A DNA stretch of 64,000 nucleotides, taken from contig NZ_JACSPO010000002.1 in the NCBI RefSeq assembly GCF_014837105.1, forward strand, positions 1 to 64,000, given 5' to 3'. Below the pieces are notes generated by a model. That model searched no databases, had not been told where the DNA came from, and was given only the letters and a program-made list of their open reading frames with translations. The position numbers were made by a program, and so were the translations under genes. This document shows positions 1-64,000 of this stretch, one piece after another. The stretch comes from Oceanitalea stevensii (GTDB lineage: Bacteria; Actinomycetota; Actinomycetes; Actinomycetales; Actinomycetaceae). Within the stretch, counting starts at the first letter, position 1. Each line of letters opens with the position of its first letter.

Positions 1-2909
1 AACCGGTCACCGGAGTTCAACGCCCGACCCAGGTCCACCACCTCACCGAAGTCCGCGACCGACATCGTCAGCGCACCCTCGCCGTTGTCACCGAGCTCGG
101 GCACGGTGGCCGTGATGGGGATGCCGGCGGTGTCGCCGTCGTCGTCACCGCCGCCACCCGGGATGGTGGGGATGACGACGAACGACGTCCAGTCCCGCGT
201 GCCCTCGCTGTCGATGGCGATGAGACGCGCGGTGTAGGAGCCGGCCCGCTCGTAGGTGTGCGTCGCCTGGGCGCCGGACGCCCTGGTCCCGTCACCGAAG
301 TCCCACTCGAGCGAGACCATCTCGCGACCGTCGGGGACGGTGGCGGAGCCGTCGAAGACGAACTCCAGGTCGCCGTCCCCGTCGGTCACCGTGACGTCGA
401 CGACCGGCGCGACGCCGTTGGCGACGCCACGGCCGTCGAAGATCAGCCAGTCGAGCTCGAGGATGCCCTCGGTGGCGTCGGCGGGCTGCTCGTCGCTGGA
501 GAACACGAGGTACAGCGTCGTCGTGTCGGCCGGGGCGTCGGAGATCTCGATGTGGGGCGTGACCGCTCCACCGTCGGCGGGGAGCACCCTGACGGAGCCG
601 AGGAGCGGCCCGTCGGGGCTGCCCGTCCGCACGTCGATCTGCCCGTCGTAGGCGCCCGGCAGGACGCCCAGGGTCAGGGCCTCGATGCCCTGCAGGTTGA
701 CCGGTCCGTAACCGATGTAGTCGCCGTCGTCGATGCTCGTGACGAGCTGACCGCCGCGTGCGCCGTCACGGGTGACGACCTCGACCCCGGAGGCGTCGGC
801 GTGCTGGAACTCGGCCTCCTTGTCGCGGACCTGGAGCTGGATGATGTCCTGGCCGCCGAGGGCCGGGGCGTCGCCCTCGCCCTGGTCGAGGTAGCTGGCG
901 CTGAGCACCGGGTAGACGTTCTGGCCCACGCCGTGGTCGGCCGGGTCGAGGAAGAGCGCGCCCTCGCAACCGCTGTAGTTGTCCAGCGGGTGTGCGTGCT
1001 CGTCGTGACCGAGCTGGGCCTCGACCGTCACATCCTCACAGTTGATGGCACCGTCGGCCGAGGAGCCGTCCTCGGCGTCGTTGACGTCGACGACGTAGTC
1101 GATCGTGTCGGCCAGCTCGGCGAAGCCACCCTCCTGCGGGTGCTCGAAGGCGACCTCGGGGCGGGTGTTGCCGACCGTGATCGCGGCGACCGTCACGCCG
1201 GTGTTGCCCTCGCTGTCGGTGACCGTCAGGCGGGCGTCGAAGGAGCCGTTCTCCGCGTAGGTGTGCGTGGGGTTGGCCTCCGTGGAGTCCACCACGCCGT
1301 CGTTCTCGAAGTCCCACTCGTAGGTGATCTCGTGGCCGTCGGGGCTGTGGCTGCCCGCGCTGGAGAAGGAGACCGTGAGCGGTGCGTGACCCGAGTCGAC
1401 GTCCGAGGAGATCTCCGCGACCGGACGACGGCCCTCGGCCGCGTAGTCGATGCGGTAGATGCCGGCGCCCTCGTTCGAGCTGCCACGGCCCGCGCCGCGG
1501 CCACGGCCGAACTCGATGACGTACAGCGAGCCGTCCGGGCCGAACTCGGCGTCGAAGGGCGCCAGGAAGCTGTCGACCTCCGGGTCGTTCGACGCCATGA
1601 ACGGCTCGATGGCGGTGATCGTGTTCGACTCCTCGTCGACCGTCAGCGTCTTGAAGTAGTTGCGCGCGTACTCGTACACGAACCACTTGCCGTCGTAGCT
1701 CTCGGGGAACTGACCGATGGCGTCGACCTCGGGGTCGTAGCGGTAGACCGGGCCGGCCATGGGGGCAGCGCCGCCCACCTCGAGCTCGGGCCACTCCGCG
1801 GACTCGCCGTAGCCGTAGGCGATCTGGGGGGCGACGGCGGGGGGCAGCTCGGTGAGGCCGGTGTTGTTCGGCGAGTCGTTGACGAGGTTGTCGCAGTCGA
1901 AGAGCGCGCCGGACTCACCGGTGGCGTAGTCGTAGTCGACGTAGGGCTGGTTGTCGCCGTGGCAGTACGGCCAGCCGTGGTTCGCGGGCTCCGTCATGCG
2001 GATGTACTCGACCATGCCCTCGGGACCTCGGGCGGGGTTCGCGACGCGGGCGTCCGGGCCGTAGTCACCGACGAGGACGGCGTTCGTCTCCGGGTCGATG
2101 GTGATGCGGAACGCATTGCGGAAGCCCATGCCGTAGATCTCCGGCCGGGTCTTCTCCGTGCCGGGTGCGAAGAGGTTGCCCTCGGGGATGGTGTAGGTGC
2201 CGTCGTCCTGCGGCGTGATCCGCAGGACCTTGCCGCGGAGGTCGTTGGTGTTGCCGGAGGTCCCCTGGGCGTCCCAGGCGCGGCGGCCGGGGCGCTCGTC
2301 GATCGGGGTGAAGCCGGACTGCTCGAAGGGGTCGGTGTTGTCACCGGTGGCGATGTAGAGGTTGCCGTCCGGACCCATTGCGAGCGAGCCGGCCATGTGG
2401 GAGTTGGCCCGGCCCTCACCGCGCCAGATCTGGTAGCTGAACAGTCGCGCCTCGGACGCGAGGTCGATGGTGCCGTCCGCACCCATGGTGAAGCGCGAGA
2501 CGTGCATCTCGGGGACGGTCTTGTCGCTGTACTGGAGGTACAGCCACCCGTTCTCGGTGAAGTCGTTGTCCAGGGCGAGACCGAGCAGGCCGTCGGACTG
2601 GGTGAGGTGCTCGAGGCCGTAGTCGAAGTCCAGCGCGGTGGTCACCGCCAGGGTCTCCTGGTTGATGACCTTGATCTCGCCGGTGCGCTGGACGTAGATG
2701 ACTCGGCCGTCGTCGGCGATGTCCAGCTCGAAGGGGTCGGCGAGGCCCTCGGTGACGAGTGGAACCTTGTCGAAGAGGTCCTGGCTCGCGTCCAGCGAGT
2801 GGTCCTCGCCGTTGTGGGCGGTAGCGATAACGGCCGGGACGATGGCTCCGGCGGCGAGGACGGCGCTCAGCGCGACCCCCGTCAGAGCTCGGCGTGGTGG
2901 TGCAGACAT
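1..2909 (-). CDS. Secreted GSDH/PKD sugar dehydrogenase-like protein (3' end outside window)
   Basis: About 969 codons are visible and the frame is still open at the window edge. The start MSAPPRRALTG follows GAGGGAG and opens a signal peptide (Arg residues, hydrophobic stretch to about residue 31). Residues about 40-480 form a glucose/sorbosone dehydrogenase beta-propeller, with GSLAMGPDGNLYIATGD and YGMGFRNAFRI as typical blade motifs. A PKD domain follows near residue 530 (EWDFENDG). A beta-rich segment at about 700-830 resembles a carbohydrate-binding module, and a second PKD domain lies near 870 (EWDFGDGT). Such proteins are usually extracellular and use PQQ or act on polysaccharide-derived sugars; the substrate cannot be read from the sequence. 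The gene diverges from the lacI gene at 3215 and may share its operator, although that lies about 245 bases upstream. It is a functional cousin of the large protein at 15409-19554. Confidence 0.88.
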   Translation of the reverse strand, partial: MSAPPRRALTGVALSAVLAAGAIVPAVIATAHNGEDHSLDASQDLFDKVPLVTEGLADPFELDIADDGRVIYVQRTGEIKVINQETLAVTTALDFDYGLEHLTQSDGLLGLALDNDFTENGWLYLQYSDKTVPEMHVSRFTMGADGTIDLASEARLFSYQIWRGEGRANSHMAGSLAMGPDGNLYIATGDNTDPFEQSGFTPIDERPGRRAWDAQGTSGNTNDLRGKVLRITPQDDGTYTIPEGNLFAPGTEKTRPEIYGMGFRNAFRITIDPETNAVLVGDYGPDARVANPARGPEGMVEYIRMTEPANHGWPYCHGDNQPYVDYDYATGESGALFDCDNLVNDSPNNTGLTELPPAVAPQIAYGYGESAEWPELEVGGAAPMAGPVYRYDPEVDAIGQFPESYDGKWFVYEYARNYFKTLTVDEESNTITAIEPFMASNDPEVDSFLAPFDAEFGPDGSLYVIEFGRGRGAGRGSSNEGAGIYRIDYAAEGRRPVAEISSDVDSGHAPLTVSFSSAGSHSPDGHEITYEWDFENDGVVDSTEANPTHTYAENGSFDARLTVTDSEGNTGVTVAAITVGNTRPEVAFEHPQEGGFAELADTIDYVVDVNDAEDGSSADGAINCEDVTVEAQLGHDEHAHPLDNYSGCEGALFLDPADHGVGQNVYPVLSASYLDQGEGDAPALGGQDIIQLQVRDKEAEFQHADASGVEVVTRDGARGGQLVTSIDDGDYIGYGPVNLQGIEALTLGVLPGAYDGQIDVRTGSPDGPLLGSVRVLPADGGAVTPHIEISDAPADTTTLYLVFSSDEQPADATEGILELDWLIFDGRGVANGVAPVVDVTVTDGDGDLEFVFDGSATVPDGREMVSLEWDFGDGTRASGAQATHTYERAGSYTARLIAIDSEGTRDWTSFVVIPTIPGGGGDDDGDTAGIPITATVPELGDNGEGALTMSVADFGEVVDLGRALNSGDR

Positions 2910-3214
2910 TGACACTCCCTCGTGCAGCTCGACGCCCCGGCCGGGCCGCCGGCCCGGTGGTCAGCCCGGGCACGGCGCGCCCGGCACTGGGCGCCTGCAG
3001 TGGACGCCCGCCAGGACCGGCAGGCGTGTGGGCCCAGCCAAGGCACGCGGGCACACATGGTCAACGCTTTGCCGTCCTTTGCCGACCTTTGCTTGGCAAC
3101 GCGCGGAAAACGCGGTTGTCTCGGCACAGCGGTCCCCCGCCCGGCGACCCTTGTAAAGCGCTTACCGCCGGGCTACGGTGGCCGTCATCTCACCGTCGAG
3201 AGCCAGGGGGCACC
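2910..3214. other. Divergent intergenic region between GSDH-PKD gene and lacI
   Basis: This 305-base gap is the only stretch of more than 300 bases without a gene. It holds the two divergent promoters and one LacI-type operator near 3153-3165. I see no RNA gene or small coding frame with a convincing ribosome site. Confidence 0.6.
3153..3165. promoter_or_regulatory. LacI-family operator 1
   Basis: GTAAAGCGCTTAC, with the palindromic core AAGCGCTT at 3156-3163, lies 49 bases upstream of the lacI start at 3215. This implies autoregulation and possibly joint control of the divergent secreted dehydrogenase gene. The same core recurs at five more promoters in the first 20 kb. Confidence 0.78.
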
Positions 3215-4363
3215 ATGACTGCGAGACCAGAGGTCTCATCGACGCCAGAGCGTCGAGTCACCATCCACGACGTCGCCGCCGCGTGCGGAGTCGCCCCGTC
3301 CACCGTGTCCCGCGCGCTGTCGCGGCCGGGACGCATCAACCCCGAGACCGCCGAGCGCATCACCCGGGTGGCCCAGGAGCTGGGCTACCGCAGCTCACGG
3401 CCCACCCCGGTGGGCTCACAGGCGACCGGCGGCAAGAAGATCCTGCTGCTGTCGGTCCCCGACCTCACCAACCCGGTGTTCGCCGAGATCGCCCGCGGCG
3501 CCCAGGAGACGGCGATGTCCCTGGACTACACGGTGCAGCTCTCCGACTTCCAGGAGTCCGCGCGCCTGGAGCGCATGTCGATCGAGCGCTCCCTGCCGGG
3601 AGTGGACGGGATCATCATGGTGAGCTCCCGCCTGCCCGACTCGGCGCTGCGCGTCATCGCGCAGAGCAAGCCCGTCGTGCTGCTGAGCCGGACGGTCACC
3701 TCGATCCCGTCCGTCATCACCGACGACGACGCCGGGATGCGCACCGCCGTCGAGCACCTCGCCGGGCTGGGGCACGAGCGGATCGTGTACCTCGCCGGCC
3801 CGGAGGCCTCGTGGGCCTCGGGCGTGCGCTGGCTGGCGCTGCGCCGGGTGGCGGAGGAGCTCGGCATCAAGGCGCGCCGCCTCGGCCCCTTCCTGCCCAC
3901 CCTCGCCGGGGGCCTGCGTGCGGCGGAGCAGTTCGTCCTGCGCCCAGCCTCCGCCGTCATTGCCTTCAACGACCAGCTCGCCGCCGGGCTCATCAAGGGC
4001 CTGGGACGCTCGGGGGTGAGCGTGCCCTCGGACGTCAGCGTCATCGGCTTCGACAACACGATCGTCGCGGCCCTCGTGGCGCCGGGGCTCACGAGCGTGG
4101 CCACCCCCCGCCGCGAGCAGGGCGCCGTCGGCTCCCGGCTCCTCATCTCGCGGATCACCGGCGAGAGCTCGCTCGTCGAGCGCAGCGGCCCGCTGCCCAC
4201 GCGGCTGTCGGTGCGCACGTCGACGTCGGTCCAGCGCTCGGAGGCCGCGCGCGCCTGGGCGGCACGGGAGTCGGCCCGGCGGGCGCCGGTCCCGCTCACG
4301 CCGCGCAGCCCCGGTCGGCCGGTGGCGCGCACCGGACGACCGCTGGCGGCGCCCGCGGTCTGA
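3215..4363 (+). CDS. LacI-family transcriptional regulator
   Basis: 382 residues. The N-terminal helix-turn-helix (about 13-58) reads VTIHDVAAACGVAPSTVSR, the classic LacI DNA-binding headpiece with hinge helix. A periplasmic-binding-protein-like effector domain follows (about 68-335; VPDLTNPVFAEIARGAQE and FNDQLAAGLIKGL are typical). An unusual Ala/Arg/Pro-rich tail of about 45 residues ends the protein and is probably disordered. The ATG after AGGGGG is preferred over the upstream in-frame starts because the headpiece begins just after it. It has the AAGCGCTT operator in its own promoter and is the best candidate to control the surrounding sugar island. The effector is unknown, probably a sugar or oxidised sugar. 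Confidence 0.92.
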   Translation: MTARPEVSSTPERRVTIHDVAAACGVAPSTVSRALSRPGRINPETAERITRVAQELGYRSSRPTPVGSQATGGKKILLLSVPDLTNPVFAEIARGAQETAMSLDYTVQLSDFQESARLERMSIERSLPGVDGIIMVSSRLPDSALRVIAQSKPVVLLSRTVTSIPSVITDDDAGMRTAVEHLAGLGHERIVYLAGPEASWASGVRWLALRRVAEELGIKARRLGPFLPTLAGGLRAAEQFVLRPASAVIAFNDQLAAGLIKGLGRSGVSVPSDVSVIGFDNTIVAALVAPGLTSVATPRREQGAVGSRLLISRITGESSLVERSGPLPTRLSVRTSTSVQRSEAARAWAARESARRAPVPLTPRSPGRPVARTGRPLAAPAV

Positions 4364-4373
4364 GTCGCCGGGC

Positions 4374-5201
4374 TCAGCGGTAGGCGACGCCCTCGGCGTC
4401 GAGCAGGTCGGTGAAGGCACGCAGCGCCTCACCGAAGAGCTCGGGGCCGGAGAAGCCGCCCATGCTGTGTCCGGCGGCCAGGTGCGGCTCGAGGGAGAAG
4501 AAGCCGTCGTAGCCGTCGGCGCGCAGCGCGCTCAGGGTCTGCGCGATCTCGCCGTCGCCCTCCCCGGCCTTGACCACGGTGCCGCTGCCGCGCAGCGCGT
4601 CCTTGATCTGGACGTAGCGGGTGTGCGGGCGCAGGAGCTCGTAGGCCTCGGTGAAGGGGCGCACGCCTACCTGGACGTAGTTGGCCGGGTCCCACGCGAG
4701 CCCGAAGTGGGGAGAGTCGAGGGCGCGCGCCATGTCGGCGCAGCGGCGGGGCACGTCGCCGAAGATCTCCTTCTCGTTCTCGTGGACGAGGGTGACGTCG
4801 CTGCCGGCGACGACGTCGACCAGCTCCCCCAGCCGGTCGACCACCTCGTCGCGGCAGGTGTCCGGGTCGGTGCCCGGCCGCATGAAGAAGGAGAAGATCC
4901 GGATGTAGGGGGCCCCGAGGGTCTGGGCCACGTGCGCGGCGCGACGCATGCGCCCGAGGTGCGCCGCGGCGTCGTCGTCGAGGTGGACCTTGCCGATCGG
5001 GGAGCCGATGCTCGAGACCTGCAGCCCGTGGTCGGCGAGCATGCGGGCGGCGGTGGCGAGCTGGTCGTCGTCGAGGTCGAGGACGTTGGTGCCCCACGCG
5101 CTGCGGAGCTCGATGTAGCGCAGGCCCAGGCGCGAGGCGACCGCGCACTGCTCCTGGAAGTCCGGTGAGATCTCGTCAGAGAACCCCGAGAGCGTCCACA
5201 T
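4374..5201 (-). CDS. Sugar phosphate isomerase/epimerase family protein (xylose-isomerase-like TIM barrel)
   Basis: 275 residues, cytosolic. It has the AP-endonuclease-2/xylose-isomerase-like barrel: opening MWTLSGFSDEISPDF, RYIELRSAWG on the first strands, metal-ligand stretches VHENEKEIFG and FGLAWDPANYV, and the closing FFSLEPHL. The family includes hexulose epimerases, inosose isomerases and enzymes acting on 3-keto-sugars; the exact reaction cannot be assigned. The gene converges with lacI (10-base gap) and diverges from the short-chain dehydrogenase at 5479. GGAGG precedes its ATG, and a perfect LacI operator sits 25 bases upstream of the start. Confidence 0.85.
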   Translation of the reverse strand: MWTLSGFSDEISPDFQEQCAVASRLGLRYIELRSAWGTNVLDLDDDQLATAARMLADHGLQVSSIGSPIGKVHLDDDAAAHLGRMRRAAHVAQTLGAPYIRIFSFFMRPGTDPDTCRDEVVDRLGELVDVVAGSDVTLVHENEKEIFGDVPRRCADMARALDSPHFGLAWDPANYVQVGVRPFTEAYELLRPHTRYVQIKDALRGSGTVVKAGEGDGEIAQTLSALRADGYDGFFSLEPHLAAGHSMGGFSGPELFGEALRAFTDLLDAEGVAYR

Positions 5202-5226
5202 GCCAACCTCCGCGTCGCCGATGACA

Positions 5227-5238
5227 GAAAGCGCTTTC
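5227..5238. promoter_or_regulatory. LacI-family operator 2
   Basis: GAAAGCGCTTTC is a perfect 12-base palindrome 25 bases upstream of the isomerase start at 5201, in the divergent promoter region. It is the most symmetric copy in the window. Confidence 0.82.
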
Positions 5239-5394
5239 GCGCGTCCGAGCGACGGTAGGCAGCGCCGCCGGGACCGTCAACGCGCCGCTGGCAAGTTGCC
5301 ATGCCTCCGCCCCAGTCGCGGCGACAGCTCCCGCGCGGATGCGTCTCTGCCTGCGGGCGCTCGGGTGCGCCGGGGCAGCACTCCTCCGCTTCCG

Positions 5395-5406
5395 GAAAGC
5401 GCTTGC
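5395..5406. promoter_or_regulatory. LacI-family operator 3
   Basis: GAAAGCGCTTGC with core AAGCGCTT (5397-5404) lies about 73 bases upstream of the dehydrogenase start at 5479. With operator 2 it brackets the divergent promoters, 159 bases apart, a spacing that could permit looping. Confidence 0.76.
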
Positions 5407-5478
5407 CATTCGCGCCCGCGGTGGGCCATGATGGCCGGGCGGCGCTGGCCGCCCCACACTCGACGGAGAGGATGAGAC

Positions 5479-6252
5479 GTGCCGAAGGTAGCGATGGTGA
5501 CCGGGGGGAACCGGGGCATCGGGCTGGGCATCACCACCCGGCTGCTCGACGAGGGGTACGCCGTCGCGATCCTCGCGACCCGCGAGGAGCCGGCCGAGCT
5601 CATGGCCGAGCTCCGCGAGCGCGGCGAGGTGATCTACGTCCGCGGCTCGGTCGCCGAGCTCGCCGACCACGAGCGCTACGTCGCGGCCACCCTCGAGCAG
5701 TGGGGACGCATCGACGTCCTCGTCAACAACGCCGGCGTGGCCCCGACGGTCCGTGACGACATCCTCGTCGCGACCCCGGAGAGCTACGACCGCGTCATGG
5801 ACATCAACCTGCGCGGCCCCTACTTCCTCACCCAGCTCGTCGCCCGCACGATGGTCGAGCGCCGCGGCGAGATGGCCGGGCTGCCGGACGAGCCTGTCGG
5901 CACGATCGTCAACGTCTCCTCGACCTCCGCCGTCACCGTCTCGACCAACCGCGGCGAGTACTGCCTGTCCAAGGCGGGCATGGCGATGTCCACCCAGCTG
6001 TGGGCGGCGCGGCTCGCCCCCGAGGGGATCCTCGTCTACGAGATCCGCCCCGGGATCATCGCGACCGACATGACGGCGGGCGTCACGGAGAAGTACGACG
6101 CCTTCTTCGCCGGCGGCGGCGCACCGATCCCGCGCTGGGGCCGGGCCTCCGACGTCGGCGGCGCCGTCGCGCAGCTCGTCGCCGGCCAGATGCCCTACTC
6201 CACCGGCGACGTCATCAACGTCGACGGCGGCATGCACATCCCGACCCTGTGA
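5479..6252 (+). CDS. Short-chain dehydrogenase/reductase (3-oxoacyl-ACP-reductase-like)
   Basis: 257 residues, GTG start. The nucleotide-binding motif TGGNRGIGLGI lies at residues 7-17, NNAGVAP near 90, and the catalytic Tyr-Lys in EYCLSKAGMAM near 160. The C-terminus ends DVINVDGGMHIPTL, typical of FabG-like sugar dehydrogenases. It probably oxidises or reduces a sugar hydroxyl using NAD(P). The next gene, a flavoprotein, starts 14 bases downstream, so the two form an operon under LacI operator 3. Annotation as FabG by homology alone would be misleading given the sugar context. Confidence 0.9.
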   Translation: MPKVAMVTGGNRGIGLGITTRLLDEGYAVAILATREEPAELMAELRERGEVIYVRGSVAELADHERYVAATLEQWGRIDVLVNNAGVAPTVRDDILVATPESYDRVMDINLRGPYFLTQLVARTMVERRGEMAGLPDEPVGTIVNVSSTSAVTVSTNRGEYCLSKAGMAMSTQLWAARLAPEGILVYEIRPGIIATDMTAGVTEKYDAFFAGGGAPIPRWGRASDVGGAVAQLVAGQMPYSTGDVINVDGGMHIPTL

Positions 6253-6266
6253 CGAGGAGCGTCCCC

Positions 6267-8333
6267 GTGACCAGCCACGAGCCCCAGACCCTGCAGATCG
6301 CCGGACGGGAGGTGCCCGTCGTCACCGCGAACACCGTCGTCGTCGGCACCGGCTCGGCCGGGTACTGCGCCGCCGAGCGACTCGTCGAGCTCGGCCAGGA
6401 CGACGTCGTCATGGTCACCGACAAGATCGGTGCCGGTGCCAGCCGCAACGCGGGCTCGGACAAGCAGACGTACTACAAGCTCACGCTCTCGGGCGACAGC
6501 GGTGACTCCGTGCGGGAGATGGCGCAGACGCTCTTCGCGGGTGGTGCGATGGACGGGGACAACGCCCTGGCCGAGGCCGCGCTGTCCGCGCGCGCCTTCC
6601 TCCACCTCGCCGACCTCGGGGTGCCGTTCCCGCAGAACCGCTACGGGGAGTTCATCGGCTACAAGACCGACCACGACCCGCGCCAGCGGGCCACCTCCGT
6701 GGGGCCCTACACCTCGCGGACGATGGTCGAGCAGCTGGAGAAGCGGGTCAACGCCAACGGCACCCGGATCTTCCCCGAGTGCCGCGTCGTCGACGTCCTC
6801 ACCCACGACGGCGCCGTCGCCGGCCTGCTGCTCCTGCGCACCGACGTCCCTCACGACGGCGAGCGCAGCCCCTACCTGCTCGTGCGGTGCACCAACGTCG
6901 TCTACGCGACGGGCGGGCCGGCCGGGCTGTACGCCACCCGGGTCTTCCCCAACGGGCAGTGGGGTGCCTCGGGCGCCGCCTACCGCGCGGGGATCGGCGG
7001 GAAGAACGTCACCGAGTGGCAGTTCGGGCTCGCCTCGACCAAGCCGCGGTGGAACGTGTCGGGCACGTACATGCAGGTGGTGCCGCGCTTCGTCTCGACC
7101 GACCAGGACGGCGGCGACGAGCGGGAGTTCCTCACCGAGGCGATCCCCGACTACGGCCGGCTGATGTCGCTCGTCTTCCTCAAGGGCTACCAGTGGCCCT
7201 TCGACGTCCGCAAGGCCCGCGACGGCTCCTCGCTCATCGACCTGCTCGTCTACCGCGAGACCGTGCTGCGCGGCCGACGGGTCTTCCTCGACTTCCGGCG
7301 CAACCCGGTGCGTGAGGACTTCGACCCCTCGGCCCTCGACCCGGAGGCCTACGAGTACCTCGAGAAGGCCGGCGTGCTGTTCGGGACGCCGATCGAGCGC
7401 CTCAAGCACATGAACCTGCCCGCCTACGAGTTCTACCTGAACAAGAACCCCTACGTGGACCTCGAGCAGGAGATGCTCGAGGTGGACGTGTGCGCGCAGC
7501 ACAACAACGGCGGCCTGCTCGTGGACGCGTGGTGGCAGTCGAACCTGCCCGGCTTCTTCCCGGTGGGCGAGGCCGGCGGTGCGCACGGGGTCTACCGGCC
7601 CGGCGGCGCGGCGCTCAACAGCGGCCAGGTGGGCGCCACCCGGGCGGCGCAGTTCATCGCGGCCCGGCGGTCCGGCGCCCCGCTCGGGGAGGCGGAGTTC
7701 GCCGCCGCGGCCGAGCGACCGCTGCGCGAGGCCGCCGAGCTGGTGGCTGCCGCGACGGAGCGGGCGGCAGCGGGCCGGGAGGACAACACCGGCGACCTGC
7801 TCCGCGACGTCGGGGAGCTGATGAGCGCCAAGGCCGGCCCGGTGCGCTCACGCCAGTCAATCGCCGAGGCGCTCGAGCAGGTCGAGGAGTGGCTCGGGAC
7901 CTACCGCGAGCTGGTCGTGGCCGACGCCGGCTCGCGCCGGGCCGTCAACCGCGCCTTCCTCGTGCGCGACATCCTCACGACGGCGCAGGTATACCTCACG
8001 GCGATGGCCGACTACGTGGACCACGGCGGCCGCTCGCGCGGCTCGGTGCTCTACACCGACCCCGCCGGCTCACTGCCCCTGGTGGGCTACGGGCCGGATG
8101 CGGCGCGAGAGCTGGACCTGCCCGAGCTGTTCCGCTTCACCCTCGACGGCGGGGCGCTCGACGACGAGGTCCAGGAGGTCTCGTGGACCCCGCACCGCGC
8201 CGCGGACCCTGTGTCGCCGAGCGAGGCCGGCGACGTGGACATCACCTGGCGCCCCCGCCGGCCCATCCCGGAGACGGACGACTTCTTCGAGAACGTCTGG
8301 CGCGAGTACCGCGAGCACCAGAACATCCACTGA
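6267..8333 (+). CDS. FAD-dependent oxidoreductase, fumarate-reductase/succinate-dehydrogenase flavoprotein type
   Basis: 688 residues. The GTG at 6267 follows GAGGAG and sits 14 bases after the dehydrogenase stop. The FAD-binding Rossmann motif VVVGTGSAGYCAAERL lies at about 17-32. The C-terminal half contains the flavoprotein closing signature with GGAHGVYRPGGAALNSGQVG, after which a helical domain follows. No signal peptide or haem-binding region is present. Relatives include fumarate reductases and APS-reductase-like flavoproteins. The paired dehydrogenase and LacI operator suggest oxidation or reduction of a sugar-derived compound. No ferredoxin or cytochrome partner is next to it. Confidence 0.85.
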   Translation: MTSHEPQTLQIAGREVPVVTANTVVVGTGSAGYCAAERLVELGQDDVVMVTDKIGAGASRNAGSDKQTYYKLTLSGDSGDSVREMAQTLFAGGAMDGDNALAEAALSARAFLHLADLGVPFPQNRYGEFIGYKTDHDPRQRATSVGPYTSRTMVEQLEKRVNANGTRIFPECRVVDVLTHDGAVAGLLLLRTDVPHDGERSPYLLVRCTNVVYATGGPAGLYATRVFPNGQWGASGAAYRAGIGGKNVTEWQFGLASTKPRWNVSGTYMQVVPRFVSTDQDGGDEREFLTEAIPDYGRLMSLVFLKGYQWPFDVRKARDGSSLIDLLVYRETVLRGRRVFLDFRRNPVREDFDPSALDPEAYEYLEKAGVLFGTPIERLKHMNLPAYEFYLNKNPYVDLEQEMLEVDVCAQHNNGGLLVDAWWQSNLPGFFPVGEAGGAHGVYRPGGAALNSGQVGATRAAQFIAARRSGAPLGEAEFAAAAERPLREAAELVAAATERAAAGREDNTGDLLRDVGELMSAKAGPVRSRQSIAEALEQVEEWLGTYRELVVADAGSRRAVNRAFLVRDILTTAQVYLTAMADYVDHGGRSRGSVLYTDPAGSLPLVGYGPDAARELDLPELFRFTLDGGALDDEVQEVSWTPHRAADPVSPSEAGDVDITWRPRRPIPETDDFFENVWREYREHQNIH

Positions 8334-8375
8334 CCCGCGCCCCGCGCCGCGGCGCAGCCGCGCCCCCCTCGACAT

Positions 8376-8416
8376 CGTGTGGGTTTCGCGTCCTCTGAGA
8401 GCGCGAAACCCACACG
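8376..8416. terminator. Strong hairpin, left palindrome of the AbiEi-like gene
   Basis: A 15-base perfect stem (CGTGTGGGTTTCGCG at 8376-8390 and its complement at 8402-8416) with an 11-base loop, followed by TCTTT. It would end transcription of the dehydrogenase-flavoprotein operon. Its stem is almost the same as that of the hairpin at 9505-9545. Confidence 0.75.
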
Positions 8417-8529
8417 GTCTTTCCAGGGCAGGGCGGGGACCGCTCCACAGGCCCGTCCGGCGTGCCTCACGTCAACGGCGTCACCGGCGTCCGCGCCGAG
8501 GCGGCCGTCCCCTGGTGGACGCTGCCACC

Positions 8530-9489
8530 ATGGCGCCCGACCGTCGGCGGATCAACCGCATGGCAGGACAGCACTGGTTCGTCCTCACACGCTCCCAGCT
8601 CGAGGAGATCGGCGTCTCCGTCACGTGGATCCGCTCCCAGGTCGATCACCGCATCTGGCGCCGGGCCTACCCAGGCGTCTACATCACCCACGCCGGTCAC
8701 CCGACGTGGGACACCCGGGTCGTCGCCGCCCTGGCGTACGCGGGCAAGGGAGCAGCGCTCTCTCACGCCACGGCCGGGGACTGGTGGTTCGAGAGCGAGG
8801 CCACCCGTGCCCAGCGAGTGTCGAACACGGTGGAGATCAGCGTGCCCGCCCGCAGGACGGTGGTCGCCCAGCGCGGGCTGCGGATCCACCGCCGCCGTTC
8901 GGTCCCCGCCGTCTGGGAGGGCCGGATCGCGGTGATGACCGCAGCAGAGACCGCCGTCGACCTCGCCTGCCGCGCAAAGACGGAGGACGACGTCGTCGGC
9001 GTGCTCACGCGCGCCCTCCGTGTCGCTGAGCCGGCCGAGATCAGAGCTGCCGTCGCCGGGCGGTCACGAGTCCGCCGTCGGGAGCTGCTCCTCGACATCC
9101 TCACCGACGCCACGGCGGGCATGGAGTCGCCCCTCGAACGGCACTACCACCGTGACGTCGAGGTCGACCACGGGCTCCCGGTGTCGGAGCTCCAGGTGCG
9201 CGAGCAGCTCGCGGGGTCCCGGATCCGCGCGGACTGCCGCTACCGCAGGTGGCAGGTGCGGATCGAGCTCGACGGCAAGCTGGCACACCCGGGCGGGCGC
9301 ACCGACAAGGACACGTGGCGCGACAACGCAGCACTGCTCGCCTCCAGGGAGGTGACGCTGCGGTACCGGTGGACGCACGTCGTGGGGACCCCGTGCCGCA
9401 CGGCCCAGCAGGTCGTCGATGCACTCCGCCTCGGCGGTTGGGAAGGCCAGCCGCGCAGGTGCGGACGGCCCGGATGCCGGGTGCGCTGA
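8530..9489 (+). CDS. AbiEi-like / DUF559-type protein (nuclease-fold C-terminus)
   Basis: 319 residues from the ATG at 8530 (a second ATG is 30 bases on). The N-terminus (FVLTRSQLEEIGVSVTWIRS, RRAYPGVYI) matches the winged-helix antitoxin domain seen in AbiEi-type proteins. The middle resembles the AbiEi core. The C-terminus (ESPLERHYHRDVE, then ADCRYRRWQVRIELDGKLAH) resembles DUF559/Vsr-like PD-(D/E)xK nuclease folds, with D and ExDGK as possible metal ligands. These proteins are common and usually single-copy orphans in Actinobacteria, and their function is unproven. There is no adjacent AbiEii toxin. The gene is bracketed by two near-identical palindromes and interrupts the sugar island, so it may have arrived as a unit. 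Confidence 0.75.
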   Translation: MAPDRRRINRMAGQHWFVLTRSQLEEIGVSVTWIRSQVDHRIWRRAYPGVYITHAGHPTWDTRVVAALAYAGKGAALSHATAGDWWFESEATRAQRVSNTVEISVPARRTVVAQRGLRIHRRRSVPAVWEGRIAVMTAAETAVDLACRAKTEDDVVGVLTRALRVAEPAEIRAAVAGRSRVRRRELLLDILTDATAGMESPLERHYHRDVEVDHGLPVSELQVREQLAGSRIRADCRYRRWQVRIELDGKLAHPGGRTDKDTWRDNAALLASREVTLRYRWTHVVGTPCRTAQQVVDALRLGGWEGQPRRCGRPGCRVR

Positions 9490-9504
9490 CGCCGCTCTGC
9501 AGAC

Positions 9505-9545
9505 CGTGTGGGTTTCGGACTCCCTGGGAACCCGAAACCCACACG
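9505..9545. terminator. Strong hairpin, right palindrome of the AbiEi-like gene
   Basis: A 14-base perfect stem (CGTGTGGGTTTCGG at 9505-9518 with its complement at 9532-9545) and a 13-base loop, between convergent genes. The first 12 stem bases are identical to the hairpin at 8376-8416. Confidence 0.75.
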
Positions 9546-9576
9546 ATCGTGAGGAGGGTGCGGCGACGGCGCGCCC

Positions 9577-10452
9577 CTACAGGTAGGGGTGCACGAGGCG
9601 CTGGTAGCGGTCGGCCATGGTGGCGACGACCTCGTCGCCGGGGGTGTCCCAGACCGCCTGGTTGAAGATCTCCACCTCGACGTCGCCGGCGTAGCCGGCC
9701 TCGGCCACCCAGCGGGTGATCGTGGCGAAGTCGACGTAGCCGTCGCCCATGTACCCGCGGGAGAGCAGGGAGTCGTCGGCCAGCGGCAGCACCCAGTCGC
9801 ACACCTGGTAGCCCGCCAGCCGCCCCTCGGCGCCGGCGCGGGCGATCTGCGACTCCAGCTTCGGGTCCCACCACACGTGGTAGGTGTCCACGACCACGCC
9901 CACCGACTCCGCGGGGAAGTCCGCGGCGAGGTCGAGCGACTGCTCGAGCGTGGACAGCACGCCACGGTCGGCGGCGAAGATCGGGTTCATCGGCTCGAGG
10001 ACGAGCCGCACGTCGTGCTCGGCCGCGAACGGCACGAGCTCGCCGATCCGGTCGGCCACCCGCTGGCGCGTCGCGACGAGGTCGCGGTCCCCGTCCGGCA
10101 GCGCAGCGCGCCCCGGCTCGGGGCACGCGGGCAGCCCGCCGACCACCATGACGAGCTCGCGCGTCCCCAGGGTCGCCGCCTCGACGATCGCGGCACGGTT
10201 GTCCTCCAGCGCCGCCCGCTGCCCGTCGGCGTCGACCGCGGTGAGGAAGCCGCCGCGGCACAGCGAGGAGACCCGCAGGCCCGCCTCCCGGACCACGGCG
10301 GCGGCGCGCTCGAGGCCCACCTCGGCCACCCGGTCGCGCCACAGCCCGACCGCGCCGAGGCCGGCACGGGCCGCGACGTCCACGGCCTCCTCGAGGGTGA
10401 GGGCCTTGGTCGTCGCGGTGTTGAGGGAGAGCCGGGAGAGGTCCGCGCTCAC
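9577..10452 (-). CDS. Sugar phosphate isomerase/epimerase family protein
   Basis: 291 residues. The GTG start overlaps the TGA of the upstream oxidoreductase (GTGA-type overlap), showing translational coupling. A xylose-isomerase-like TIM barrel is seen: SRLSLNTATTKALTLEEAVD, VRLVLEPMNPIF (metal-ligand Glu), VVVDTYHVWWDP (His ligand) and DVEVEIFNQAVW at the end. It is distinct from the barrel enzyme at 4374-5201. A pair of Gfo/Idh dehydrogenase and barrel isomerase is a recurring theme in inositol, hexosamine and 3-keto-glycoside degradation; which of these applies here is not decidable from sequence. Confidence 0.87.
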   Translation of the reverse strand: MSADLSRLSLNTATTKALTLEEAVDVAARAGLGAVGLWRDRVAEVGLERAAAVVREAGLRVSSLCRGGFLTAVDADGQRAALEDNRAAIVEAATLGTRELVMVVGGLPACPEPGRAALPDGDRDLVATRQRVADRIGELVPFAAEHDVRLVLEPMNPIFAADRGVLSTLEQSLDLAADFPAESVGVVVDTYHVWWDPKLESQIARAGAEGRLAGYQVCDWVLPLADDSLLSRGYMGDGYVDFATITRWVAEAGYAGDVEVEIFNQAVWDTPGDEVVATMADRYQRLVHPYL

Positions 10453-11612
10453 AGGGTGAGCTCCGGGATCTCCAGGCGCCGCCCCTCGGCGGAGGACCGC
10501 AGGCCGAGCTCGGCGAGCTGGACGCCGCGGGCGGCGGAGAGCAGGCCGTAGCGGTGCGGACGCTCGGCGACGACGTCGCGGAGGAACTCCTCCCACTGCA
10601 GCTTGAAGCCGTTGTCGAGGTCGGCGTTGTTCGGCACCTCGAGCCACTGGTCGCGGAAGGGCTCGGTGACGGGCAGGTCGGGGTTCCACACCGGCTTGGG
10701 CGTGTGGGCGCGCTCCTGGGCGACGCAGTTGCGCAGGCCGGCGACGGCCGAGCCGCGCGTGCCGTCGACCTGGAACTCGACGAGCTCGTCACGGAAGACG
10801 CGCACCGCCCAGGAGGAGTTGATCTGGGCGACGACGGGGTCCCCGCCCGGCGTGGTGACCTCGAAGATCCCGTACGCGGCGTCGTCGGCGGTGGCGGTGT
10901 ACTCCTTGCCCTGCTCGTCCCAGCGGGTGGGGATGTGGGTGACGGCCTTGGCGGTGACGGCGTCGACCTTGCCGAGGATGCCCTCGAGCACGTAGTTCCA
11001 GTGGCAGAACATGTCGACGACCATGCCGCCGCCGTCCTCCTTGCGGTAGTTCCAGCTCGGGCGCTGGGCGGGCTGGACGTCGCCCTCGAAGACCCAGTAC
11101 CCGAACTCGCCGCGCAGGGACAGGATGCGGCCGAAGAAGCCCTGGTCGACGAGACGGCGGAGCTTGACCAGGCCGGGCAGGTAGAGCTTGTCGTGGACGA
11201 CGCCGGCGGTCACGCCGGTCTCCTGGCCCAGGCGGGCGAGCTCGACGGCCTCCTCGAGCGACTCGGCCGTGGGCTTCTCGGTGTAGATGTGCTTGCCGGC
11301 CTTCATCGCGGCGGTGAGGGTGGCCTTGCGCAGCGAGGTGAGCTGGGCGTCGAAGTAGATGTCGATGCTCGGGTCGTTCATCACCGAGTCGACGTCGGTG
11401 GTCCAGTGCTCGACGCCGTGGCGCTCGGCGATCTCACGGACCGCGCCCTCGCGCCGCCCGACGAGGACCGGCTCCACCTGCACCCGGGTGCCGTCCTCGA
11501 GGAGGAAGCCGCCCTCGTCACGGATCGGGAGGATCGAGCGGACGAGGTGCTGGCGGTACCCCATCCGGCCGGTGATGCCGTTCATCGCGATCCGCAGCGT
11601 ACGCGTGGTCAT
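10449..11612 (-). CDS. Gfo/Idh/MocA family oxidoreductase
   Basis: 387 residues. The N-terminal NAD(P)-binding fold carries GITGRMG (about 13-19) rather than the commoner GxGxxG form, and the EKP motif of the family is present (HIYTEKPTAESLEEA). The C-terminal alpha/beta domain includes GGGMVVDMFCHWNYVLEG, where the catalytic His-type region lies. GGAGAG precedes the ATG. It is the first gene of a two-gene operon with the isomerase at 9577, and a degenerate LacI operator lies 40 bases upstream. It probably oxidises or reduces a sugar or keto-sugar with NAD(P). Confidence 0.88.
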   Translation of the reverse strand: MTTRTLRIAMNGITGRMGYRQHLVRSILPIRDEGGFLLEDGTRVQVEPVLVGRREGAVREIAERHGVEHWTTDVDSVMNDPSIDIYFDAQLTSLRKATLTAAMKAGKHIYTEKPTAESLEEAVELARLGQETGVTAGVVHDKLYLPGLVKLRRLVDQGFFGRILSLRGEFGYWVFEGDVQPAQRPSWNYRKEDGGGMVVDMFCHWNYVLEGILGKVDAVTAKAVTHIPTRWDEQGKEYTATADDAAYGIFEVTTPGGDPVVAQINSSWAVRVFRDELVEFQVDGTRGSAVAGLRNCVAQERAHTPKPVWNPDLPVTEPFRDQWLEVPNNADLDNGFKLQWEEFLRDVVAERPHRYGLLSAARGVQLAELGLRSSAEGRRLEIPELTL

Positions 11613-11652
11613 GTGCTCTCCAATGAGACGTGCCGGTGTGGCGGAAGACTAG

Positions 11653-11666
11653 GGAATGCGCTTTCC
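11653..11666. promoter_or_regulatory. LacI-family operator 4 (degenerate)
   Basis: GGAATGCGCTTTCC keeps one perfect half-site (GCGCTTTCC) and has a mismatch in the other arm. It lies 40 bases upstream of the Gfo/Idh start at 11612. It is accepted because of its position in a promoter of the same island. Confidence 0.6.
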
Positions 11667-11739
11667 AACTTAGTCAGGCGTCGTCGTGCCTGTCAAGAGC
11701 GTGAGCATGGCCACATGTCGACGATCTCGGGAACAACGT

Positions 11740-11749
11740 TGAAGATTCA
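11740..11749. promoter_or_regulatory. Short inverted repeat upstream of FMN reductase
   Basis: TGAAGATTCA, in an AT-rich pocket 15 bases before the start at 11765. It could be a MarR/HxlR-type site; no such regulator is in the window, so this is weak. Confidence 0.3.
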
Positions 11750-11764
11750 TCCATTGACGGGGGC

Positions 11765-12310
11765 ATGACCACACACAAGATCGGCGTCATCGTCAGCTCC
11801 TCCCGCCCCACGCGCATCGGCGACAAGGTGGCCCAGTGGGTCGCCTCCCTCGCACCGGAGGGCACCGAGGTCGACGTCATCGACCTCGCCGAGGTCGACC
11901 TGCCCTTCCTCGCCGAGCCCGAGCAGCCCGCCACCGGCAACTACTCCCTCGCCAGCACCGTCGCCTGGTCCGAGCGCATCCGCGCCTACGACGGCCTCGT
12001 CATCACGGTCCCGGAGTACAACGCCGGCTACCCGGCGATCCTCAAGAACGCCATCGACTCCCTGCACGCGGAGTGGAACGGCCTGCCCGTCGGCGTCGTC
12101 GGCTACGGCTGGGGCGCCGCCGCCGGTGCCGCCCGCCAGCTCGGCGAGGTCCTCGACCGCGTCAAGGCCGTCACCCTGCCCGGCCCGGGCCTGAGCTTCG
12201 GCCAGGACCTCACGCCCGAGGGCGAGATCCTCGAGGCGGCGCCGACCGACGACGTCCGTGGCCTCTTCGAGCAGGTGCTCACCGCCGCACGGCAGTCCGT
12301 CACGGTCTGA
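11765..12310 (+). CDS. NADPH-dependent FMN reductase family protein
   Basis: 181 residues, flavodoxin-like fold. The phosphate-binding loop SSSRPTRIGDKVA (about 9-21) and the flavin-contact motif PEYNAGYPAILKNAIDSL are diagnostic of the NADPH-dependent FMN reductase/quinone reductase family. GGGGG lies just before the ATG. The gene diverges from the Gfo/Idh gene and ends at a strong bidirectional hairpin. It probably reduces quinones, azo dyes or flavins. A link to the sugar island is positional only. Confidence 0.9.
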   Translation: MTTHKIGVIVSSSRPTRIGDKVAQWVASLAPEGTEVDVIDLAEVDLPFLAEPEQPATGNYSLASTVAWSERIRAYDGLVITVPEYNAGYPAILKNAIDSLHAEWNGLPVGVVGYGWGAAAGAARQLGEVLDRVKAVTLPGPGLSFGQDLTPEGEILEAAPTDDVRGLFEQVLTAARQSVTV

Positions 12311-12332
12311 CCCGCACCCGAACCCGTCGCGC

Positions 12333-12364
12333 GAGGCGGTGGCCCCTCCGGGGGCCACCGCCTC
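12333..12364. terminator. Bidirectional terminator hairpin
   Basis: A perfect 14-base stem (GAGGCGGTGGCCCC, loop TCCG) between the converging FMN reductase and lacI genes. There is no U-tract. Confidence 0.8.
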
Positions 12365-12368
12365 CGTG

Positions 12369-13421
12369 CTACCGGAGCCCGGGCGTGGACTCGCGCAGGA
12401 CGACCTCGCCGGTGACGGTGACGAGGTCGGGAGCATCCCGGTCGCCCAGCGCCAGGGCCGTGGCCTGGCGGCCGATGTCGACCATGTCGATCCGCACCGT
12501 GCTCAGCGTGGGGGTGACGTCGCGCAGCGCGAAGATGTCGTCGAAGCCGGCGAAGGCCATGTCACGGGGCAGGACCAGGCCCGCCTCGCGGGCCGCCGTC
12601 ATCGCGCCGAGGGCCATGACGTCGTTGACGGCGAAGACGACCTCGACGTCGAGGTCGCGGCGCATGAGCTCGACCATCGCGTCGTGCCCGCCGTCGCGGA
12701 CGAAGGGCGAGGGGATGATCGCCTCCTCGGCCACCGGCGTACCGAGCTCGGCGAGCGCCTCGCAGAAGCCCCCGCGCCGCTCGGCGGCGGTGAGGTGCCG
12801 TTCGGGTCCGCCGAGGACGGCGAAGCGCCGGTAGCCCTGCCCGTGCAGCGCGCGGGCCAGGGCCGCGGACGCGCCGAGGTTGTCCACGTGCACCGCCTTG
12901 ACGCCGAGGATCGGCTGGCCGACCATCGCCGCCGCTCCCCCCCGCTCCTGGTAGGCGGCCAGGGCCTCGCGCAGGCGCCGGTTGCCCTCCTCGTCGTCCT
13001 GGCGGCCGCCGACGACGATGATCGAGCGCGCCCGCAGGTTCTGCAGGGTCTGGATGAAGCCGACCTCGCGCTCGGCGTCGTGCTGGGTGTTCGCCAGCGT
13101 GACGGCGAGGCCCGCGGTGTCGGCGGCCTCGGTGACACCGGCCGCGATCGTGGAGAAGAACGGGTCGGCGATGTCATGGACGATGAGGCCCAGCGTCGCC
13201 GTCCGCCCGCGTGCCATCGCCTGCGCGTTGGCGTTCGGGGAGTAGTGGAGCCGCTCGGCGGCGTCGAGGACGCGCTCACGCAGGTCGGCCCGCACGGAGC
13301 GGTTCGTGCTGCCGTTGATGGCGCGGGAGGCGGTGGCGAGGGAGACGCCGGCCTCACGGGCGACGTCGCTCAGCGTCGCCGCCCGCCCGTTCCCCGCGAC
13401 GCCGGTGCGTGTGGGTGTCAT
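12369..13421 (-). CDS. LacI-family transcriptional regulator of the KDG operon
   Basis: 350 residues. The headpiece reads ATLSDVAREAGVSLATASR (about 14-32), and the effector domain has LGLIVHDIADPFFSTIAAG and FAFAGFDDI-like strands (MAFAGFDDIFALRD). It is the third gene of the kdgK/aldolase operon, 20 bases after kdgK, an arrangement that usually means local regulation by a pathway intermediate such as 2-keto-3-deoxygluconate. Whether it or the LacI at 3215 binds the AAGCGCTT operators cannot be told from the headpiece alone. Confidence 0.91.
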   Translation of the reverse strand: MTPTRTGVAGNGRAATLSDVAREAGVSLATASRAINGSTNRSVRADLRERVLDAAERLHYSPNANAQAMARGRTATLGLIVHDIADPFFSTIAAGVTEAADTAGLAVTLANTQHDAEREVGFIQTLQNLRARSIIVVGGRQDDEEGNRRLREALAAYQERGGAAAMVGQPILGVKAVHVDNLGASAALARALHGQGYRRFAVLGGPERHLTAAERRGGFCEALAELGTPVAEEAIIPSPFVRDGGHDAMVELMRRDLDVEVVFAVNDVMALGAMTAAREAGLVLPRDMAFAGFDDIFALRDVTPTLSTVRIDMVDIGRQATALALGDRDAPDLVTVTGEVVLRESTPGLR

Positions 13422-13441
13422 CCGAGGCTCCTTCGGTGCCG

Positions 13442-14542
13442 TCAGCGCTGCACTCGTGCGCTGCCACCGGCAGCGAGCTTGAGGACCTCCGCCTTGGTGA
13501 CCATCGAGGTGTCACCCGGGGTCGTCATGGCCAGCGCTCCGTGCGCCGCGCCGTACTCTACTGCGGTCGCCACGGGTTCTCCCGTCAGCAGACCGTAGAT
13601 GAGGCCGGAGGCGAAGGAGTCCCCGCCGCCCACGCGGTCGAGGATCTCCAGGCGCTCCCGGTGGGTGGCCTGGGCGAAGCCCTCGTCCTTGGACCAGGCG
13701 ATCGCGCCCCAGTCGTTGACCGTCGCGGTGTGGACGCTGCGCATCGTCGTGCCGATGACCTCGAAGTTCGGGTAGGCCGCCTGGACGTTCTCGATCATGG
13801 CGCGGAAGCTCGCGACGTCGAGGTCGGTGAGGTTCTCGTCCACGCCCTCGACCTCGAAGCCGAGGGAGGCGGTGAAGTCCTCCTCGTTGCCGATCATCAC
13901 ATCGATGTGGTGGGCGATCTCCCGGTTGACCTCCTGCGCGCGGGCCTGCCCGCCGATGTCCTTCCACAGCGAGGGCCGGTAGTTGAGGTCGTAGGACACG
14001 ACCGTGCCGTGCCTCTTCGCGGCCTGGACGGCGGCGAGCACGACCTCCGCGGAGCTGTCGGACAGGGCGGCGAAGATGCCGCCGGTGTGCAGCCACCGCA
14101 CCCCGAGCTCGCCGAAGACGTGGTCCCAGTCGACGTCCTCGGGACGCAGCTGGGAGGCGGCGGTGTGCCCACGGTCGGACACGCCCACCGCGCCGCGCAC
14201 CCCGAACCCGCGCTCGGTGAAGTTCAGGCCGTTGCGCACGCTGCGCCCGATGCCGTCGGAGGGCACCCAGTGGATGAGGGAGGGGTCCACGCCGCCGGTG
14301 AGGATGAAGTCCTCCACCAGTCGGCCGACCTCGTTGTCGACGAGGGCGGTCAGCACCCCGGCGCGCAGCCCGAAGGCGCGGCGCAGGCCGCGGGCGACGT
14401 TGTACTCGCCGCCGCCCTCCCACGCGCGGAAGCTGCGCGCGGTGCGGATGCGTCCCTCGCCCGGGTCCAGCCGGAGCATCACCTCACCGAGGGACAGCAC
14501 GTCGTAGCGGCACTCGGCGGCGTCACGGATCTGCAGACTCAA
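13442..14542 (-). CDS. kdgK: 2-keto-3-deoxygluconate kinase (PfkB family)
   Basis: 366 residues. PfkB sugar kinase fold: LSLGEVMLRLDPGEGRIRTA at the N-terminus is the KDG-kinase form of strand 1, GGGEYNVARGLRRAFG is the substrate lid, and DRVGGGDSFASGLIYGLL near residue 300 holds the anion hole and catalytic Asp. It phosphorylates 2-keto-3-deoxygluconate to KDPG in the cytosol. The KDPG aldolase gene lies 34 bases upstream in the same operon, which supports the assignment. GGAGAA precedes the ATG. Substrate could extend to related 2-keto-3-deoxy acids. Confidence 0.9.
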   Translation of the reverse strand: MSLQIRDAAECRYDVLSLGEVMLRLDPGEGRIRTARSFRAWEGGGEYNVARGLRRAFGLRAGVLTALVDNEVGRLVEDFILTGGVDPSLIHWVPSDGIGRSVRNGLNFTERGFGVRGAVGVSDRGHTAASQLRPEDVDWDHVFGELGVRWLHTGGIFAALSDSSAEVVLAAVQAAKRHGTVVSYDLNYRPSLWKDIGGQARAQEVNREIAHHIDVMIGNEEDFTASLGFEVEGVDENLTDLDVASFRAMIENVQAAYPNFEVIGTTMRSVHTATVNDWGAIAWSKDEGFAQATHRERLEILDRVGGGDSFASGLIYGLLTGEPVATAVEYGAAHGALAMTTPGDTSMVTKAEVLKLAAGGSARVQR

Positions 14543-14576
14543 CGGGTTCTCCTTGATCGGGTGGGGCCGACGACGG

Positions 14577-15200
14577 TCAGCGGGTCAGGGCGACGGCGTC
14601 GGCGACCATGGCGGCGACGTCGTCGAAACGGCCGGCGGCGATCGCGTCGCGGGGCACCATCCAGCTGCCCCCGACCGCCGCGACCGCGGGCAGGGCCAGG
14701 TACTCGGCGAGGTTCGCCGGCCCGATGCCGCCGGTGGGCACGAAGCGCACGCCACCGAAGGGCGCGGACAGCGCCTTGATCGCCGCGGCACCGCCGGAGG
14801 TCTCGGCGGGGAAGAACTTGACGGTCGTGATGCCGGCCTCGAGCGCCGCTTGGACCTCCGTGGCGGTGACGGCGCCCGGCAGGGCGAGCACGCCACGCGC
14901 GGCGCAGCGCTCGACGACGGCACGGGAGAAGCCGGGCGACACGACGTAGCGGGCTCCGGCGTCGACGGCCTCGTCCACCTGCGCGGGGGTGAGGACGGTG
15001 CCGGCGCCGACGAGGACGCGGCCGTCCTTGGCCATCTCCGCGATCGCCGCGGCGGCGGCCGCCGTCCGGAAGGTCACCTCGGCGACGGGCAGCCCGCCCT
15101 CGGCGAGCGCACCGGCCAGCGGGCGGGCGTGCGCGGCGTCGTCGAGCACGACGACGGGCACGAGTCGGCTGGCGGCAAGCTGGTCGAGCGTCTCGGACAT
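14577..15200 (-). CDS. eda: 2-dehydro-3-deoxyphosphogluconate (KDPG) aldolase
   Basis: 207 residues, a class I aldolase TIM barrel. VAEVTFRT holds the catalytic Glu region, VGAGTVLTPAQVDEAVDAGA is the family signature, and the Schiff-base Lys is in TTVKFFPAE; VPTGGIGPANLAEYLAL binds phosphate. It cleaves KDPG to pyruvate and glyceraldehyde-3-phosphate. The ATG at 15200 follows GGAGAC and gives the normal family length, so the in-frame extension upstream is rejected. It is the first gene of the aldolase - kinase - lacI operon, with a LacI operator about 95 bases upstream. Confidence 0.92.
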   Translation of the reverse strand: MSETLDQLAASRLVPVVVLDDAAHARPLAGALAEGGLPVAEVTFRTAAAAAAIAEMAKDGRVLVGAGTVLTPAQVDEAVDAGARYVVSPGFSRAVVERCAARGVLALPGAVTATEVQAALEAGITTVKFFPAETSGGAAAIKALSAPFGGVRFVPTGGIGPANLAEYLALPAVAAVGGSWMVPRDAIAAGRFDDVAAMVADAVALTR

Positions 15201-15295
15201 CGCCGGTCTCCTTCGTCTCCCGCGCTCGCGCGCGGTCGTCTCGTCACTGAGTCGCAGCCCGTCGGTGGTGCTGCGATGCCAGTCGAACCGTAGCA

Positions 15296-15307
15296 GAAAG
15301 CGCTTCC
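15296..15307. promoter_or_regulatory. LacI-family operator 5
   Basis: GAAAGCGCTTCC with core AAGCGCTT (15298-15305), in the promoter of the KDPG aldolase operon (start 15200). Confidence 0.76.
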
Positions 15308-15360
15308 CGCAGGAAGGTCCTGGAGGCAGGACCGAGGCCCCGCCCCCGACCCGTGGCGGG

Positions 15361-15385
15361 GCCCTGCACCGTACCGGTGCAGGGC
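15361..15385 (-). terminator. Terminator of the large secreted GSDH gene
   Basis: A perfect 11-base stem (GCCCTGCACCG, loop TAC), 24 bases after the stop of the gene at 15409-19554. Confidence 0.72.
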
Positions 15386-15408
15386 CTCGGCCGTGTGACT
15401 GCGGACGG

Positions 15409-18400
15409 TCAGCGACCCCAGACGGTGTCGATGTCCAGACCCGGCAGGTAGCCGTGGTCACCGCTGTACGTCGCCGTGAGCAGGGTCAGCCCCCGCACCG
15501 GCGGCAGCTGCACCTCGGCGCTGCCGTCCTCACCGACCGGCACCGTCCCGACGACGCGGAACCCGGCGGTCACCGTGACCGTGCCCGTGGGGGTCGGCGC
15601 GCCGTCCCGTCCGGACACGTCGATGGTGACGTCCGGGGTGCTGCCCCGGGGGACCGTCGAGTCCACGTCGATGTCCACCCGCGAGAGGGCGGGCAGGACG
15701 ACGTAGGTGACGGCGCGGCTGGCCGACTCGGTGAAGCCGTCACTGCCGGGGAACACGGCCGTGAGGCGGTGCCCGCCCGCGGGCAGGTCCCGCGGCAGCG
15801 CCACCGACGCCCGTCCGTCGGGCCCGAGCTCACCGGTGGCGACGACCTCGCCGTCGGCGTGGATCTCCACCGTTCCCGACGGCGTCCCGGAGTCGGCGGC
15901 GACGGTCACCCGCGCCGTCGTCTCCGCGCCGTAGGTGGCGAGCTGGCGGGACAGGCTCAGCGACGTCGTCGTGGCGACGTCCTCCTGCGGCGCGGCCGGG
16001 ACGGAGACGACGAGGTCGCGCATCCGCCCGGTGTTGTCGAAGGAGCCGAAGCCGATCTGACCGGAGTCGAAGGTCGTGTCGGTCGCCGTCATGAGCGGGG
16101 TGTCGTGGCCGTCGACCCACACGGCGATCTCGCCGCTGCCGGCGCAGTGGACGACGCGGACGTCGTGCCACTCCTCGTCGGTGATGGCGGGGGGCGCGCC
16201 GATCGAGCTGTCGGGGTCCCACTGGTGGTCGATGCGCTCCCGGTCCTTGTTGTTCACCTTGAAGATGCCGTTGTGCGCGTAGATCGTGTTGTCCTGCGAG
16301 ATGTGCGCGTAGTAGTACTCGGTGTCGGACTGCCAGCCGAAGACGATGATGATGTCCCGGTTGTTCACCGACGACGGGGCGTCGAGGCGGACCTCGGCGT
16401 CGATCTGCACCGACTCGTACTCCCGGCCGTCGAGGATCGCGTACTCGAAGGGACGACGGATGCCGTCGTTCGGGTTGTCCCCGACCTCGGTGAGCACGAT
16501 CTGGTCACCCGGGAAGTCCCACTTCGAGGGCGTCCGCGGGGCCCAGTTCTCCTCGGCCATGAGGTCGGTCTCGGACTCCTCGAAGGTGCACGACGGCGTG
16601 GGCGGCGGCTCGACCGGCTCGACGCCGTACGTCGCGTACAGGTGCTGCATCTGCTCCGCGGTGGGGACCATGTCGAGGAACATGAGGTCGTCCATGCGCC
16701 CGTTGAACGGGTTCCGCTCCGCGGTGTTCTGCGGGAAGCTGCCGCCGATCTTGATGCCCGCGGGCACCGTGTCCGACGTCGGGCCCGAGCCCCACGGGTT
16801 CGCCGCGGTGTACTCGCCCTCGAGCTCCTCACCGTTCATGTAGAGCTTCATCTCGCCGTTGACGTAGTCGAAGCTCGCGGCGAGGTGCACCCAGGTGTTC
16901 TGGGCGAGGATCTCGTCCCACGGCTTGTCGGCCGCGAAGGTCCACGAGCTGCCGTCGTCGAGGCGGCGGCCGAGCGCGACGAGCTTGAGCTCGTTGCCCA
17001 CCTGGATGACCTCGAGGAGGGCACGCACGCCGTGGCCGTCGGAGTTGCCCGACAGGACGCCGGTGAGCCCGATGGCGTTGAAGCGGTCGTCCGGGTTGGC
17101 GGACTCGCTGTTGAGGGCGGGCAGCTCACCGGTGCGCTTGAACCAGCCCATGACGGTGATCGCCTCGGCCCCGGCGAAGGCGTCGAGGGAGTCGACGCCG
17201 GCGGGGTCGTAGACGCCGGCCTTCCAGTCGTTGTTGCCGCGGACCGTGGGGTTGAGCTGCTGGGTCTGCAGCGCCCGACCGGCGCCGGGGTAGGCGGCGT
17301 CGGCCACGCGCTGGAGCGCGCCACCGTTGATGAGCTCGATGTCGGTGCCGGAGAAGCCCTGGTCGTCCTCCCAGGCCGGGTTCCCCTCGACCGGGTTGTC
17401 GAAGGTGTAGCGCGCGACGAGGTTGTTCGGCGGCAGCTCGACCGCGCCGGTGACCTCCCAGACGCGACCGTCGGCCTTGGAGATGAGGTAGAGCTCGCCG
17501 TCGGCGTCCGCGCCGAAGCGCAGGTCCACCCGCTGGTGCCCGACGAGCTCCTGGAAGGTGGTCTCCTCGCCGTCGTGGAAGACACGGAGCTGCTCGATGG
17601 TGGCGAGGTCCTCGATGTCGCCGTCGTTGCGGACCATCTCGTCGGCCTCGGTCGACAGCACCCAGCCGCGGACGATGTCCGTGAACAGGTACTTGCCCTG
17701 GAGCGCCTCGATCTCGCCGCGGTAGACGTACCCGCCGTTGACGGCCACGCCGGCGTCACCGGTCTGGCCGGGGTCGCGGTTGTGGTCGTAGGCGGCGACG
17801 GGGTAGGTGAAGCCGAGCTCGGCGTCGTTCTCCGGCAGCGGGAAGATCTGCCGGTTCTCGGCGAGGAAGGGTCCCTCGCGCACGGACCAGCCGAAGTTGT
17901 CACCCGGCTGGACCTCGTAGATCGACTCGACCTGCCACTCACCGATGTGACCGAGGTACATCTTCCCGGTCTCGGTGTCCCAGCTGATGCGGTGCGGGTC
18001 GCGCATGCCGACGGCGTAGATCTCCGGCAGCGCGCCGTCCTCGTCGAGGAACGGGTTGTCCTCGGGGATGCCGTACTCGCCGTTGGCGCTGTCGTCACCC
18101 ATCGGGTCGATGCGGAAGATCTTGCCCTGCGGGGTGGACAGGTCCTGCGGGTTGTTGTTGCCCACGCCGTTGCCGCCGTCGCCGACGAGGATGTAGAGGT
18201 TGCCGTAGTCGGCGTCGCCGGGCTCGGCGGTCCAGTTGAAGGCGATCTGCTGGACGGTGTGGACGCGCCCGCCGAACGGCACGCGCATCATCTCGCGGCT
18301 CGTGCCCTCGAAGGTCTCGGCGCTCGGATCCGTGGCGGTCCACTCGGTGATGACGCTGTGGAAGCCGGTGGTGCCGAAGCCCGGGAAGTCCGGGGTGTCC

Positions 18401-19554
18401 TCGGTGAGGGCGGAGCCGGCCTCGGTGTGGACGGTGTAGAAGATGCCGTTCTCGGCGAACTCCGGGTGGAACTCGACGAAGCCGAAGCCGGTGCCGAGGC
18501 CCGCGTGGTTGTGGAAGTTGTCGACGAACTGCTGGCGGACGTTGAGGTAGGCGGTGTGCTCGCCGGAGTCCTTGTCGACCATGTAGAGGATGTCGTTCAT
18601 GTCCGGGACCGCGAGACGGCCGGAGCCGTCCGGCACCTCGTCGAGGTGGGTGATGCGGTTGTGCCGGATGAGGCGCTGGTCCTGGGTGGCCGGGGTCGTC
18701 TGCGACTCGGGCAGCTGGGCCAGCTCCTCGACCTCGATGCCGATCGTCGACATCTTCGGGTCGGGCAGCGGGTTGAGGAGGGGCTGGGCGGCCTCGTCGG
18801 TGACCTCGCAGTCGGCGGCGTTGCCGGTGGCGACCTCGAGGTTCGCGCCGGTCGTGTCGACGGCGACGTCGTCGAGCATGATCCGGCCCGTGTTGGGCGA
18901 GCCGTTGATCCAGAAGAAGCGGTCGAGGGCGCCGTCGACGGCGGCCCGGAAGCCGAAGGTCTCCTCGGCCCCCTCGGGCAGGCGGGTCTGCTCCTCGTAG
19001 GGGCCGCCCTGGCTGTAGACGGCGACCTCGTCGGTCTCGTTGTCGGCGACGAGCCAGACGCACTGCCACACGTCCTCGGCCCAGGTGCCGGCCGTGGCGA
19101 AAGCGCCGCCGTCTCGCACGAGGAGGCGGTCGCTGTTCTGGTTGTTGACGTAGGCCCGGCTGTGGGCGAAGTCGGAGGGGTTGTCGTTGTCCGTGATGCC
19201 GAACGAGGTGTCGACGCTGCCGTCGCGCCGGATCCGGAAGAAGACCGTGCCGGTCTCACCGTCCTCGATCGCGGCCACCGCGCGGGAGGCCCGCTGGTTG
19301 GGGCCGCTGAGCTCCAGGGCCCGGTTGTTCTGGTTGACGGGGTCCAGGATCACGGAGGCAGCACCGGTGGAGGTCCACCCGTCCTGGCCGTTGAGGGCGC
19401 CGGTCGTGTAGCCCTCGAAGGTGTGGAGCTCGGTGAAACCGGGCTCCTCGGTCTGTGCGCCGGCTGGTGCCGCGAGCAGCGTCGCGCACATCGCCATCCC
19501 CGTCGCCGCCGCCGTCACCGCCCGGCGTCTCGTGGGTTGCCGTAATGACGTCAT
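15409..19554 (-). CDS. Large secreted multidomain GSDH/LamG/Ig-like protein
   Basis: 1381 residues. The signal peptide ends near AAPAGAQT (about residue 34). Modules in order: an N-terminal LamG-like jelly roll (about 38-250); a glucose/sorbosone dehydrogenase propeller (about 266-700; ILVGDGGNGVGNNNPQDL, YAVGMRDPHRISWD, QPGDNFGWSVREGP); a second LamG/concanavalin-like domain (about 705-985); a beta-sandwich of 3-keto-glycoside-hydrolase (DUF1080)/LamG type (about 985-1190); and two bacterial Ig-like domains (about 1190-1381, TPSGTVEIHADGE and TPTGTVTVTAG). It is probably released or wall-associated and acts on a glycan or sugar outside the cell. No sortase motif or C-terminal membrane segment is seen. 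GGAG precedes the ATG and a LacI operator lies 20 bases upstream of the start, so it belongs to the island's regulon. Confidence 0.87.
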   Translation of the reverse strand: MTSLRQPTRRRAVTAAATGMAMCATLLAAPAGAQTEEPGFTELHTFEGYTTGALNGQDGWTSTGAASVILDPVNQNNRALELSGPNQRASRAVAAIEDGETGTVFFRIRRDGSVDTSFGITDNDNPSDFAHSRAYVNNQNSDRLLVRDGGAFATAGTWAEDVWQCVWLVADNETDEVAVYSQGGPYEEQTRLPEGAEETFGFRAAVDGALDRFFWINGSPNTGRIMLDDVAVDTTGANLEVATGNAADCEVTDEAAQPLLNPLPDPKMSTIGIEVEELAQLPESQTTPATQDQRLIRHNRITHLDEVPDGSGRLAVPDMNDILYMVDKDSGEHTAYLNVRQQFVDNFHNHAGLGTGFGFVEFHPEFAENGIFYTVHTEAGSALTEDTPDFPGFGTTGFHSVITEWTATDPSAETFEGTSREMMRVPFGGRVHTVQQIAFNWTAEPGDADYGNLYILVGDGGNGVGNNNPQDLSTPQGKIFRIDPMGDDSANGEYGIPEDNPFLDEDGALPEIYAVGMRDPHRISWDTETGKMYLGHIGEWQVESIYEVQPGDNFGWSVREGPFLAENRQIFPLPENDAELGFTYPVAAYDHNRDPGQTGDAGVAVNGGYVYRGEIEALQGKYLFTDIVRGWVLSTEADEMVRNDGDIEDLATIEQLRVFHDGEETTFQELVGHQRVDLRFGADADGELYLISKADGRVWEVTGAVELPPNNLVARYTFDNPVEGNPAWEDDQGFSGTDIELINGGALQRVADAAYPGAGRALQTQQLNPTVRGNNDWKAGVYDPAGVDSLDAFAGAEAITVMGWFKRTGELPALNSESANPDDRFNAIGLTGVLSGNSDGHGVRALLEVIQVGNELKLVALGRRLDDGSSWTFAADKPWDEILAQNTWVHLAASFDYVNGEMKLYMNGEELEGEYTAANPWGSGPTSDTVPAGIKIGGSFPQNTAERNPFNGRMDDLMFLDMVPTAEQMQHLYATYGVEPVEPPPTPSCTFEESETDLMAEENWAPRTPSKWDFPGDQIVLTEVGDNPNDGIRRPFEYAILDGREYESVQIDAEVRLDAPSSVNNRDIIIVFGWQSDTEYYYAHISQDNTIYAHNGIFKVNNKDRERIDHQWDPDSSIGAPPAITDEEWHDVRVVHCAGSGEIAVWVDGHDTPLMTATDTTFDSGQIGFGSFDNTGRMRDLVVSVPAAPQEDVATTTSLSLSRQLATYGAETTARVTVAADSGTPSGTVEIHADGEVVATGELGPDGRASVALPRDLPAGGHRLTAVFPGSDGFTESASRAVTYVVLPALSRVDIDVDSTVPRGSTPDVTIDVSGRDGAPTPTGTVTVTAGFRVVGTVPVGEDGSAEVQLPPVRGLTLLTATYSGDHGYLPGLDIDTVWGR

Positions 19555-19572
19555 CGTCACGCTCCTTCGTTG

Positions 19573-19584
19573 GTAAGCGCTTTC
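19573..19584. promoter_or_regulatory. LacI-family operator 6
   Basis: GTAAGCGCTTTC with core AAGCGCTT (19575-19582) lies 20 bases upstream of the ATG of the large secreted protein, just ahead of its ribosome site. Confidence 0.76.
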
Positions 19585-19689
19585 TCTGGCAACCAACCAC
19601 GCTAGCCCTGCGCCGCAGGCCGGAGCATCCTGCGAAAGAACGACGAATCGAATCGTCAACTCGGCGTCCCGCACCGCCGCCTCGTCTCA

Positions 19690-19730
19690 GGTGTGGGCTG
19701 TTCGCCCTCAGAGGCCGAAAGTCCACACCC
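19690..19730 (-). terminator. Imperfect hairpin after the ferritin-VIT gene
   Basis: GGTGTGG...CCACACC outer arms with partly matched inner arms (TTCG/CGAA). It follows the gene that ends at 19752. The outer stem resembles the GTGTGGGTTTCG hairpins at 8376 and 9505. Confidence 0.55.
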
Positions 19731-19751
19731 AACGCCGGGAGGGCGCGACGG

Positions 19752-20825
19752 TCAGCTCACCGTCGTGCCGAAAGCCAGGCCGAGGACGTAGGTGACCGAG
19801 GCGGCGCCGTAGCCGATGGCGAGCTGGCGCAGGGCGCGCCGCAGCGGCGGGGCACCGGACAGCACGCCGACCACGGCGCCGGTGAGCAGCAGCGCCGCAC
19901 CCACGATGACGGCGGCGGCCACGACCGCCGCCGTCCCGGAGAGCCCGAAGATCCACGGCAGCACGGGCAGCAGCGCGCCGGAGGCGAAGAAGCAGAAGCT
20001 GGAGACGGCGGCGCTCACGCCCGTGCCGATCTCCTCGTAGTCCGGCTCGGCGTCCTCGGCGCGCCCCGGCCCGGTGGCCGACAGGACCTCCCGGGCCCGC
20101 TCCTCGGCGGCGTCGGCGCTCATGCCGCGGGCGCGGTAGACGAGGGCCAGCTCGTTGGCGTCGACGTCGAGGTGGGGGATGGCCTCCTGCGCGCGCGGGT
20201 CGGGGATGGACGCCTCGAGCAGCTCGCGCTGCGAGCGCACCGAGACGTACTCCCCCGCCGCCATCGACAGCGCGCCGGCGAGCAGCCCGGCGAGGCCGGT
20301 GAAGAGGACCGTCTGCGCCGACACCCCGGTCGCCCCGATGCCCAGGACGAGGGCGAGGTTGGAGACGAGGCCGTCGTTGGCGCCGAAGACGCCGGCGCGG
20401 AACATCCCGGACATGCGGCTGCGGCCGCGGGTGGCCAGCGAGCGCACGACCTCCCCGTGGATCTGCTCGTCGGCCACCATCGCCGACGTCGCGTCGTCGT
20501 CGCCGGCGTAGGAGGACCGTGCCTCGGCGCGCTGCGCGAGGGCCAGGACGAACACGCCCCCGAAGCGGCGGGCGAGCCAGCCGAGCACGCGGGTGCGCAC
20601 GGCCCCGCGCTTCGGGTGGCCGACGTGGTGCCCGAGCAGCTCGCGCCAGTGCTCCTCGTGGCGGCGCTCGGCCTCGGCGAGCTCGAGGAGGATCGCGCGC
20701 TCCTCGCCCTCGCGGCGGCGGGCGAGGTCGCGGTAGACGGCGGCCTCGGCGCGCTCGTCGGCGAGGTAGCGCCGCCAGCGGCGCACCTGCGCACGGGTCG
20801 GCTCGGGACGGTCGGTCGGGCTCAC
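19752..20825 (-). CDS. Ferritin-like/VIT1-CCC1 fusion metal transporter (MbfA-like)
   Basis: 357 residues. An N-terminal ferritin/rubrerythrin-like four-helix domain (about 15-130) shows ExxH-type ligands (ELAEAERRHEEHW, MVADEQIHGE). A VIT1/CCC1 domain (about 140-357) follows, with RAGVFGANDGLVSNLALVLG as the signature first membrane helix and FFASGALLPVLPWIF among at least five helices. The family exports Fe2+ or Mn2+ from the cytosol and confers iron or peroxide resistance. The fusion is a known erythrin-VIT type. Neighbours are a Crp/Fnr regulator and a metal-export ATPase, so this is a metal-handling block. Confidence 0.9.
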   Translation of the reverse strand: MSPTDRPEPTRAQVRRWRRYLADERAEAAVYRDLARRREGEERAILLELAEAERRHEEHWRELLGHHVGHPKRGAVRTRVLGWLARRFGGVFVLALAQRAEARSSYAGDDDATSAMVADEQIHGEVVRSLATRGRSRMSGMFRAGVFGANDGLVSNLALVLGIGATGVSAQTVLFTGLAGLLAGALSMAAGEYVSVRSQRELLEASIPDPRAQEAIPHLDVDANELALVYRARGMSADAAEERAREVLSATGPGRAEDAEPDYEEIGTGVSAAVSSFCFFASGALLPVLPWIFGLSGTAAVVAAAVIVGAALLLTGAVVGVLSGAPPLRRALRQLAIGYGAASVTYVLGLAFGTTVS

Positions 20826-20866
20826 GGCACAAGCGTCACAGGCTTCCGGCCCGTGGGGAAACGAGG

Positions 20867-20887
20867 CCCGCCTTCCCTGACGGCGGG
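20867..20887 (-). terminator. Weak hairpin after the Crp/Fnr gene
   Basis: A 6-base CCCGCC/GGCGGG stem with a 9-base loop, 14 bases beyond the stop of the gene ending at 20901. A weak candidate. Confidence 0.35.
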
Positions 20888-20900
20888 TGTTCGGGTGCCC

Positions 20901-21704
20901 TCACACGCCGTCGGGCCGCGGGGTGTCGCCCGCGGCCTCCGCCTCCAGACGGCGCCTGTCGAGCAGCGCGGTCCAGCGGCGTCCCGAGTCCACGACGCCC
21001 TCCTTCTTCCACCGGCTCATCACCCGCGACACGGACTCCGGCGTCGAGCGCGCCAGGCCCGCGAGGTCCGCGCGGGAGAGCGGGACCTCGAGCATGACCG
21101 TTCCGTCGTCACGCTCCTCCCCGACCTTGTCGGCCAGGCGCAGCAGGGCGGTCGCGACGCGCTGGGGGACGGTGTCCGTCGTCTGCCCGCCGATGTCGGA
21201 GTGCGCCCGGACCAGACGGGCCGCGACGTCGTCGAGCACCCGCAGGGCGACACCGGGGTGCTCGAGGAGCACCTCACGGAAGTCGTCCTGGTCGATGCGG
21301 AGCGTGCAGGACCCGACGAGCGCCGTCGCCGTGTGCGAGTGGTACGGCTCCCCGAGCGTCCCCATCGCCCCGAAGAGCTCGCCGGGGACGAGGATGTCGG
21401 CCACCGTCTCCGTCCCACCGGCGGTCACCTGGGAGAGCTTCACGCGCCCCTCGGCGACGACGTAGAGGGCGGTCGCCGGGTCCCCGGCCCGGTAGAGAGT
21501 GCGTCCCGCCGGCCACGTGGTGGTCCGCATGCGCCGGTCGATGCGCTCGACGGCGTCCTCGCTCAGGCCCCGGAAGTAGGGCGCCCGGGTCAGCACGTGC
21601 CTGCGGACCGGCCACGGGCACCGGTGCGGCAGCGTGACCTCGCGCAGCGGGATCGTCCGCCGTCCGGACTCGGTACGCACCGGTGCGGCGTCCTGTGGCG
21701 ACAT
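20901..21704 (-). CDS. Crp/Fnr-family transcriptional regulator
   Basis: 267 residues. A cyclic-nucleotide-binding-type beta barrel (about 45-160; GRTLYRAGDPATALYVVAEG) is followed by a dimer helix and a winged helix-turn-helix (SRADLAGLARSTPESVSRVM, about 205-230). Only two cysteines are present, so it is not an FNR-type [4Fe-4S] sensor; the ligand is unknown. The ATG at 21704 follows GGAGGAG and is preferred to the GTG 21 bases earlier. It diverges from the HMA/P-type ATPase genes, and a palindrome with Fnr-family spacing lies between them, so metal-export control is likely. Confidence 0.88.
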   Translation of the reverse strand: MSPQDAAPVRTESGRRTIPLREVTLPHRCPWPVRRHVLTRAPYFRGLSEDAVERIDRRMRTTTWPAGRTLYRAGDPATALYVVAEGRVKLSQVTAGGTETVADILVPGELFGAMGTLGEPYHSHTATALVGSCTLRIDQDDFREVLLEHPGVALRVLDDVAARLVRAHSDIGGQTTDTVPQRVATALLRLADKVGEERDDGTVMLEVPLSRADLAGLARSTPESVSRVMSRWKKEGVVDSGRRWTALLDRRRLEAEAAGDTPRPDGV

Positions 21705-21805
21705 GTCGCTCCTCCCTCCGACCACTGCTGCGACCCGTGCTCGTGCCTCCCGCCGCAGGCTATCGGGCCGCGAGCGCCCCCGTCCCGAGGAGACGTTGCG
21801 GCTGA

Positions 21806-21819
21806 TTGACGGCCGTCAT
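21806..21819. promoter_or_regulatory. Candidate Crp/Fnr-family binding site
   Basis: TTGACGGCCGTCAT contains the perfect palindrome TGACGGCCGTCA (21807-21818) and has the TTGAC-N4-GTCAA-like layout of Fnr/Dnr-type sites. It lies between the divergent crp/fnr and HMA genes, about 76 bases ahead of the HMA start. Confidence 0.6.
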
Positions 21820-21895
21820 GTTCTCTTCCGCCAGGCCTTCCTACGTTGGGATCACCGCGAGGGAGACGCCCTCACGGCGAGGAAAGGACCACACC

Positions 21896-22129
21896 ATGAC
21901 CACGACCGCCGCCACCCGCTCCGTCTTCCGCGCCGAGGGCTTCAGCTGCCCGAGCTGTGTCGCCGCGATCGAGAAGCAGGTCGGGCGCCTGCCCGGCGTC
22001 ACCGGAGTGTCGGTGAAGTTCGCCTCCGGCCGCGTCGAGGTCGACCACCTCCCGGAGGTCGTCACCACCGACGAGATCGTCACCGCGATCGGCAGGGCCG
22101 GCTACAAGGCCGCCCTGTCGGCCTTCTGA
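21896..22129 (+). CDS. Heavy-metal-associated (HMA) domain protein, CopZ-like
   Basis: 77 residues, a single ferredoxin-like HMA domain. The metal-binding CxxC sits in EGFSCPSCVAAIEKQV (about residues 18-21). The ATG at 21896 follows AGGAAAGGA; an in-frame upstream extension is rejected as unlike the family. The P-type ATPase starts 66 bases downstream, and that ATPase lacks its own HMA domain, so this protein probably delivers metal to it or stands in for its missing N-terminus. Copper, zinc or cadmium cannot be distinguished. Confidence 0.88.
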   Translation: MTTTAATRSVFRAEGFSCPSCVAAIEKQVGRLPGVTGVSVKFASGRVEVDHLPEVVTTDEIVTAIGRAGYKAALSAF

Positions 22130-22145
22130 CCGCCGTCCCCCCGAC

Positions 22146-22167
22146 GGCCGGGCCCCCTGGCCCGGCC
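22146..22167 (+). terminator. Hairpin between HMA and ATPase genes (attenuator-like)
   Basis: A GGCCGGG/CCCGGCC stem in the 66-base gap. It could lower ATPase transcription relative to the small HMA protein or protect the HMA mRNA end. Confidence 0.45.
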
Positions 22168-22194
22168 TTCCCCTCACGTCGCGAAAGGTCCCCC

Positions 22195-24171
22195 ATGAGC
22201 TCGACCAGCTGGACACGCGCCCCCTGGGCGGCCCCGGCCGCCGCGGGCGCGCTCATCGCCGCCGCCGCCTTCACCTCCTTCTCGGCCGGCGTCAACCCCT
22301 TCTCCAGCAGCCACGCGGGCGGCGGCGGCACCACGGCCGCGCTCACCGCCTCGCACGTGCTGATGACCGCCGCGGCGGTCGTCGCCGGGCTGCCGATCCT
22401 CGTCAAGGCCGTGCGGGCGCTGCGCCACCGCACCATCGCCATCGACCTGCTCGTCTCGGTCGCCGCGACCGGCGCGCTCGTCATCGGTGAGGTGTGGGAG
22501 GCGGCCGCGGTGACCTTCCTCTTCTCCGTCGGCCACGCGCTCGAGGCCCGCACCATGACCAGGACCCGCGCGGCCCTCGCGGAGCTCGTCGCCGTCGCCC
22601 CCGACGTCGCGGTCGTGCTCCGTGACGGGGTGCAGGTCGAGGTGCCCTCGGTGCAGGTGGCGACGGGCGAGACCGTCCTCGTCAAGAACGGTGCGAAGGT
22701 GCCGGTCGACGGCGTCGTGACCGGAGGCGCCGCGGCGCTCGTCGAGGCGTCCATCACCGGGGAGTCCGTGCCCGTGGAGAAGACGGAGGGCGACCGGGTG
22801 TTCGCCGGCACCGTCTCCAGCGGCGGCTTCCTCACGGTGCGTGCCACCGGCGTGGGCGCCGACACGACGCTGGCCCGCATCATCCACCGTGTCGAGGAGG
22901 CACAGGACGCCAAGGCGCGGGCCCAGACGTTCCTGGAGAGGTTCTCCGCCTGGTACACCCCGGCGATCATCGTGCTGGCTCTGGTCGCCGCGCTGGTCAG
23001 CGGGGACGTCGTCCTCGCCCTCACCCTCCTGGTCATCGGGTGCCCCGGCGCCCTGGTCATCTCGATCCCTGTGGCGATCGTCGCGGGCATCGGCCGCGGC
23101 GCGAGGGACGGCATCCTCATCAAGGGCGGCGAGCATCTCGAGGCGAGCGCACGCATCGACACCGTCGCGCTCGACAAGACCGGCACCCTCACCGAGGGCC
23201 GGCCGCACCTGACCGACGTCGTGGTGCTCGCCGCGGGCCTGGACCGGGCCGACGTCCTCACCTGGGCCGCGCGCGCCGAGGCCGGGTCCGAGCACCCGCT
23301 CGCCCGACCGGTGATCGAGGCGGCCGTCGCCGAGGGCCTCCCCGTCGGCGGACTTCCCGAGCACACCGATCCCGTGCCGGGCAAGGGCGTCGTCGCCACG
23401 CTCGACGGCCGCCGCGTCGCGGTCGGCAACCTGCCCCTGCTCCTCGCCGAGGGGATCAGCGACGACGGCGGAGCCGCCGCCGAGGTCGACCGCCTCGCCG
23501 GACTCGGCCGCACCCCGATGGTCGTCGCCCTCGACGGCGAGGTCGTCGGCGTCGTCGCGGTGGCCGACCGCGTCCGGAGGGACGCGCGGGAGATGGTCAC
23601 CCGCCTCCACGACGCTGGCGTCACCCGGGTCGTCATGCTCACCGGCGACAACCGCCGCGTCGCCGAGGCGGTGGCCGCGGAGGTCGGGGTGGTCGACGTC
23701 CGGGCCCAGCTGCTGCCCGAGGACAAGCTCGCGGCCATCGAGGAGCTGCAAGCCGGCGGGCACGTGGTCGCGATGATCGGCGACGGCGTCAACGACGCCC
23801 CGGCCCTGGCCACCGCGGAGATCGGGATCGCGATGGGAGCCGCCGGCACGGGCGTCGCCGTCGAGACGGCCGACATCGCCCTCATGAACGACGACCTGCT
23901 CAGGGTGCCGCAGGCCATCGGCCTCGCCCGGCGGACCGTCTCCGTCATGCGGCAGAACATCGGCGTCGCGCTGGCGACGGTCGGCCTGCTCCTCGCCGGC
24001 GTCCTCACGGGCGGCGTCACCATGGCGGTGGGCATGCTCGTCCACCAGGCCTCCGTGCTCGCCGTCATCCTCAACGCGGCGCGACTGCTCCGGCGCCGCG
24101 ACGACGCCGTGGGCGCGCCGGTCACGCGCAGCACCACGGGTGCCGCGACCCCGCAGGTCCAGCCGGCCTGA
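22195..24171 (+). CDS. Heavy-metal-translocating P1B-type ATPase with CPG motif
   Basis: 658 residues, inner membrane. Actuator loop TGES near residue 187 (EASITGESVPVEKTEGDRVF), phosphorylation DKTGT near 327, hinge GDGVND near 530. The intramembrane motif of the sixth helix is CPG (VIGCPGALVISIPVAIVAGI, about residue 283), not the CPC or CPH of copper/zinc pumps; a CPG subgroup is known in databases but its metal is poorly defined. The N-terminus has two hydrophobic pairs and no HMA domain, since that is encoded by the gene just before. It probably exports a soft metal using ATP. The start follows GCGAAAGG. Confidence 0.92.
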   Translation: MSSTSWTRAPWAAPAAAGALIAAAAFTSFSAGVNPFSSSHAGGGGTTAALTASHVLMTAAAVVAGLPILVKAVRALRHRTIAIDLLVSVAATGALVIGEVWEAAAVTFLFSVGHALEARTMTRTRAALAELVAVAPDVAVVLRDGVQVEVPSVQVATGETVLVKNGAKVPVDGVVTGGAAALVEASITGESVPVEKTEGDRVFAGTVSSGGFLTVRATGVGADTTLARIIHRVEEAQDAKARAQTFLERFSAWYTPAIIVLALVAALVSGDVVLALTLLVIGCPGALVISIPVAIVAGIGRGARDGILIKGGEHLEASARIDTVALDKTGTLTEGRPHLTDVVVLAAGLDRADVLTWAARAEAGSEHPLARPVIEAAVAEGLPVGGLPEHTDPVPGKGVVATLDGRRVAVGNLPLLLAEGISDDGGAAAEVDRLAGLGRTPMVVALDGEVVGVVAVADRVRRDAREMVTRLHDAGVTRVVMLTGDNRRVAEAVAAEVGVVDVRAQLLPEDKLAAIEELQAGGHVVAMIGDGVNDAPALATAEIGIAMGAAGTGVAVETADIALMNDDLLRVPQAIGLARRTVSVMRQNIGVALATVGLLLAGVLTGGVTMAVGMLVHQASVLAVILNAARLLRRRDDAVGAPVTRSTTGAATPQVQPA

Positions 24172-24189
24172 CCGGTCACGGCCCGGCCC

Positions 24190-25194
24190 TCACCTGCTGC
24201 GGTGGACACCCTCGACGAGCTCGACGACGGCGAGCGCGTCGCGGGGGTCCACCGGGAGCGGCGCCCCGTCGAGGAGCGCGGACGCCAGCAGCGCATAGAA
24301 GTCCTGGTAGCGCCCGGGCTCGCTCGGCACCGGGCGGGACCCGTCAGCCGTGACAAGCCGCGCGTCCTCACCGCGCCCGTAGCCGGGTGCGGACGGGCGC
24401 ATCCCACCGGCCAGCTGCGCCTCCTGCACGTCCCCCGCCGCCATGACGAAGGTCGCGTCCGTGCCCACCACGCGCAGCCGCGGGCCGGGGTGCGCCGTCG
24501 TCGTGCTCACCCAGAGGTGGGAGCGGGCGCCGCCCGCGTGGGAGAGGGAGAGGAAGACGTCGTCGTCCGCCCGGCTGCGGACGCTGGCGAGCTCGGCGTG
24601 GACGTCGGTGACCGGGCCGAGGAGCGTCACCGCCTGGTCGACGAGGTGGGAGCCGAGGTCGAAGAGCACCCCGCCGCCCTCCCGCCACGTGGCGGCGGCC
24701 TTCCACGGCTTAGTCTCGGCCGTCTTCCACCGCTCCAGGCGCGACTCCAGACGCCGGACCTCACCGAGCGCGCCCTCCGCGAGCAGCCGCCGGACCGTGA
24801 GGAACTCGCTGTCCCAGCGGCGGTTGTGGAACACGGTGAGCGGGCGGCCGAGCCGCTCGGCGCGGTCGAGGAGCTCGCGCGCCTGCGTCGGGTCCGGGCC
24901 CAGCGGCTTGTCGACGACGACGGCGCAGCCCGCGTCCAGCGCGGCCGTCGCGACCGGGACGTGCGTGGCCGGCGGGCTCGCCACGACGAGGACATCGGGC
25001 CGTGCCGCGAGCGCCTCGGCGAGGTCGGCGACGACGCGCGCCCGCGGGTGCAGGCGCGCGGCGTCGGCCGCCCGGCCGGGGTCCGAGGTGACGACGACGT
25101 CGAGGCTGTACCGGGCGTCGTCGGCGATGAGCGGGCCGTGGAAGACCCGCCCCGCGTGGCCGAAGCCGACGAGGGCGGTGGAGAGGCGGTTCAG
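24190..25194 (-). CDS. Gfo/Idh/MocA family oxidoreductase with apparent CTG start
   Basis: 334 residues if read from CTG at 25194. The Rossmann motif VGFGHAGRVFHGPLI (about 9-23) lies upstream of the first ATG/GTG/TTG in frame (GTG at 24984), so starting there would delete the whole nucleotide-binding site. The CTG overlaps the TGA of the YtxH-like gene as CTGA, the same geometry as coupled ATGA overlaps. VVDKPLGPDPTQARELL holds the DKP motif, and DLGSHLVDQAVTLLGP the substrate-side His region. It resembles the scyllo-inositol/YvaA-type branch. Its substrate is unknown. Confidence 0.8.
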   Translation of the reverse strand: MNRLSTALVGFGHAGRVFHGPLIADDARYSLDVVVTSDPGRAADAARLHPRARVVADLAEALAARPDVLVVASPPATHVPVATAALDAGCAVVVDKPLGPDPTQARELLDRAERLGRPLTVFHNRRWDSEFLTVRRLLAEGALGEVRRLESRLERWKTAETKPWKAAATWREGGGVLFDLGSHLVDQAVTLLGPVTDVHAELASVRSRADDDVFLSLSHAGGARSHLWVSTTTAHPGPRLRVVGTDATFVMAAGDVQEAQLAGGMRPSAPGYGRGEDARLVTADGSRPVPSEPGRYQDFYALLASALLDGAPLPVDPRDALAVVELVEGVHRSR

Positions 25195-25532
25195 AGCTCG
25201 GGCTGCGGCGGAGTGGGGCGCATGGAGCCGCCGACGCCGGTCTGCGAGGCGTCACCGTTGCTCGAGCCGGAGGACCCGGAGGACCCGGAGGAGCCCGAGG
25301 ACCCACCCATCCGGCTCTTGACGGTGTCGGTGACCTTGTCGGTCACGGCGGAGGCCTTGTCCTTGGCCACCTCGCTGACCTTCTCCTCGACCTTGTGCAC
25401 GCTGGACTGCACGCGGGGGTTGTCCCACACCTGCTGGCTCGCGGACTTGATCTTCTCGAACTGCTGACGGCCTGCCCGTGCACCGAGCACGTAGCCGAGA
25501 CCTGCCCCGACGAAGAACGAGAGCTTGCCCAT
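25191..25532 (-). CDS. YtxH-like small membrane-anchored protein
   Basis: 113 residues. The N-terminal hydrophobic segment with glycine zipper (MGKLSFFVGAGLGYVLGARA) is followed by a Lys/Glu/Val-rich amphipathic helix typical of YtxH-domain stress proteins. A low-complexity linker of SSG repeats comes from a 9-base tandem DNA repeat near 25261-25300. The ATG at 25532 follows GGAGGT. It overlaps the next gene by four bases, so the two are co-translated. The role is probably envelope stress; not certain. Confidence 0.75.
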   Translation of the reverse strand: MGKLSFFVGAGLGYVLGARAGRQQFEKIKSASQQVWDNPRVQSSVHKVEEKVSEVAKDKASAVTDKVTDTVKSRMGGSSGSSGSSGSSGSSNGDASQTGVGGSMRPTPPQPEL

Positions 25533-25609
25533 GAACGTCCACCTCCATAGTGATGTGTGGGGCACCACCCTATGGTCGGACCCGCCGCCGCGCGCGTTCC
25601 GGGGACGAC

Positions 25610-25615
25610 TAGGAT
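25610..25615 (+). promoter_or_regulatory. -10 box of a probable leaderless promoter (trpS)
   Basis: TAGGAT ends six bases before the GTG of trpS, which has no convincing ribosome site, so transcription probably starts at the start codon. Confidence 0.65.
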
Positions 25616-25621
25616 CGCCGG

Positions 25622-26752
25622 GTGAGTACCGAGCAGATCGCCGCCACTGACGCCGCCGTCTCGGACGCGCTGGCGGAGTCCACGTCCGACGCCTCCCTCG
25701 ACCGCACGCGGGCCCGCTCCCGCGCGATCGAGGCGGAGATCGACGCCAACCCCTCGAAGTTCCGCATGCTGACCGGCGACCGGCCCACCGGCAACCTCCA
25801 CCTGGGCCACTACTTCGGCACGCTGGCCAACCGGGTGGCGCTGCAGGACCGGGGCGTGCAGACGTGGGTGCTCGTCGCGGACTACCAGGTCATCACCGAT
25901 CGTGACGCGGTCGGGGAGATCGAGGACCGGGTGCTCTCGCTCGTCGCGGACTACCTCGCCGTCGGCCTGGACCCGGCACGCACGACGATCTTCACCCACT
26001 CCTCCGTGCCGGCGCTCAACCAGCTCATGCTGCCCTTCCTCTCCCTCGTCACCGACTCCGAGCTGCGCCGCAACCCCACGGTGAAGTCGGAGTACGAGGC
26101 CACCGGCGGGCGCCCGATGTCCGGGCTGCTCCTCACCTACCCGGTGCACCAGGCGGCCGACATCCTCTTCTGCAAGGCCAACCTCGTCCCGGTCGGCAAG
26201 GACCAGCTGCCGCACCTCGAGCAGACGCGAATCATCGCGCGCCGCTTCGACGAGCGCTACGGCCGCGCCGAGGCCGGCCGGCCGGTGTTCCCCCAGCCGG
26301 AGGCGCTGCTGTCCGCGGCGACGAACCTCCTCGGCACCGACGGCCAGAAGATGAGCAAGTCCAAGGGCAACACCATCGAGCTCGGGATGGACGCCGACAC
26401 CACCGCGAAGCGGCTGAAGAAGGCCGTCACCGACGCCGACCGGCACATCACCTACGACCCGGCCGGGCGCCCGGAGGTCTCCAACCTCGTCCTGCTCGCC
26501 GCGCTCGCCAGCGGCCGCGACCCGCACGACGTCGCGGCGGAGATCGGCGACGGCGGTGGCGGCACCCTCAAGCGCGTGGTCACCGAGGCCGTCAACGAGC
26601 ACTTCGCGCCCATCCGCGCCCGCCGCGCCGAGCTCGTCGCGGACCCGGGCTACCTGCGCCAGGTGCTCGACCAGGGCAACGAGCGCGCCAACGCCGTCGC
26701 CGAGGCGACGCTGGACGAGGTCCGCCGCGCGATGGGCATGATCTACGCCTGA
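25622..26752 (+). CDS. trpS: Tryptophanyl-tRNA synthetase
   Basis: 376 residues, a class I aminoacyl-tRNA synthetase charging tRNA-Trp in the cytosol. The HIGH-type motif is NLHLGH (about 58-63) and the KMSKS loop is complete (GQKMSKSKGNTIELG, about 240-254). An N-terminal extension of about 45 residues rich in Ala, Ser and Asp precedes the catalytic fold. The sequence is of the longer bacterial TrpRS type, with residues such as GKDQLPHLEQTR on the ATP side. The GTG start is directly downstream of a TAGGAT box, suggesting a leaderless mRNA. No trp biosynthesis gene is adjacent. Confidence 0.95.
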   Translation: MSTEQIAATDAAVSDALAESTSDASLDRTRARSRAIEAEIDANPSKFRMLTGDRPTGNLHLGHYFGTLANRVALQDRGVQTWVLVADYQVITDRDAVGEIEDRVLSLVADYLAVGLDPARTTIFTHSSVPALNQLMLPFLSLVTDSELRRNPTVKSEYEATGGRPMSGLLLTYPVHQAADILFCKANLVPVGKDQLPHLEQTRIIARRFDERYGRAEAGRPVFPQPEALLSAATNLLGTDGQKMSKSKGNTIELGMDADTTAKRLKKAVTDADRHITYDPAGRPEVSNLVLLAALASGRDPHDVAAEIGDGGGGTLKRVVTEAVNEHFAPIRARRAELVADPGYLRQVLDQGNERANAVAEATLDEVRRAMGMIYA

Positions 26753-26809
26753 GCCGCCCTGGTCCCGAGGCCCGGCGCCCCCACCGATTGCGGAGCCGTG
26801 GGTGGCGCC

Positions 26810-26815
26810 TAGCCT
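26810..26815 (+). promoter_or_regulatory. -10 box of a probable leaderless promoter (saccharopine-dehydrogenase-like gene)
   Basis: TAGCCT ends six bases before the ATG at 26822. Confidence 0.55.
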
Positions 26816-26821
26816 CGAGTG

Positions 26822-28057
26822 ATGACTGCGCCTTCGGTTGACCGGGCGCTGGACGTCGTCGTCTACGGCGCCAGCGGATTCGTCGGACGGCTCGTCGCCG
26901 AGTACCTCGCGGAGCACGCGCCGGGCACCCGGGTGGGGCTCGCCGGCCGCTCCCGTGAGCGGCTGGAGCAGGTGCGCGACGGTCTGGGCCCCGCCGCGGC
27001 GGCGTGGCCGGTGGTCGTCGCCGGCGCCGAGGACGACGCCGCGCTGGCCGAGCTCGCCGCCTCCACCCGCGTCGTCGTCACGACGGTCGGCCCCTACAGC
27101 CGCCACGGCATGCCGCTGGCACGCGCCTGCGCGGAGGCCGGCACCCACTACGCCGACCTCGCCGGTGAGGTCCTCTTCATCCACGAGACCTCCCAGTGGC
27201 TGCACGACACCGCGCGGCGCACCGGCTCCCGCATCGTCCACTCGTGCGGCTTCGACTCCGTCCCCTCCGACCTCGGCGCCTTCCTCACCGCCGAGCGGGC
27301 ACGGGCCGACGGCGCGGGCGAGCTGCTCGCCACCACGCTCGCGGTCCGCTCGGCCTCGGGCGGGGTCAGCGGCGGCACGATCGACTCGATGCGGATCCAG
27401 GTGGACGCCGGCCGCGACCCCGACAACCGGCGCATCCTCACCGACCCGTACGCGCTCGTCCCGGACCGGGCCGACGCGCCCGACGTCGACCAGCACACGC
27501 CGTCGCAGCCCTTCCGCGACGCCCAGACCGGCACGTGGGTGACGACCTTCCCCATGGCCGCCTTCAACAGCCGCATCGTCCACCGCAGCAACGCGCTCAG
27601 CGGCTGGAGCTACGGCCGCGACTTCCGCTACCGGGAGGTCGTCGACCTCGGTCCCGGCCCTCGTGGACGACGGCGGGCCCAGGCCCTGTCCCTCGCCACC
27701 GGTGCCGCCGCGGGCGTCATGGCCTTCCCGCCCACCCGCTGGGTCGCCGACCGCGTGCTCCCCTCCCCCGGTGACGGCCCGGACGAGGAGACGCGCCGGA
27801 ACGGCTACTTCCGCATGGAGGTGGTCGCCCGCACGACGACGGGGGCCAGGTACCGCACCGTCGTCGCCGCGCAGGGGGACCCGGGCTACGCGGCGACGTC
27901 GGTGATGATCGGGGAGTCCGCGCTCGCCCTGGCCTACGACGAGTCGCACCTGCCGGGTGGCGGCGGGGTCCTCACCCCGGCCACGGCGCTCGGCACGGTC
28001 CTCGCGGACCGCCTGGTCGCCGCAGGCTTCGAGATCACCACCGAGCGCCTCGGCTGA
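26822..28057 (+). CDS. Saccharopine-dehydrogenase-like NAD(P)-binding oxidoreductase
   Basis: 411 residues. The N-terminal Rossmann motif is VVYGASGFVGRLVAEYLAEH (about 14-33), then TTVGPYSRHGMPLARACAEA and the conserved HSCGFDSVPSDLGAF. This pattern is shared by saccharopine-dehydrogenase-like proteins and mycobacterial trans-acting enoyl reductases. No lysine-degradation gene is nearby, so true saccharopine activity is unlikely; a membrane-lipid or enoyl reductase role is the better guess. It is preceded by a leaderless-type promoter and ends at a long hairpin. Confidence 0.82.
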   Translation: MTAPSVDRALDVVVYGASGFVGRLVAEYLAEHAPGTRVGLAGRSRERLEQVRDGLGPAAAAWPVVVAGAEDDAALAELAASTRVVVTTVGPYSRHGMPLARACAEAGTHYADLAGEVLFIHETSQWLHDTARRTGSRIVHSCGFDSVPSDLGAFLTAERARADGAGELLATTLAVRSASGGVSGGTIDSMRIQVDAGRDPDNRRILTDPYALVPDRADAPDVDQHTPSQPFRDAQTGTWVTTFPMAAFNSRIVHRSNALSGWSYGRDFRYREVVDLGPGPRGRRRAQALSLATGAAAGVMAFPPTRWVADRVLPSPGDGPDEETRRNGYFRMEVVARTTTGARYRTVVAAQGDPGYAATSVMIGESALALAYDESHLPGGGGVLTPATALGTVLADRLVAAGFEITTERLG

Positions 28058-28074
28058 CCCCCTCCCCCTCCGGT

Positions 28075-28131
28075 CATATGCGGGATTTCTGCTGCCCGAA
28101 GCCAGGTCGGACTGCAGAAATCCCGCATATG
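28075..28131. terminator. Long perfect hairpin between converging genes
   Basis: An 18-base perfect stem (CATATGCGGGATTTCTGC) with a 21-base loop, between the saccharopine-dehydrogenase-like gene and metE. The stem is AT-rich for this genome. Confidence 0.75.
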
Positions 28132-28150
28132 TGCGAGTTGTTCAGAGCGC

Positions 28151-30544
28151 TCAGCCGAGCTGGGCCCGCACCTTCTGCGCCGCCGCCACGAGGTGGCGCA
28201 GGCTGGGCTCGACCTCGTCGTAGCCGCGGGTCTTGAGGCCGCAGTCGGGGTTGACCCACAGCAGCTGCGGGGGCACCGACTCGGCCGCGAGCGCCACGAG
28301 CTCGGCCACCTCCTCCTCGCTCGGCACGCGCGGGGAGTGGATGTCGTAGACGCCCGGCCCCACGCCGCGGGCGAAGCCGGCGGCCTGCAGCTCGGGCAGC
28401 ACCTCCATCCGGGAGCGCGCGGCCTCGATGCTCGTGACGTCCGCGTCCAGCGCGTCGATCGCACCGATGACCTCGCCGAACTCCGAGTAGCACAGGTGGG
28501 TGTGCACCTGGGTGGCGGGGGCGGCGACCGCCGTCGCCAGCCGGAAGGCGCCCACCGACCACTCGAGGTACGCCGCGTGGTGCTCCGCGCGCAGCGGCAG
28601 GAGCTCGCGCAGCGCGGGCTCGTCGACCTGGATGACACCGATCCCCGCGGCCTCGAGGTCGGCGACCTCGTCGCGCAGCGCGAGCGCCACCTGCGCCGCG
28701 GTGTCCGCCAGCGGCTGGTCGTCGCGCACGAAGGACCACGCGAGGATCGTCACCGGGCCGGTGAGCATGCCCTTGACGGGCTTGTCGGTGAGCGAGGCGG
28801 CGTGCCGGGACCACTCGACGGTGATCGGCGCGGGCCGCGCGACGTCACCCCAGAGGATCGAGGGCCGCGTGCAGCGGGTCCCGTAGGACTGCACCCACCC
28901 GTTCTCGGTGACCGCGAAGCCCTCGAGGTTCTCGGCGAAGTACTGGACCATGTCGTTGCGCTCGGGCTCCCCGTGGACGAGGACGTCCAGGCCCAGGTCC
29001 TCCTGGAGCCGTACGACGCGCTCGATCTCCTCGCGCATCGCGGCCGTGTACTCCTCGGCGCTCAGCTCGCCGCGGCCGTACGCGGCCCGCGCACGGCGGA
29101 TCTCGACGGTCTGCGGGAAGGAGCCGATCGTCGTCGTCGGCAGGGGCGGGAGGTCGAGGACCTCGGCCTGCGCGGCCGCACGCTCGGCGAAGGGGGCGCG
29201 GCTGCGGTCCGCGTCGGTGAGCGCGGCGACGCGGTCGCGGACGTCCGCCCGCCGCACGCCCGGGTGCTCGAGGCGGCTGCGACGGCGGTCCGCGGCGGCC
29301 GCGAAGGCGCCCTTCGCGGCGTCACGGCCCTGGGTGAGGGCCGTCGCGAGCGCGAGGACCTCCTCGACCTTCTGGTCGGCGAAAGCGAGCCAGCTGCTCA
29401 GCTGCGGGTCGAGCCGCGTCTCCGCGCCGACGTCGTAGGGCACGTGCTGCAGGGACGTCGAGGTGGCCACGCACAGGCCGCCGTCACGCGCGGCGCCGGC
29501 GGGCAGTCCCGCCTCGAGCTCCTGCAGGCGCTCGAGCGCGGCGTCCAGGTCGGTCCGCCACACGTTGCGTCCGTCGACCGCCCCCGCCACGACGACGGCG
29601 TCGCCCAGCTGGGAGAGCACCTCACCGGACGGCACCCCACCGCGGACGAGGTCGAGGCCCACGGCCTCGACGCCGGCCCGGGCCAGGACGGGCAGCGCGT
29701 CCTCCGCGGGCCCGTAGGCGACCGGCACGAAGAGGGCGGGCCGCTCGGGCCGCGTCGTCTCGGCCGCCAGCACGGTGTAGGCGCGCTCGACGGCGGCGAG
29801 CACCCGCTCGCGGGGCACCCCCCAGTCGACAGCGAGCGCCGGCTCCTCGAGCTGCAGCCACGGCGCCCCGACGCCACCCAGCGCGTGGAGCAGGTCGACG
29901 TAGGCGGGCAGGACGTCCTCGAGGCGGTCGAGCGGCGTGAAGCCCTCCGGCGGCGCGGCCGCGGGTGCGGCGCCGTCGCCCGGGTCCTCCGCGGCCACGG
30001 CCTTGCTCAGCAGGAGGAAGGTCACCGGCCCGACGACGACGGGGCGGGTGGTCACGCCCTCGGCCGCCGCCTCGAGGAAGAGCCGCTCGACGCGGTCGTC
30101 GGACAGCCGGAACCGGGTCTGCGGGCTGATCTCGGGGACGAGGTAGTGGTAGTTCGTGTCGAACCACTTCGTCATCTCCAGCGGCGGCCGCTCCCCCTCG
30201 CCCCGGGCCACGGTGAAGTACCCGGGCAGGTCGAGGGCGCCGTCGTCGTCGAGGAGGTGCGCGAACCGGGGCGGGACGGCGCCGAGGGTGACGGCGGTGT
30301 CGAGCACCTGGTCGTAGAAGGTGAAGTCGCACGGGATGGAGGCGTCGTCCGGGGCGAGGCCGAGGTCGACGAGGCGGCCCCGCTGGCGACGGCGCAGGTC
30401 GGCCGCGGCGATCTGGAGGTCGTCGAGCTCGCTGCGGCCGGCCCAGAAGGACTCCACCGCCCGCTTGAGCTCGCGCCGTGGCCCGATCCGCGGGTAGCCG
30501 AGAATGGTGGCGGCGGGCAGCTGGGGCGCGGTGCGGTCGGTCAT
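28151..30544 (-). CDS. metE: Cobalamin-independent methionine synthase
   Basis: 797 residues, full family length. It moves a methyl group from methyl-tetrahydropteroyl-triglutamate to homocysteine. N-terminal folate-barrel copy: ILGYPRIGPRRELKRAVESF; C-terminal catalytic barrel: TTTIGSFPQTVEIR, HGEPERNDMVQYF, then the zinc ligands in VHTHLCYSEF and LLWVNPDCGLKTR. The ATG overlaps the metF stop by four bases (ATGA). It is controlled together with metF by the upstream SAM-riboswitch-like leader. A long hairpin beyond the stop ends the operon. Confidence 0.96.
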   Translation of the reverse strand: MTDRTAPQLPAATILGYPRIGPRRELKRAVESFWAGRSELDDLQIAAADLRRRQRGRLVDLGLAPDDASIPCDFTFYDQVLDTAVTLGAVPPRFAHLLDDDGALDLPGYFTVARGEGERPPLEMTKWFDTNYHYLVPEISPQTRFRLSDDRVERLFLEAAAEGVTTRPVVVGPVTFLLLSKAVAAEDPGDGAAPAAAPPEGFTPLDRLEDVLPAYVDLLHALGGVGAPWLQLEEPALAVDWGVPRERVLAAVERAYTVLAAETTRPERPALFVPVAYGPAEDALPVLARAGVEAVGLDLVRGGVPSGEVLSQLGDAVVVAGAVDGRNVWRTDLDAALERLQELEAGLPAGAARDGGLCVATSTSLQHVPYDVGAETRLDPQLSSWLAFADQKVEEVLALATALTQGRDAAKGAFAAAADRRRSRLEHPGVRRADVRDRVAALTDADRSRAPFAERAAAQAEVLDLPPLPTTTIGSFPQTVEIRRARAAYGRGELSAEEYTAAMREEIERVVRLQEDLGLDVLVHGEPERNDMVQYFAENLEGFAVTENGWVQSYGTRCTRPSILWGDVARPAPITVEWSRHAASLTDKPVKGMLTGPVTILAWSFVRDDQPLADTAAQVALALRDEVADLEAAGIGVIQVDEPALRELLPLRAEHHAAYLEWSVGAFRLATAVAAPATQVHTHLCYSEFGEVIGAIDALDADVTSIEAARSRMEVLPELQAAGFARGVGPGVYDIHSPRVPSEEEVAELVALAAESVPPQLLWVNPDCGLKTRGYDEVEPSLRHLVAAAQKVRAQLG

Positions 30545-31458
30545 GAGATCGTCCTCGGGCTCGTGGTGGACAGCGGGCGGCGGAGGCGCTCGACGACGTC
30601 GAGGGCCGGCCGGTACTGGTTGAACGTGAACAGGTGCAGGCCGGGGGCGCCGGCGGAGACGACGTCCTCCACCAGCGCGACGGTCGCGTCGATGCCGATG
30701 CGGTGGCGCTCCTCGTCGTCGGCGGCCGCGGTGAGGCGGTCGAGCAGCACCTCGGGGACCGGGACGCCGGTGAGCTGGGCCAGCCGGCGCAGCCGCCGAG
30801 GGTCGGTCATCGGGATGATGCCGGCGACGAGCGGGAGCACCACCCCGGCGGCGCGGGCCTCCTCGACCAGCCCGACGTAGGCGGCGACGTCGTAGAAGAC
30901 CTGCGTGATGGCGAAGTCCGCGCCGGCCGCCTGCTTGTCACGCAGGGCGACGACGTCCTGCGTGCGGGTGTGGCTCACGCCGGCGGGGTAGGCGGCGACG
31001 GCGACGCTCAGCACCCCGGTGGTGCCGAAGCGCGCCAGCTCCGCCGCCCGGATGAGCGCGACGAGCTCGGCGGTGGTGTTGACGCCGTCGGGCTGCGGCA
31101 CCCACGTCGGCTGGTCGGCCGGTGGGTCGCCGCGCAGCGCGAGGAAGTCGCGGACGCCGTCGTCGATGAGCTCGTCGACGAACTGCACGAGCTCGGCGCG
31201 GGTGGAGCCGACGCAGGTGAGGTGGGCGATCGGCGCGACGCTCGTCTCGGCGAGGATGCGGCGCACGAGGGCGCGTGAGGAGTCGCGGGTGGAGCCGGAG
31301 GCGCCGTAGGTGACCGAGAAGAAGTCCGGGGCCGCGGCGGCCAGACGCTCGACCGTCTCCCACGCCGTCGCCTCGCTGGCGGGCGTGCGTGGTGGGTACA
31401 GCTCGAATGAGACCGTCGGTCGTCCACGCGGCACGGTCACGAGGCTAGCGGTGCTCAA
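30541..31458 (-). CDS. metF: Methylenetetrahydrofolate reductase
   Basis: 305 residues, an FAD-dependent TIM barrel that makes 5-methyl-THF for MetE. The catalytic Glu lies in VSFELYPPRTP (the FEFFPPK equivalent, about 15-25), then DFFSVTYGASGSTRD and LALRGDPPADQP, which bind folate and FAD. The TTG at 31458 is taken as start because GGGAGAG, the 3' strand of the riboswitch, sits just ahead of it; GTG codons six and eight codons on are alternatives. The operon is metF-metE. Confidence 0.93.
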   Translation of the reverse strand: MSTASLVTVPRGRPTVSFELYPPRTPASEATAWETVERLAAAAPDFFSVTYGASGSTRDSSRALVRRILAETSVAPIAHLTCVGSTRAELVQFVDELIDDGVRDFLALRGDPPADQPTWVPQPDGVNTTAELVALIRAAELARFGTTGVLSVAVAAYPAGVSHTRTQDVVALRDKQAAGADFAITQVFYDVAAYVGLVEEARAAGVVLPLVAGIIPMTDPRRLRRLAQLTGVPVPEVLLDRLTAAADDEERHRIGIDATVALVEDVVSAGAPGLHLFTFNQYRPALDVVERLRRPLSTTSPRTIS

Positions 31459-31461
31459 GAG

Positions 31462-31561
31462 GTCTCTCCCATCGGGCCTGGCGGAAGCACCCGCACCCGT
31501 GTGACGGGGGGTTGCTGCGGCGTCGTCGAGCCAGGACTCTCGGCCGCTCTGGATGGTGAGT
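31462..31561 (-). promoter_or_regulatory. SAM-riboswitch-like leader (SAM-I / SAM-IV clan) of metF-metE
   Basis: Read on the minus strand the leader contains, in the right order, AUCCAGAG, then GGCCGAGAGUCCUGGC, then GACGACGCCGCAGCAACC, a C-rich/G-rich hairpin, GGUGCUUCC and CCCGAUGGGAG. These correspond to the S-box core (GAG..GAGGGA.CUGGC, GAUGA.GCC..GCAACC, GGUGC..UCC, GAU before the closing stem). The 5' strand CUC-A-CC can pair with GGGAG to close P1 with one bulged A. The same GGGAGAG is the only ribosome site for metF, so SAM binding would hide it and shut translation. Which SAM-clan class it is needs a covariance model. Confidence 0.78.
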
Positions 31562-31743
31562 GGATCGTCGCGGCGTGGTCACGGCACGGGCAAGGCTCAT
31601 CCGGGATGCGAGACCCGAGCCCCGTCCGGGCCCCGTCGATGAGACGGCTCTCACCGCTTCCTCACGGTGACCTCACGTGCCGAGGCTGAACTGGTGACGA
31701 TCCACCGGGACGGCCCGGAGGACCTCGAGAACAGGACATCGCC

Positions 31744-32319
31744 ATGAACATCCGACGCACCCTTGCCGCCGGCACCGCCGCCGGGCTCATGCTCGTCGCC
31801 GTCCCGTCCGCGGCCCAGGCCGACGACGTCACCCGCAGCGGGAGCTTCACGCTCGCCGCCGGGCGCACGATCGACGGCGACCTCACCGTCCGCAACGGCA
31901 CGGTCACCATCCGCGGGACCGTCGAGGGCAACCTCCGCCAGGTCGGGACCGGTTCCGTCGTCATCGCCGCCACCGGCGAGGTCGACGGCAACGTCGAGGA
32001 GACCGGCGCGGGCACCGTGCAGGTCCACGGCGACGTCGACGGCAACGTCAAGGAGAGCAGTACCGGCCTGGTGCACGTCTACCGCGGTGGTTCGGTCGAC
32101 GGGAACGTCGAGGAGCTGCACGACGGCGCCGTGTACGTCGCCGGGACGGTGGACGGCAACGTCAAGGAGTCCGGCCGCGGCCACCTCTTCCTCTACGGCA
32201 CCGCGCGCGTGGACGGCAACGTCTACGAGCGCGACAACGGCAACCTCTACGTCTACCGCGGCGCCAAGGTCGACGGTGACATCAGCGAGGGCGGCCCCGG
32301 GAGCCGCGTGCGCCGCTGA
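31744..32319 (+). CDS. Secreted bactofilin-like repeat protein
   Basis: 191 residues. The signal peptide ends in VAVPSAAQADD (about residue 28). The rest is about nine short repeats with GNV or GDL cores, such as GEVDGNVEETGAG, DVDGNVKESSTG and GTVDGNVKESGRG, spaced by 15-20 residues and predicting a right-handed beta-helix like bactofilins/DUF583. Bactofilins are normally cytosolic scaffolds; here a clear export signal places it outside the membrane. It diverges from metF with no evident functional link. Confidence 0.75.
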   Translation: MNIRRTLAAGTAAGLMLVAVPSAAQADDVTRSGSFTLAAGRTIDGDLTVRNGTVTIRGTVEGNLRQVGTGSVVIAATGEVDGNVEETGAGTVQVHGDVDGNVKESSTGLVHVYRGGSVDGNVEELHDGAVYVAGTVDGNVKESGRGHLFLYGTARVDGNVYERDNGNLYVYRGAKVDGDISEGGPGSRVRR

Positions 32320-32389
32320 CCCTGCCCGGTGCGCACCCTCCCCGGACGCGGGCGAGGGTGCGTCGCCCTGTCCGGCCCCGGCCGAGCGC

Positions 32390-32395
32390 TAGCGT
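32390..32395 (+). promoter_or_regulatory. -10 box of a probable leaderless promoter (DUF4287 gene)
   Basis: TAGCGT ends six bases before the ATG at 32402. Confidence 0.65.
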
Positions 32396-32401
32396 GGGCC
32401 C

Positions 32402-32971
32402 ATGGCCACCAGACGGCACGACGAGGTCATCGGCGCGGACAAGGTGGCCCGTGCCACCGGCCGGCCCCGCGAGGAGTGGTTCGCCGCGCTCGACGCCGCC
32501 GGGGCGGACGAATGGGCGCACCAGCAGATCGCCGCGTGGCTCGTCTCCGAGCACGGCGTCGACGGCTGGTGGGCGCAGAGCCTCACCGTGGGCTACGAGC
32601 AGGCGCGCGGGATGCGGCAGCCGGGGCAGCGGCCGGACGGCACCTTCGACGCCAACGTCTCGCGGAGGGTGGGCCTGCCCGCCGAGGAGCTCTTCGCCCA
32701 CCTGGCCGAGGACACCCTGCGCGCGGCGTGGCTCCCGGGGTGGCAGCTGGCCAGCGCGAGCCCACCCAAGCGTGCGCGGCTCATGGACGACGACGGCGCC
32801 CGGGTGGCCGTCGAGCTCACGCCGACCGCCGCGGGCAAGGTCCGGGTGGCGGTCCAGCACGGCCGCCTCCCCGACCCGGCCGCCGTGGCGGCCTCGAAGG
32901 ACTTCTGGCGAGCCGCCCTCGGCCGGCTCGCCACCCGCATGACCGGCGATGGGGACCGAGCGCCGCGCTAG
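32402..32971 (+). CDS. DUF4287 domain protein
   Basis: 189 residues, cytosolic. The N-terminal half (VIGADKVARATGRPREEWFA, then AWLVSEHGVDGWWAQSLTVG) matches DUF4287, a small helical domain of unknown function. The C-terminal half (VAVELTPTAAGKVRVAVQHG ending in KDFWRAALGRL) resembles a START/SRPBCC-like or DUF5655-like helix-grip fragment. No catalytic residues are recognisable. Its stop codon is part of the next gene's -10 box. Confidence 0.72.
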   Translation: MATRRHDEVIGADKVARATGRPREEWFAALDAAGADEWAHQQIAAWLVSEHGVDGWWAQSLTVGYEQARGMRQPGQRPDGTFDANVSRRVGLPAEELFAHLAEDTLRAAWLPGWQLASASPPKRARLMDDDGARVAVELTPTAAGKVRVAVQHGRLPDPAAVAASKDFWRAALGRLATRMTGDGDRAPR

Positions 32972-32974
32972 CGT
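32969..32974 (+). promoter_or_regulatory. -10 box of a probable leaderless promoter (lipoprotein 1)
   Basis: TAGCGT overlaps the TAG stop of the DUF4287 gene and ends six bases before the ATG at 32981. Confidence 0.62.
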
Positions 32975-32980
32975 GGCTGG

Positions 32981-33436
32981 ATGGGGAGACGCACGACCGT
33001 CCGCGCCGCCGCCCTCGTCCTGCTCGGAGGGCTGGCGACGAGCTGCGCCGCGGCCGGACCGGGTGACGCCGAGATCGAGGAGTGGCTCGAGAGCCGACCC
33101 ACGACCGTCGAGGACGGCGTCGTGGGGGCGATGTCCACCGACCTCCGGCGGCAGGGTGAGCCCGACGAACCGGTGGCCAGCATGTCCGTCGGCCAGCTCG
33201 CGGGGGTCTCGGGACTGCGGGTCGAGTGCCTCGGCGACGAGCCGCTCCGCGTCTCCGTCGAGGTGCCGGGCGCGGACGAGCCGGCCACCGACGTGACCGT
33301 CACGTGCGAGGACGGCCCCCACGAGGAGCCGCTCGCGTTCCCCGAGGCGCAGAGCGTCCGGGTCGAGGTCTTCGGGGAGGACGTCGTGGGCGCCGTCCGC
33401 GTCGCGGTCCTCGGCGAGTCCCAGCCGCGGCGCTGA
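32981..33436 (+). CDS. Small predicted lipoprotein, paralogue 1
   Basis: 151 residues. A signal peptide with lipobox (LGGLATSC, lipidated Cys near residue 22) is followed by an acidic beta-rich domain: DAEIEEWLESRP, then VSGLRVECLGDEPLRVSVEV and VTVTCEDG. Two cysteines in the body could form a disulfide. It is the first of two tandem paralogues of equal length. Function unknown; extracytoplasmic. Confidence 0.68.
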   Translation: MGRRTTVRAAALVLLGGLATSCAAAGPGDAEIEEWLESRPTTVEDGVVGAMSTDLRRQGEPDEPVASMSVGQLAGVSGLRVECLGDEPLRVSVEVPGADEPATDVTVTCEDGPHEEPLAFPEAQSVRVEVFGEDVVGAVRVAVLGESQPRR

Positions 33437-33511
33437 CCCGCCGCGCTCGTCGACCACGCTGACCTCCCCGCACGTCCTCCCGCCTCCCTCCTCCCCGCAC
33501 CTCCGGGAGAG

Positions 33512-33529
33512 GTGAACCGGGGAGTTCAC
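33512..33529. promoter_or_regulatory. Inverted repeat upstream of lipoprotein 2
   Basis: GTGAAC-N6-GTTCAC lies 22 bases ahead of the -10 box at 33552. It may be an operator at the -35 region. Confidence 0.35.
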
Positions 33530-33551
33530 GACGGCGGAGCACGCTGCCCAC

Positions 33552-33557
33552 TAGCGT
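33552..33557 (+). promoter_or_regulatory. -10 box of a probable leaderless promoter (lipoprotein 2)
   Basis: TAGCGT ends six bases before the ATG at 33564. Confidence 0.65.
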
Positions 33558-33563
33558 GTCGCC

Positions 33564-34019
33564 ATGGGAAGAGCGACGGCGAGCGCCGCAGGTGTCGTGC
33601 TCCTCGGCGCGCTCGTCGCGGGCTGCTCGGGCGACGACGTCGACGCGTCCGAGGTCAACGAGTGGATGAACGCCCAGGAGCACGCCGTCGAGGGCGGACT
33701 GGGAGAGATGTCGAGCCGTGTCGGTCCTGACGACGGGCCCCCGCAGCCGGGGGACGGCATCACCATGGACCTCGAGGCAGCCACGCAGGTCGCGGGCGTC
33801 CGCCTCTCCTGCTTCGGCGACGACGAGCTGATCTTCGTCGTCGACGTGGTTCACAAGACGGGTGGCGGGACCCGGACGACCAGCGTCGAGCACGCGGTGT
33901 CGTGCGCGGACGGGGAGTACACCGCGGACGTCGACGGTGCCGACGCGAACGCCATCCGCGTGGACGCCTACGGCGCCGAGCACCACGGCGCCTGGTACGC
34001 CGTCATCCTCGGCGAGTAG
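33564..34019 (+). CDS. Small predicted lipoprotein, paralogue 2
   Basis: 151 residues, exactly the length of the preceding gene. The lipobox is LGALVAGC (Cys near residue 20). The body keeps the same landmarks as paralogue 1: EVNEWMNAQEHAVEGGLGEM against EIEEWLESRPTTVEDG, AGVRLSCFGDDELIFVVDVV against SGLRVECLGDEPLRVSVEV, and a C-terminal IRVDAYG.EHHGAWYAVILGE. The sequences have diverged strongly, so the duplication is old. Function unknown. Confidence 0.7.
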   Translation: MGRATASAAGVVLLGALVAGCSGDDVDASEVNEWMNAQEHAVEGGLGEMSSRVGPDDGPPQPGDGITMDLEAATQVAGVRLSCFGDDELIFVVDVVHKTGGGTRTTSVEHAVSCADGEYTADVDGADANAIRVDAYGAEHHGAWYAVILGE

Positions 34020-34035
34020 GTCGGCGGCCGGCGGG

Positions 34036-35031
34036 CTACTTCAGGGAGATCCGGGCGACGACGGCGCGGTGGTCGCTCGCGCCGACCTCGAGGACCGCGG
34101 CGGCGTCCACCGTGTAGACGTCACCGTCCACGAGGACGTGGTCGATGTGGGCACCCACGAGCCGCGGCAGGTGCGCGGGCCAGGTCGCCACACCCCCGAC
34201 GCCGGCCTCGGCGGACGCGTCGACGCAGGAGCCGATGTCCCGCATCGGGGCGTGGTCGAGGGTCGCGTTGAAGTCCCCGGCGACGACGACGCCCGGCTCG
34301 CTGCGGCACGGCTCGGTGACCGCCTCGAGGTCGGTGCGCCACCGCTCCATCGCCGGCCCGGGCGCGTGCGGGCTCATCGGGTGGACGCCCACGAGGACCG
34401 GCCCCGAGCCGTCGACAGGCTCCGCGCGGACCGCCCCGTGCGCCGTCGTCGGGGCCGGTGCCTGCGCGTACTCACCCAGCTCCTCGCTCACGAGGAGCGC
34501 GGTCGAGCTCGAGTCCCACGCCCCGGTGCGCTCGACGAAGAGCTGGAAGGCGGTGCCGCTGCGCTCGGTGAGCCCCTCGGCGATCGCCCGTGCGCTGTCG
34601 GCGGAGGTCTCCGGGAGGACGAGGACGTCGGCGCCCGCGTCGTCGGCGGCGTCGGCCACCTGCTCGGGGCTCGAGCCGCCACCCAGGGTGTTGAGGGTGA
34701 GGACCGTGACGGCGCCGTCCTGTGCCGCGGGCAGCGGCTCGTCGCCGAGGCCGCGGTGCCAGAGCACCCCGGCGTGGCCGGCGCCCACGGCGAGCAGGAC
34801 CACGGCCAGCGCCGTCCGGCGCGGCCACCGGCGCCCGAGCAGCGCGGCGAGGAGGACGCCGAGCAGCAGCACGCCGCCGAGCACGACGAAGCCGGCCACG
34901 AGGTAGGGACGCATGGCGATCGCCTGCGTCACCGGGATGGACGTCGAGAGCCCGAGCCGCGCGGGATCCAGCGTGAGCACGGCCGCCGCGGCCAGGGCGA
35001 GGGTGAGCACCCAGCCGAGAAGCTTCAACAC
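34036..35031 (-). CDS. Membrane-anchored endonuclease/exonuclease/phosphatase family protein
   Basis: 331 residues. Three hydrophobic segments at the N-terminus (about 4-22, 43-66, 72-92) anchor an extracytoplasmic EEP domain. VTVLTLNTLGG is the first strand, VLVLPETSADSARAIAEG holds the metal-binding Glu, GVVVAGDFNATLDH the catalytic Asp and Asn, and GAHIDHVLVDG and GASDHRAVVARISL the closing D-H pair. Substrate could be a phosphodiester lipid or nucleic acid outside the cell. The GTG start lies six bases downstream of GACAAT. Confidence 0.85.
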   Translation of the reverse strand: MLKLLGWVLTLALAAAAVLTLDPARLGLSTSIPVTQAIAMRPYLVAGFVVLGGVLLLGVLLAALLGRRWPRRTALAVVLLAVGAGHAGVLWHRGLGDEPLPAAQDGAVTVLTLNTLGGGSSPEQVADAADDAGADVLVLPETSADSARAIAEGLTERSGTAFQLFVERTGAWDSSSTALLVSEELGEYAQAPAPTTAHGAVRAEPVDGSGPVLVGVHPMSPHAPGPAMERWRTDLEAVTEPCRSEPGVVVAGDFNATLDHAPMRDIGSCVDASAEAGVGGVATWPAHLPRLVGAHIDHVLVDGDVYTVDAAAVLEVGASDHRAVVARISLK

Positions 35032-35037
35032 CCGACC

Positions 35038-35043
35038 ATTGTC
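35038..35043 (-). promoter_or_regulatory. -10-like box of the membrane endonuclease gene
   Basis: GACAAT on the minus strand, six bases ahead of the GTG at 35031. It has the same spacing as the leaderless set but a weaker first base. Confidence 0.45.
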
Positions 35044-35182
35044 CCCCGCGAGCGGGCCCCGCCGACGGAACCGCGCGCGTCCTCACACACTGCCCACAAC
35101 CCCTCCCCCGCTGGCGCCCACGCCGTTCACCGGGAGGAAACGAGGTGCCCACCGCGGTGAGGATCGGAGAGAATGGTCGACC

Positions 35183-38100
35183 GTGACCACGGAGCGGGGC
35201 GCCGCGCAGCACGCCGACGGCGAAAGGCCGTCCCGGCGAGCCGACGACGGCGGACGCGGGGGCCGCCGTCGCCGCCAGGGAGGCCGCCGTCCGGCCGAGC
35301 ACCGCGGCTACTCCCCCGAGCAGCTCGAGGCGCGTCGCGCCGCCGTCCCGACCATCACCTACCCCGAGCAGCTGCCCGTCTCCGCGCGCCGCGAGGAGAT
35401 CGCCGCCGCGATCCGCGACCACCAGGTCGTCATCGTCTCCGGTGAGACCGGCTCGGGGAAGACGACGCAGCTGCCGAAGATCTGCCTCGAGCTGGGCCGC
35501 GGCGTCACCGGCACCATCGGGCACACCCAGCCGCGCCGCATCGCGGCGCGCACCGTCGCCGAGCGCATCGCCGAGGAGCTCGACGTCCAGCTCGGCGGCG
35601 CAGTCGGCTACCAGGTGCGCTTCACCGACGAGGTCGGTCCCACGACCCTCGTCAAGCTCATGACCGACGGCATCCTCCTCGCGGAGATCCAGCGCGACCC
35701 GATGCTGCGGCGCTACGACACGATCATCGTCGACGAGGCGCACGAGCGGTCCCTCAACATCGACTTCATCCTCGGCTACCTCGCCCGGCTGCTGCCCCGC
35801 CGCCCGGACCTCAAGGTCGTCATCACCTCCGCGACCATCGACTCCGCCCGGTTCGCCGCCCACTTCGGCCGCGACGGCGACGACGGCGAGCGCGTCCCGG
35901 CCCCCGTCGTCGAGGTCTCCGGGCGCACCTACCCCGTCGAGGTCCGCTACCACCCGCTCGTCCCCGACACCGACGACGGCGAGGACGACGACGCGCCCGC
36001 CGTCCGCGAGGAGGAACTCGACCAGCCCACGGCGATCTGCCGCGCCGTCGACGAGCTCCTCGCCGAGGGACCGGGCGACATCCTCGTCTTCCTCTCCGGC
36101 GAGCGGGAGATCCGGGACACCGACGTCGCCCTCGCCGAGCACCTCGGGCCGCGGTACGCGGGCCGGGCGAGCGCCGGCCAGCCCGGCGTCGTCGAGGTCG
36201 TCCCGCTCTACGCGCGCCTGTCCGCCGCCGAGCAGCACCGTGTCTTCGAGCCGCACCGCCACCAGCGCGTGGTGCTCGCGACGAACGTCGCCGAGACCTC
36301 GCTGACGGTGCCCGGGATCCGCTACGTCGTCGACCCGGGCACGGCGCGCATCTCCCGCTACTCCAACCGCACCAAGGTGCAGCGGCTGCCGATCGAGGCG
36401 ATCTCCCAGGCGAGCGCGAACCAGCGCTCGGGGCGCTGCGGCCGCGTCGCCGACGGCATCGCGATCCGGCTCTACTCGCGCACCGACTACGAGTCGCGGC
36501 CGGAGTTCACCGAGCCGGAGATCCTGCGTACCTCCCTGGCCTCCGTCATCCTCCAGATGGCGGCGCTCGGCCTCGGTGACGTCGAGGACTTCCCCTTCGT
36601 CGACCAGCCCGACACCCGGGCCGTGCGCGACGGCGTCCAGCTCCTCGTCGAGATCGGTGCGCTCGAGGGCGCCGACGACGACGCCCGTCCCGGCGGCGCC
36701 GGACGCCACCGGCTCACGCCCGTGGGCCGGCAGCTCGCCCGCCTGCCCATCGACCCGCGCCTGGGCCGCATGCTGCTCGCCGCGCAGGAGAACGGCTGCG
36801 CGGCCGAGGTCATGGTCATCGTCGCGGCGCTGTCGGTCCAGGACGTGCGCGAGCGGCCAGCCGAGCACCAGCAGGCCGCGGACGCCAAGCACCGCCGCTT
36901 CACCGACCCCACCTCCGACTTCCTCGCCTACCTCAACCTGTGGCGCTACCTGCGCACCCAGCAGCGCGACCTGTCCGGCTCGGCCTTCCGGCGGCTGTGC
37001 CGGGCGGAGTTCCTCAACTACCTGCGGGTGCGGGAGTGGCAGGACGTCGTCAGCCAGCTGCGCCAGCTCGCCAAGCCGCTCGGCCTCACCATGCGCCCGC
37101 TCGCCCTGCCCCACGCGGACGACGTCGGTGAGGACCCCGCGGCGGCCGCCGTCGCCGTCGGGCAGTCCTCCGACGCCGCGAGCGCCGACGCGATCCACCA
37201 GTCCCTCCTCGTCGGTCTGCTGTCCAACCTCGGCAGCTACGACGAGCGGCGCCGGGAGTACGCCGGGGCGCGCGGGACGCGCTTCGTCGTGTGGCCCGGG
37301 TCCGGCCTGGCGAAGAAGGCCTACGACTGGGTGATGGCCGCCGAGCTCGTCGAGACCTCGCGGCTCTTCGCGCGCACCGCCGCGCGGATCCAGCCCTCGT
37401 GGGTGGAGCCGGCCGCCGCGCACCTGACGAAGAAGGTCCACTCCGAGCCGTACTGGTCCACCCGGCAGGGCGCCGCGATGGTCCACGAGAAGGTCCTCCT
37501 CTACGGGATGACGCTCGTCGCCGACCGCACCGTGCCGCTCTCCAGCGTCGGCACCGCCTCCGCCCGCGCCCTCGCCCGGGAGCTGTTCATCCGGCACGCG
37601 CTCGTCCAGGGCGAGTGGCGCACCCACCACAAGTTCTGGGCGCGCAACCGCGACCTCCTCGCCGAGGCCGAGGAGCTGGAGAACCGCACCCGGCGCCGGG
37701 ACCTCGTCATCGACGAGAACGGCATCTACGACTTCTACGACGAGCGCCTGCCCGACTCCGTCGTCAGCGCCCGGCACTTCGACTCCTGGTGGAAGAAGCA
37801 CCGCCACGAGGAGCCGGAGCTGCTCGACTTCACCCGGGAGCTGCTCTTCGGAGGGGAGCCGGACGTCTCCTCCGGCGACTTCCCCGACACGTGGAAGCAG
37901 GGGGACCTCACCCTGCCCCTCACCTACCAGTTCGAGCCGGGGACGGCGGCCGACGGCGTCACCGTCCACGTCCCCGTCAGCGTGCTCGGGCGGCTGCGTC
38001 CCGACGGCTTCGACTGGCTCGTGCCCGGCCTGCTGCCCGACCTCGCCGTCGCGACGATCCGCGCGCTGCCCAAGAAGGTGCGCGTCCAGCTCGTCCCGGC

Positions 38101-39433
38101 CCCCGACGTCGCCCGCGAGGTGCTCGCGCTGCTGCCGCCGTGGTCGGAGGTCGCGCCCGCTCCCTTCGGGGCGCCGTCCTTCCGGGAGGCCTTCACCGCC
38201 GCCGTCGCCATGGCGCGGGACGTGACGATCCCGGACGACGCGTGGGACGAGGAGAAGCTGCCCTCCCACCTGCGCCTCACCTTCCGCGTCGTGGACGACA
38301 CGGGCAAGGTGCTCGGCGAGAGCACCTCCCTGCCCATGCTCCAGCGGCGCCTTGCCGCCCAGACCCAGGCCGCCGTGCGCAGCGCCGTCAAGGGCGCCGT
38401 CCAGCTGGCGATGGAGGAGGCCCGCGGACAGTCCGGCGGCGGAAGGACGACGACGACGGCGCAGGCCGCGTCGTCGGGCACCGCACCCGCCGCGGGGGCA
38501 CGCCCGTCCGCACCGGCGCTGGCGGAGGAGCACGGGCTCACCGGGTGGCCTGCCGTGGGCACGGTCCCGGCGCAGGTCGAGTCGACCGGCCTGCAGGGGC
38601 TCCTCGTGCGCGGGTACCCGGCGCTCGTGGAGGTGGCCGCCGAGCGCGGGAAGCCGCCGCGGGTGGACCTCCTCGTCCTCGCCGACTCCCGCGAGCAGTC
38701 CGGGGAGCACCGGCGCGGCGTGCGGCGGCTGCTCCTCCAGGAGACGGCGCTGGCGAGCGGGCGCGTGACGTCGCGCTGGACCGGCCGCGAGGCGCTCACG
38801 CTCGCCGCCAGCCCCTACCGGGACACCGAGTCGCTCGTGGCTGACGTGCAGCTCGCCGCCGTCACCGCGCTGGCCGACGAGTGGGTCGCGGCGAACGGTG
38901 GCCGCGAGCCGATGGACGCCGAGCGCTACGGACAGCTGCGCGACGCCGTCCGCACGGGCCTCGAGGAGCGGGTGTACCGGGTGGTGGGCCACGTGGTGGC
39001 GGCGCTCGAGGCGCAGCGCGAGCTCGAGGCCGCGGTCAAGGACGCGACCTCGATGTTCCTCCTCAACACCCTCACCGACGTGCGCGACCAGGCCGGCCGG
39101 ATCATCTACCCCGGCTTCGTCTCACGCACCCCGCCCGACCGCCTCGTCCACCTCCCCCGCTACCTGCGGGCCGCGCGCCGGCGGGTGGAGCGCGCGAAGG
39201 ACAACGTCCACCAGGACGCCAACCTCGCCTGGCGCGTGGGCGAGCTGGAGGAGGAGTACGAGGCCGCGGCGTCCGCCGCCCGTCACGCGACCGCCGACCC
39301 CTCGCGCGCCGAGACACTGGAGGAGGTCCGCTGGCTGATCGAGGAGCTGCGCGTCAGTCTCTTCGCCCAGCAGCTGGGCACTCCGGTCAAGGTGAGCGAG
39401 AAGCGCATCCGCAAGCTCCTCGCCACCGCCTGA
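35183..39433 (+). CDS. hrpA: ATP-dependent RNA helicase HrpA
   Basis: 1416 residues, a DEAH-box helicase of the HrpA type, somewhat longer than the usual 1300. A basic, low-complexity N-terminus (about 1-45) precedes Walker A GETGSGKTT (about 87-95), the DEAH box (about 183-186) in VDEAHERSLNIDFILG, motif III SAT (VVITSATID), and motif VI QRSGRCGRV. HA2 and OB-fold domains follow, then the DUF3418 C-terminal region typical of HrpA. HrpA proteins act on stalled ribosomes or structured RNA. The GTG at 35183 follows GGAGAGA. It is a single-gene transcript ending at a long hairpin. Confidence 0.95.
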   Translation: MTTERGAAQHADGERPSRRADDGGRGGRRRRQGGRRPAEHRGYSPEQLEARRAAVPTITYPEQLPVSARREEIAAAIRDHQVVIVSGETGSGKTTQLPKICLELGRGVTGTIGHTQPRRIAARTVAERIAEELDVQLGGAVGYQVRFTDEVGPTTLVKLMTDGILLAEIQRDPMLRRYDTIIVDEAHERSLNIDFILGYLARLLPRRPDLKVVITSATIDSARFAAHFGRDGDDGERVPAPVVEVSGRTYPVEVRYHPLVPDTDDGEDDDAPAVREEELDQPTAICRAVDELLAEGPGDILVFLSGEREIRDTDVALAEHLGPRYAGRASAGQPGVVEVVPLYARLSAAEQHRVFEPHRHQRVVLATNVAETSLTVPGIRYVVDPGTARISRYSNRTKVQRLPIEAISQASANQRSGRCGRVADGIAIRLYSRTDYESRPEFTEPEILRTSLASVILQMAALGLGDVEDFPFVDQPDTRAVRDGVQLLVEIGALEGADDDARPGGAGRHRLTPVGRQLARLPIDPRLGRMLLAAQENGCAAEVMVIVAALSVQDVRERPAEHQQAADAKHRRFTDPTSDFLAYLNLWRYLRTQQRDLSGSAFRRLCRAEFLNYLRVREWQDVVSQLRQLAKPLGLTMRPLALPHADDVGEDPAAAAVAVGQSSDAASADAIHQSLLVGLLSNLGSYDERRREYAGARGTRFVVWPGSGLAKKAYDWVMAAELVETSRLFARTAARIQPSWVEPAAAHLTKKVHSEPYWSTRQGAAMVHEKVLLYGMTLVADRTVPLSSVGTASARALARELFIRHALVQGEWRTHHKFWARNRDLLAEAEELENRTRRRDLVIDENGIYDFYDERLPDSVVSARHFDSWWKKHRHEEPELLDFTRELLFGGEPDVSSGDFPDTWKQGDLTLPLTYQFEPGTAADGVTVHVPVSVLGRLRPDGFDWLVPGLLPDLAVATIRALPKKVRVQLVPAPDVAREVLALLPPWSEVAPAPFGAPSFREAFTAAVAMARDVTIPDDAWDEEKLPSHLRLTFRVVDDTGKVLGESTSLPMLQRRLAAQTQAAVRSAVKGAVQLAMEEARGQSGGGRTTTTAQAASSGTAPAAGARPSAPALAEEHGLTGWPAVGTVPAQVESTGLQGLLVRGYPALVEVAAERGKPPRVDLLVLADSREQSGEHRRGVRRLLLQETALASGRVTSRWTGREALTLAASPYRDTESLVADVQLAAVTALADEWVAANGGREPMDAERYGQLRDAVRTGLEERVYRVVGHVVAALEAQRELEAAVKDATSMFLLNTLTDVRDQAGRIIYPGFVSRTPPDRLVHLPRYLRAARRRVERAKDNVHQDANLAWRVGELEEEYEAAASAARHATADPSRAETLEEVRWLIEELRVSLFAQQLGTPVKVSEKRIRKLLATA

Positions 39434-39447
39434 CCCCGCCCGCCCGT

Positions 39448-39521
39448 CGTCTGGGTCGCCCCTCCGGTATCGAGCAGCGCTTTCTGGCGCGGTCGAGATG
39501 ACGGGAGGTGCGACCCAGACG
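39448..39521. terminator. Long hairpin between hrpA and tetR
   Basis: Outer stem CGTCTGGGTCGC (39448-39459) pairs with 39510-39521, extended inward by CCCTCC/GGGAGG with one unpaired base. It separates converging genes. Confidence 0.72.
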
Positions 39522-39528
39522 AACGCGC

Positions 39529-40092
39529 TCAGGCGCGCCAGCGGGTGAGGACGAGGTCGCGCACCCGCTCGACGTCCGCCCGGCGCCCCGCGCCCCCGCG
39601 GGCGGTGGCGGCGACGCCGTAGATCATCCGGAGCGCGAGCCCGACGTCGTCGACCGTCACGCGCGCCGCCACGCGCCCCGCCTCCTGGCTGCGACCCAGC
39701 GGCACGGCGAGGAGCTGGGCCAGCCGCTCGTCGCCGTCGTAGTCCTCGACGACGCCCCGCGCACCGACGACCATCTCGATGAAGCCGACCGACTCGACCA
39801 TGAGCTCGACGAGGCGCTCGAAGAAGCGCTCGAAGGCGTCCGGTCCGGTCCGTGCGGCGAGGGACTCGAGCTCGGCGAAGTTCTCCTCGAAGACGGCGAA
39901 GGCAAGGTCCAGCCGTCGCGGGAAGTGCCGGTAGAGCACCGCCTGTCCCACCCCGGCCTCACGGGCGATCGCGCTCAGGGGGACGTTGTACCCCTTGTCG
40001 GCGAACAGGCGCCGTGCTGCCCGGAGCAGCGCACGCCGGTTGTCGGCGGCCGCTGCCGGGCCTCTGTTGCCCCCGCGGGCCGAAAGCGCCAT
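39529..40092 (-). CDS. TetR-family transcriptional regulator
   Basis: 187 residues. Helix-turn-helix near residues 30-52: LFADKGYNVPLSAIAREAG then GQAVLYRHFPRRLDLAFAVF. The C-terminal ligand-binding part is helical with LVELMVESVGFIEMVVGARG. The ATG at 40092 is preferred over a TTG 24 bases earlier because it sits six bases after a TATGAT box, the leaderless layout. It diverges from the flavoprotein at 40155, and a 20-base operator lies between, so it probably represses that gene and itself. The inducer is unknown. Confidence 0.9.
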   Translation of the reverse strand: MALSARGGNRGPAAAADNRRALLRAARRLFADKGYNVPLSAIAREAGVGQAVLYRHFPRRLDLAFAVFEENFAELESLAARTGPDAFERFFERLVELMVESVGFIEMVVGARGVVEDYDGDERLAQLLAVPLGRSQEAGRVAARVTVDDVGLALRMIYGVAATARGGAGRRADVERVRDLVLTRWRA

Positions 40093-40098
40093 GCTCGC

Positions 40099-40104
40099 AT
40101 CATA
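40099..40104 (-). promoter_or_regulatory. -10 box of tetR (leaderless type)
   Basis: TATGAT on the minus strand, six bases before the ATG at 40092. Confidence 0.65.
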
Positions 40105-40107
40105 GGA

Positions 40108-40127
40108 ACCGGACAATTGTGTCCGGT
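40108..40127. promoter_or_regulatory. TetR operator
   Basis: ACCGGACA-ATTG-TGTCCGGT, 8-base perfect arms, lies between tetR and the divergent flavoprotein gene and directly behind the tetR -10 box. Confidence 0.78.
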
Positions 40128-40154
40128 GTCCTGTCCCGACTGGAGGGAGCAGAG

Positions 40155-41819
40155 ATGTCCACCTTTGACCACACGTACGACGTCGTCGTCGTCGGCAGCG
40201 GCGCCGCGGGGATGGCGACGGCGATGGGAGCGGCCGACAAGGGCCTGCGCGTCCTCGTGCTGGAGAGCACGGCGAAGTGGGGCGGCAACACCGCGATGTC
40301 CGGTGGCGGCATGTGGCTGCCCAACAACCCGCTCATGAAGCGCGACCGTGCGGGCGACTCACGCGAGGAGGCTCTGGCGTACCTCGAGGCGACGATCGGT
40401 GACGCGGGCCGGGCCACCAGCCGCGAGCGCAAGGAGGCCTTCGTCGACGGCGTCGCGGACTTCGTCGACACCGCGATGAAGTACGGCGTCGAGCTCGTCC
40501 GGGCCCCGGACTACGCCGACTACTACCCCGAGCTGCCCGGCGGCAAGATCGGCCGCGGCCTTGAGGTCAAGCCCTTCGACGTCAAGCGCATCGGGGACTG
40601 GTGGAAGACGAACCAGTCGCCCATCCCGCTGCCGGCCAAGACCGACGACGTGTGGCTGCTCGGCCGCGCCTGGTCCACGCCCGCCGGGTTCGTCCGCGGG
40701 GCGCAGTTCGTCTTCCGCGCGCTCGGCGGCGTCGTGACGGGCAAGAAGCTCGCGGGGATCGGGTCCGGCTGGACGGCGGCTTTCCTCGACGTCGTCGTCC
40801 AGAAGCTCGGCACCGACCTGTGGCTGGGCGCCCCGCTCGAGGACCTCGTCATCGAGGACGACCGCGTCGTCGGCGTCCGCACCACGCGCGAGGGCAAGGC
40901 GCTGACGATCGGCGCGACGCACGGCGTCATGCTCGCCGCCGGCGGCTTCGACCAGAACGTCGAGTGGCGCCGCAAGCACCACGGCATCGACGGCGCCCCC
41001 TCCGGCGCACCGGGCAACCTCGGCGGGGCGATCGACATCGCCGCGCGCCACGGCGCGGCGCTCGAGCTCATGGACGACGCCTGGTGGGGCGCCTCGATCG
41101 AGGCACTGCCCGGCGGCTCGCCGTCCTTCATCGTCGGCGAGCGGTCCATGCCGTACTCGATCATCGTCGACTCCACGGGGGAGCGGTTCGCCAACGAGTC
41201 GGAGTCCTACGTCGACCTCGGGCACCACATGCTCGAGCACGACAAGGACGGCCCGTACTGGATGGTCTCCGACGTCCGCCACGCCCGCCGCTACCTGCGC
41301 ACCTACGCCATGGACCCCCGGGCGAACAAGAAGATGCAGGAGGCCGGGATCATGGTCAAGGCGGACACCCTCGAGGAGCTCGCCGAGAAGCTCGGCGTGG
41401 ACAAGGGCCGCTTCGCCGCGACGGTCGCGCGCTTCAACGGCTTCGCGCGCTCCGGCGTCGACGGTGACTTCGGCCGCGGCAACTCGGCCTACGACCGCTA
41501 CTACAGCGACCCGACCGTGCGCCCCAACCCCAACCTCGGCCCCATCGAGAAGGGCCCCTTCACGGCCTTCAAGCTCGTCGTCGGGGACCTGGGCACCAAG
41601 GGCGGGGTCCTCACCGACGCCGACGGGCGCGCGCTGCGCGAGGACGGCTCGGTCATCGAGGGCCTGTACTCGGCCGGCAACAGCTCCGCCTCGGTCATGG
41701 GCCGCACCTACCCGGGTCCCGGTTCCACGATCGGTCCTGCGGCGGTGTTCGGGATGCGCGCCGCCCGCCACATGGCGAGGGTCGGCGCCAGCCAGACGGC
41801 GACGACGGCGGTCCGCTGA
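40155..41819 (+). CDS. FAD-dependent oxidoreductase, 3-ketosteroid-delta-1-dehydrogenase-like
   Basis: 554 residues. The FAD-binding motif is VVVGSGAAGMATAMGAADKG (about 11-30), followed by KWGGNTAMSGGGMWLPNN, which is the KstD/fumarate-reductase type glycine-rich turn. The C-terminus has GLYSAGNSSASVMGRTYPGP and GSTIGPAAVFGMRAARHMA, the KstD-like closing FAD motif. The active-site Tyr set of true KstD cannot be confirmed by eye, so steroid dehydrogenation is possible but not proven; no other steroid gene is in the window. GAGGGAGC precedes the ATG. It is controlled by the divergent TetR. Confidence 0.85.
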   Translation: MSTFDHTYDVVVVGSGAAGMATAMGAADKGLRVLVLESTAKWGGNTAMSGGGMWLPNNPLMKRDRAGDSREEALAYLEATIGDAGRATSRERKEAFVDGVADFVDTAMKYGVELVRAPDYADYYPELPGGKIGRGLEVKPFDVKRIGDWWKTNQSPIPLPAKTDDVWLLGRAWSTPAGFVRGAQFVFRALGGVVTGKKLAGIGSGWTAAFLDVVVQKLGTDLWLGAPLEDLVIEDDRVVGVRTTREGKALTIGATHGVMLAAGGFDQNVEWRRKHHGIDGAPSGAPGNLGGAIDIAARHGAALELMDDAWWGASIEALPGGSPSFIVGERSMPYSIIVDSTGERFANESESYVDLGHHMLEHDKDGPYWMVSDVRHARRYLRTYAMDPRANKKMQEAGIMVKADTLEELAEKLGVDKGRFAATVARFNGFARSGVDGDFGRGNSAYDRYYSDPTVRPNPNLGPIEKGPFTAFKLVVGDLGTKGGVLTDADGRALREDGSVIEGLYSAGNSSASVMGRTYPGPGSTIGPAAVFGMRAARHMARVGASQTATTAVR

Positions 41820-41842
41820 TCCGCCGCCCCGTCGCCTGACAG

Positions 41843-41881
41843 ATGGTCCCCCGAGGCACCTGAACTGCCCCGGGGGGCCAT
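41843..41881. terminator. Hairpin between converging genes
   Basis: ATGGTCCCCCG pairs with CGGGGGGCCAT (one G-U pair), with an inner GGCA/TGCC extension. Confidence 0.68.
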
Positions 41882-41919
41882 CCTTCAGGCTCCGTCCGGG
41901 CCGGCCGGCGCCGAGAGGC

Positions 41920-42609
41920 TCAAAAGTCGCCGAAGCCTCCGAAGTCACCGCCGAAGTCGCCGCCGTCGCCGCCGAAGAAGCCGCCCCCGGCGTCACCGCC
42001 GTCCATGCCGCCCGAGGCGTCCCCGCCCTCCGCGCCGGACGCCTCCTCGGCGCCGGACGCGTCCTCGGCGCCGACGTCACCGCCGACGTCACCGGAGCCC
42101 TCCCCGACGGCCGCCGCCTCGGGGGACTGGTCGAAGCCGCCGAAGAGAGACTGCGCGATGGCCGAGCCGACGACCACGCCGGCGACCGAACCGAGCAACG
42201 ACCCCGCGAGCACGCCGCCCATGCCCATGCCGCCCCCACCGAGGGAGCGCTGCATGTACCCGGGCTGCTGCATCTCCGCGCGGGTGGCGGCGCGCGCCAT
42301 CTCCTGCGGGTTGTCCGAGCGCGGCGCCTCGCCCGGGGGCAGGTCGGAGGACAGGCGGTCGAGCACCTGCTGGCGCTGCTCGGGACTCAGCGCGGCGAAC
42401 GCCTCCGCGTGGACCTGCTCGATCCGCTCCGGCGGAGCGGTACGCAGCAGGTACTGGTAGCGCGCGACCGCCCGGTCGTCCTCACTCGCCTGAGGCTGCC
42501 CGGAGGGCGGCGGAGCCGCCTGCTCGTAGGACTGGCCCGGGTACGGGGCCTGATACCCGCCACGCTGTGCCGGTGCCTGCCGGCCGAGCAGCTTGTCAAG
42601 GAAACCCAT
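41920..42609 (-). CDS. Glycine/aspartate-rich protein of unknown function (DUF2076-like C-terminus)
   Basis: 229 residues. It begins MGFLDKLLGRQAPAQRGGYQ, an amphipathic start common in membrane-associated stress proteins. A helical region (about 45-110; ALSPEQRQQVLDRLSSDLPP) precedes a hydrophobic glycine-rich segment (GGVLAGSLLGSVAGVVVGSA, about 140-160). An acidic tail of Gly, Asp, Ala and Phe repeats ends in FGGFGDF. The ATG at 42609 is chosen by its ribosome site; a longer frame exists upstream. It could be a membrane-associated oligomeric protein; function unknown. Confidence 0.72.
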   Translation of the reverse strand: MGFLDKLLGRQAPAQRGGYQAPYPGQSYEQAAPPPSGQPQASEDDRAVARYQYLLRTAPPERIEQVHAEAFAALSPEQRQQVLDRLSSDLPPGEAPRSDNPQEMARAATRAEMQQPGYMQRSLGGGGMGMGGVLAGSLLGSVAGVVVGSAIAQSLFGGFDQSPEAAAVGEGSGDVGGDVGAEDASGAEEASGAEGGDASGGMDGGDAGGGFFGGDGGDFGGDFGGFGDF

Positions 42610-42775
42610 GGGTCTGCCTTCCGTCTCGTCGGTCTCCAAGTTTCTCCCGCGGCCCAGGCCGTCGCGATCCCAGCCGGGAGCGGGCGATCGGTGGCCCCAG
42701 GGGACTGACGGGGACATACGCGGCGAACTACCCTCATCGGGAGTACTTCCCGCACCTGAACCTGCCGAGGCCGCC

Positions 42776-44692
42776 ATGCGTTCCGTCCGTCACCTGCTCG
42801 CTTCCGCCCTGGCGGCGGCTCTCACGCTCGGGGTGGTGGTCGGCCTCCCGACCGCGGCCTCCGCGGCCGAGACCTACCCGCGCCCGGGCTCCGGCTCCTG
42901 GGAGATCCAGGGCCGCGGCTGGGGCCACGGCATCGGCATGTCCCAGTGGGGCGCGCAGGGCGCGGCCCTGCAGGGCCTGACCCACCGCCAGATCCTCGGG
43001 TTCTACTACCCCGGGACCTCCGTCGGCTCCGTCGGCAACAGCACGCTGCAGGTCCGCCTCATGGCCCACCAGGACACGGGCTCGGTGACCCTGTGGGCGC
43101 CGCAGGGAGCGAACCGTCTCCAGGTCGCGGGCGCGGGCAACACCACCCGCACCTACGCGGGCGGGTACGTCACCGTCGACCGCGCGGACGACAACCGGTT
43201 CTGGGTCCGCCACACGCGGGCGAACGGCAGCGCCGGCCCGGTCCACGCCTTCACGGCACCCGAGCTCACCGTCACCGCCCGCAACTCCGACAACGACAAC
43301 CTCGGAGCGGTCGTCGGCTCCAGCTCCTCCCGCGGCACCTGGTACCGCGGGACGATCCAGCTCGTCCGGGAGAACAGCACGCTCTTCGACGTGCGCAACC
43401 ACGTGGCGCTGGAGCAGTACCTGCGTGGCGTCGTCCCGCACGAGAGCCCGTCGTACTGGGAGATGGACGCGCTCAAGGCGCAGGCGGTCGCCGCCCGAAG
43501 CTACGTGCTCGCCGAGATCGCCGGCAACAGCGCCGGACTGACCTGCGACACGACGAGCTGCCAGGTGTACCGCGGCCGCGCGGTCGTGAACCGCGCCGGC
43601 GCGGTCGTCACGCCGCAGGAGTTCGCGAGCACCAACACCGCGGTCGCCGAGACCTCGGGCGAGGTACGCACGTACGGCGGCTCCGTTGCCTTCACCCAGT
43701 TCTCCTCGACGAACGGCGGATGGTCCAAGGCGAGCACCCGCCCCTACCTCGTCGCCAAGCGAGACCCCTACACCGGTACCGCCCCCGGTGACACCCGCAC
43801 CACCTGGACCGACCGGCTCAGCGTGAGCACCGTCGAGGCCTATTGCCCGAGCAACGGACGCCTGCGCAACCTCGTCATCACCAAGCGGGACGGCAACGGC
43901 GCCTTCGGTGGCCGGATCACCGAAGCCCGGGTCGAGTGCGACACCGGCAACCGCACCCTGACCAACGCCCGCTTCGACCTGTTCAGCGAGTGGTGGCGGG
44001 TCACCCCGCCGCCGACGGGCTTCTTCCTGTCCAACACTCTCGGCGCCGAGGCGGAGATCGTCTTCCAGTACGGCCGTGACGGGGACCAGGTCCTCATCGG
44101 CGACTGGGACGGCAACCGCACCGACACCATCACGCTGCGCCGCGGCAAGACCTTCCACGTGAGCAACACCCTGCGCGGCGGCGACGCGGACTACTCCTTC
44201 CCCTACGGCCGGGCGAACGACGTCATCCTCATCGGTGACTGGGACGGCGACGGGCGCGACTCCATCGCGGTGCGCCGCGGCCGCGAGTACCACATCCGCA
44301 ACGACAACCGTTCGGGCCCGGCGCAGCGCGTCATCACCTACGGGCACGCGAACGACGACGTCCTCGTGGGCGACTGGAACGGTGACGGCCGCGACACGCT
44401 GGCCGTGCGCCGCGGCTCGGTGTACCACGTGAAGAACTCCCTCACCGGTGGCGACGCCGACGCCGTCATCACCTACGGCCGGGCCGGTGACGACGTCATC
44501 GTCGGCGACTGGAACGGCGACCGGCGCGACACCTTCGGCGTGCGCCGCGGCAACGTCTACCACCTGAAGAACTCGATCAGCGGCGGCGACGCCGACCGCG
44601 TCGTCACCTTCGGGCGCGCGAGCGACGAGGTGCTCGTCGGCGACTGGAACGGCGACCGCCGCGACACGCTCGGCCTGCGCCGCCTGAGCTGA
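42776..44692 (+). CDS. Secreted SpoIID/LytB-domain protein with FG-GAP-like repeats
   Basis: 638 residues. The signal peptide ends in TAASAAETYPRP (about residue 30). A SpoIID/LytB domain (about 38-345) includes GRGWGHGIGMSQWGAQGAAL, the glycan-binding core, LEQYLRGVVPHESPSYWEMD and AQAVAARSYVLAEIAG with the catalytic-region Glu. About five repeats of 42 residues follow, each ending in GDWDG or GDWNG (for example ILIGDWDGDGRDSIAVRRG), likely calcium-binding beta-propeller blades. SpoIID enzymes are lytic transglycosylases on peptidoglycan lacking stem peptides. It probably acts in cell-wall turnover, a theme shared with the MurNAc genes further on. Confidence 0.88.
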   Translation: MRSVRHLLASALAAALTLGVVVGLPTAASAAETYPRPGSGSWEIQGRGWGHGIGMSQWGAQGAALQGLTHRQILGFYYPGTSVGSVGNSTLQVRLMAHQDTGSVTLWAPQGANRLQVAGAGNTTRTYAGGYVTVDRADDNRFWVRHTRANGSAGPVHAFTAPELTVTARNSDNDNLGAVVGSSSSRGTWYRGTIQLVRENSTLFDVRNHVALEQYLRGVVPHESPSYWEMDALKAQAVAARSYVLAEIAGNSAGLTCDTTSCQVYRGRAVVNRAGAVVTPQEFASTNTAVAETSGEVRTYGGSVAFTQFSSTNGGWSKASTRPYLVAKRDPYTGTAPGDTRTTWTDRLSVSTVEAYCPSNGRLRNLVITKRDGNGAFGGRITEARVECDTGNRTLTNARFDLFSEWWRVTPPPTGFFLSNTLGAEAEIVFQYGRDGDQVLIGDWDGNRTDTITLRRGKTFHVSNTLRGGDADYSFPYGRANDVILIGDWDGDGRDSIAVRRGREYHIRNDNRSGPAQRVITYGHANDDVLVGDWNGDGRDTLAVRRGSVYHVKNSLTGGDADAVITYGRAGDDVIVGDWNGDRRDTFGVRRGNVYHLKNSISGGDADRVVTFGRASDEVLVGDWNGDRRDTLGLRRLS

Positions 44693-44702
44693 CCCCCCTC
44701 CC

Positions 44703-44809
44703 CGCCGAGAGCTGCGGGACCCCACCCGCCGAGAGCCGGATTCCTCCCGAGGGATCCGGCTCTCGGCGTGAGGGGGTAGGAGCCCTCGCCGAGAGTTGGA
44801 TTCCTCCGG
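44703..44809. repeat. Cluster of GCCGAGAG-containing repeats
   Basis: Three copies of CGCCGAGAGNNG occur in 107 bases: near 44703, 44727 and 44787. The second and third continue into GATTCCTCC. The second copy forms the hairpin arm. A fourth, reversed copy (GGAGTCCGGCTCTCGGCGG) lies near 49808-49827. Confidence 0.6.
44727..44768. terminator. Hairpin with GCCGAGAG stem
   Basis: A perfect 15-base stem (CGCCGAGAGCCGGAT and complement) between converging genes. The same word recurs beside it and near 49.8 kb. Confidence 0.72.
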
Positions 44810-45940
44810 CTAGTCCTGGGCGAGCAGGGCGTCGATCTCCCGGACGGCGTCGCGACCGGCGCGGTTGGCACCGATCGTCGACGACGACGGCCCGTACCCG
44901 ACGAGGTGCACGCGCGGCTCGGCGGCCACGCGCGTGCCGTCCATGACGATCCCGCCGCCGCGGCCACGCAGCCGCAGCGGCGCGAGGTGCTCGAGCTGGG
45001 CACGGAAGCCGGTCGCCCACAGGATGACGTCGGCGGCCTGCTCGGTGCCGTCCGCCCAGCGCACGCCGTCGGGCACGATCCGCTCGAACATGGGTCGGCG
45101 GTCCAGCGCACCGCGCCGCGCGGCCGCCCGCAGCGCCGGTGTCCACAGCAGGCCGGTCACGCTCACCACCGACCGGGGCGGAAGCCCTGCCCGCACCCGC
45201 TCCTCGACCCGGGCGACCGCCTCGCGGCCCTCGTCGGGTCCGAAGGGGCCCTCCCGCCACGCGGGCTCACGGCGGGTGACCCACGTCGTCGAGGTGACCT
45301 GCGAGAGCTCGTCGAGGAGCTGGACGGCCGAGATCCCGCCGCCGACGACGACCACGTGCTGCCTCCGGAACTCCTCGGCGCTGACGTAGTCCGCGGTGTG
45401 GAGCTGACGGCCGAGGAAGGTCTCGCGTCCCGGGTAGTACGGCCAGTACGGGCGCTGCCAGGTGCCGGTGGCGTTGACGACGGCGCCGGCGGTCCAGGTG
45501 CCGCGGTTAGTGCGCACGCGCAGCGGGCCGCGCGGGTCGTCGTCGGCCCGCTCGACCGACTCCACGCGCGCCGGCCGCACGACCGGCAGCTCGAAGCGCT
45601 CCTCGTACTCGGCGAAGTACCGGGGCAGCGCGGTGTTCGACGGCTCCTGCGCGTCCGGTGGTGCCTGCTCCATCCCCGGCAGGTCGTGGATGCCGTTGAC
45701 GGTCGCCATCCGCAGCGAGTCCCAGCGGTGGCGCCACGCCCCGCCCGGCCCGTCCTCGCCGTCGAGGACGACGAAGCTGCGCGTACCCGTCTCCAGCGCG
45801 GACCGGTAGCCGCGTCGCTGCAGGTGGTAGGCCGCGGACAGGCCCGCCTGACCCGCGCCGATGACGACGACGTCGGCCGCGTGCGCGGTCTCGTCGCGGC
45901 CCACGGCACGCTGGGGCTGGTCGAGGAGGACAGGGGGCAT
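44810..45940 (-). CDS. Flavin-containing monooxygenase-like oxidoreductase
   Basis: 376 residues. The first FAD motif is VVVIGAGQAGLSAAYHLQRR (about 23-42), the second nucleotide motif VVVVGGGISAVQLLDELSQ (about 185-203), with WRHRWDSLRMATVNG and ILWATGFRAQLEHLAPLRL typical of group B flavin monooxygenases and related NAD(P)-binding proteins. It likely oxygenates a small organic substrate or acts as a diaphorase; the substrate is unknown. The ATG at 45940 gives the normal length; the longer frame is antisense to the GNAT gene. Confidence 0.87.
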   Translation of the reverse strand: MPPVLLDQPQRAVGRDETAHAADVVVIGAGQAGLSAAYHLQRRGYRSALETGTRSFVVLDGEDGPGGAWRHRWDSLRMATVNGIHDLPGMEQAPPDAQEPSNTALPRYFAEYEERFELPVVRPARVESVERADDDPRGPLRVRTNRGTWTAGAVVNATGTWQRPYWPYYPGRETFLGRQLHTADYVSAEEFRRQHVVVVGGGISAVQLLDELSQVTSTTWVTRREPAWREGPFGPDEGREAVARVEERVRAGLPPRSVVSVTGLLWTPALRAAARRGALDRRPMFERIVPDGVRWADGTEQAADVILWATGFRAQLEHLAPLRLRGRGGGIVMDGTRVAAEPRVHLVGYGPSSSTIGANRAGRDAVREIDALLAQD

Positions 45941-46003
45941 GTCTCCGTCAACGCGCCGGGCTGCCGCTTGCTTCCGTGAGGTCCGCAACCGTCGTCGGGT
46001 CCC

Positions 46004-46009
46004 TAGGAT
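46004..46009 (+). promoter_or_regulatory. -10 box of a probable leaderless promoter (GNAT gene)
   Basis: TAGGAT ends seven bases before the GTG at 46017. Confidence 0.55.
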
Positions 46010-46016
46010 GCGCGGT

Positions 46017-46616
46017 GTGAGCTTCGCTGCGGCCCCCACCCTCGTCGGCACCCTCGTCACGCTCGAGCCGCTGCGCCTCGACCACGCGGACGAGCTGGCC
46101 ACGGCCGTGCAGGACGGGCGCCTCCACGAGCTCTGGTACACCCGCGTCCCCTCCCCCGAGGCCATGCACGACGACGTCGCGGCCCGGCTGGCCCAGCACG
46201 CCGCCGGTCGCGTGGTGCCGTGGGTGGTCCGCCGCAACGCAGACGGCGCCGCCCTCGGCGTGACGACCTTCCTCAACATCCGCGAGGAGAACCGCCGGCT
46301 GGAGATCGGCTCGACGTGGATCGCGGCGAGCGCCCAGGGCACCGGGGTCAACGCCGAGGCGAAGCTGCTCCAGCTCACGCACGCCTTCGAGACGCTCGGG
46401 TGCATCGCCGTCGAGCTGCGTACCCACTGGCACAACCACCGCTCCCGCCGCGCGATCGCCGCGCTCGGCGCGAAGCAGGACGGCGTGCTGCGCAACCACG
46501 ACGTGTGGCGCGACGGCACCGTCCGCGACGTCGTCGTCTTCTCGATCATCGACCGGGAGTGGCCCACCGTGCGGCTCGGCCTCACGGAGCGGCTGCGCGC
46601 GCTCGGCGCACGCTGA
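46017..46616 (+). CDS. GNAT-family N-acetyltransferase (RimJ/RimL type)
   Basis: 199 residues. VTLEPLRLDHADELATAVQ opens the fold, AALGVTTFLNIREENRRLEI forms the central strands, and GTGVNAEAKLLQLTHAFETL holds the acetyl-CoA pyrophosphate loop. It transfers an acetyl group to an amine on a protein or small molecule. GTG at 46017 is preferred because TAGGAT lies seven bases upstream; ATG at 46008 is an alternative. It converges with the Gfo/Idh gene, with a gap of only four bases. Confidence 0.87.
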   Translation: MSFAAAPTLVGTLVTLEPLRLDHADELATAVQDGRLHELWYTRVPSPEAMHDDVAARLAQHAAGRVVPWVVRRNADGAALGVTTFLNIREENRRLEIGSTWIAASAQGTGVNAEAKLLQLTHAFETLGCIAVELRTHWHNHRSRRAIAALGAKQDGVLRNHDVWRDGTVRDVVVFSIIDREWPTVRLGLTERLRALGAR

Positions 46617-46620
46617 CGCC

Positions 46621-47616
46621 TCAGGGCAGCGCGATGCCGTTCGCGGCGCGGTAGTCGGCGAGCAGGGCGTCGACGACCCGGGCGGTGCGCAGCGCACTCG
46701 ACCCGGTGCTCGGACACGCGCCGTGGCCGGTCAGCTCGTCCACCACCGCCTGGATGAGCGGCAGCTGGACGGTGGCCGGGTAGGGCGCCTCGATGCGGCG
46801 CTCACCCTCGGCGGTGGTGAGGAGGATCGGCTCCTGGCCGAAGGTGGAGAACTGCAGCGACCCGGCCGAGCCGAGGATGCGGACCTCGTCGCGCTCCTCC
46901 TGGGTGCCGTAGCTCCACAGCCCCGAGCCCAGCGCCCCGGACTCCAGCTGGAAGGACGCGCTGACGACGTCCTCCGCCAGCGTCGCCCGGCCGAAGCGCG
47001 TGGCGTGCCCGGTCACCGTCGCGACCGGCCCGAGGAGGTGGTCGAGGAGGTCGAGGGTGTGGGACGCGAGGTCGACGAAGTGCCCGCCACCGCTCACCTC
47101 CGGGCGCACCCGCCAGGGCGCGTCCGCGCCGTCGTCGATGACGGCCGGCTTGGAGGCGTGGACGGCGACGGCGTGGACGGTGCCGATGACGCCGTCGTCG
47201 AGCAGCTGCTTGACCGTGACGAAGCGCGGCATGGCGCGGCGGTAGTACGCGACGAACAGCGGGAGGCCGGTGCGCTCGGCGGCGGCGACCATGTCCTCGC
47301 ACTCGGCGGTGGTGCGGGCCATCGGCTTCTCGACGTAGACGGGCTTGCCCGCCTCGAGGACGCGGACCGCGTAGTCGCGGTGGGAGTCGGGCGGGGTAGC
47401 GACGTAGACGGCGTCGACCTCGTCGTCGTGGATGAGGGCGTCGGCGTCGTCGTACCAGCGCGGGACGCCGTGGCGGCGGGCGTAGTCGGCGGCCTTCTCA
47501 CCGTCGCGGCGCATGACGGCGACGAGCGAGGAGCGCTCGGCCTGCTGGAAGCCCGGTCCGCTCTTGACCTCCGTGACGTTCCCGACGCCGATGATGCCCC
47601 ACCGCACTGAGTCCAT
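46621..47616 (-). CDS. Gfo/Idh/MocA family oxidoreductase
   Basis: 331 residues. The NAD(P) motif is WGIIGVGNVTEVKSGPGF (about 6-23), VYVEKPMARTTAECEDMVAA contains the EKP signature, and VSGGGHFVDLASHTLDLLDH includes the catalytic-side His. It resembles sugar or inositol dehydrogenases. The ATG lies six bases after TACCGT, a leaderless-type start. It is a stand-alone gene with no sugar partner adjacent. It is the third member of this superfamily in the window. Confidence 0.87.
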   Translation of the reverse strand: MDSVRWGIIGVGNVTEVKSGPGFQQAERSSLVAVMRRDGEKAADYARRHGVPRWYDDADALIHDDEVDAVYVATPPDSHRDYAVRVLEAGKPVYVEKPMARTTAECEDMVAAAERTGLPLFVAYYRRAMPRFVTVKQLLDDGVIGTVHAVAVHASKPAVIDDGADAPWRVRPEVSGGGHFVDLASHTLDLLDHLLGPVATVTGHATRFGRATLAEDVVSASFQLESGALGSGLWSYGTQEERDEVRILGSAGSLQFSTFGQEPILLTTAEGERRIEAPYPATVQLPLIQAVVDELTGHGACPSTGSSALRTARVVDALLADYRAANGIALP

Positions 47617-47622
47617 GGCCGA

Positions 47623-47628
47623 ACGGTA
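47623..47628 (-). promoter_or_regulatory. -10 box of a probable leaderless promoter (Gfo/Idh gene)
   Basis: TACCGT on the minus strand, six bases before the ATG at 47616. Confidence 0.55.
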
Positions 47629-47704
47629 GCGGGCGGCCCCTGCCCCGCGCCGTCGGGTCCGCGGGTTCGTCTGCCGGTCAGGTGGACGCACGCTGCCTGC
47701 GACG

Positions 47705-47737
47705 CCACGGGCGGGCCCTCCTGGGACCCGCCCGTGG
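47705..47737 (-). terminator. Terminator of the LAxTG-anchored hydrolase gene
   Basis: An 11-base perfect stem (CCACGGGCGGG) with an 11-base loop, 15 bases after the stop at 47752. Confidence 0.74.
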
Positions 47738-47751
47738 CTGCGGCGCGACGG

Positions 47752-49575
<1,824 letters not shown>

Positions 49576-49807
49576 GGGGAAAGGACCTCCAGGACGACGT
49601 CGTCTATTGGCACAGCGACGCGACCCCGGACGGGGTGGGTCCGGGGCGCGCGCGGGGGTGGAGGCCGACTGCAGGTGTGCTGCGGCCCCCACCACTCACG
49701 GTCGTCCACGTCAGCCGACGGGCAAAGGAGTTGCCACCTGTTGCTGGCCCTGGGCCGGTCCGCCACGCGGTGACGAAGTCAGCTGTCGGCGCAAGGGGGA
49801 GGGCGGA

Positions 49808-49827
49808 GGAGTCCGGCTCTCGGCGGC
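49808..49827. repeat. Reversed copy of the GCCGAGAG repeat
   Basis: GGAGTCCGGCTCTCGGCGG is the reverse complement of the word in the 44.7 kb repeat cluster (GCCGAGAGCCGGA plus TCC). It lies beyond the 3' end of the rpiR gene. Confidence 0.5.
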
Positions 49828-49844
49828 CGTGCGCTCCCCAGGAA

Positions 49845-50720
49845 CTACAGGTCGGCGACGGCCTTGAAGCTGGCGTCGAGGGCGGAGCGGGTGGCCGGCA
49901 TGTCCCGCATCGCCACCCCGACGAAGACGCAGTCGACGACGACGAGCTGGGCGATCCGGCTCGCCATCGCGCCCGAGCGGAAGGTCGTCTCCCGGGTGGT
50001 CGTCACGAGCGCGATGTCGGCGGTCTGCGCGAGCTTGGAGCCGGGGTGGTTGGTGATCGCGATCGTCGTGGCCCCCTGCTCGGTGGCCAGGCGCGTGGGG
50101 GCGATCGCGTCGGGCGTGCTGCCGGAGTGGGAGACGGCGATGACGACGTCGCCGGGACCCCGCAACGACACGGCCGTGAGGGCGGCGTGGCGGTCGTGGT
50201 GGTCGACGGCGCTGAGGCCGAGGCGGGAGAGCTTCTGGCACAGGTCCATCGCGGTGACGCCACTGGCGCCGACCCCGATGATGTCGATGCGCCGCGCCCC
50301 GACGAGCGCGTCCACCGCGGCCTCGAGGGCGGGGATGTCGAGCATCGCGGTCGTGTCCTCGACGGCGCGCGCGTCGGCGTAGCCGATCTTCGCGACCACC
50401 TGCTCGAGGGTGTCGTCCGCGTCGAGCGTGCCTGAGATCGGGCCGCGGGCGGTGCGTCCCTCCTCGATGCCGGCCGCCTTGGCCAGCGCCAGCCGCAGCT
50501 GCGGGTAGCCGGAGAAGCCCATCCGCTTGGCGAAGCGCACGACCGTCGGCGCGGACGTGCGGCAGCGCTCGGCGAGGGCCGTGATGGACTCTCGCGCCAC
50601 GGACGTGGGGTCGGCGACGACCGCCTCCCCCACGCGCCGCTCGGCGGGGCGCAGCTCAGGGAGCAGCGCGCCGATGCGGCTGACGAGGGCGGCGCCGTCG
50701 GGCGGGGCGGACTCGACCAT
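49845..50720 (-). CDS. RpiR-family regulator, MurR-like
   Basis: 291 residues. The N-terminal HTH_6 domain (about 10-85) reads ARESITALAERCRTSAPTVV then RFAKRMGFSGYPQLRLALAK; a SIS sugar-phosphate-binding domain follows (about 130-265; IDIIGVGASGVTAMDLCQKL, DVVIAVSHSGSTPDAIAP). This is the RpiR/MurR architecture, in which MurNAc-6-phosphate is the known effector of E. coli MurR. The ATG at 50720 has AAGGA eight bases upstream. It diverges from murQ and probably controls that operon and itself. Confidence 0.88.
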   Translation of the reverse strand: MVESAPPDGAALVSRIGALLPELRPAERRVGEAVVADPTSVARESITALAERCRTSAPTVVRFAKRMGFSGYPQLRLALAKAAGIEEGRTARGPISGTLDADDTLEQVVAKIGYADARAVEDTTAMLDIPALEAAVDALVGARRIDIIGVGASGVTAMDLCQKLSRLGLSAVDHHDRHAALTAVSLRGPGDVVIAVSHSGSTPDAIAPTRLATEQGATTIAITNHPGSKLAQTADIALVTTTRETTFRSGAMASRIAQLVVVDCVFVGVAMRDMPATRSALDASFKAVADL

Positions 50721-50739
50721 GATGTCCATCCTTGTCGAT

Positions 50740-50752
50740 GAAACTAACTTTG
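50740..50752. promoter_or_regulatory. Candidate RpiR/MurR site
   Basis: GAAACTAACTTTG, a partly symmetric AT-rich word in an otherwise GC-rich gap. It is immediately downstream of the rpiR -10 box and ahead of murQ. Confidence 0.45.
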
Positions 50753-50757
50753 CACGA

Positions 50758-50763
50758 ATTGTA
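50758..50763 (-). promoter_or_regulatory. -10 box of rpiR
   Basis: TACAAT on the minus strand, about 37 bases before the ATG at 50720. Confidence 0.5.
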
Positions 50764-50866
50764 CTAGGGCGTAACTCCTTGACATCCCCCCGACGAGGCG
50801 GCATCGTCCTCGGGAGCAAGACTGTCACGGGCCCAGAGCCGGGAGCACCACCGAACAGGAGTCGCG

Positions 50867-51823
50867 ATGTCGCCAGGAGAGGGCACCCGCTGGGGTGTCA
50901 CCGTCGACTCGCCCACCGAGGAGCGCAACCCCCGCACCGTCGACCTCGACGTCGTCGGCACCCTCGAGCTGCTCACCCTCATCAACACCGAGGACCAGCT
51001 CGTCCCCGACGCCGTCGCCGCCGCACTCCCCGAGCTCGCGCGCCTCGTCGACGGCGCCGCCGAGCGGGTGCGCGCCGGTGGCACCGTCCACTACGTCGGT
51101 GCCGGCACGAGCGGGCGCCTCGGGGTCATCGACGCCGCCGAGCTGCTGCCGACCTTCCGGCTCGAGGAGGGGGTCGTCACCGCCCACCTCGCCGGCGGCC
51201 CGCCCGCCATCGTGCGCGCGGCGGAGAACGTCGAGGACGACCGCAGCGCGGGGGCCGACGCCGTCGCCGACGTGCGTGAGCGCGACGTCGTCGTCGGACT
51301 CGCGGCGTCCGGCCGCACCCCGTACGTGGCGGGCGCGCTCGCCCACGCCCGCGAGCGCGGCGCCCTCACCGCCCTCGTCACCTCCAACCCGCGCGCCGCC
51401 CTGCTCGACGACGTGGAGGTCCCCATCGTCCTCGAGACCGGCCCCGAGGCCCTGACCGGCTCCACCCGGATGAAGTCGGCGACCGCGCAGAAGCTCGTCC
51501 TGCACAGCTTCTCGACCGCGCTCATGGTGCGGCTCGGGCGCACCTGGTCCAACCTCATGGTCTCGATGGTCGCGACCAACGAGAAGCTCCGGGCCCGCAC
51601 CGTCACGATCCTCACCCAGGCCACCGGCCTGGAGCGCCCCGCCTGCGAGGCCGCGCTCGAGGAGGCGGGCGGTGACCTCAAGGTCGCGCTCGTCATGGCC
51701 CTCGCCGGCACCGACCCCTCTGCCGCACGCACCGCGCTCACGGCCGCCGACGGCGTCGTCCGCACGGCCGTGCAGTCCCTGTCCGCACCGACCCCCAGCA
51801 GCCCGTCACGAAGGGAACCATGA
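50867..51823 (+). CDS. murQ: N-acetylmuramic acid 6-phosphate etherase
   Basis: 318 residues, a SIS-domain enzyme that splits D-lactate from MurNAc-6-phosphate to give GlcNAc-6-phosphate. Diagnostic strings are TEERNPRTVDLDVVGTLELL at the N-terminus, VGAGTSGRLGVIDAAELLPT, VVGLAASGRTPYVAGAL and TGSTRMKSATAQKLVL. Full family length with AGGAG before the ATG. It is the first gene of a five-gene run (murQ, binding protein, two permeases, kinase) with overlaps between each of the first four, so it is one operon. Regulated by the divergent RpiR. Confidence 0.95.
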   Translation: MSPGEGTRWGVTVDSPTEERNPRTVDLDVVGTLELLTLINTEDQLVPDAVAAALPELARLVDGAAERVRAGGTVHYVGAGTSGRLGVIDAAELLPTFRLEEGVVTAHLAGGPPAIVRAAENVEDDRSAGADAVADVRERDVVVGLAASGRTPYVAGALAHARERGALTALVTSNPRAALLDDVEVPIVLETGPEALTGSTRMKSATAQKLVLHSFSTALMVRLGRTWSNLMVSMVATNEKLRARTVTILTQATGLERPACEAALEEAGGDLKVALVMALAGTDPSAARTALTAADGVVRTAVQSLSAPTPSSPSRREP

Positions 51824-53151
51824 TGCAACGCCGCATTTTTGCCGCGACAGCGGTCTCCAGTCTCCTCCTCCTCGCCGCGTGCGCGCCGTCGTCGGACGCT
51901 CCCGACCCCGACGACCAGGACGCCGGCTCCGAGCAGACGGCCGACGGCGGGGAGTGCGCCGAGGACGTCAGCCTGCGCGTGTGGTCCTGGCGCACCGAGG
52001 ACGCCGACGCCTACGAGACGATCTTCGACGTCTTCGAGGAGCAGAACCCCTGCATCACGGTCGACTTCCAGGCCTTCGTCAACACCGAGTACAACCAGAT
52101 CCTGCAGACCGGCCTCACTGGCAGCGACGGACCCGACGTCGCGCAGGTGCGCAGCTACGGCCTGCTCCAGCCGCTCGTCGAGGGCGGCAACCTCGTGGCG
52201 CTGGACGACATCGTCCCCGAGGTGAGCGAGTTCGACGAGACGATCCTCGCCGGCGCCCTCGGCCGTGAGGACGGGCAGACCTACGGCGTGCCCTTCGCCT
52301 CCCAGACCCTGCAGATGTACTACAACACCGCGATCTTCGAGGAGCACGGCCTCGAGGAGCCGACGACGTGGGAGGAGTTCGTCGAGGTCAACGAGACCCT
52401 CGCCGAGGCGGGCGTCACCCCGATGTCCGTCGGCGGCCTGGACGCGTGGATGATGCCGATCGTCCACGACATCCTCGGCTCGGCCCAGTACGGCGGCGCG
52501 GAGTTCGAGGAGGCCGTCCTCGCCGGGGACACCGACCTCACCGACCTCACCGACCAGGCCTACGTCGACTCCCTGCAGACCGTCGTCGACGTCCAGGAGT
52601 ACATGCCGGAGAACGTCGTCGGCGTCAGCTACACCGAGTCCCAGGTGCTCTTCACGACCGAGCAGGCCGCGATGTTCCCCGGTGGCTCCTTCGAGCTCGC
52701 CTTCTTCCAGGCGGAGAACCCCGAGATGGAGCTCGGCGTCTTCCAGGTGCCGCCGCCGCCGAACTCGGCCCTCGACCACCCCGTCACCCCGGCCTACGCC
52801 GACGGCAACTGGGGCCTGAGCGCCAACAGCACCCACCCGGAGGAGGCCGAGACGCTCATCAAGTGGCTCGCCACCCAGGAGTTCGGGCAGATGGTCGCCA
52901 ACGACCTCAAGCAGTTCTCCCCCGTCCCCGGCGTCACCTTCGAGGACCCGCTCATGCAGGAGATGTGGGACCTGTACCAGGAGAACCCCGCCCCCTACCT
53001 GCAGCTCGTCAACTTCCGCTACGGCGACCCGAGCGGCACCGACCTCCTCGGCGCGGGCGTCCAGGAGCTCTTCCTCGGTGACAAGGACCCGGCGCAGGTC
53101 GCGCAGGACGTCAACGACGGCCTCGCAGAGTGGTTCACCCCGGGCCAGTGA
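51820..53151 (+). CDS. ABC transporter sugar-binding lipoprotein
   Basis: 443 residues. The lipobox is LLLLAAC (Cys near residue 21), so it is lipid-anchored outside the membrane. The remainder is a family-1 extracellular solute-binding fold: LRVWSWRTEDADAYETIFDV, DVAQVRSYGLLQPLVEGGNL, and GSFELAFFQAENPEMELGVF. The ATG overlaps the murQ stop (ATGA). Because murQ and a kinase share the operon, MurNAc, MurNAc-GlcNAc or MurNAc-peptides are the expected ligands; this is inference from context. No ABC ATPase is encoded here, so a shared MsiK-type ATPase elsewhere is likely. Confidence 0.9.
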   Translation: MMQRRIFAATAVSSLLLLAACAPSSDAPDPDDQDAGSEQTADGGECAEDVSLRVWSWRTEDADAYETIFDVFEEQNPCITVDFQAFVNTEYNQILQTGLTGSDGPDVAQVRSYGLLQPLVEGGNLVALDDIVPEVSEFDETILAGALGREDGQTYGVPFASQTLQMYYNTAIFEEHGLEEPTTWEEFVEVNETLAEAGVTPMSVGGLDAWMMPIVHDILGSAQYGGAEFEEAVLAGDTDLTDLTDQAYVDSLQTVVDVQEYMPENVVGVSYTESQVLFTTEQAAMFPGGSFELAFFQAENPEMELGVFQVPPPPNSALDHPVTPAYADGNWGLSANSTHPEEAETLIKWLATQEFGQMVANDLKQFSPVPGVTFEDPLMQEMWDLYQENPAPYLQLVNFRYGDPSGTDLLGAGVQELFLGDKDPAQVAQDVNDGLAEWFTPGQ

Positions 53152-54122
53152 CGACCACCCCCGCACAGACGGCTGCCGTGGAGCCGGGGCAGCGCCGTCG
53201 TCGTCGGCTGACGACGGCGGCGCTGCCCACCCGGGTCGCGCTCCTGTTCATCGCCCCCGCGGCGGTGCTGTTCGCCATCTTCGTGCTCTACCCGATGGTC
53301 ACCGCGGTGACCTACTCGATGTACTCGTGGCGCGGCACCAGCCAGGAGGACTTCGTGGGGCTGGCGAACTTCGTCAACCTCTTCACCTCCGAGCCCTACC
53401 GCTCCACGCTGCCGCGGGCCTTCGGGCACAACCTCCTGCTGTTCCTCGGCGCGATGGTCGTCCAGAACTCGGTGGGCCTGCTCTTCGCCGTGATCCTGCA
53501 CCGCCGCGCCCGCTTCCGGCGCTTCTTCCAGGTGCTGTTCACGATGCCCTACCTCGTGAGCCCGCTCGTCGTCGGCTACCTGTGGTCGCTGCTGCTCTCC
53601 CCGCTGTTCGGCCCGGTCAACGCCGCCCTCAAGGCGGTGGGCCTGGACTCCCTCGCGCTGCCGTGGCTCGGGACGCCGGGCACCGCCCTGTGGGTGGTCG
53701 TCCTCGTCACCGCGTGGCAGTGGGTGGGCTTCCCGCTCCTCCTCTACGGGGCGGCCCTCGGCGGGCTGGCGCCCGAGCTGGACGAGGCCGCCGAGCTCGA
53801 CGGCGCGTCCGGCCCGCAGCGGTTCTTCGCGATCACGCTGCCGCTCATGACGCCGGTCATCGGCACGGTCAGCGTCCTCACCTTCATCTTCTCGATGGAA
53901 GCCTTCCCGATCCCCTACGCCCTGGGTGGGTCCACCGGCGCGCCGGCGGGGGCGACCGACGTCCTGTCACTCGTCTTCTACCGGACCGCCTTCGAGTCCG
54001 GATCGTCCAACGCCATCGGCACGTCCTCGGCGATCGCGATCCTGCTCTTCCTGTTCATCTTCGTGCTCTCGACGGTCTTCACCCGGTGGTTCCGTCGCAC
54101 CGAGAGGAGGCTGGGCCAGTGA
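53148..54122 (+). CDS. ABC sugar transporter permease (CUT1, MalF-type)
   Basis: 324 residues with about six membrane helices (the first near ALLFIAPAAVLFAIFVLYPM). The cytosolic EAA loop reads DEAAELDGASGPQRFFAIT. The basic N-terminus (GQRRRRRLT) lies inside. The GTG start overlaps the binding-protein stop. It is the first of two permeases that form the channel for the MurNAc-context importer. Confidence 0.92.
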   Translation: MTTTPAQTAAVEPGQRRRRRLTTAALPTRVALLFIAPAAVLFAIFVLYPMVTAVTYSMYSWRGTSQEDFVGLANFVNLFTSEPYRSTLPRAFGHNLLLFLGAMVVQNSVGLLFAVILHRRARFRRFFQVLFTMPYLVSPLVVGYLWSLLLSPLFGPVNAALKAVGLDSLALPWLGTPGTALWVVVLVTAWQWVGFPLLLYGAALGGLAPELDEAAELDGASGPQRFFAITLPLMTPVIGTVSVLTFIFSMEAFPIPYALGGSTGAPAGATDVLSLVFYRTAFESGSSNAIGTSSAIAILLFLFIFVLSTVFTRWFRRTERRLGQ

Positions 54123-55027
54123 CCGCCGCCCCCGCGACGCGCCGTCCCGACGGTCTGCCGCCCGTCGTCACCGACCCCACCGAGCAGCGTCCGCGCCGCG
54201 GACGCCGAGACCGGGGCTGGGCCGCGGCGATGACGACGACGGCGCTGTGGCTCTACGCCGCCGTCGCCGTCGTGCCGCTGCTCATCATGCTGCTGAACTC
54301 GCTGCGGACGAACCGGGAGCTGGCCACCCAGCCCCTCGGCCTCCCGCTGCAGCCGGACTTCACCAGCTACCAGCGGGCGTGGATCGAGGCGTCCTTCTCG
54401 ACGTACTTCCTCAACTCGATCATCGTCACCGTCTCCTCGGTGCTCATCGCGACGGCGGTGTCGCTGCTCGCCGCTTACGCCCTGGCCCGCGCCAAGGGGC
54501 GGCTCATGTCGGTCATCGAGGCGGTCTTCGTCTCGGGCCTCATGATGCCGGTCTTCCTCATGATCGTGCCGATCTTCTACCTGCTCGACTCCTTCGGGCT
54601 CGTCTCGACGCGGATCGGCCTCGTCATGGTCTACGCGGCGGTGAGCGTGCCGTTCTCGATCTTCGTGCTCACGACGTTCTTCCGGCAGCTGCCCGGGGAG
54701 CTGGAGGAGGCGGCGCGGCTCGACGGCGCCGGGCCGTTCCGGATGTTCTGGAGCGTCATGGCCCCGCTCGTGCGGCCGGCGATCGCCACGGTGGTCGTCT
54801 TCCGCTTCGTGCCGATCTGGAACGACTTCTTCTACCCGCTCATCCTCATCCGCAACCAGGACAAGTACACGCTGCCGGTGGGCCTGACGAGCTTCTTCGG
54901 GGAGTACCAGACCGACTGGTCCACGCTCTTCGCCGGGCTCGTCATCGCCACCGTGCCGCTCATCTTCCTGTTCCTCGTGGCGACCAGGCAGATCATCGCC
55001 GGCCTGACGGCGGGGATGGGAAAGTAG
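54119..55027 (+). CDS. ABC sugar transporter permease (CUT1, MalG-type)
   Basis: 302 residues, six predicted membrane helices, and the EAA loop EEAARLDGAGPFRMFWSVMA. NSLRTNRELATQPLGLP after the first helix is the MalG-type extracellular loop. The GTG overlaps the preceding permease stop by four bases. The kinase gene begins four bases after its stop. Confidence 0.92.
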   Translation: MTAAPATRRPDGLPPVVTDPTEQRPRRGRRDRGWAAAMTTTALWLYAAVAVVPLLIMLLNSLRTNRELATQPLGLPLQPDFTSYQRAWIEASFSTYFLNSIIVTVSSVLIATAVSLLAAYALARAKGRLMSVIEAVFVSGLMMPVFLMIVPIFYLLDSFGLVSTRIGLVMVYAAVSVPFSIFVLTTFFRQLPGELEEAARLDGAGPFRMFWSVMAPLVRPAIATVVVFRFVPIWNDFFYPLILIRNQDKYTLPVGLTSFFGEYQTDWSTLFAGLVIATVPLIFLFLVATRQIIAGLTAGMGK

Positions 55028-55031
55028 CGGC

Positions 55032-55955
55032 GTGAGCACGATCCTCGCCGTCGACCTCGGCGGCTCCGGCTCCCGCGCGCGCCTGGCCGGCCCGGGTGGC
55101 GCGCGGGAGGCGAGCGGCGAGCGCCTGCGGGTGAGCGCGGGCGGGCTCGTCGCCGCGCCGCTCGTCACCGCGCTCGTCGAGGCGCTGGACGTGCGCGCCG
55201 GGGACGTCGACGCCGTGTGCGTCGGCTCCAGCGGGATCCTCACCCTCTCCGACGGCCCGCAGGTGGTGCTCGACGCCGTCCGCACCGCCGTCGGCGATGT
55301 GCGCACCGTCGTCGCCTCCGACGCCGTCACCTCCGCCGTCGGGGCGCTCGGCGGTCGGGCCGGCGCCGTCGTCCTCACCGGCACCGGCTCGACGGCGCTG
55401 GGCACCGACCTCGCCGACTGCTGGCGCAAGGTCGACGGCTGGGGCCACGTCCTCGGCGACGCTGGCTCCGGCTCGTGGATCGGCATGCAGGCGCTGCAGA
55501 CCGCGCTCGAGCAGCACGACGGGCGCCGGTCCGACGCCGCCGCGCTCCTCGCCGCCACCGTCGCCCGGCTCGGCGTGCCCGAGTCGTGGCCGCGGCAGAT
55601 CTACACGCGCGAGGACCGGGCCGGGGTGCTCGCCTCCGTCGTCCCCGACGTCGTCGCCCTCGCCGCGGGCGACGACGGCGTGTGTCGCGCGCTGCTCCGG
55701 CTCGCCGGCCGCGAGCTCGCCCGCAGCCTCGTCGCCGCGCTCCGCCCGCCGGTGCCGCCGCTCGCCTCGTGGACCGGGGGGATCTTCGGGGCGGCCGTGG
55801 TGCTCGAGGCGATGCGCGAGGAGCTCGCGGCGCGGCGTCCCGACGTCGTCCTCGAACCGCCGCGCGGCACGTCGCTCGACGGCGCGGAGACGCTCGCCCG
55901 CCGCGCGCTCGCCAGTGACCTGCGTCCCGCCAAGCCGTTCCTGACCCTGTACTGA
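55032..55955 (+). CDS. BadF/BadG-family amino-sugar kinase, MurK-like
   Basis: 307 residues, ASKHA fold. Phosphate 1 motif AVDLGGSGSRARLAG (about 6-20), phosphate 2 motif VVLTGTGSTALGTDLA (about 112-127), and the GDAGSGSWIGMQALQTALEQ signature of the GlcNAc/MurNAc kinase branch. The characterised member MurK of Clostridium acetobutylicum phosphorylates both MurNAc and GlcNAc at C6 with ATP. That reaction is exactly what MurQ in this operon needs, so MurNAc kinase is the best call; GlcNAc kinase is the alternative. GTG start, last gene of the operon, followed by a hairpin. Confidence 0.85.
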   Translation: MSTILAVDLGGSGSRARLAGPGGAREASGERLRVSAGGLVAAPLVTALVEALDVRAGDVDAVCVGSSGILTLSDGPQVVLDAVRTAVGDVRTVVASDAVTSAVGALGGRAGAVVLTGTGSTALGTDLADCWRKVDGWGHVLGDAGSGSWIGMQALQTALEQHDGRRSDAAALLAATVARLGVPESWPRQIYTREDRAGVLASVVPDVVALAAGDDGVCRALLRLAGRELARSLVAALRPPVPPLASWTGGIFGAAVVLEAMREELAARRPDVVLEPPRGTSLDGAETLARRALASDLRPAKPFLTLY

Positions 55956-55989
55956 ACCGGGGCGGAGGCGCAGGGGGCGCTGAGCGCGG

Positions 55990-56028
55990 GACGTTAGATT
56001 GATCCACCAGGCGGAGCAATCTAACGTC
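55990..56028. terminator. Hairpin after the MurNAc operon
   Basis: A 12-base perfect stem (GACGTTAGATTG) with a 15-base loop, AT-rich for this genome, between converging genes. Confidence 0.7.
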
Positions 56029-56087
56029 TCGGCACCATGCCACCCCGTAACCGCCGCCGCGCGCCTGGCAAGAGGCGGGAGCGGGCG

Positions 56088-56921
56088 TCAGTCGGTGAAG
56101 ATCTTCCCCACGGGCTCGCGCTTCTCGGCCTGGAACCGGTCCTCGGTGCGGCCGTAGGCCCAGTACCCGGAGATCGACACCTGCGAGCGCTCGAGCTCCC
56201 GGTGGGAGAAGAGCACGTCGCGCAGCGCCTTGACCGCCTCGCGCTCGCCGTGGGCGAAGGCGCAGACGCGGCCCTCGCGCCAGGGCAGGGCCGCCGCGGC
56301 GTCGGCGAGGATCGTCGTCGTGCCGGCCGGGGCGGTGCCGCGGTGCAGCCAGCGCACCTCGAGGCCCGCGGGGGCGCGCAGGGGCAGCTCGTCCTGCGGC
56401 CCACCGACCTCGATGAGCGCGGTACCCACCGCCTCCGCGGGCAGCACCTCGAGGGACGCGGCGATCGCGGGCAGGGAGGACTCGTCGCCCAGGAAGAGGT
56501 GCCAGTCCGCCGTCGGGTCGGGGGTGAAGGCGCCCCCGGGCCCGGAGAGGACGACGCGCTCGCCCGGCTGGACGCGCTCGGCCCACGGGCCGGCGAGGCC
56601 CTCCGCGCCGTGGACGACGAAGTCGATCGCCAGCCACTGCTCCGCGGCGTTCACCTTGCGCACCGTGTAGGTGCGGGTCACCGGGAGGTCCTCGGGCGCC
56701 AGGTGCTCACGCAGGGCGGCGACGTCATAGGGCGGCTCGAGGCCGAGCTCGGGCTTGACGAAGAAGATCTTGACGTAGCGGTCGGCGAACGCGCTGTCCT
56801 CGAAGGAGGAGAAGTTCGGCCCGCCGAGGTAGAGCCGGACCATGTGGGGCGTCAGCTGTTCGCGGCGGATCACCTCGAGCACGGTCTGGGGCTTCCGGCG
56901 GCGGACAGGACGGTCGGTCAC
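56088..56921 (-). CDS. Siderophore-interacting protein (ferric-siderophore reductase)
   Basis: 277 residues, cytosolic. The FAD-binding part carries TRTYTVRKVN (RxYxxR type, about 80) and the NAD(P)H part HLFLGDESSLPAIAASLEVL and GYWAYGRTEDRFQ, which are typical of SIP/ViuB-like reductases. It would release iron from imported siderophores using reduced flavin or NAD(P)H. No siderophore transporter or synthesis gene is near. SD GGAG precedes the ATG. It follows rskA in the same direction with a gap of 71 bases. Confidence 0.92.
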   Translation of the reverse strand: MTDRPVRRRKPQTVLEVIRREQLTPHMVRLYLGGPNFSSFEDSAFADRYVKIFFVKPELGLEPPYDVAALREHLAPEDLPVTRTYTVRKVNAAEQWLAIDFVVHGAEGLAGPWAERVQPGERVVLSGPGGAFTPDPTADWHLFLGDESSLPAIAASLEVLPAEAVGTALIEVGGPQDELPLRAPAGLEVRWLHRGTAPAGTTTILADAAAALPWREGRVCAFAHGEREAVKALRDVLFSHRELERSQVSISGYWAYGRTEDRFQAEKREPVGKIFTD

Positions 56922-56992
56922 GGATCTCCTCTGAGGCGTCAGTGCGGCTCATTCACTGTACGCGACGTCCCTGCGGCGCCCCGGGGGCGGAC

Positions 56993-57751
56993 TCAGCCGG
57001 ACGCCGCGAGCGCGACCACGGGGTCGCTCGTGGGCTGGACCGACCCGCCCGCCGGCTCGACCGTCATCGCGATCGTCGCCCCGTCCGGGAGGTCGGCGAG
57101 CTCGGCGCTGGCCTGACCGGCGGCCACGGTGAGGACCCCGGCGGAGCGAGCGCCGCCGTCGTCGACGACCCACAGCTGGTAGACCTCCTCGCTCGTGAGC
57201 GAGGGCAGGTCGCGGGCCGAGAACACCGAGGTGTCGGAGCCGACGACGGCGACGGCACGCCCCCCGCCGGCGACGTCCGCGGCGAGGAGCTGGGCCCCCG
57301 GCTCGGCGAGCGCCTCGGCCACGGTCGTCAGCTGCTCCTCGGCCTGCGTGGCGCGCTCGTGCTGCTGGACCGCGATGACGCCGGGTACCGCTGCCGCCGC
57401 GAGCAGCACGGCCGCGACGAGCCACCGGTCGCGGCGTCGCGCACGGACGCGCGCGAGGTCGACGACGACGCCGTCGTCCTCGTCGGTCCCGGTGCCGTCC
57501 TGAGGGGTGCGGGCCCCGGTGCCGTCCTGAGGGGTGCGGCCGATGCGGTCGAGGACGTCGGCACGGAGGGCGGCGGGCGGGGTCTCGCTCGCGCCCACCG
57601 CGAGGAGGGCAGCGACCTCGCGGAGCGCACGCGCCTCCTCGGCGAGCGCCGGGTCCGCGGCCACGGCACGGTCGACGGCGGCGGCCTCCTCGGGGGTGAC
57701 CGCGTCCAGCGCCCAGGCGGGCAGCAGCTCCCGCAGCTCGTCCTCACGCAT
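56993..57751 (-). CDS. rskA: Anti-sigma-K-factor-like membrane protein
   Basis: 252 residues. The cytosolic anti-sigma domain (about 1-70; ELRELLPAWALDAVTPEEAA) lacks the HxxxCxxC zinc motif, as in RskA. A linker holds two copies of RTPQDGTG, encoded by a perfect 27-base DNA repeat at about 57490-57543. One membrane helix (about 111-128, WLVAAVLLAAAAVPGVIAV) follows, then an extracytoplasmic RskA C-terminal domain (EEVYQLWVVDDGGARSAG). It sequesters the sigma factor encoded just upstream, with which it overlaps by eight bases. Release would follow regulated proteolysis. Confidence 0.88.
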   Translation of the reverse strand: MREDELRELLPAWALDAVTPEEAAAVDRAVAADPALAEEARALREVAALLAVGASETPPAALRADVLDRIGRTPQDGTGARTPQDGTGTDEDDGVVVDLARVRARRRDRWLVAAVLLAAAAVPGVIAVQQHERATQAEEQLTTVAEALAEPGAQLLAADVAGGGRAVAVVGSDTSVFSARDLPSLTSEEVYQLWVVDDGGARSAGVLTVAAGQASAELADLPDGATIAMTVEPAGGSVQPTSDPVVALAASG

Positions 57752-58343
57752 GCTCGTCCACCCCCAGGCAGAGGCGGAGCCGGGTGAGGCCGTCGCGGAT
57801 CCGGGACTTCACGGTGGGGAGCGCGACGCTGAGGTCCTCGGCCACCTCGCGGTACGTGCGTCCGCGGTAGAAGGCGCGGACGACGGCGTCGCGCTGGAGG
57901 TCGCTGAGGCTCTCGAGGCACTCGCGCACCCGGGTCTGCTCCACGTCGCGCTCCACGCTCTCCTGGACGTCGTCGAAGGGGGGTGAGTACTCGCGCTGGG
58001 CGGCGAGGTCGTCGCGGGTGCGCTGGGCCTGCACCGCCCGCACGCGGTCGACGGCGCGGCGGTGGCCGATGGTCGTCACCCAGGCCCGGGCACTGCCGCG
58101 CTCCGGGTCGAAGCGGGTGGCGGTGCGCCACACCTCGACCATGACCTCCTGGGTGACCTCGGCCGCGAGGTCGGGGTCGCGCAGGACGCGCCGTGCCGTG
58201 CCGTAGACGGCCGGGGCGGTCGCGTCGTACAGGAGGGTGAAGGCCTCCCGGTCCCCGCGTGCGACCTTCACCATGAGCCCGGCGAGGTCCGGCGGCCCGG
58301 GGGGTGCCGGCGTGCCGGCACGTCCGGGACCGAAGGAGCTCAT
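57744..58343 (-). CDS. sigK: ECF RNA polymerase sigma factor, SigK type
   Basis: 199 residues. Region 2: FTLLYDATAPAVYGTARRVL and TQEVMVEVWRTATRFDPERG; region 4: SLSDLQRDAVVRAFYRGRTY and AEDLSVALPTVKSRIRDGL. Both core domains are complete. The 8-base overlap with rskA is the standard sigK-rskA arrangement in Actinobacteria. The ATG at 58343 follows AGGAG. Its regulon cannot be read here, but the lipoprotein gene just upstream in the same direction is a candidate. Confidence 0.92.
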   Translation of the reverse strand: MSSFGPGRAGTPAPPGPPDLAGLMVKVARGDREAFTLLYDATAPAVYGTARRVLRDPDLAAEVTQEVMVEVWRTATRFDPERGSARAWVTTIGHRRAVDRVRAVQAQRTRDDLAAQREYSPPFDDVQESVERDVEQTRVRECLESLSDLQRDAVVRAFYRGRTYREVAEDLSVALPTVKSRIRDGLTRLRLCLGVDEHA

Positions 58344-58373
58344 CGGCCAAGTGTGCCGGACGACGCGCCCGGC

Positions 58374-58397
58374 CGGCGGTCGGCCGGCCGACCGCCG
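58374..58397 (-). terminator. 24-base perfect palindrome upstream of sigK
   Basis: CGGCGGTCGGCC followed directly by its reverse complement. It lies 14 bases after the lipoprotein stop and 31 bases before the sigK start, so it can be a terminator or a site at the sigK promoter. Confidence 0.65.
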
Positions 58398-58410
58398 CCC
58401 GGGCCGGTCC

Positions 58411-59727
58411 TCAGGAGCCCTGGACGAGTGCGGCGTTGAGCGAGTCGATCGCACCGGCGAGGGTCTGGACGTGCATGGCCAGCCCCTCGGCGACGGCGTC
58501 GGCGGGCAGCTCGCCACCGGAGATCTCCTCGAAGAAGGCACCGGCCTCGCCGCGGTAGGCGTCGAGCTCGGTCAGCGCCATGTCGGCGGCCTCCGTGTCG
58601 CCCGTGGAGATGGCGACGGCGTAGTCGACGAAGTAGCCGATGTGCTCACGCCAGAGGCCGATGAAGGCCTCGCCCTGCTCGGGGCCGGCGAGCGAGCCGA
58701 CGGCGTCGGCGAGCGCGACGGTGTTGGCGTCGAGCACCTCGGCGGCAGCCATGAAGGCGTCCGACTCGGTCCCGCCCTCGGTGGTGTAGGCGGTGAAGAC
58801 GGTGACACCGGCGAGGTACACGTGCTCCTGGAGCAGCGCGGTCATGTCCGCGCGCAGGGTCGACGCCTCGTCCGCGGGGTCGCCGGACATCTCGGTCGCC
58901 GTGGCCAGGCCGGCGGAGATGACGGCCGCACCCTCGCCGACGTGACCGGCGGCCTCGCGCAGCGAGGCGTAGGCCTCGGGGCTGCCCGCCGCGAGGTCGT
59001 CGATGGCGGCGCTGAGCGTCGACACGTGCATCTCGAGCGAGGCGGCGATGTCCGCGGCGGGGAGCTCGCCTCCGCTCACCTCCTCGAAGAAGGCGCCGGC
59101 GTCCTGCGTGTAGGCCTGCAGGTCCTCGAGGGCGGCCTCCTTGCCGGCGTCGTCACCCTCCGCGGCGGCGGCCGCGTAGTCGACGAAGTAGCCGATGTGC
59201 TCACGCCACAGGGCGAGGAAGGCGTCGCGCTGCTCGTCACCGGCGAGGGAGCCGACGGCGTCGGCGAGCGCGACGGAGTTGACGTCGAGCGTCGCCGCGG
59301 CGGCCTCGAACTCCGGGGAGTCGAGCCCGGTCGTGTAGCCCGTCGCCACGGCGATCCCGGCGAGGTAGACGTGCTCCTGCAGCAGGGAGGTCATCGTGGC
59401 CCGCAGCGCGGCGGCGTCGGAGTCCACCTCCCCCGGGATGTCGAGCGCGGCGGCGAAGCCGGCCGCCAGCGTCGCGGCGGTCTCGGGCATGTGCTGGGCG
59501 GCCGTGCGGGCGTCGGCGAAGGGGTCGCCGGTGCCCATGGGCATGACGGCGCTCATGTCGCCGCCCTCCATGGCGTCGGTCTCCTCCGGCGCCATCGTGG
59601 TCGTCTCCTGCTGGGTGGGCGTGCTCCCGGTGTCCTCGGTGTCGGCGCCGCAGGCAGCAAGGCTCAGGGTCAGCGCGAGTGCGGCCGCAACGGCGGCCGA
59701 GGTACGGGTCGGGCGGAGCGTGCTCAT
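58411..59727 (-). CDS. Lipoprotein with duplicated His-rich helical domain
   Basis: 438 residues. Lipobox near LSLAAC (Cys about 27), then a Thr/Glu-rich linker. Two repeats about 185 residues apart follow: LLQEHVYLAGIAVATGYTTG and LLQEHVYLAGVTVFTAYTTE, each continuing to LWREHIGYFVDYA, AGAFFEEVSGGELPA (or EEISGGELPA) and a final MHV. The conserved EH, REH and MHV suggest a helical bundle that could bind metal or haem; similar repeats occur in Firmicutes proteins loosely annotated as copper amine oxidase N-terminal regions, but no enzymatic domain is present. GGAGGAATG precedes the ATG. It is upstream of sigK-rskA in the same orientation and could be its target. Confidence 0.75.
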   Translation of the reverse strand: MSTLRPTRTSAAVAAALALTLSLAACGADTEDTGSTPTQQETTTMAPEETDAMEGGDMSAVMPMGTGDPFADARTAAQHMPETAATLAAGFAAALDIPGEVDSDAAALRATMTSLLQEHVYLAGIAVATGYTTGLDSPEFEAAAATLDVNSVALADAVGSLAGDEQRDAFLALWREHIGYFVDYAAAAAEGDDAGKEAALEDLQAYTQDAGAFFEEVSGGELPAADIAASLEMHVSTLSAAIDDLAAGSPEAYASLREAAGHVGEGAAVISAGLATATEMSGDPADEASTLRADMTALLQEHVYLAGVTVFTAYTTEGGTESDAFMAAAEVLDANTVALADAVGSLAGPEQGEAFIGLWREHIGYFVDYAVAISTGDTEAADMALTELDAYRGEAGAFFEEISGGELPADAVAEGLAMHVQTLAGAIDSLNAALVQGS

Positions 59728-59808
59728 GTCATTCCTCCAGGGTGGTCCTGCGCTGTCACCTGGGGTTCGGAGCACACGGGCGCCCGGATGGGTCGGACAT
59801 TCGCGGGG

Positions 59809-62718
59809 CTACCGCGTGGCCTCCTCGAGCAGCTCGAGGACGTGGCGGTAGGGGCGGCCTGTCGCGGCGCTCATGCCCATCTCGCAGGTCCGGTTGCACG
59901 AGGCGTAGGCGTCGAAGCGGCCGTTCTCGCGCTCGACGGCGGCCAGCTCGGCCGCCTCCCGCTCGGTCGCGCCGGCCGGCAGCTCCGGGTGGAGCATCCC
60001 GCGGTCCCCCGCCGTGCCGCAGCAGCCCCACTCGACCGGGACCGTCACCTCGCGGGCCACGGCAGCGGCCACGGCGGTGAGGTCCTCCACCGCGCCGAGG
60101 TGGACGGAGGAGCAGGTGGGGTGGACGGCGAGCCGGTCGAGCAGGCCGGCCTCGGGCACCTCGAGCCGCCCGAGCAGGTGTTCGCGGGTGAAGGTGACGG
60201 CGTCGACCACGCGGACCTGGGCCCACCGCTCGGCCGCCGCGCCGGTGAGCCGGGCGCCGATCGAGCCCAGCCCGTGGGTGCAGCTGGTCGCGTCGCACAC
60301 GAGGGGCAGGCGGCCACCGTCGGTCAGCGACCACACGGACTCCGCGACCCGACGCGCCATCACCGCGGCGCCGTCGACCAGGCCCTTGGACTCCCACACC
60401 GTCCCGCAGCACAGGCCGTCGATGCCCTCGGGGACGGCCAGGCGCACACCTGCCCGCTCGCAGAGGGCCGCGAACGCGGCCGAGACCCCCGGCCCGCCGC
60501 CCTCCGCCGCGAAGAGCGAGCCGATGCAGGCGGGGAAGAAGACGGCGTCGTGCTGTCCGGGTAACAACTCAGCGCTCGGCGAGGAACTTCTTGCCTGCGG
60601 GGAGAGAGGGAGGTTGGTGCGGGGCTGGCCGGGGCCGGGGAGGTGCTCGTCGACCTGCGGGAAGAGGTCGCGCCCGCCCTGGCCGACGACGGCGCGGGCG
60701 GCGCGCGTCGCCGTCCCCAGGACCGGCCCGGGCACGTGGTCGGCGACCGCGAGCGTTCCCCGGAGCACCGCCGTCGCCGGCCCCCACGCCTGCGCGAGCC
60801 GGCGTCCGACGGCCTGGGCGACCGGCCCGTTGGCCGTGGCCCGCCGCTGCTTCATCACGGCCCCGGTGTCGATGTCGACGGGACAGGCCACCCGGCACAG
60901 GGAGTCCGCCGCGCAGGTCTGGACCGCGGCGTAGTCGTAGTCGCGCTCGAGCTCGGCGCGCCGCTCCGGTCCGGAGTCGGCGGCCTCGCGGAGCAGGGCG
61001 ATGCGCTGCCGCGGCGTCGTCGTCGTGTGCCGCGACGGGCAGGCGGGCTCGCAGAAGCCGCACTCGACGCAGCGGTCGAGCTCGGGGTGGACCTGCGGGT
61101 ACTGCTTGAGGTCGCGCAGGTGGATGGTCGGGTCCTCGCTGATGACGACCCCGGGCGCGAGGATCCCGCGCGGGTCGCACAGCCGCTTGATCTCCCGCAT
61201 GACCTCGTACAGCTCGTCCCCGTACTGGCGGCGCACGAAGGGCGCCATCATCCGGCCGGTGCCGTGCTCCGCCTTGAGCGAGCCGCCGGCGTCGAGGACG
61301 AGGCCGGCGAGCTCCTCGCTGAAGGCGGCGTAGGCGTCCCGGGCACGGGGGTCACCGAGGTCGGGGCTGATCATGAAGTGGAGGTTGGCGTCCTTGGCGT
61401 GCCCGAAGGTCACCGCGTCGGCGTAGCCGTACCGGGCGAGCAGGCCCTCGAGCGAGCGCACGGTCCCCGACAGCGCCGGCCCGGGCACGACGACGTCCTC
61501 GAGCATCGCCGTCGTCCCGGTGGGACGCGCCCCGGCGACGGCGGCGTACAGGCCCTTGCGCACCTGCCACATCGCCGCCCGCGAGCGCGGCTCGGCGCTC
61601 AGCGGCGTGGCGACGACCGGCGCGGTCCCCGCCAGCAGCGGCTCGGCGTCGGCGACGAGACCGGCCAGGCCCTCCGGGGAGGCGTGCTGGAGCTCGACGA
61701 GCAGCGCCGTGTGCCCGTCCACCACCAGCTCGCGCAGCACCGGGTCGGCGCGGGGGTCGCGCTGGGCCACGCGCAGGGCCGCGGCGTCCATGAGCTCGAC
61801 GGCGACCGCACCCGTCGCGGCGACGGCGGGCAGCGCGGCGGTGGCCGAGCCGATCGAGTCGAGGACGAGCAGCGCCGTCGCGGCGTGCGGGAGCAGCGGG
61901 ACGGTGCGCAGGGTGACCTCGGCGAGGTAGCCGAGCGTGCCCTCCGAGCCGACGACGAGGTGGGCGAGGATCTCGACGGCGGAGTCGTGGTCGAGCAGCG
62001 CGTTGACCCCGTAGCCCATCGTGTTCTTCATCGAGAACTGGTGCTCGATGGCGCGGCGCAGGTAGGGCCGGGAGCGGACGTGGTCCCGCAGGCGCAGCAG
62101 GCCCGCGTGGAGCTCGGGCTCGCGGGCGGCGAGGAGGGCGTCGGCGTGCGGGGCCGCGGTGTCGACGACCGTGCCGCTGGGCAGGGCGAGGACCATCGAG
62201 TCGAGGGTGCGGTAGGCGGTGGCCGCCGTCCCGGACGTCATGCCGGAGGAGTTGTTCGCGACGACGCCGCCGATCGTGCACGCGATCTCGCTCGCCGGGT
62301 CCGGGCCCAGGCGACGGCCGTACCGGGCCAGGGACGCGTTGACGCGTCGCAGGACAGCGCCGGGGCGGCAGCGCACGCGGGCGCCGTCGTCGAGCACCTC
62401 GACGTCCTGCTGGTGGCGGCGCACGTCGACGAGGACGCCGTCGGTCACCGCCTGGCCGGACAGGCTCGTCCCGCCGGCACGGAAGGTGAGCGGCACGGGG
62501 ACCGGGGAGCGGCCGGCGGCGGCCATGACCGCCGCGACCTGCTCGACCGAGGTCGCGGTCACCACCGCGCGGGGGCGCAGCAGGTAGTGGGAGGCGTCGT
62601 GGGCGAGGCGGGCGCGGTCCGTCTCCCGCGTGCTCAGCCCGCCGGGACGGGCCGCCGCGGCGACGGCGGTGAGGTCGGGCGGCTCGGCCCGCGGGCCGCG
62701 GGGGGGGGGGCCCGGCAC
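59809..62718 (-). CDS. FAD-linked oxidase / iron-sulfur fusion (GlcD-GlpC type, D-lactate or 2-hydroxyacid dehydrogenase)
   Basis: About 969 residues from GTG 62718. The FAD_binding_4 domain (about 45-270) has FRAGGTSLSGQAV and ASEIACTIGGVVANNSSGMT; a FAD-oxidase C domain follows (AEHGTGRMMAPFV). An Fe-S part has CVECGFCEPACPS and CAADSLCRVACP, then two CCG domains with CCGTVWESKG and CCGTAGDRGM. Fusions like this oxidise D-lactate, glycolate or D-2-hydroxyglutarate and pass electrons to quinones. D-lactate is of interest because MurQ releases it. The start is unsure: GTG 62718 lies inside a terminator stem, next to an 11-base G run, and has no ribosome site. Confidence 0.85.
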   Translation of the reverse strand: MPGPPPRGPRAEPPDLTAVAAAARPGGLSTRETDRARLAHDASHYLLRPRAVVTATSVEQVAAVMAAAGRSPVPVPLTFRAGGTSLSGQAVTDGVLVDVRRHQQDVEVLDDGARVRCRPGAVLRRVNASLARYGRRLGPDPASEIACTIGGVVANNSSGMTSGTAATAYRTLDSMVLALPSGTVVDTAAPHADALLAAREPELHAGLLRLRDHVRSRPYLRRAIEHQFSMKNTMGYGVNALLDHDSAVEILAHLVVGSEGTLGYLAEVTLRTVPLLPHAATALLVLDSIGSATAALPAVAATGAVAVELMDAAALRVAQRDPRADPVLRELVVDGHTALLVELQHASPEGLAGLVADAEPLLAGTAPVVATPLSAEPRSRAAMWQVRKGLYAAVAGARPTGTTAMLEDVVVPGPALSGTVRSLEGLLARYGYADAVTFGHAKDANLHFMISPDLGDPRARDAYAAFSEELAGLVLDAGGSLKAEHGTGRMMAPFVRRQYGDELYEVMREIKRLCDPRGILAPGVVISEDPTIHLRDLKQYPQVHPELDRCVECGFCEPACPSRHTTTTPRQRIALLREAADSGPERRAELERDYDYAAVQTCAADSLCRVACPVDIDTGAVMKQRRATANGPVAQAVGRRLAQAWGPATAVLRGTLAVADHVPGPVLGTATRAARAVVGQGGRDLFPQVDEHLPGPGQPRTNLPLSPQARSSSPSAELLPGQHDAVFFPACIGSLFAAEGGGPGVSAAFAALCERAGVRLAVPEGIDGLCCGTVWESKGLVDGAAVMARRVAESVWSLTDGGRLPLVCDATSCTHGLGSIGARLTGAAAERWAQVRVVDAVTFTREHLLGRLEVPEAGLLDRLAVHPTCSSVHLGAVEDLTAVAAAVAREVTVPVEWGCCGTAGDRGMLHPELPAGATEREAAELAAVERENGRFDAYASCNRTCEMGMSAATGRPYRHVLELLEEATR
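62700..62710. repeat. 11-base G homopolymer in the first codons of the FAD/Fe-S gene
   Basis: A run of eleven G on the plus strand (C in the coding strand). Losing one base would join the frame to an upstream GTG near 62764. It may be a slippage site or a sequencing error. Confidence 0.6.
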
Positions 62719-62739
62719 CCACGTCGAGGTGCCGGGCCC
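62708..62739 (-). terminator. Terminator of the namZ-like gene
   Basis: A perfect 12-base stem (GGGCCCGGCACC, loop 8) placed 12 bases after the stop of the gene at 62751. It overlaps the presumed start of the next gene. Confidence 0.76.
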
Positions 62740-62750
62740 GCCCCCGCCCG

Positions 62751-64000
62751 TCAGAGGGAGTCACGCAGCGCCACCGCGCGCTCCCGCAGCTCGGCCGCCG
62801 CCTCCTCGCTCACCGTGTCCGGACGCTGGGGTGCGTCCAGGTGCTGGAGGAACCGGTCGAGCGCGTGGCCCGCCTGCCGGGTGCGTCCGGCGTCGAGGTG
62901 CCGCTCGGCCTGGTCGAGCGCCGTCGTCAGCTGACGGACGATCGGACCCGCGACGGCGCCGTCGGCGACGTAGCCCTCGAGGGCGGCCTGCAGCCCGGCG
63001 AGGGTCGCGTCCTCGTAGAGGCGGTAGTCGTCGGCGACGTCGTCGAAGGCGGCCAGCTCGTCCTGCCAGCCGGCGATGATCTCGTCGGGGTCGACCCCCG
63101 CCTCGAGCTGGAGACGCACGTCCTTGTCACCGGTGAGGCGGTCGATCCAGCACGTGTCGGCCTCGGTCTCGCACTGCTGGTTGGGGTAGATGGTGCCCTC
63201 GCGCCAGTCCACGCCCTCGGTGTCGTAGAAGGCCTGGAGCACGTGGAGGCCGGTGCGGACCGGCACGTAGGCGGCGGGGTCGGTGATGTGGAGCTGGACG
63301 CCGCCGGAGAGCCGCCCGGCCTGCTTGCTCGTCGTCGGGTTGGCGAACATCGGGCGGAAGTGCACGCCCTCGAGGCCGCGGGAGTTGAGGTCCTCCGCGA
63401 GCTCGTAGGCCCCGAGCTCGTCGATCTCGCCGTGGCCGATCCACAGGAAGGGCGTCGTCGTGCCGCGGCCCTCGGAGGCGTCCAGCGACTCGATGAGGCC
63501 GGTCCCCGCGTAGGCCCACGCCGTCTCGAGCGTCGGGATGTTCGGCGAGGGCAGCACCCACTCCAGCCCGTAGCCGGTGACGAAGTCGTCGGGGTCGTAG
63601 CCGGTCATCTGCACGACGTGGAAGTCCTCCACCGGCTCGTCGAGGAACTCACCGTTGAACAGCGAGGCGAGCTCACCGACCGTGAGGCCGTGCTGCATCG
63701 GAATCTCCCGCAGACCGACGAAGGAGGAGACCGCCGGGTCGAGCACCGGGCCGTCCATCCGGTCGCCCAGCGGGTTGGGCCGGTCGAGGACGACGAACTC
63801 CTTGTCGTACTCCGCGGCGGCGTCCATCGCGTAGTACATCGTCCAGATGTAGGTGTAGAAGCGGGCGCCGATGTCCTGGATGTCGAAGAGGAGGACGTCG
63901 ACGTCCTCGAGCATCTCCTCGGTCGGCCGCTGCGTGGCGCCGTAGAGGGACCACACGGTGAGCCCGGTGCGCGGGTCGACGTAGCTCTCGACGCTCGCGC
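62751..64000 (-). CDS. DUF1343 / NamZ-like exo-beta-N-acetylmuramidase (5' end outside window)
   Basis: About 416 codons are visible; the start lies beyond 64000. Family strings are TGLTVWSLYGATQRPTEEML near the window edge, DVLLFDIQDIGARFYTYIWT with the conserved Asp and Tyr residues, FVVLDRPNPLGDRMDGPVLD, and GYGLEWVLPSPNIPTLETAW. These define DUF1343, shown in Bacillus subtilis NamZ to release MurNAc from the non-reducing end of peptidoglycan chains. A helical C-terminal extension of about 100 residues (FIVAR-like) is added. It is very likely exported, but the signal region is outside the window. It fits the MurNAc importer, kinase and etherase at 50.8-56 kb. Confidence 0.88.
   Translation of the reverse strand, partial: ASVESYVDPRTGLTVWSLYGATQRPTEEMLEDVDVLLFDIQDIGARFYTYIWTMYYAMDAAAEYDKEFVVLDRPNPLGDRMDGPVLDPAVSSFVGLREIPMQHGLTVGELASLFNGEFLDEPVEDFHVVQMTGYDPDDFVTGYGLEWVLPSPNIPTLETAWAYAGTGLIESLDASEGRGTTTPFLWIGHGEIDELGAYELAEDLNSRGLEGVHFRPMFANPTTSKQAGRLSGGVQLHITDPAAYVPVRTGLHVLQAFYDTEGVDWREGTIYPNQQCETEADTCWIDRLTGDKDVRLQLEAGVDPDEIIAGWQDELAAFDDVADDYRLYEDATLAGLQAALEGYVADGAVAGPIVRQLTTALDQAERHLDAGRTRQAGHALDRFLQHLDAPQRPDTVSEEAAAELRERAVALRDSL

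Follow-up and report, generated by a model that had tools for sequence, protein, structure and literature searches.

A putative SAM-I riboswitch ahead of metF-metE

The window (the whole stretch of DNA analysed, 64,000 nt from Oceanitalea stevensii) carries metF and metE on its minus strand, preceded by a structured leader. The metF protein matches PF02219 at 236 bits and scores 247.1 bits against TIGR00676, under that model's cutoff of 293.7. The metE protein matches TIGR01371 at 936.6 bits (cutoff 929.95), together with PF08267 and PF01717. By coordinates, the ATG of metE and the stop codon of metF share four bases, ATGA, suggesting that translation of the two genes is coupled.

A cmscan search against Rfam gave a minus-strand match to RF00162 (Rfam SAM, SAM-I) at 31560-31466, with 49.2 bits (gathering score, 44.4 bits) and an E-value of 3e-8 for 64 kb. 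RF00162 was the sole Rfam family at gathering threshold in the whole 64-kb window. An S-box-type leader ahead of metF-metE had been proposed in an earlier note at 31462-31561; the leader is borne out, and cmscan places the aptamer itself at 31560-31466 on the minus strand. This RNA looks like a genuine SAM-sensing switch, and its parts are as follows.

31466-31560, minus strand: compact SAM-I aptamer without P4 (RF00162)
31552-31560, minus strand: P1 5' strand, CUC-a-CCAUC with one bulged A (cmscan alignment and MFE fold)
31543-31547, minus strand: P2 5' strand, GCGGC (pairs with 31521-31517)
31522-31542, minus strand: kink-turn (CGA / GACGAC), P2b and loop L2 (63 of the 67 rows keep the tandem G.A letters)
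31539-31537 with 31530-31528, minus strand: P2b, GAG with CUC (99.5% paired)
31531-31535, minus strand: PK-1 5' strand, CCUGG, in L2 (pairs with 31481-31477; covariation)
31517-31521, minus strand: P2 3' strand, GCCGC (alignment pairing)
31510-31516, minus strand: P3 5' strand, AGCAACC, with SAM-pocket letters
31486-31491, minus strand: P3 3' strand, GGUGCU, with SAM-pocket letters
31477-31481, minus strand: PK-1 3' strand, CCAGG (covariation)
31474-31476, minus strand: linker CCC, 3 nt, where other SAM-I RNAs have P4
31466-31473, minus strand: P1 3' strand, GAUGGGAG, holding the Shine-Dalgarno (SD) sequence (cmscan, alignment pairing and MFE fold)
31464-31470, minus strand: SD sequence GGGAGAG (position and spacing to TTG)
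31456-31458, minus strand: metF start codon TTG
30541-31458, minus strand: metF, methylenetetrahydrofolate reductase
28151-30544, minus strand: metE, cobalamin-independent methionine synthase

GGGAG, the first part of the SD sequence, forms the final five bases of the P1 3' strand (31473-31466), and the TTG comes 7 nt after it. P1 of the window itself reaches over GGGAG, with one bulged A. Thus, a ribosome-binding site (RBS) inside the closing stem, as the earlier note had read it, is confirmed. The TTG start right after this site also held up, being supported by the start codons of relatives at the same aligned position: TTG in three genomes of the same genus (G001, G003 and G004), GTG in G002, and ATG in G005 and G007.

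Only three bases separate PK-1 from the 3' strand of P1, and P4 is therefore absent, which corrects the earlier impression that P4-type elements look short. The sole possible mini-stem, a 2-bp mini-P4, was rejected: it is 80% paired, with covariation no better than that of shuffles, and its 3' letters pair instead in PK-1, with covariation.

The compact aptamer is conserved in relatives

Under strict filters (E<=0.01), 67 RF00162 matches were obtained in 34 of 59 genomes, comprising the window's own and 33 of 58 relatives. The alignment took in every one of the 67, and pairing statistics were computed on the 65 distinct rows. The G of J1/2 and the GCAAC and GUGC of P3 are identical in 67/67 leaders, and a sequence test found the kink-turn GA/GA letters in 63/67. 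The linker between PK-1 and P1 measures 3 nt in 62 leaders, 2 nt in three and 4 nt in two; P4 is present in none.

The P2 helix is 99.7% paired, and four of its five pairs show changes on both sides. PK-1 consists of 5 bp, with a sixth pair possible. In the 65 rows, 99.7% of its cells are paired, and three pairs have changed on both sides (20 such cells). None of 500 shuffles matched the PK-1 covariation score, a count that is no probability because the rows are related; for further pair types, 58 of 500 shuffles reached the observed number. The inner five pairs of P1 are held in nearly all distinct rows, and the three outer pairs are mostly unpaired.

The near-invariant core and the compensated pairs across the order make it extremely improbable that the element is a degenerate, non-functional relic, as its score of just 4.8 bits above the gathering score might be taken to mean. 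The lack of P4 agrees with this low score: among the 67 compact leaders, 18 lie under the Rfam gathering score, and a model built from the 67 leaders (R1) gives the window site 97.6 bits, the window sequence being part of its training set.

The same genome holds two more RF00162 matches, three in total, and both others fall under the gathering score. These compact SAM-I riboswitches lie at G000:C22:226425-226510 (plus strand, 43.9 bits) and G000:C26:42985-43070 (plus strand, 42.7 bits). By the best models for the first 60 residues, they are followed by MetN-like and O-succinylhomoserine sulfhydrylase-like genes, respectively. Standard annotation can thus miss part of the actinobacterial sulfur regulon, since two of the three matches in this genome, like the 18 leaders above, are under the gathering score.

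A P4-less variant of SAM-I

The window RNA has the model score, the kink-turn letters, a PK-1 between L2 and J3/4, and the J1/2 and P3 pocket letters of SAM-I; the P4 helix of the four-stem SAM-I architecture was not found. On these sequence features we treat it as a variant of SAM-I that lacks P4, not as a standard member. With SAM-I (RF00162) it shares P1, P2 with the kink-turn, P3, PK-1, the SAM-pocket letters and the association with methionine genes. It differs in having a linker (2-4 nt among the leaders) in place of P4, in its 5-bp PK-1 and in having the SD sequence in P1 rather than a terminator.

The earlier note had suggested a SAM-I/IV intermediate. Its SAM-type riboswitch stands, by the Rfam SAM model match, and the SAM-I/IV membership does not, as RF01725 gave no match in this genome at E<=10, PK-1 and the kink-turn are present, and P4 is absent. 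The idea of an intermediate otherwise has some merit: an RNA with kink-turn and PK-1 and without P4 lies architecturally between SAM-I and SAM-IV. There is no room for P5 or PK-2 in the window RNA between P1 and the start codon (7 nt); PK-2 also belongs to SAM-I/IV riboswitches. According to the available text of PMC6890682, SAM-I has the kink-turn and P4, and SAM-IV lacks P4 and carries P5 and PK-2, both of which sit 3' of P1. SAM-I/IV, as defined in parts of PMC6890682 and PMC2864571, has P4 and an undivided P2, and lacks PK-1 and the P2 internal loop. Of its features, the window RNA shares the SAM core. With SAM-IV (RF00634) the window RNA shares the missing P4, the 5-bp PK-1 and the SAM core, but SAM-IV differs in carrying P5 and PK-2 and in lacking a kink-turn of the SAM-I type (PMC6890682, available text).

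It is quite unlikely that the element belongs to SAM-I/IV or SAM-IV, or is a direct transitional form, rather than a SAM-I riboswitch. The absence of P4 and the 5-bp PK-1 are SAM-IV-like (PMC6890682, available text), a SAM-IV element over the cutoff occurs elsewhere in the genome (59.2 bits), and two of the 67 leaders have a shortened P2 internal loop. However, no RF01725 match at E<=10 was found in this genome (49 candidates scored), and the RF00634 match list of the genome, for which 150 of 1884 first-look candidates were scored, does not include the window site. In a sensitive cmscan of 401 bases, RF00162 was the only family reported, with the best family kept per clan. Moreover, the kink-turn letters are present in 63/67 leaders, and P5 and PK-2 of SAM-IV lie 3' of P1, where the window RNA has its start codon, 7 nt after P1. 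On model searches and anatomy together, membership of both classes was rejected. As a separate observation, the two leaders with the shortened loop (L065 and L069) lack the kink-turn letters and are a further step towards a SAM-IV-like shape.

The J1/2 and P3 pocket letters would contact SAM; part of these contacts by the conserved letters is described in the available text of PMC3764141. SAM-I variants that sense spermidine exist, which differ in J1/2 and in the internal loop of P3 and frequently stand before polyamine genes (PMC10853860, in part), so that another ligand might be considered. This is very unlikely at the present locus: none of the 67 leaders departs from the J1/2 G or the P3 core, and the genes are methionine genes. 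A spermidine-type variant is not supported.

Predicted control of metF translation by SAM

We consider it very probable that the SAM-I riboswitch controls translation initiation directly and thereby represses metF-metE. That SAM controls translation here, as the earlier note predicted, is supported to this extent by the aptamer match, the P1 pairing, the start codon and the conservation of the SD sequence within P1. In 63 of the 67 leaders an SD sequence overlaps P1 and is followed, at normal spacing, by a start codon; four leaders fail this test. The same test was passed by 803 of 3300 controls (24%) that joined real P1 ends to random downstream DNA and by 75 of 3300 random positions (2.3%). 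The window has the hallmark of direct translation attenuation, an SD sequence inside the ligand-type helix next to the start codon. In relatives, the SD sequence often appears to be only partly covered, as the outer P1 pairs that face the rest of it are mostly unpaired.

When SAM is plentiful, it would bind the P1/P3 core and lock PK-1 and P1. Locked P1 would keep the GGGAG of the SD sequence paired, so that the 30S subunit could not start at the TTG at 31458. At low SAM, P1, being weak, would open and metF would be translated, and translation of metE would probably follow that of metF via coupling through the ATGA overlap. The predicted SAM-I targets of this genome comprise metF-metE and the MetN-like and O-succinylhomoserine sulfhydrylase-like genes.

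Blocked translation leads to polarity. The SAM-I fold might act mainly on transcription: blocking translation would be the first step only, and Rho, for example, would then terminate the untranslated metF mRNA. Read by eye, some of the P4-less SAM-I RNAs from distant families of the phylum have terminator-like sequence behind them. However, the space between P1 and the metF start is too short for an intrinsic terminator, and the SD sequence in P1 is kept in 63/67 leaders; we regard a mainly transcriptional action as unlikely, and direct control of initiation remains the preferred reading.

Folding calculations gave no clean two-state switch. The single-sequence fold of the 107-nt leader has the S-box secondary structure with a stability that is not unusual (z -0.37), and 143 nt reaching into metF fold otherwise (z +1.18). 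In ViennaRNA, run without ligand or pseudoknot, the P1 pairing of the window RNA was 0.99 for the isolated aptamer; adding 20, 35, 60 or 100 nt of downstream RNA gave 0.07, 0.02, 0.76 and 0.09, respectively. With 35 nt, the SD sequence was only 0.36 unpaired. These swings with length indicate that the folding model is length-sensitive.

Codons 2-3 of metF, AGCACC (window 31456-31450), form the complement of GGUGCU, the invariant P3 strand. An alignment of six sequences, those of the window and of five relatives, shows no change in them, though such codons may simply be frequent. A switch against P1 formed by these first codons, with AGCACC pairing to GGUGCU, was considered, ViennaRNA showing P1 displaced, and was rejected. 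Mean P1 pairing over the 67 leaders was 0.159 with shuffled downstream RNA, 0.124 with random coding RNA and 0.099 with native RNA; shuffled RNA thus displaces P1 nearly as well as native RNA, and no specific anti-P1 element is supported. AGCACC occurs within the first 40 nt in 10/67 leaders, and three other offsets gave 1/64 each, but related metF genes make up many of the 10, and these are common codons.

The principle of an RBS in P1 of SAM-I riboswitches is known, having been stated in 2007 by Barrick and Breaker (PMC2258182, available text). They describe the RBS on the 3' side of P1, direct translation attenuation and a high frequency in Actinobacteria; the window RNA resembles this group, translation attenuation being predicted for it. 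Loss of P4 is not mentioned in that text, figures aside. In the met SAM-I riboswitch of Xanthomonas campestris, which by experiment acts mainly on translation, a hairpin of the expression platform masks the SD sequence and senses initiator tRNA as well (PMC7270179, in part), whereas here P1 itself holds the SD sequence. According to the available text of a 2005 survey (PMC1262725), it seems to be a peculiarity of Actinobacteria that the base stem of a riboswitch overlaps the start site, and no conserved RNA structure was found before methionine operons in the genomes studied. In the texts searched, figures aside, we found no literature on a P4-less SAM-I or a SAM-I-controlled leader peptide, and a prior mention is possible. 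The compact P4-less build is of modest novelty. As a minimal translational SAM-I whose switching is directly testable, it may show which parts of the best-studied SAM riboswitch nature can spare.

P4 was probably lost more than once

In a sample of the phylum, RF00162 matches were present in 148 of 296 genomes, the window's own included, and 50 loci were read by eye for P4. A P4-sized hairpin insert was seen in all 30 loci listed with the phylum search and in four of the window's class. P4 is missing, with the canonical J3/4 kept, in 16 loci that were picked for short length and belong to other families of the phylum. From this reading by eye, P4 has probably been lost more than once. The arrangement of an SD sequence in P1 with a properly spaced start codon was found in 1/16 of the short P4-less loci, in 4/30 P4-bearing loci of the phylum and in 2/4 P4-bearing loci of the class; SD-in-P1 is therefore not confined to the compact form.

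R1 matches 162 of 296 class genomes at E<=1e-4, P4-bearing RNAs among them. Of 26 newly fetched loci read by eye, the 12 without P4 score at least 62.6 bits and the 14 with P4 at most 61.5 bits.

A pattern of the compact layout found at least 119 stretches in named genomes. The 80 loci listed, which by their titles we take to be all actinobacterial, include Rhodococcus, Arthrobacter, Nocardia, Lentzea, Amycolatopsis and Cellulomonas. Among their 82 matches, 73 have the SD arrangement in P1, and an exact 5-nt PK-1 complement is present in 59 and absent in 23, wobble pairs not being counted.

Short open reading frames behind the switch

The first open reading frame (ORF) is shorter than 70 codons in 36 of these 82 matches. 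Reading the list, we found that 22 of the 36 short ORFs encode a basic stretch followed by (V/I/L)D and usually C-R, such as RRRHIDLCR and TRRRVVDQCRR. In 22 matches among L170-L243, from Rhodococcus, Lentzea, Amycolatopsis, Pseudonocardia and other named genera, and in L036, L038, L006, L043, L051, L007, L121 and L122, all outside the window, the SD sequence in P1 starts an ORF of ~20-47 codons. These ORFs resemble the cysteine leader peptides NCBIfam NF042934, Ms4527A and Ms5788A and stand before sulfur or transport genes.

The NF042934 model ("putative leader peptide") has a cutoff of 27 bits, which was reached by 3/10 peptides of one set (34.5, 29.3 and 27.1), 1/6 of another (29.5) and 0/5 of a third, the set of five including a SAM-IV-linked peptide; most of the others lie below it. 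By codon-position composition, the likeliest next gene mostly starts 103-322 nt after the riboswitch. Several of these genes look like metN or homocysteine synthase, identities read from the sequence with one start tested by model. This arrangement suggests that the SAM riboswitch gates a cysteine leader peptide, and nested SAM and cysteine control at such loci is possible.

We put forward the following synthesis tentatively, at somewhat below even confidence: Actinobacteria hold a compact P4-less SAM-I subclass whose extended PK-1 stands in for P4 in the tertiary structure and whose P1 also hides the SD sequence. It would form an architectural, perhaps evolutionary, bridge from SAM-I to SAM-IV, and in many genera its SD sequence would drive a cysteine leader peptide before sulfur genes rather than the gene itself, as a nested SAM-plus-cysteine sensor. 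The SAM riboswitch that, judging from the relatives, often precedes a cysteine leader peptide is perhaps the more interesting lead.

The SAM-IV riboswitch of the same genome lies at G000:C28:102628-102752 (minus strand, L033/L070, 59.2 bits). It is followed by a 28-codon ORF that is rich in Cys and Met and has no NCBIfam match; this ORF resembles the metL peptide before metNIQ in Streptomyces lividans (PMC8079986, available text).

Promoter and candidate operator

TANNNT starts at -12, -11 and -10 from P1 in 13, 10 and 7 leaders, respectively, and in 0-3 at each other scanned position. This motif ~10-12 nt upstream of P1 makes P1, or a point just ahead of it, the probable start of transcription. 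In the window, GACGAT stands at this place, a poor match. Upstream of the presumed promoter lies a further element.

31599-31614, minus strand: candidate operator, GTCTCRNNNNNYGGAY

With a slightly looser motif, close to GTCTCR-N5-YGGAY, an operator-like element was found 54-58 nt upstream of P1 in 17 of the 67 leaders, 12 of them from the window's genus, and at none of 60,753 mostly coding downstream positions. The exact pattern has 15 sites in the genome versus 2 for the reversed pattern. We regard the motif as a candidate operator of a regulator of metF and metN. A further site of the exact pattern lies at window 18314-18329, on the plus strand.
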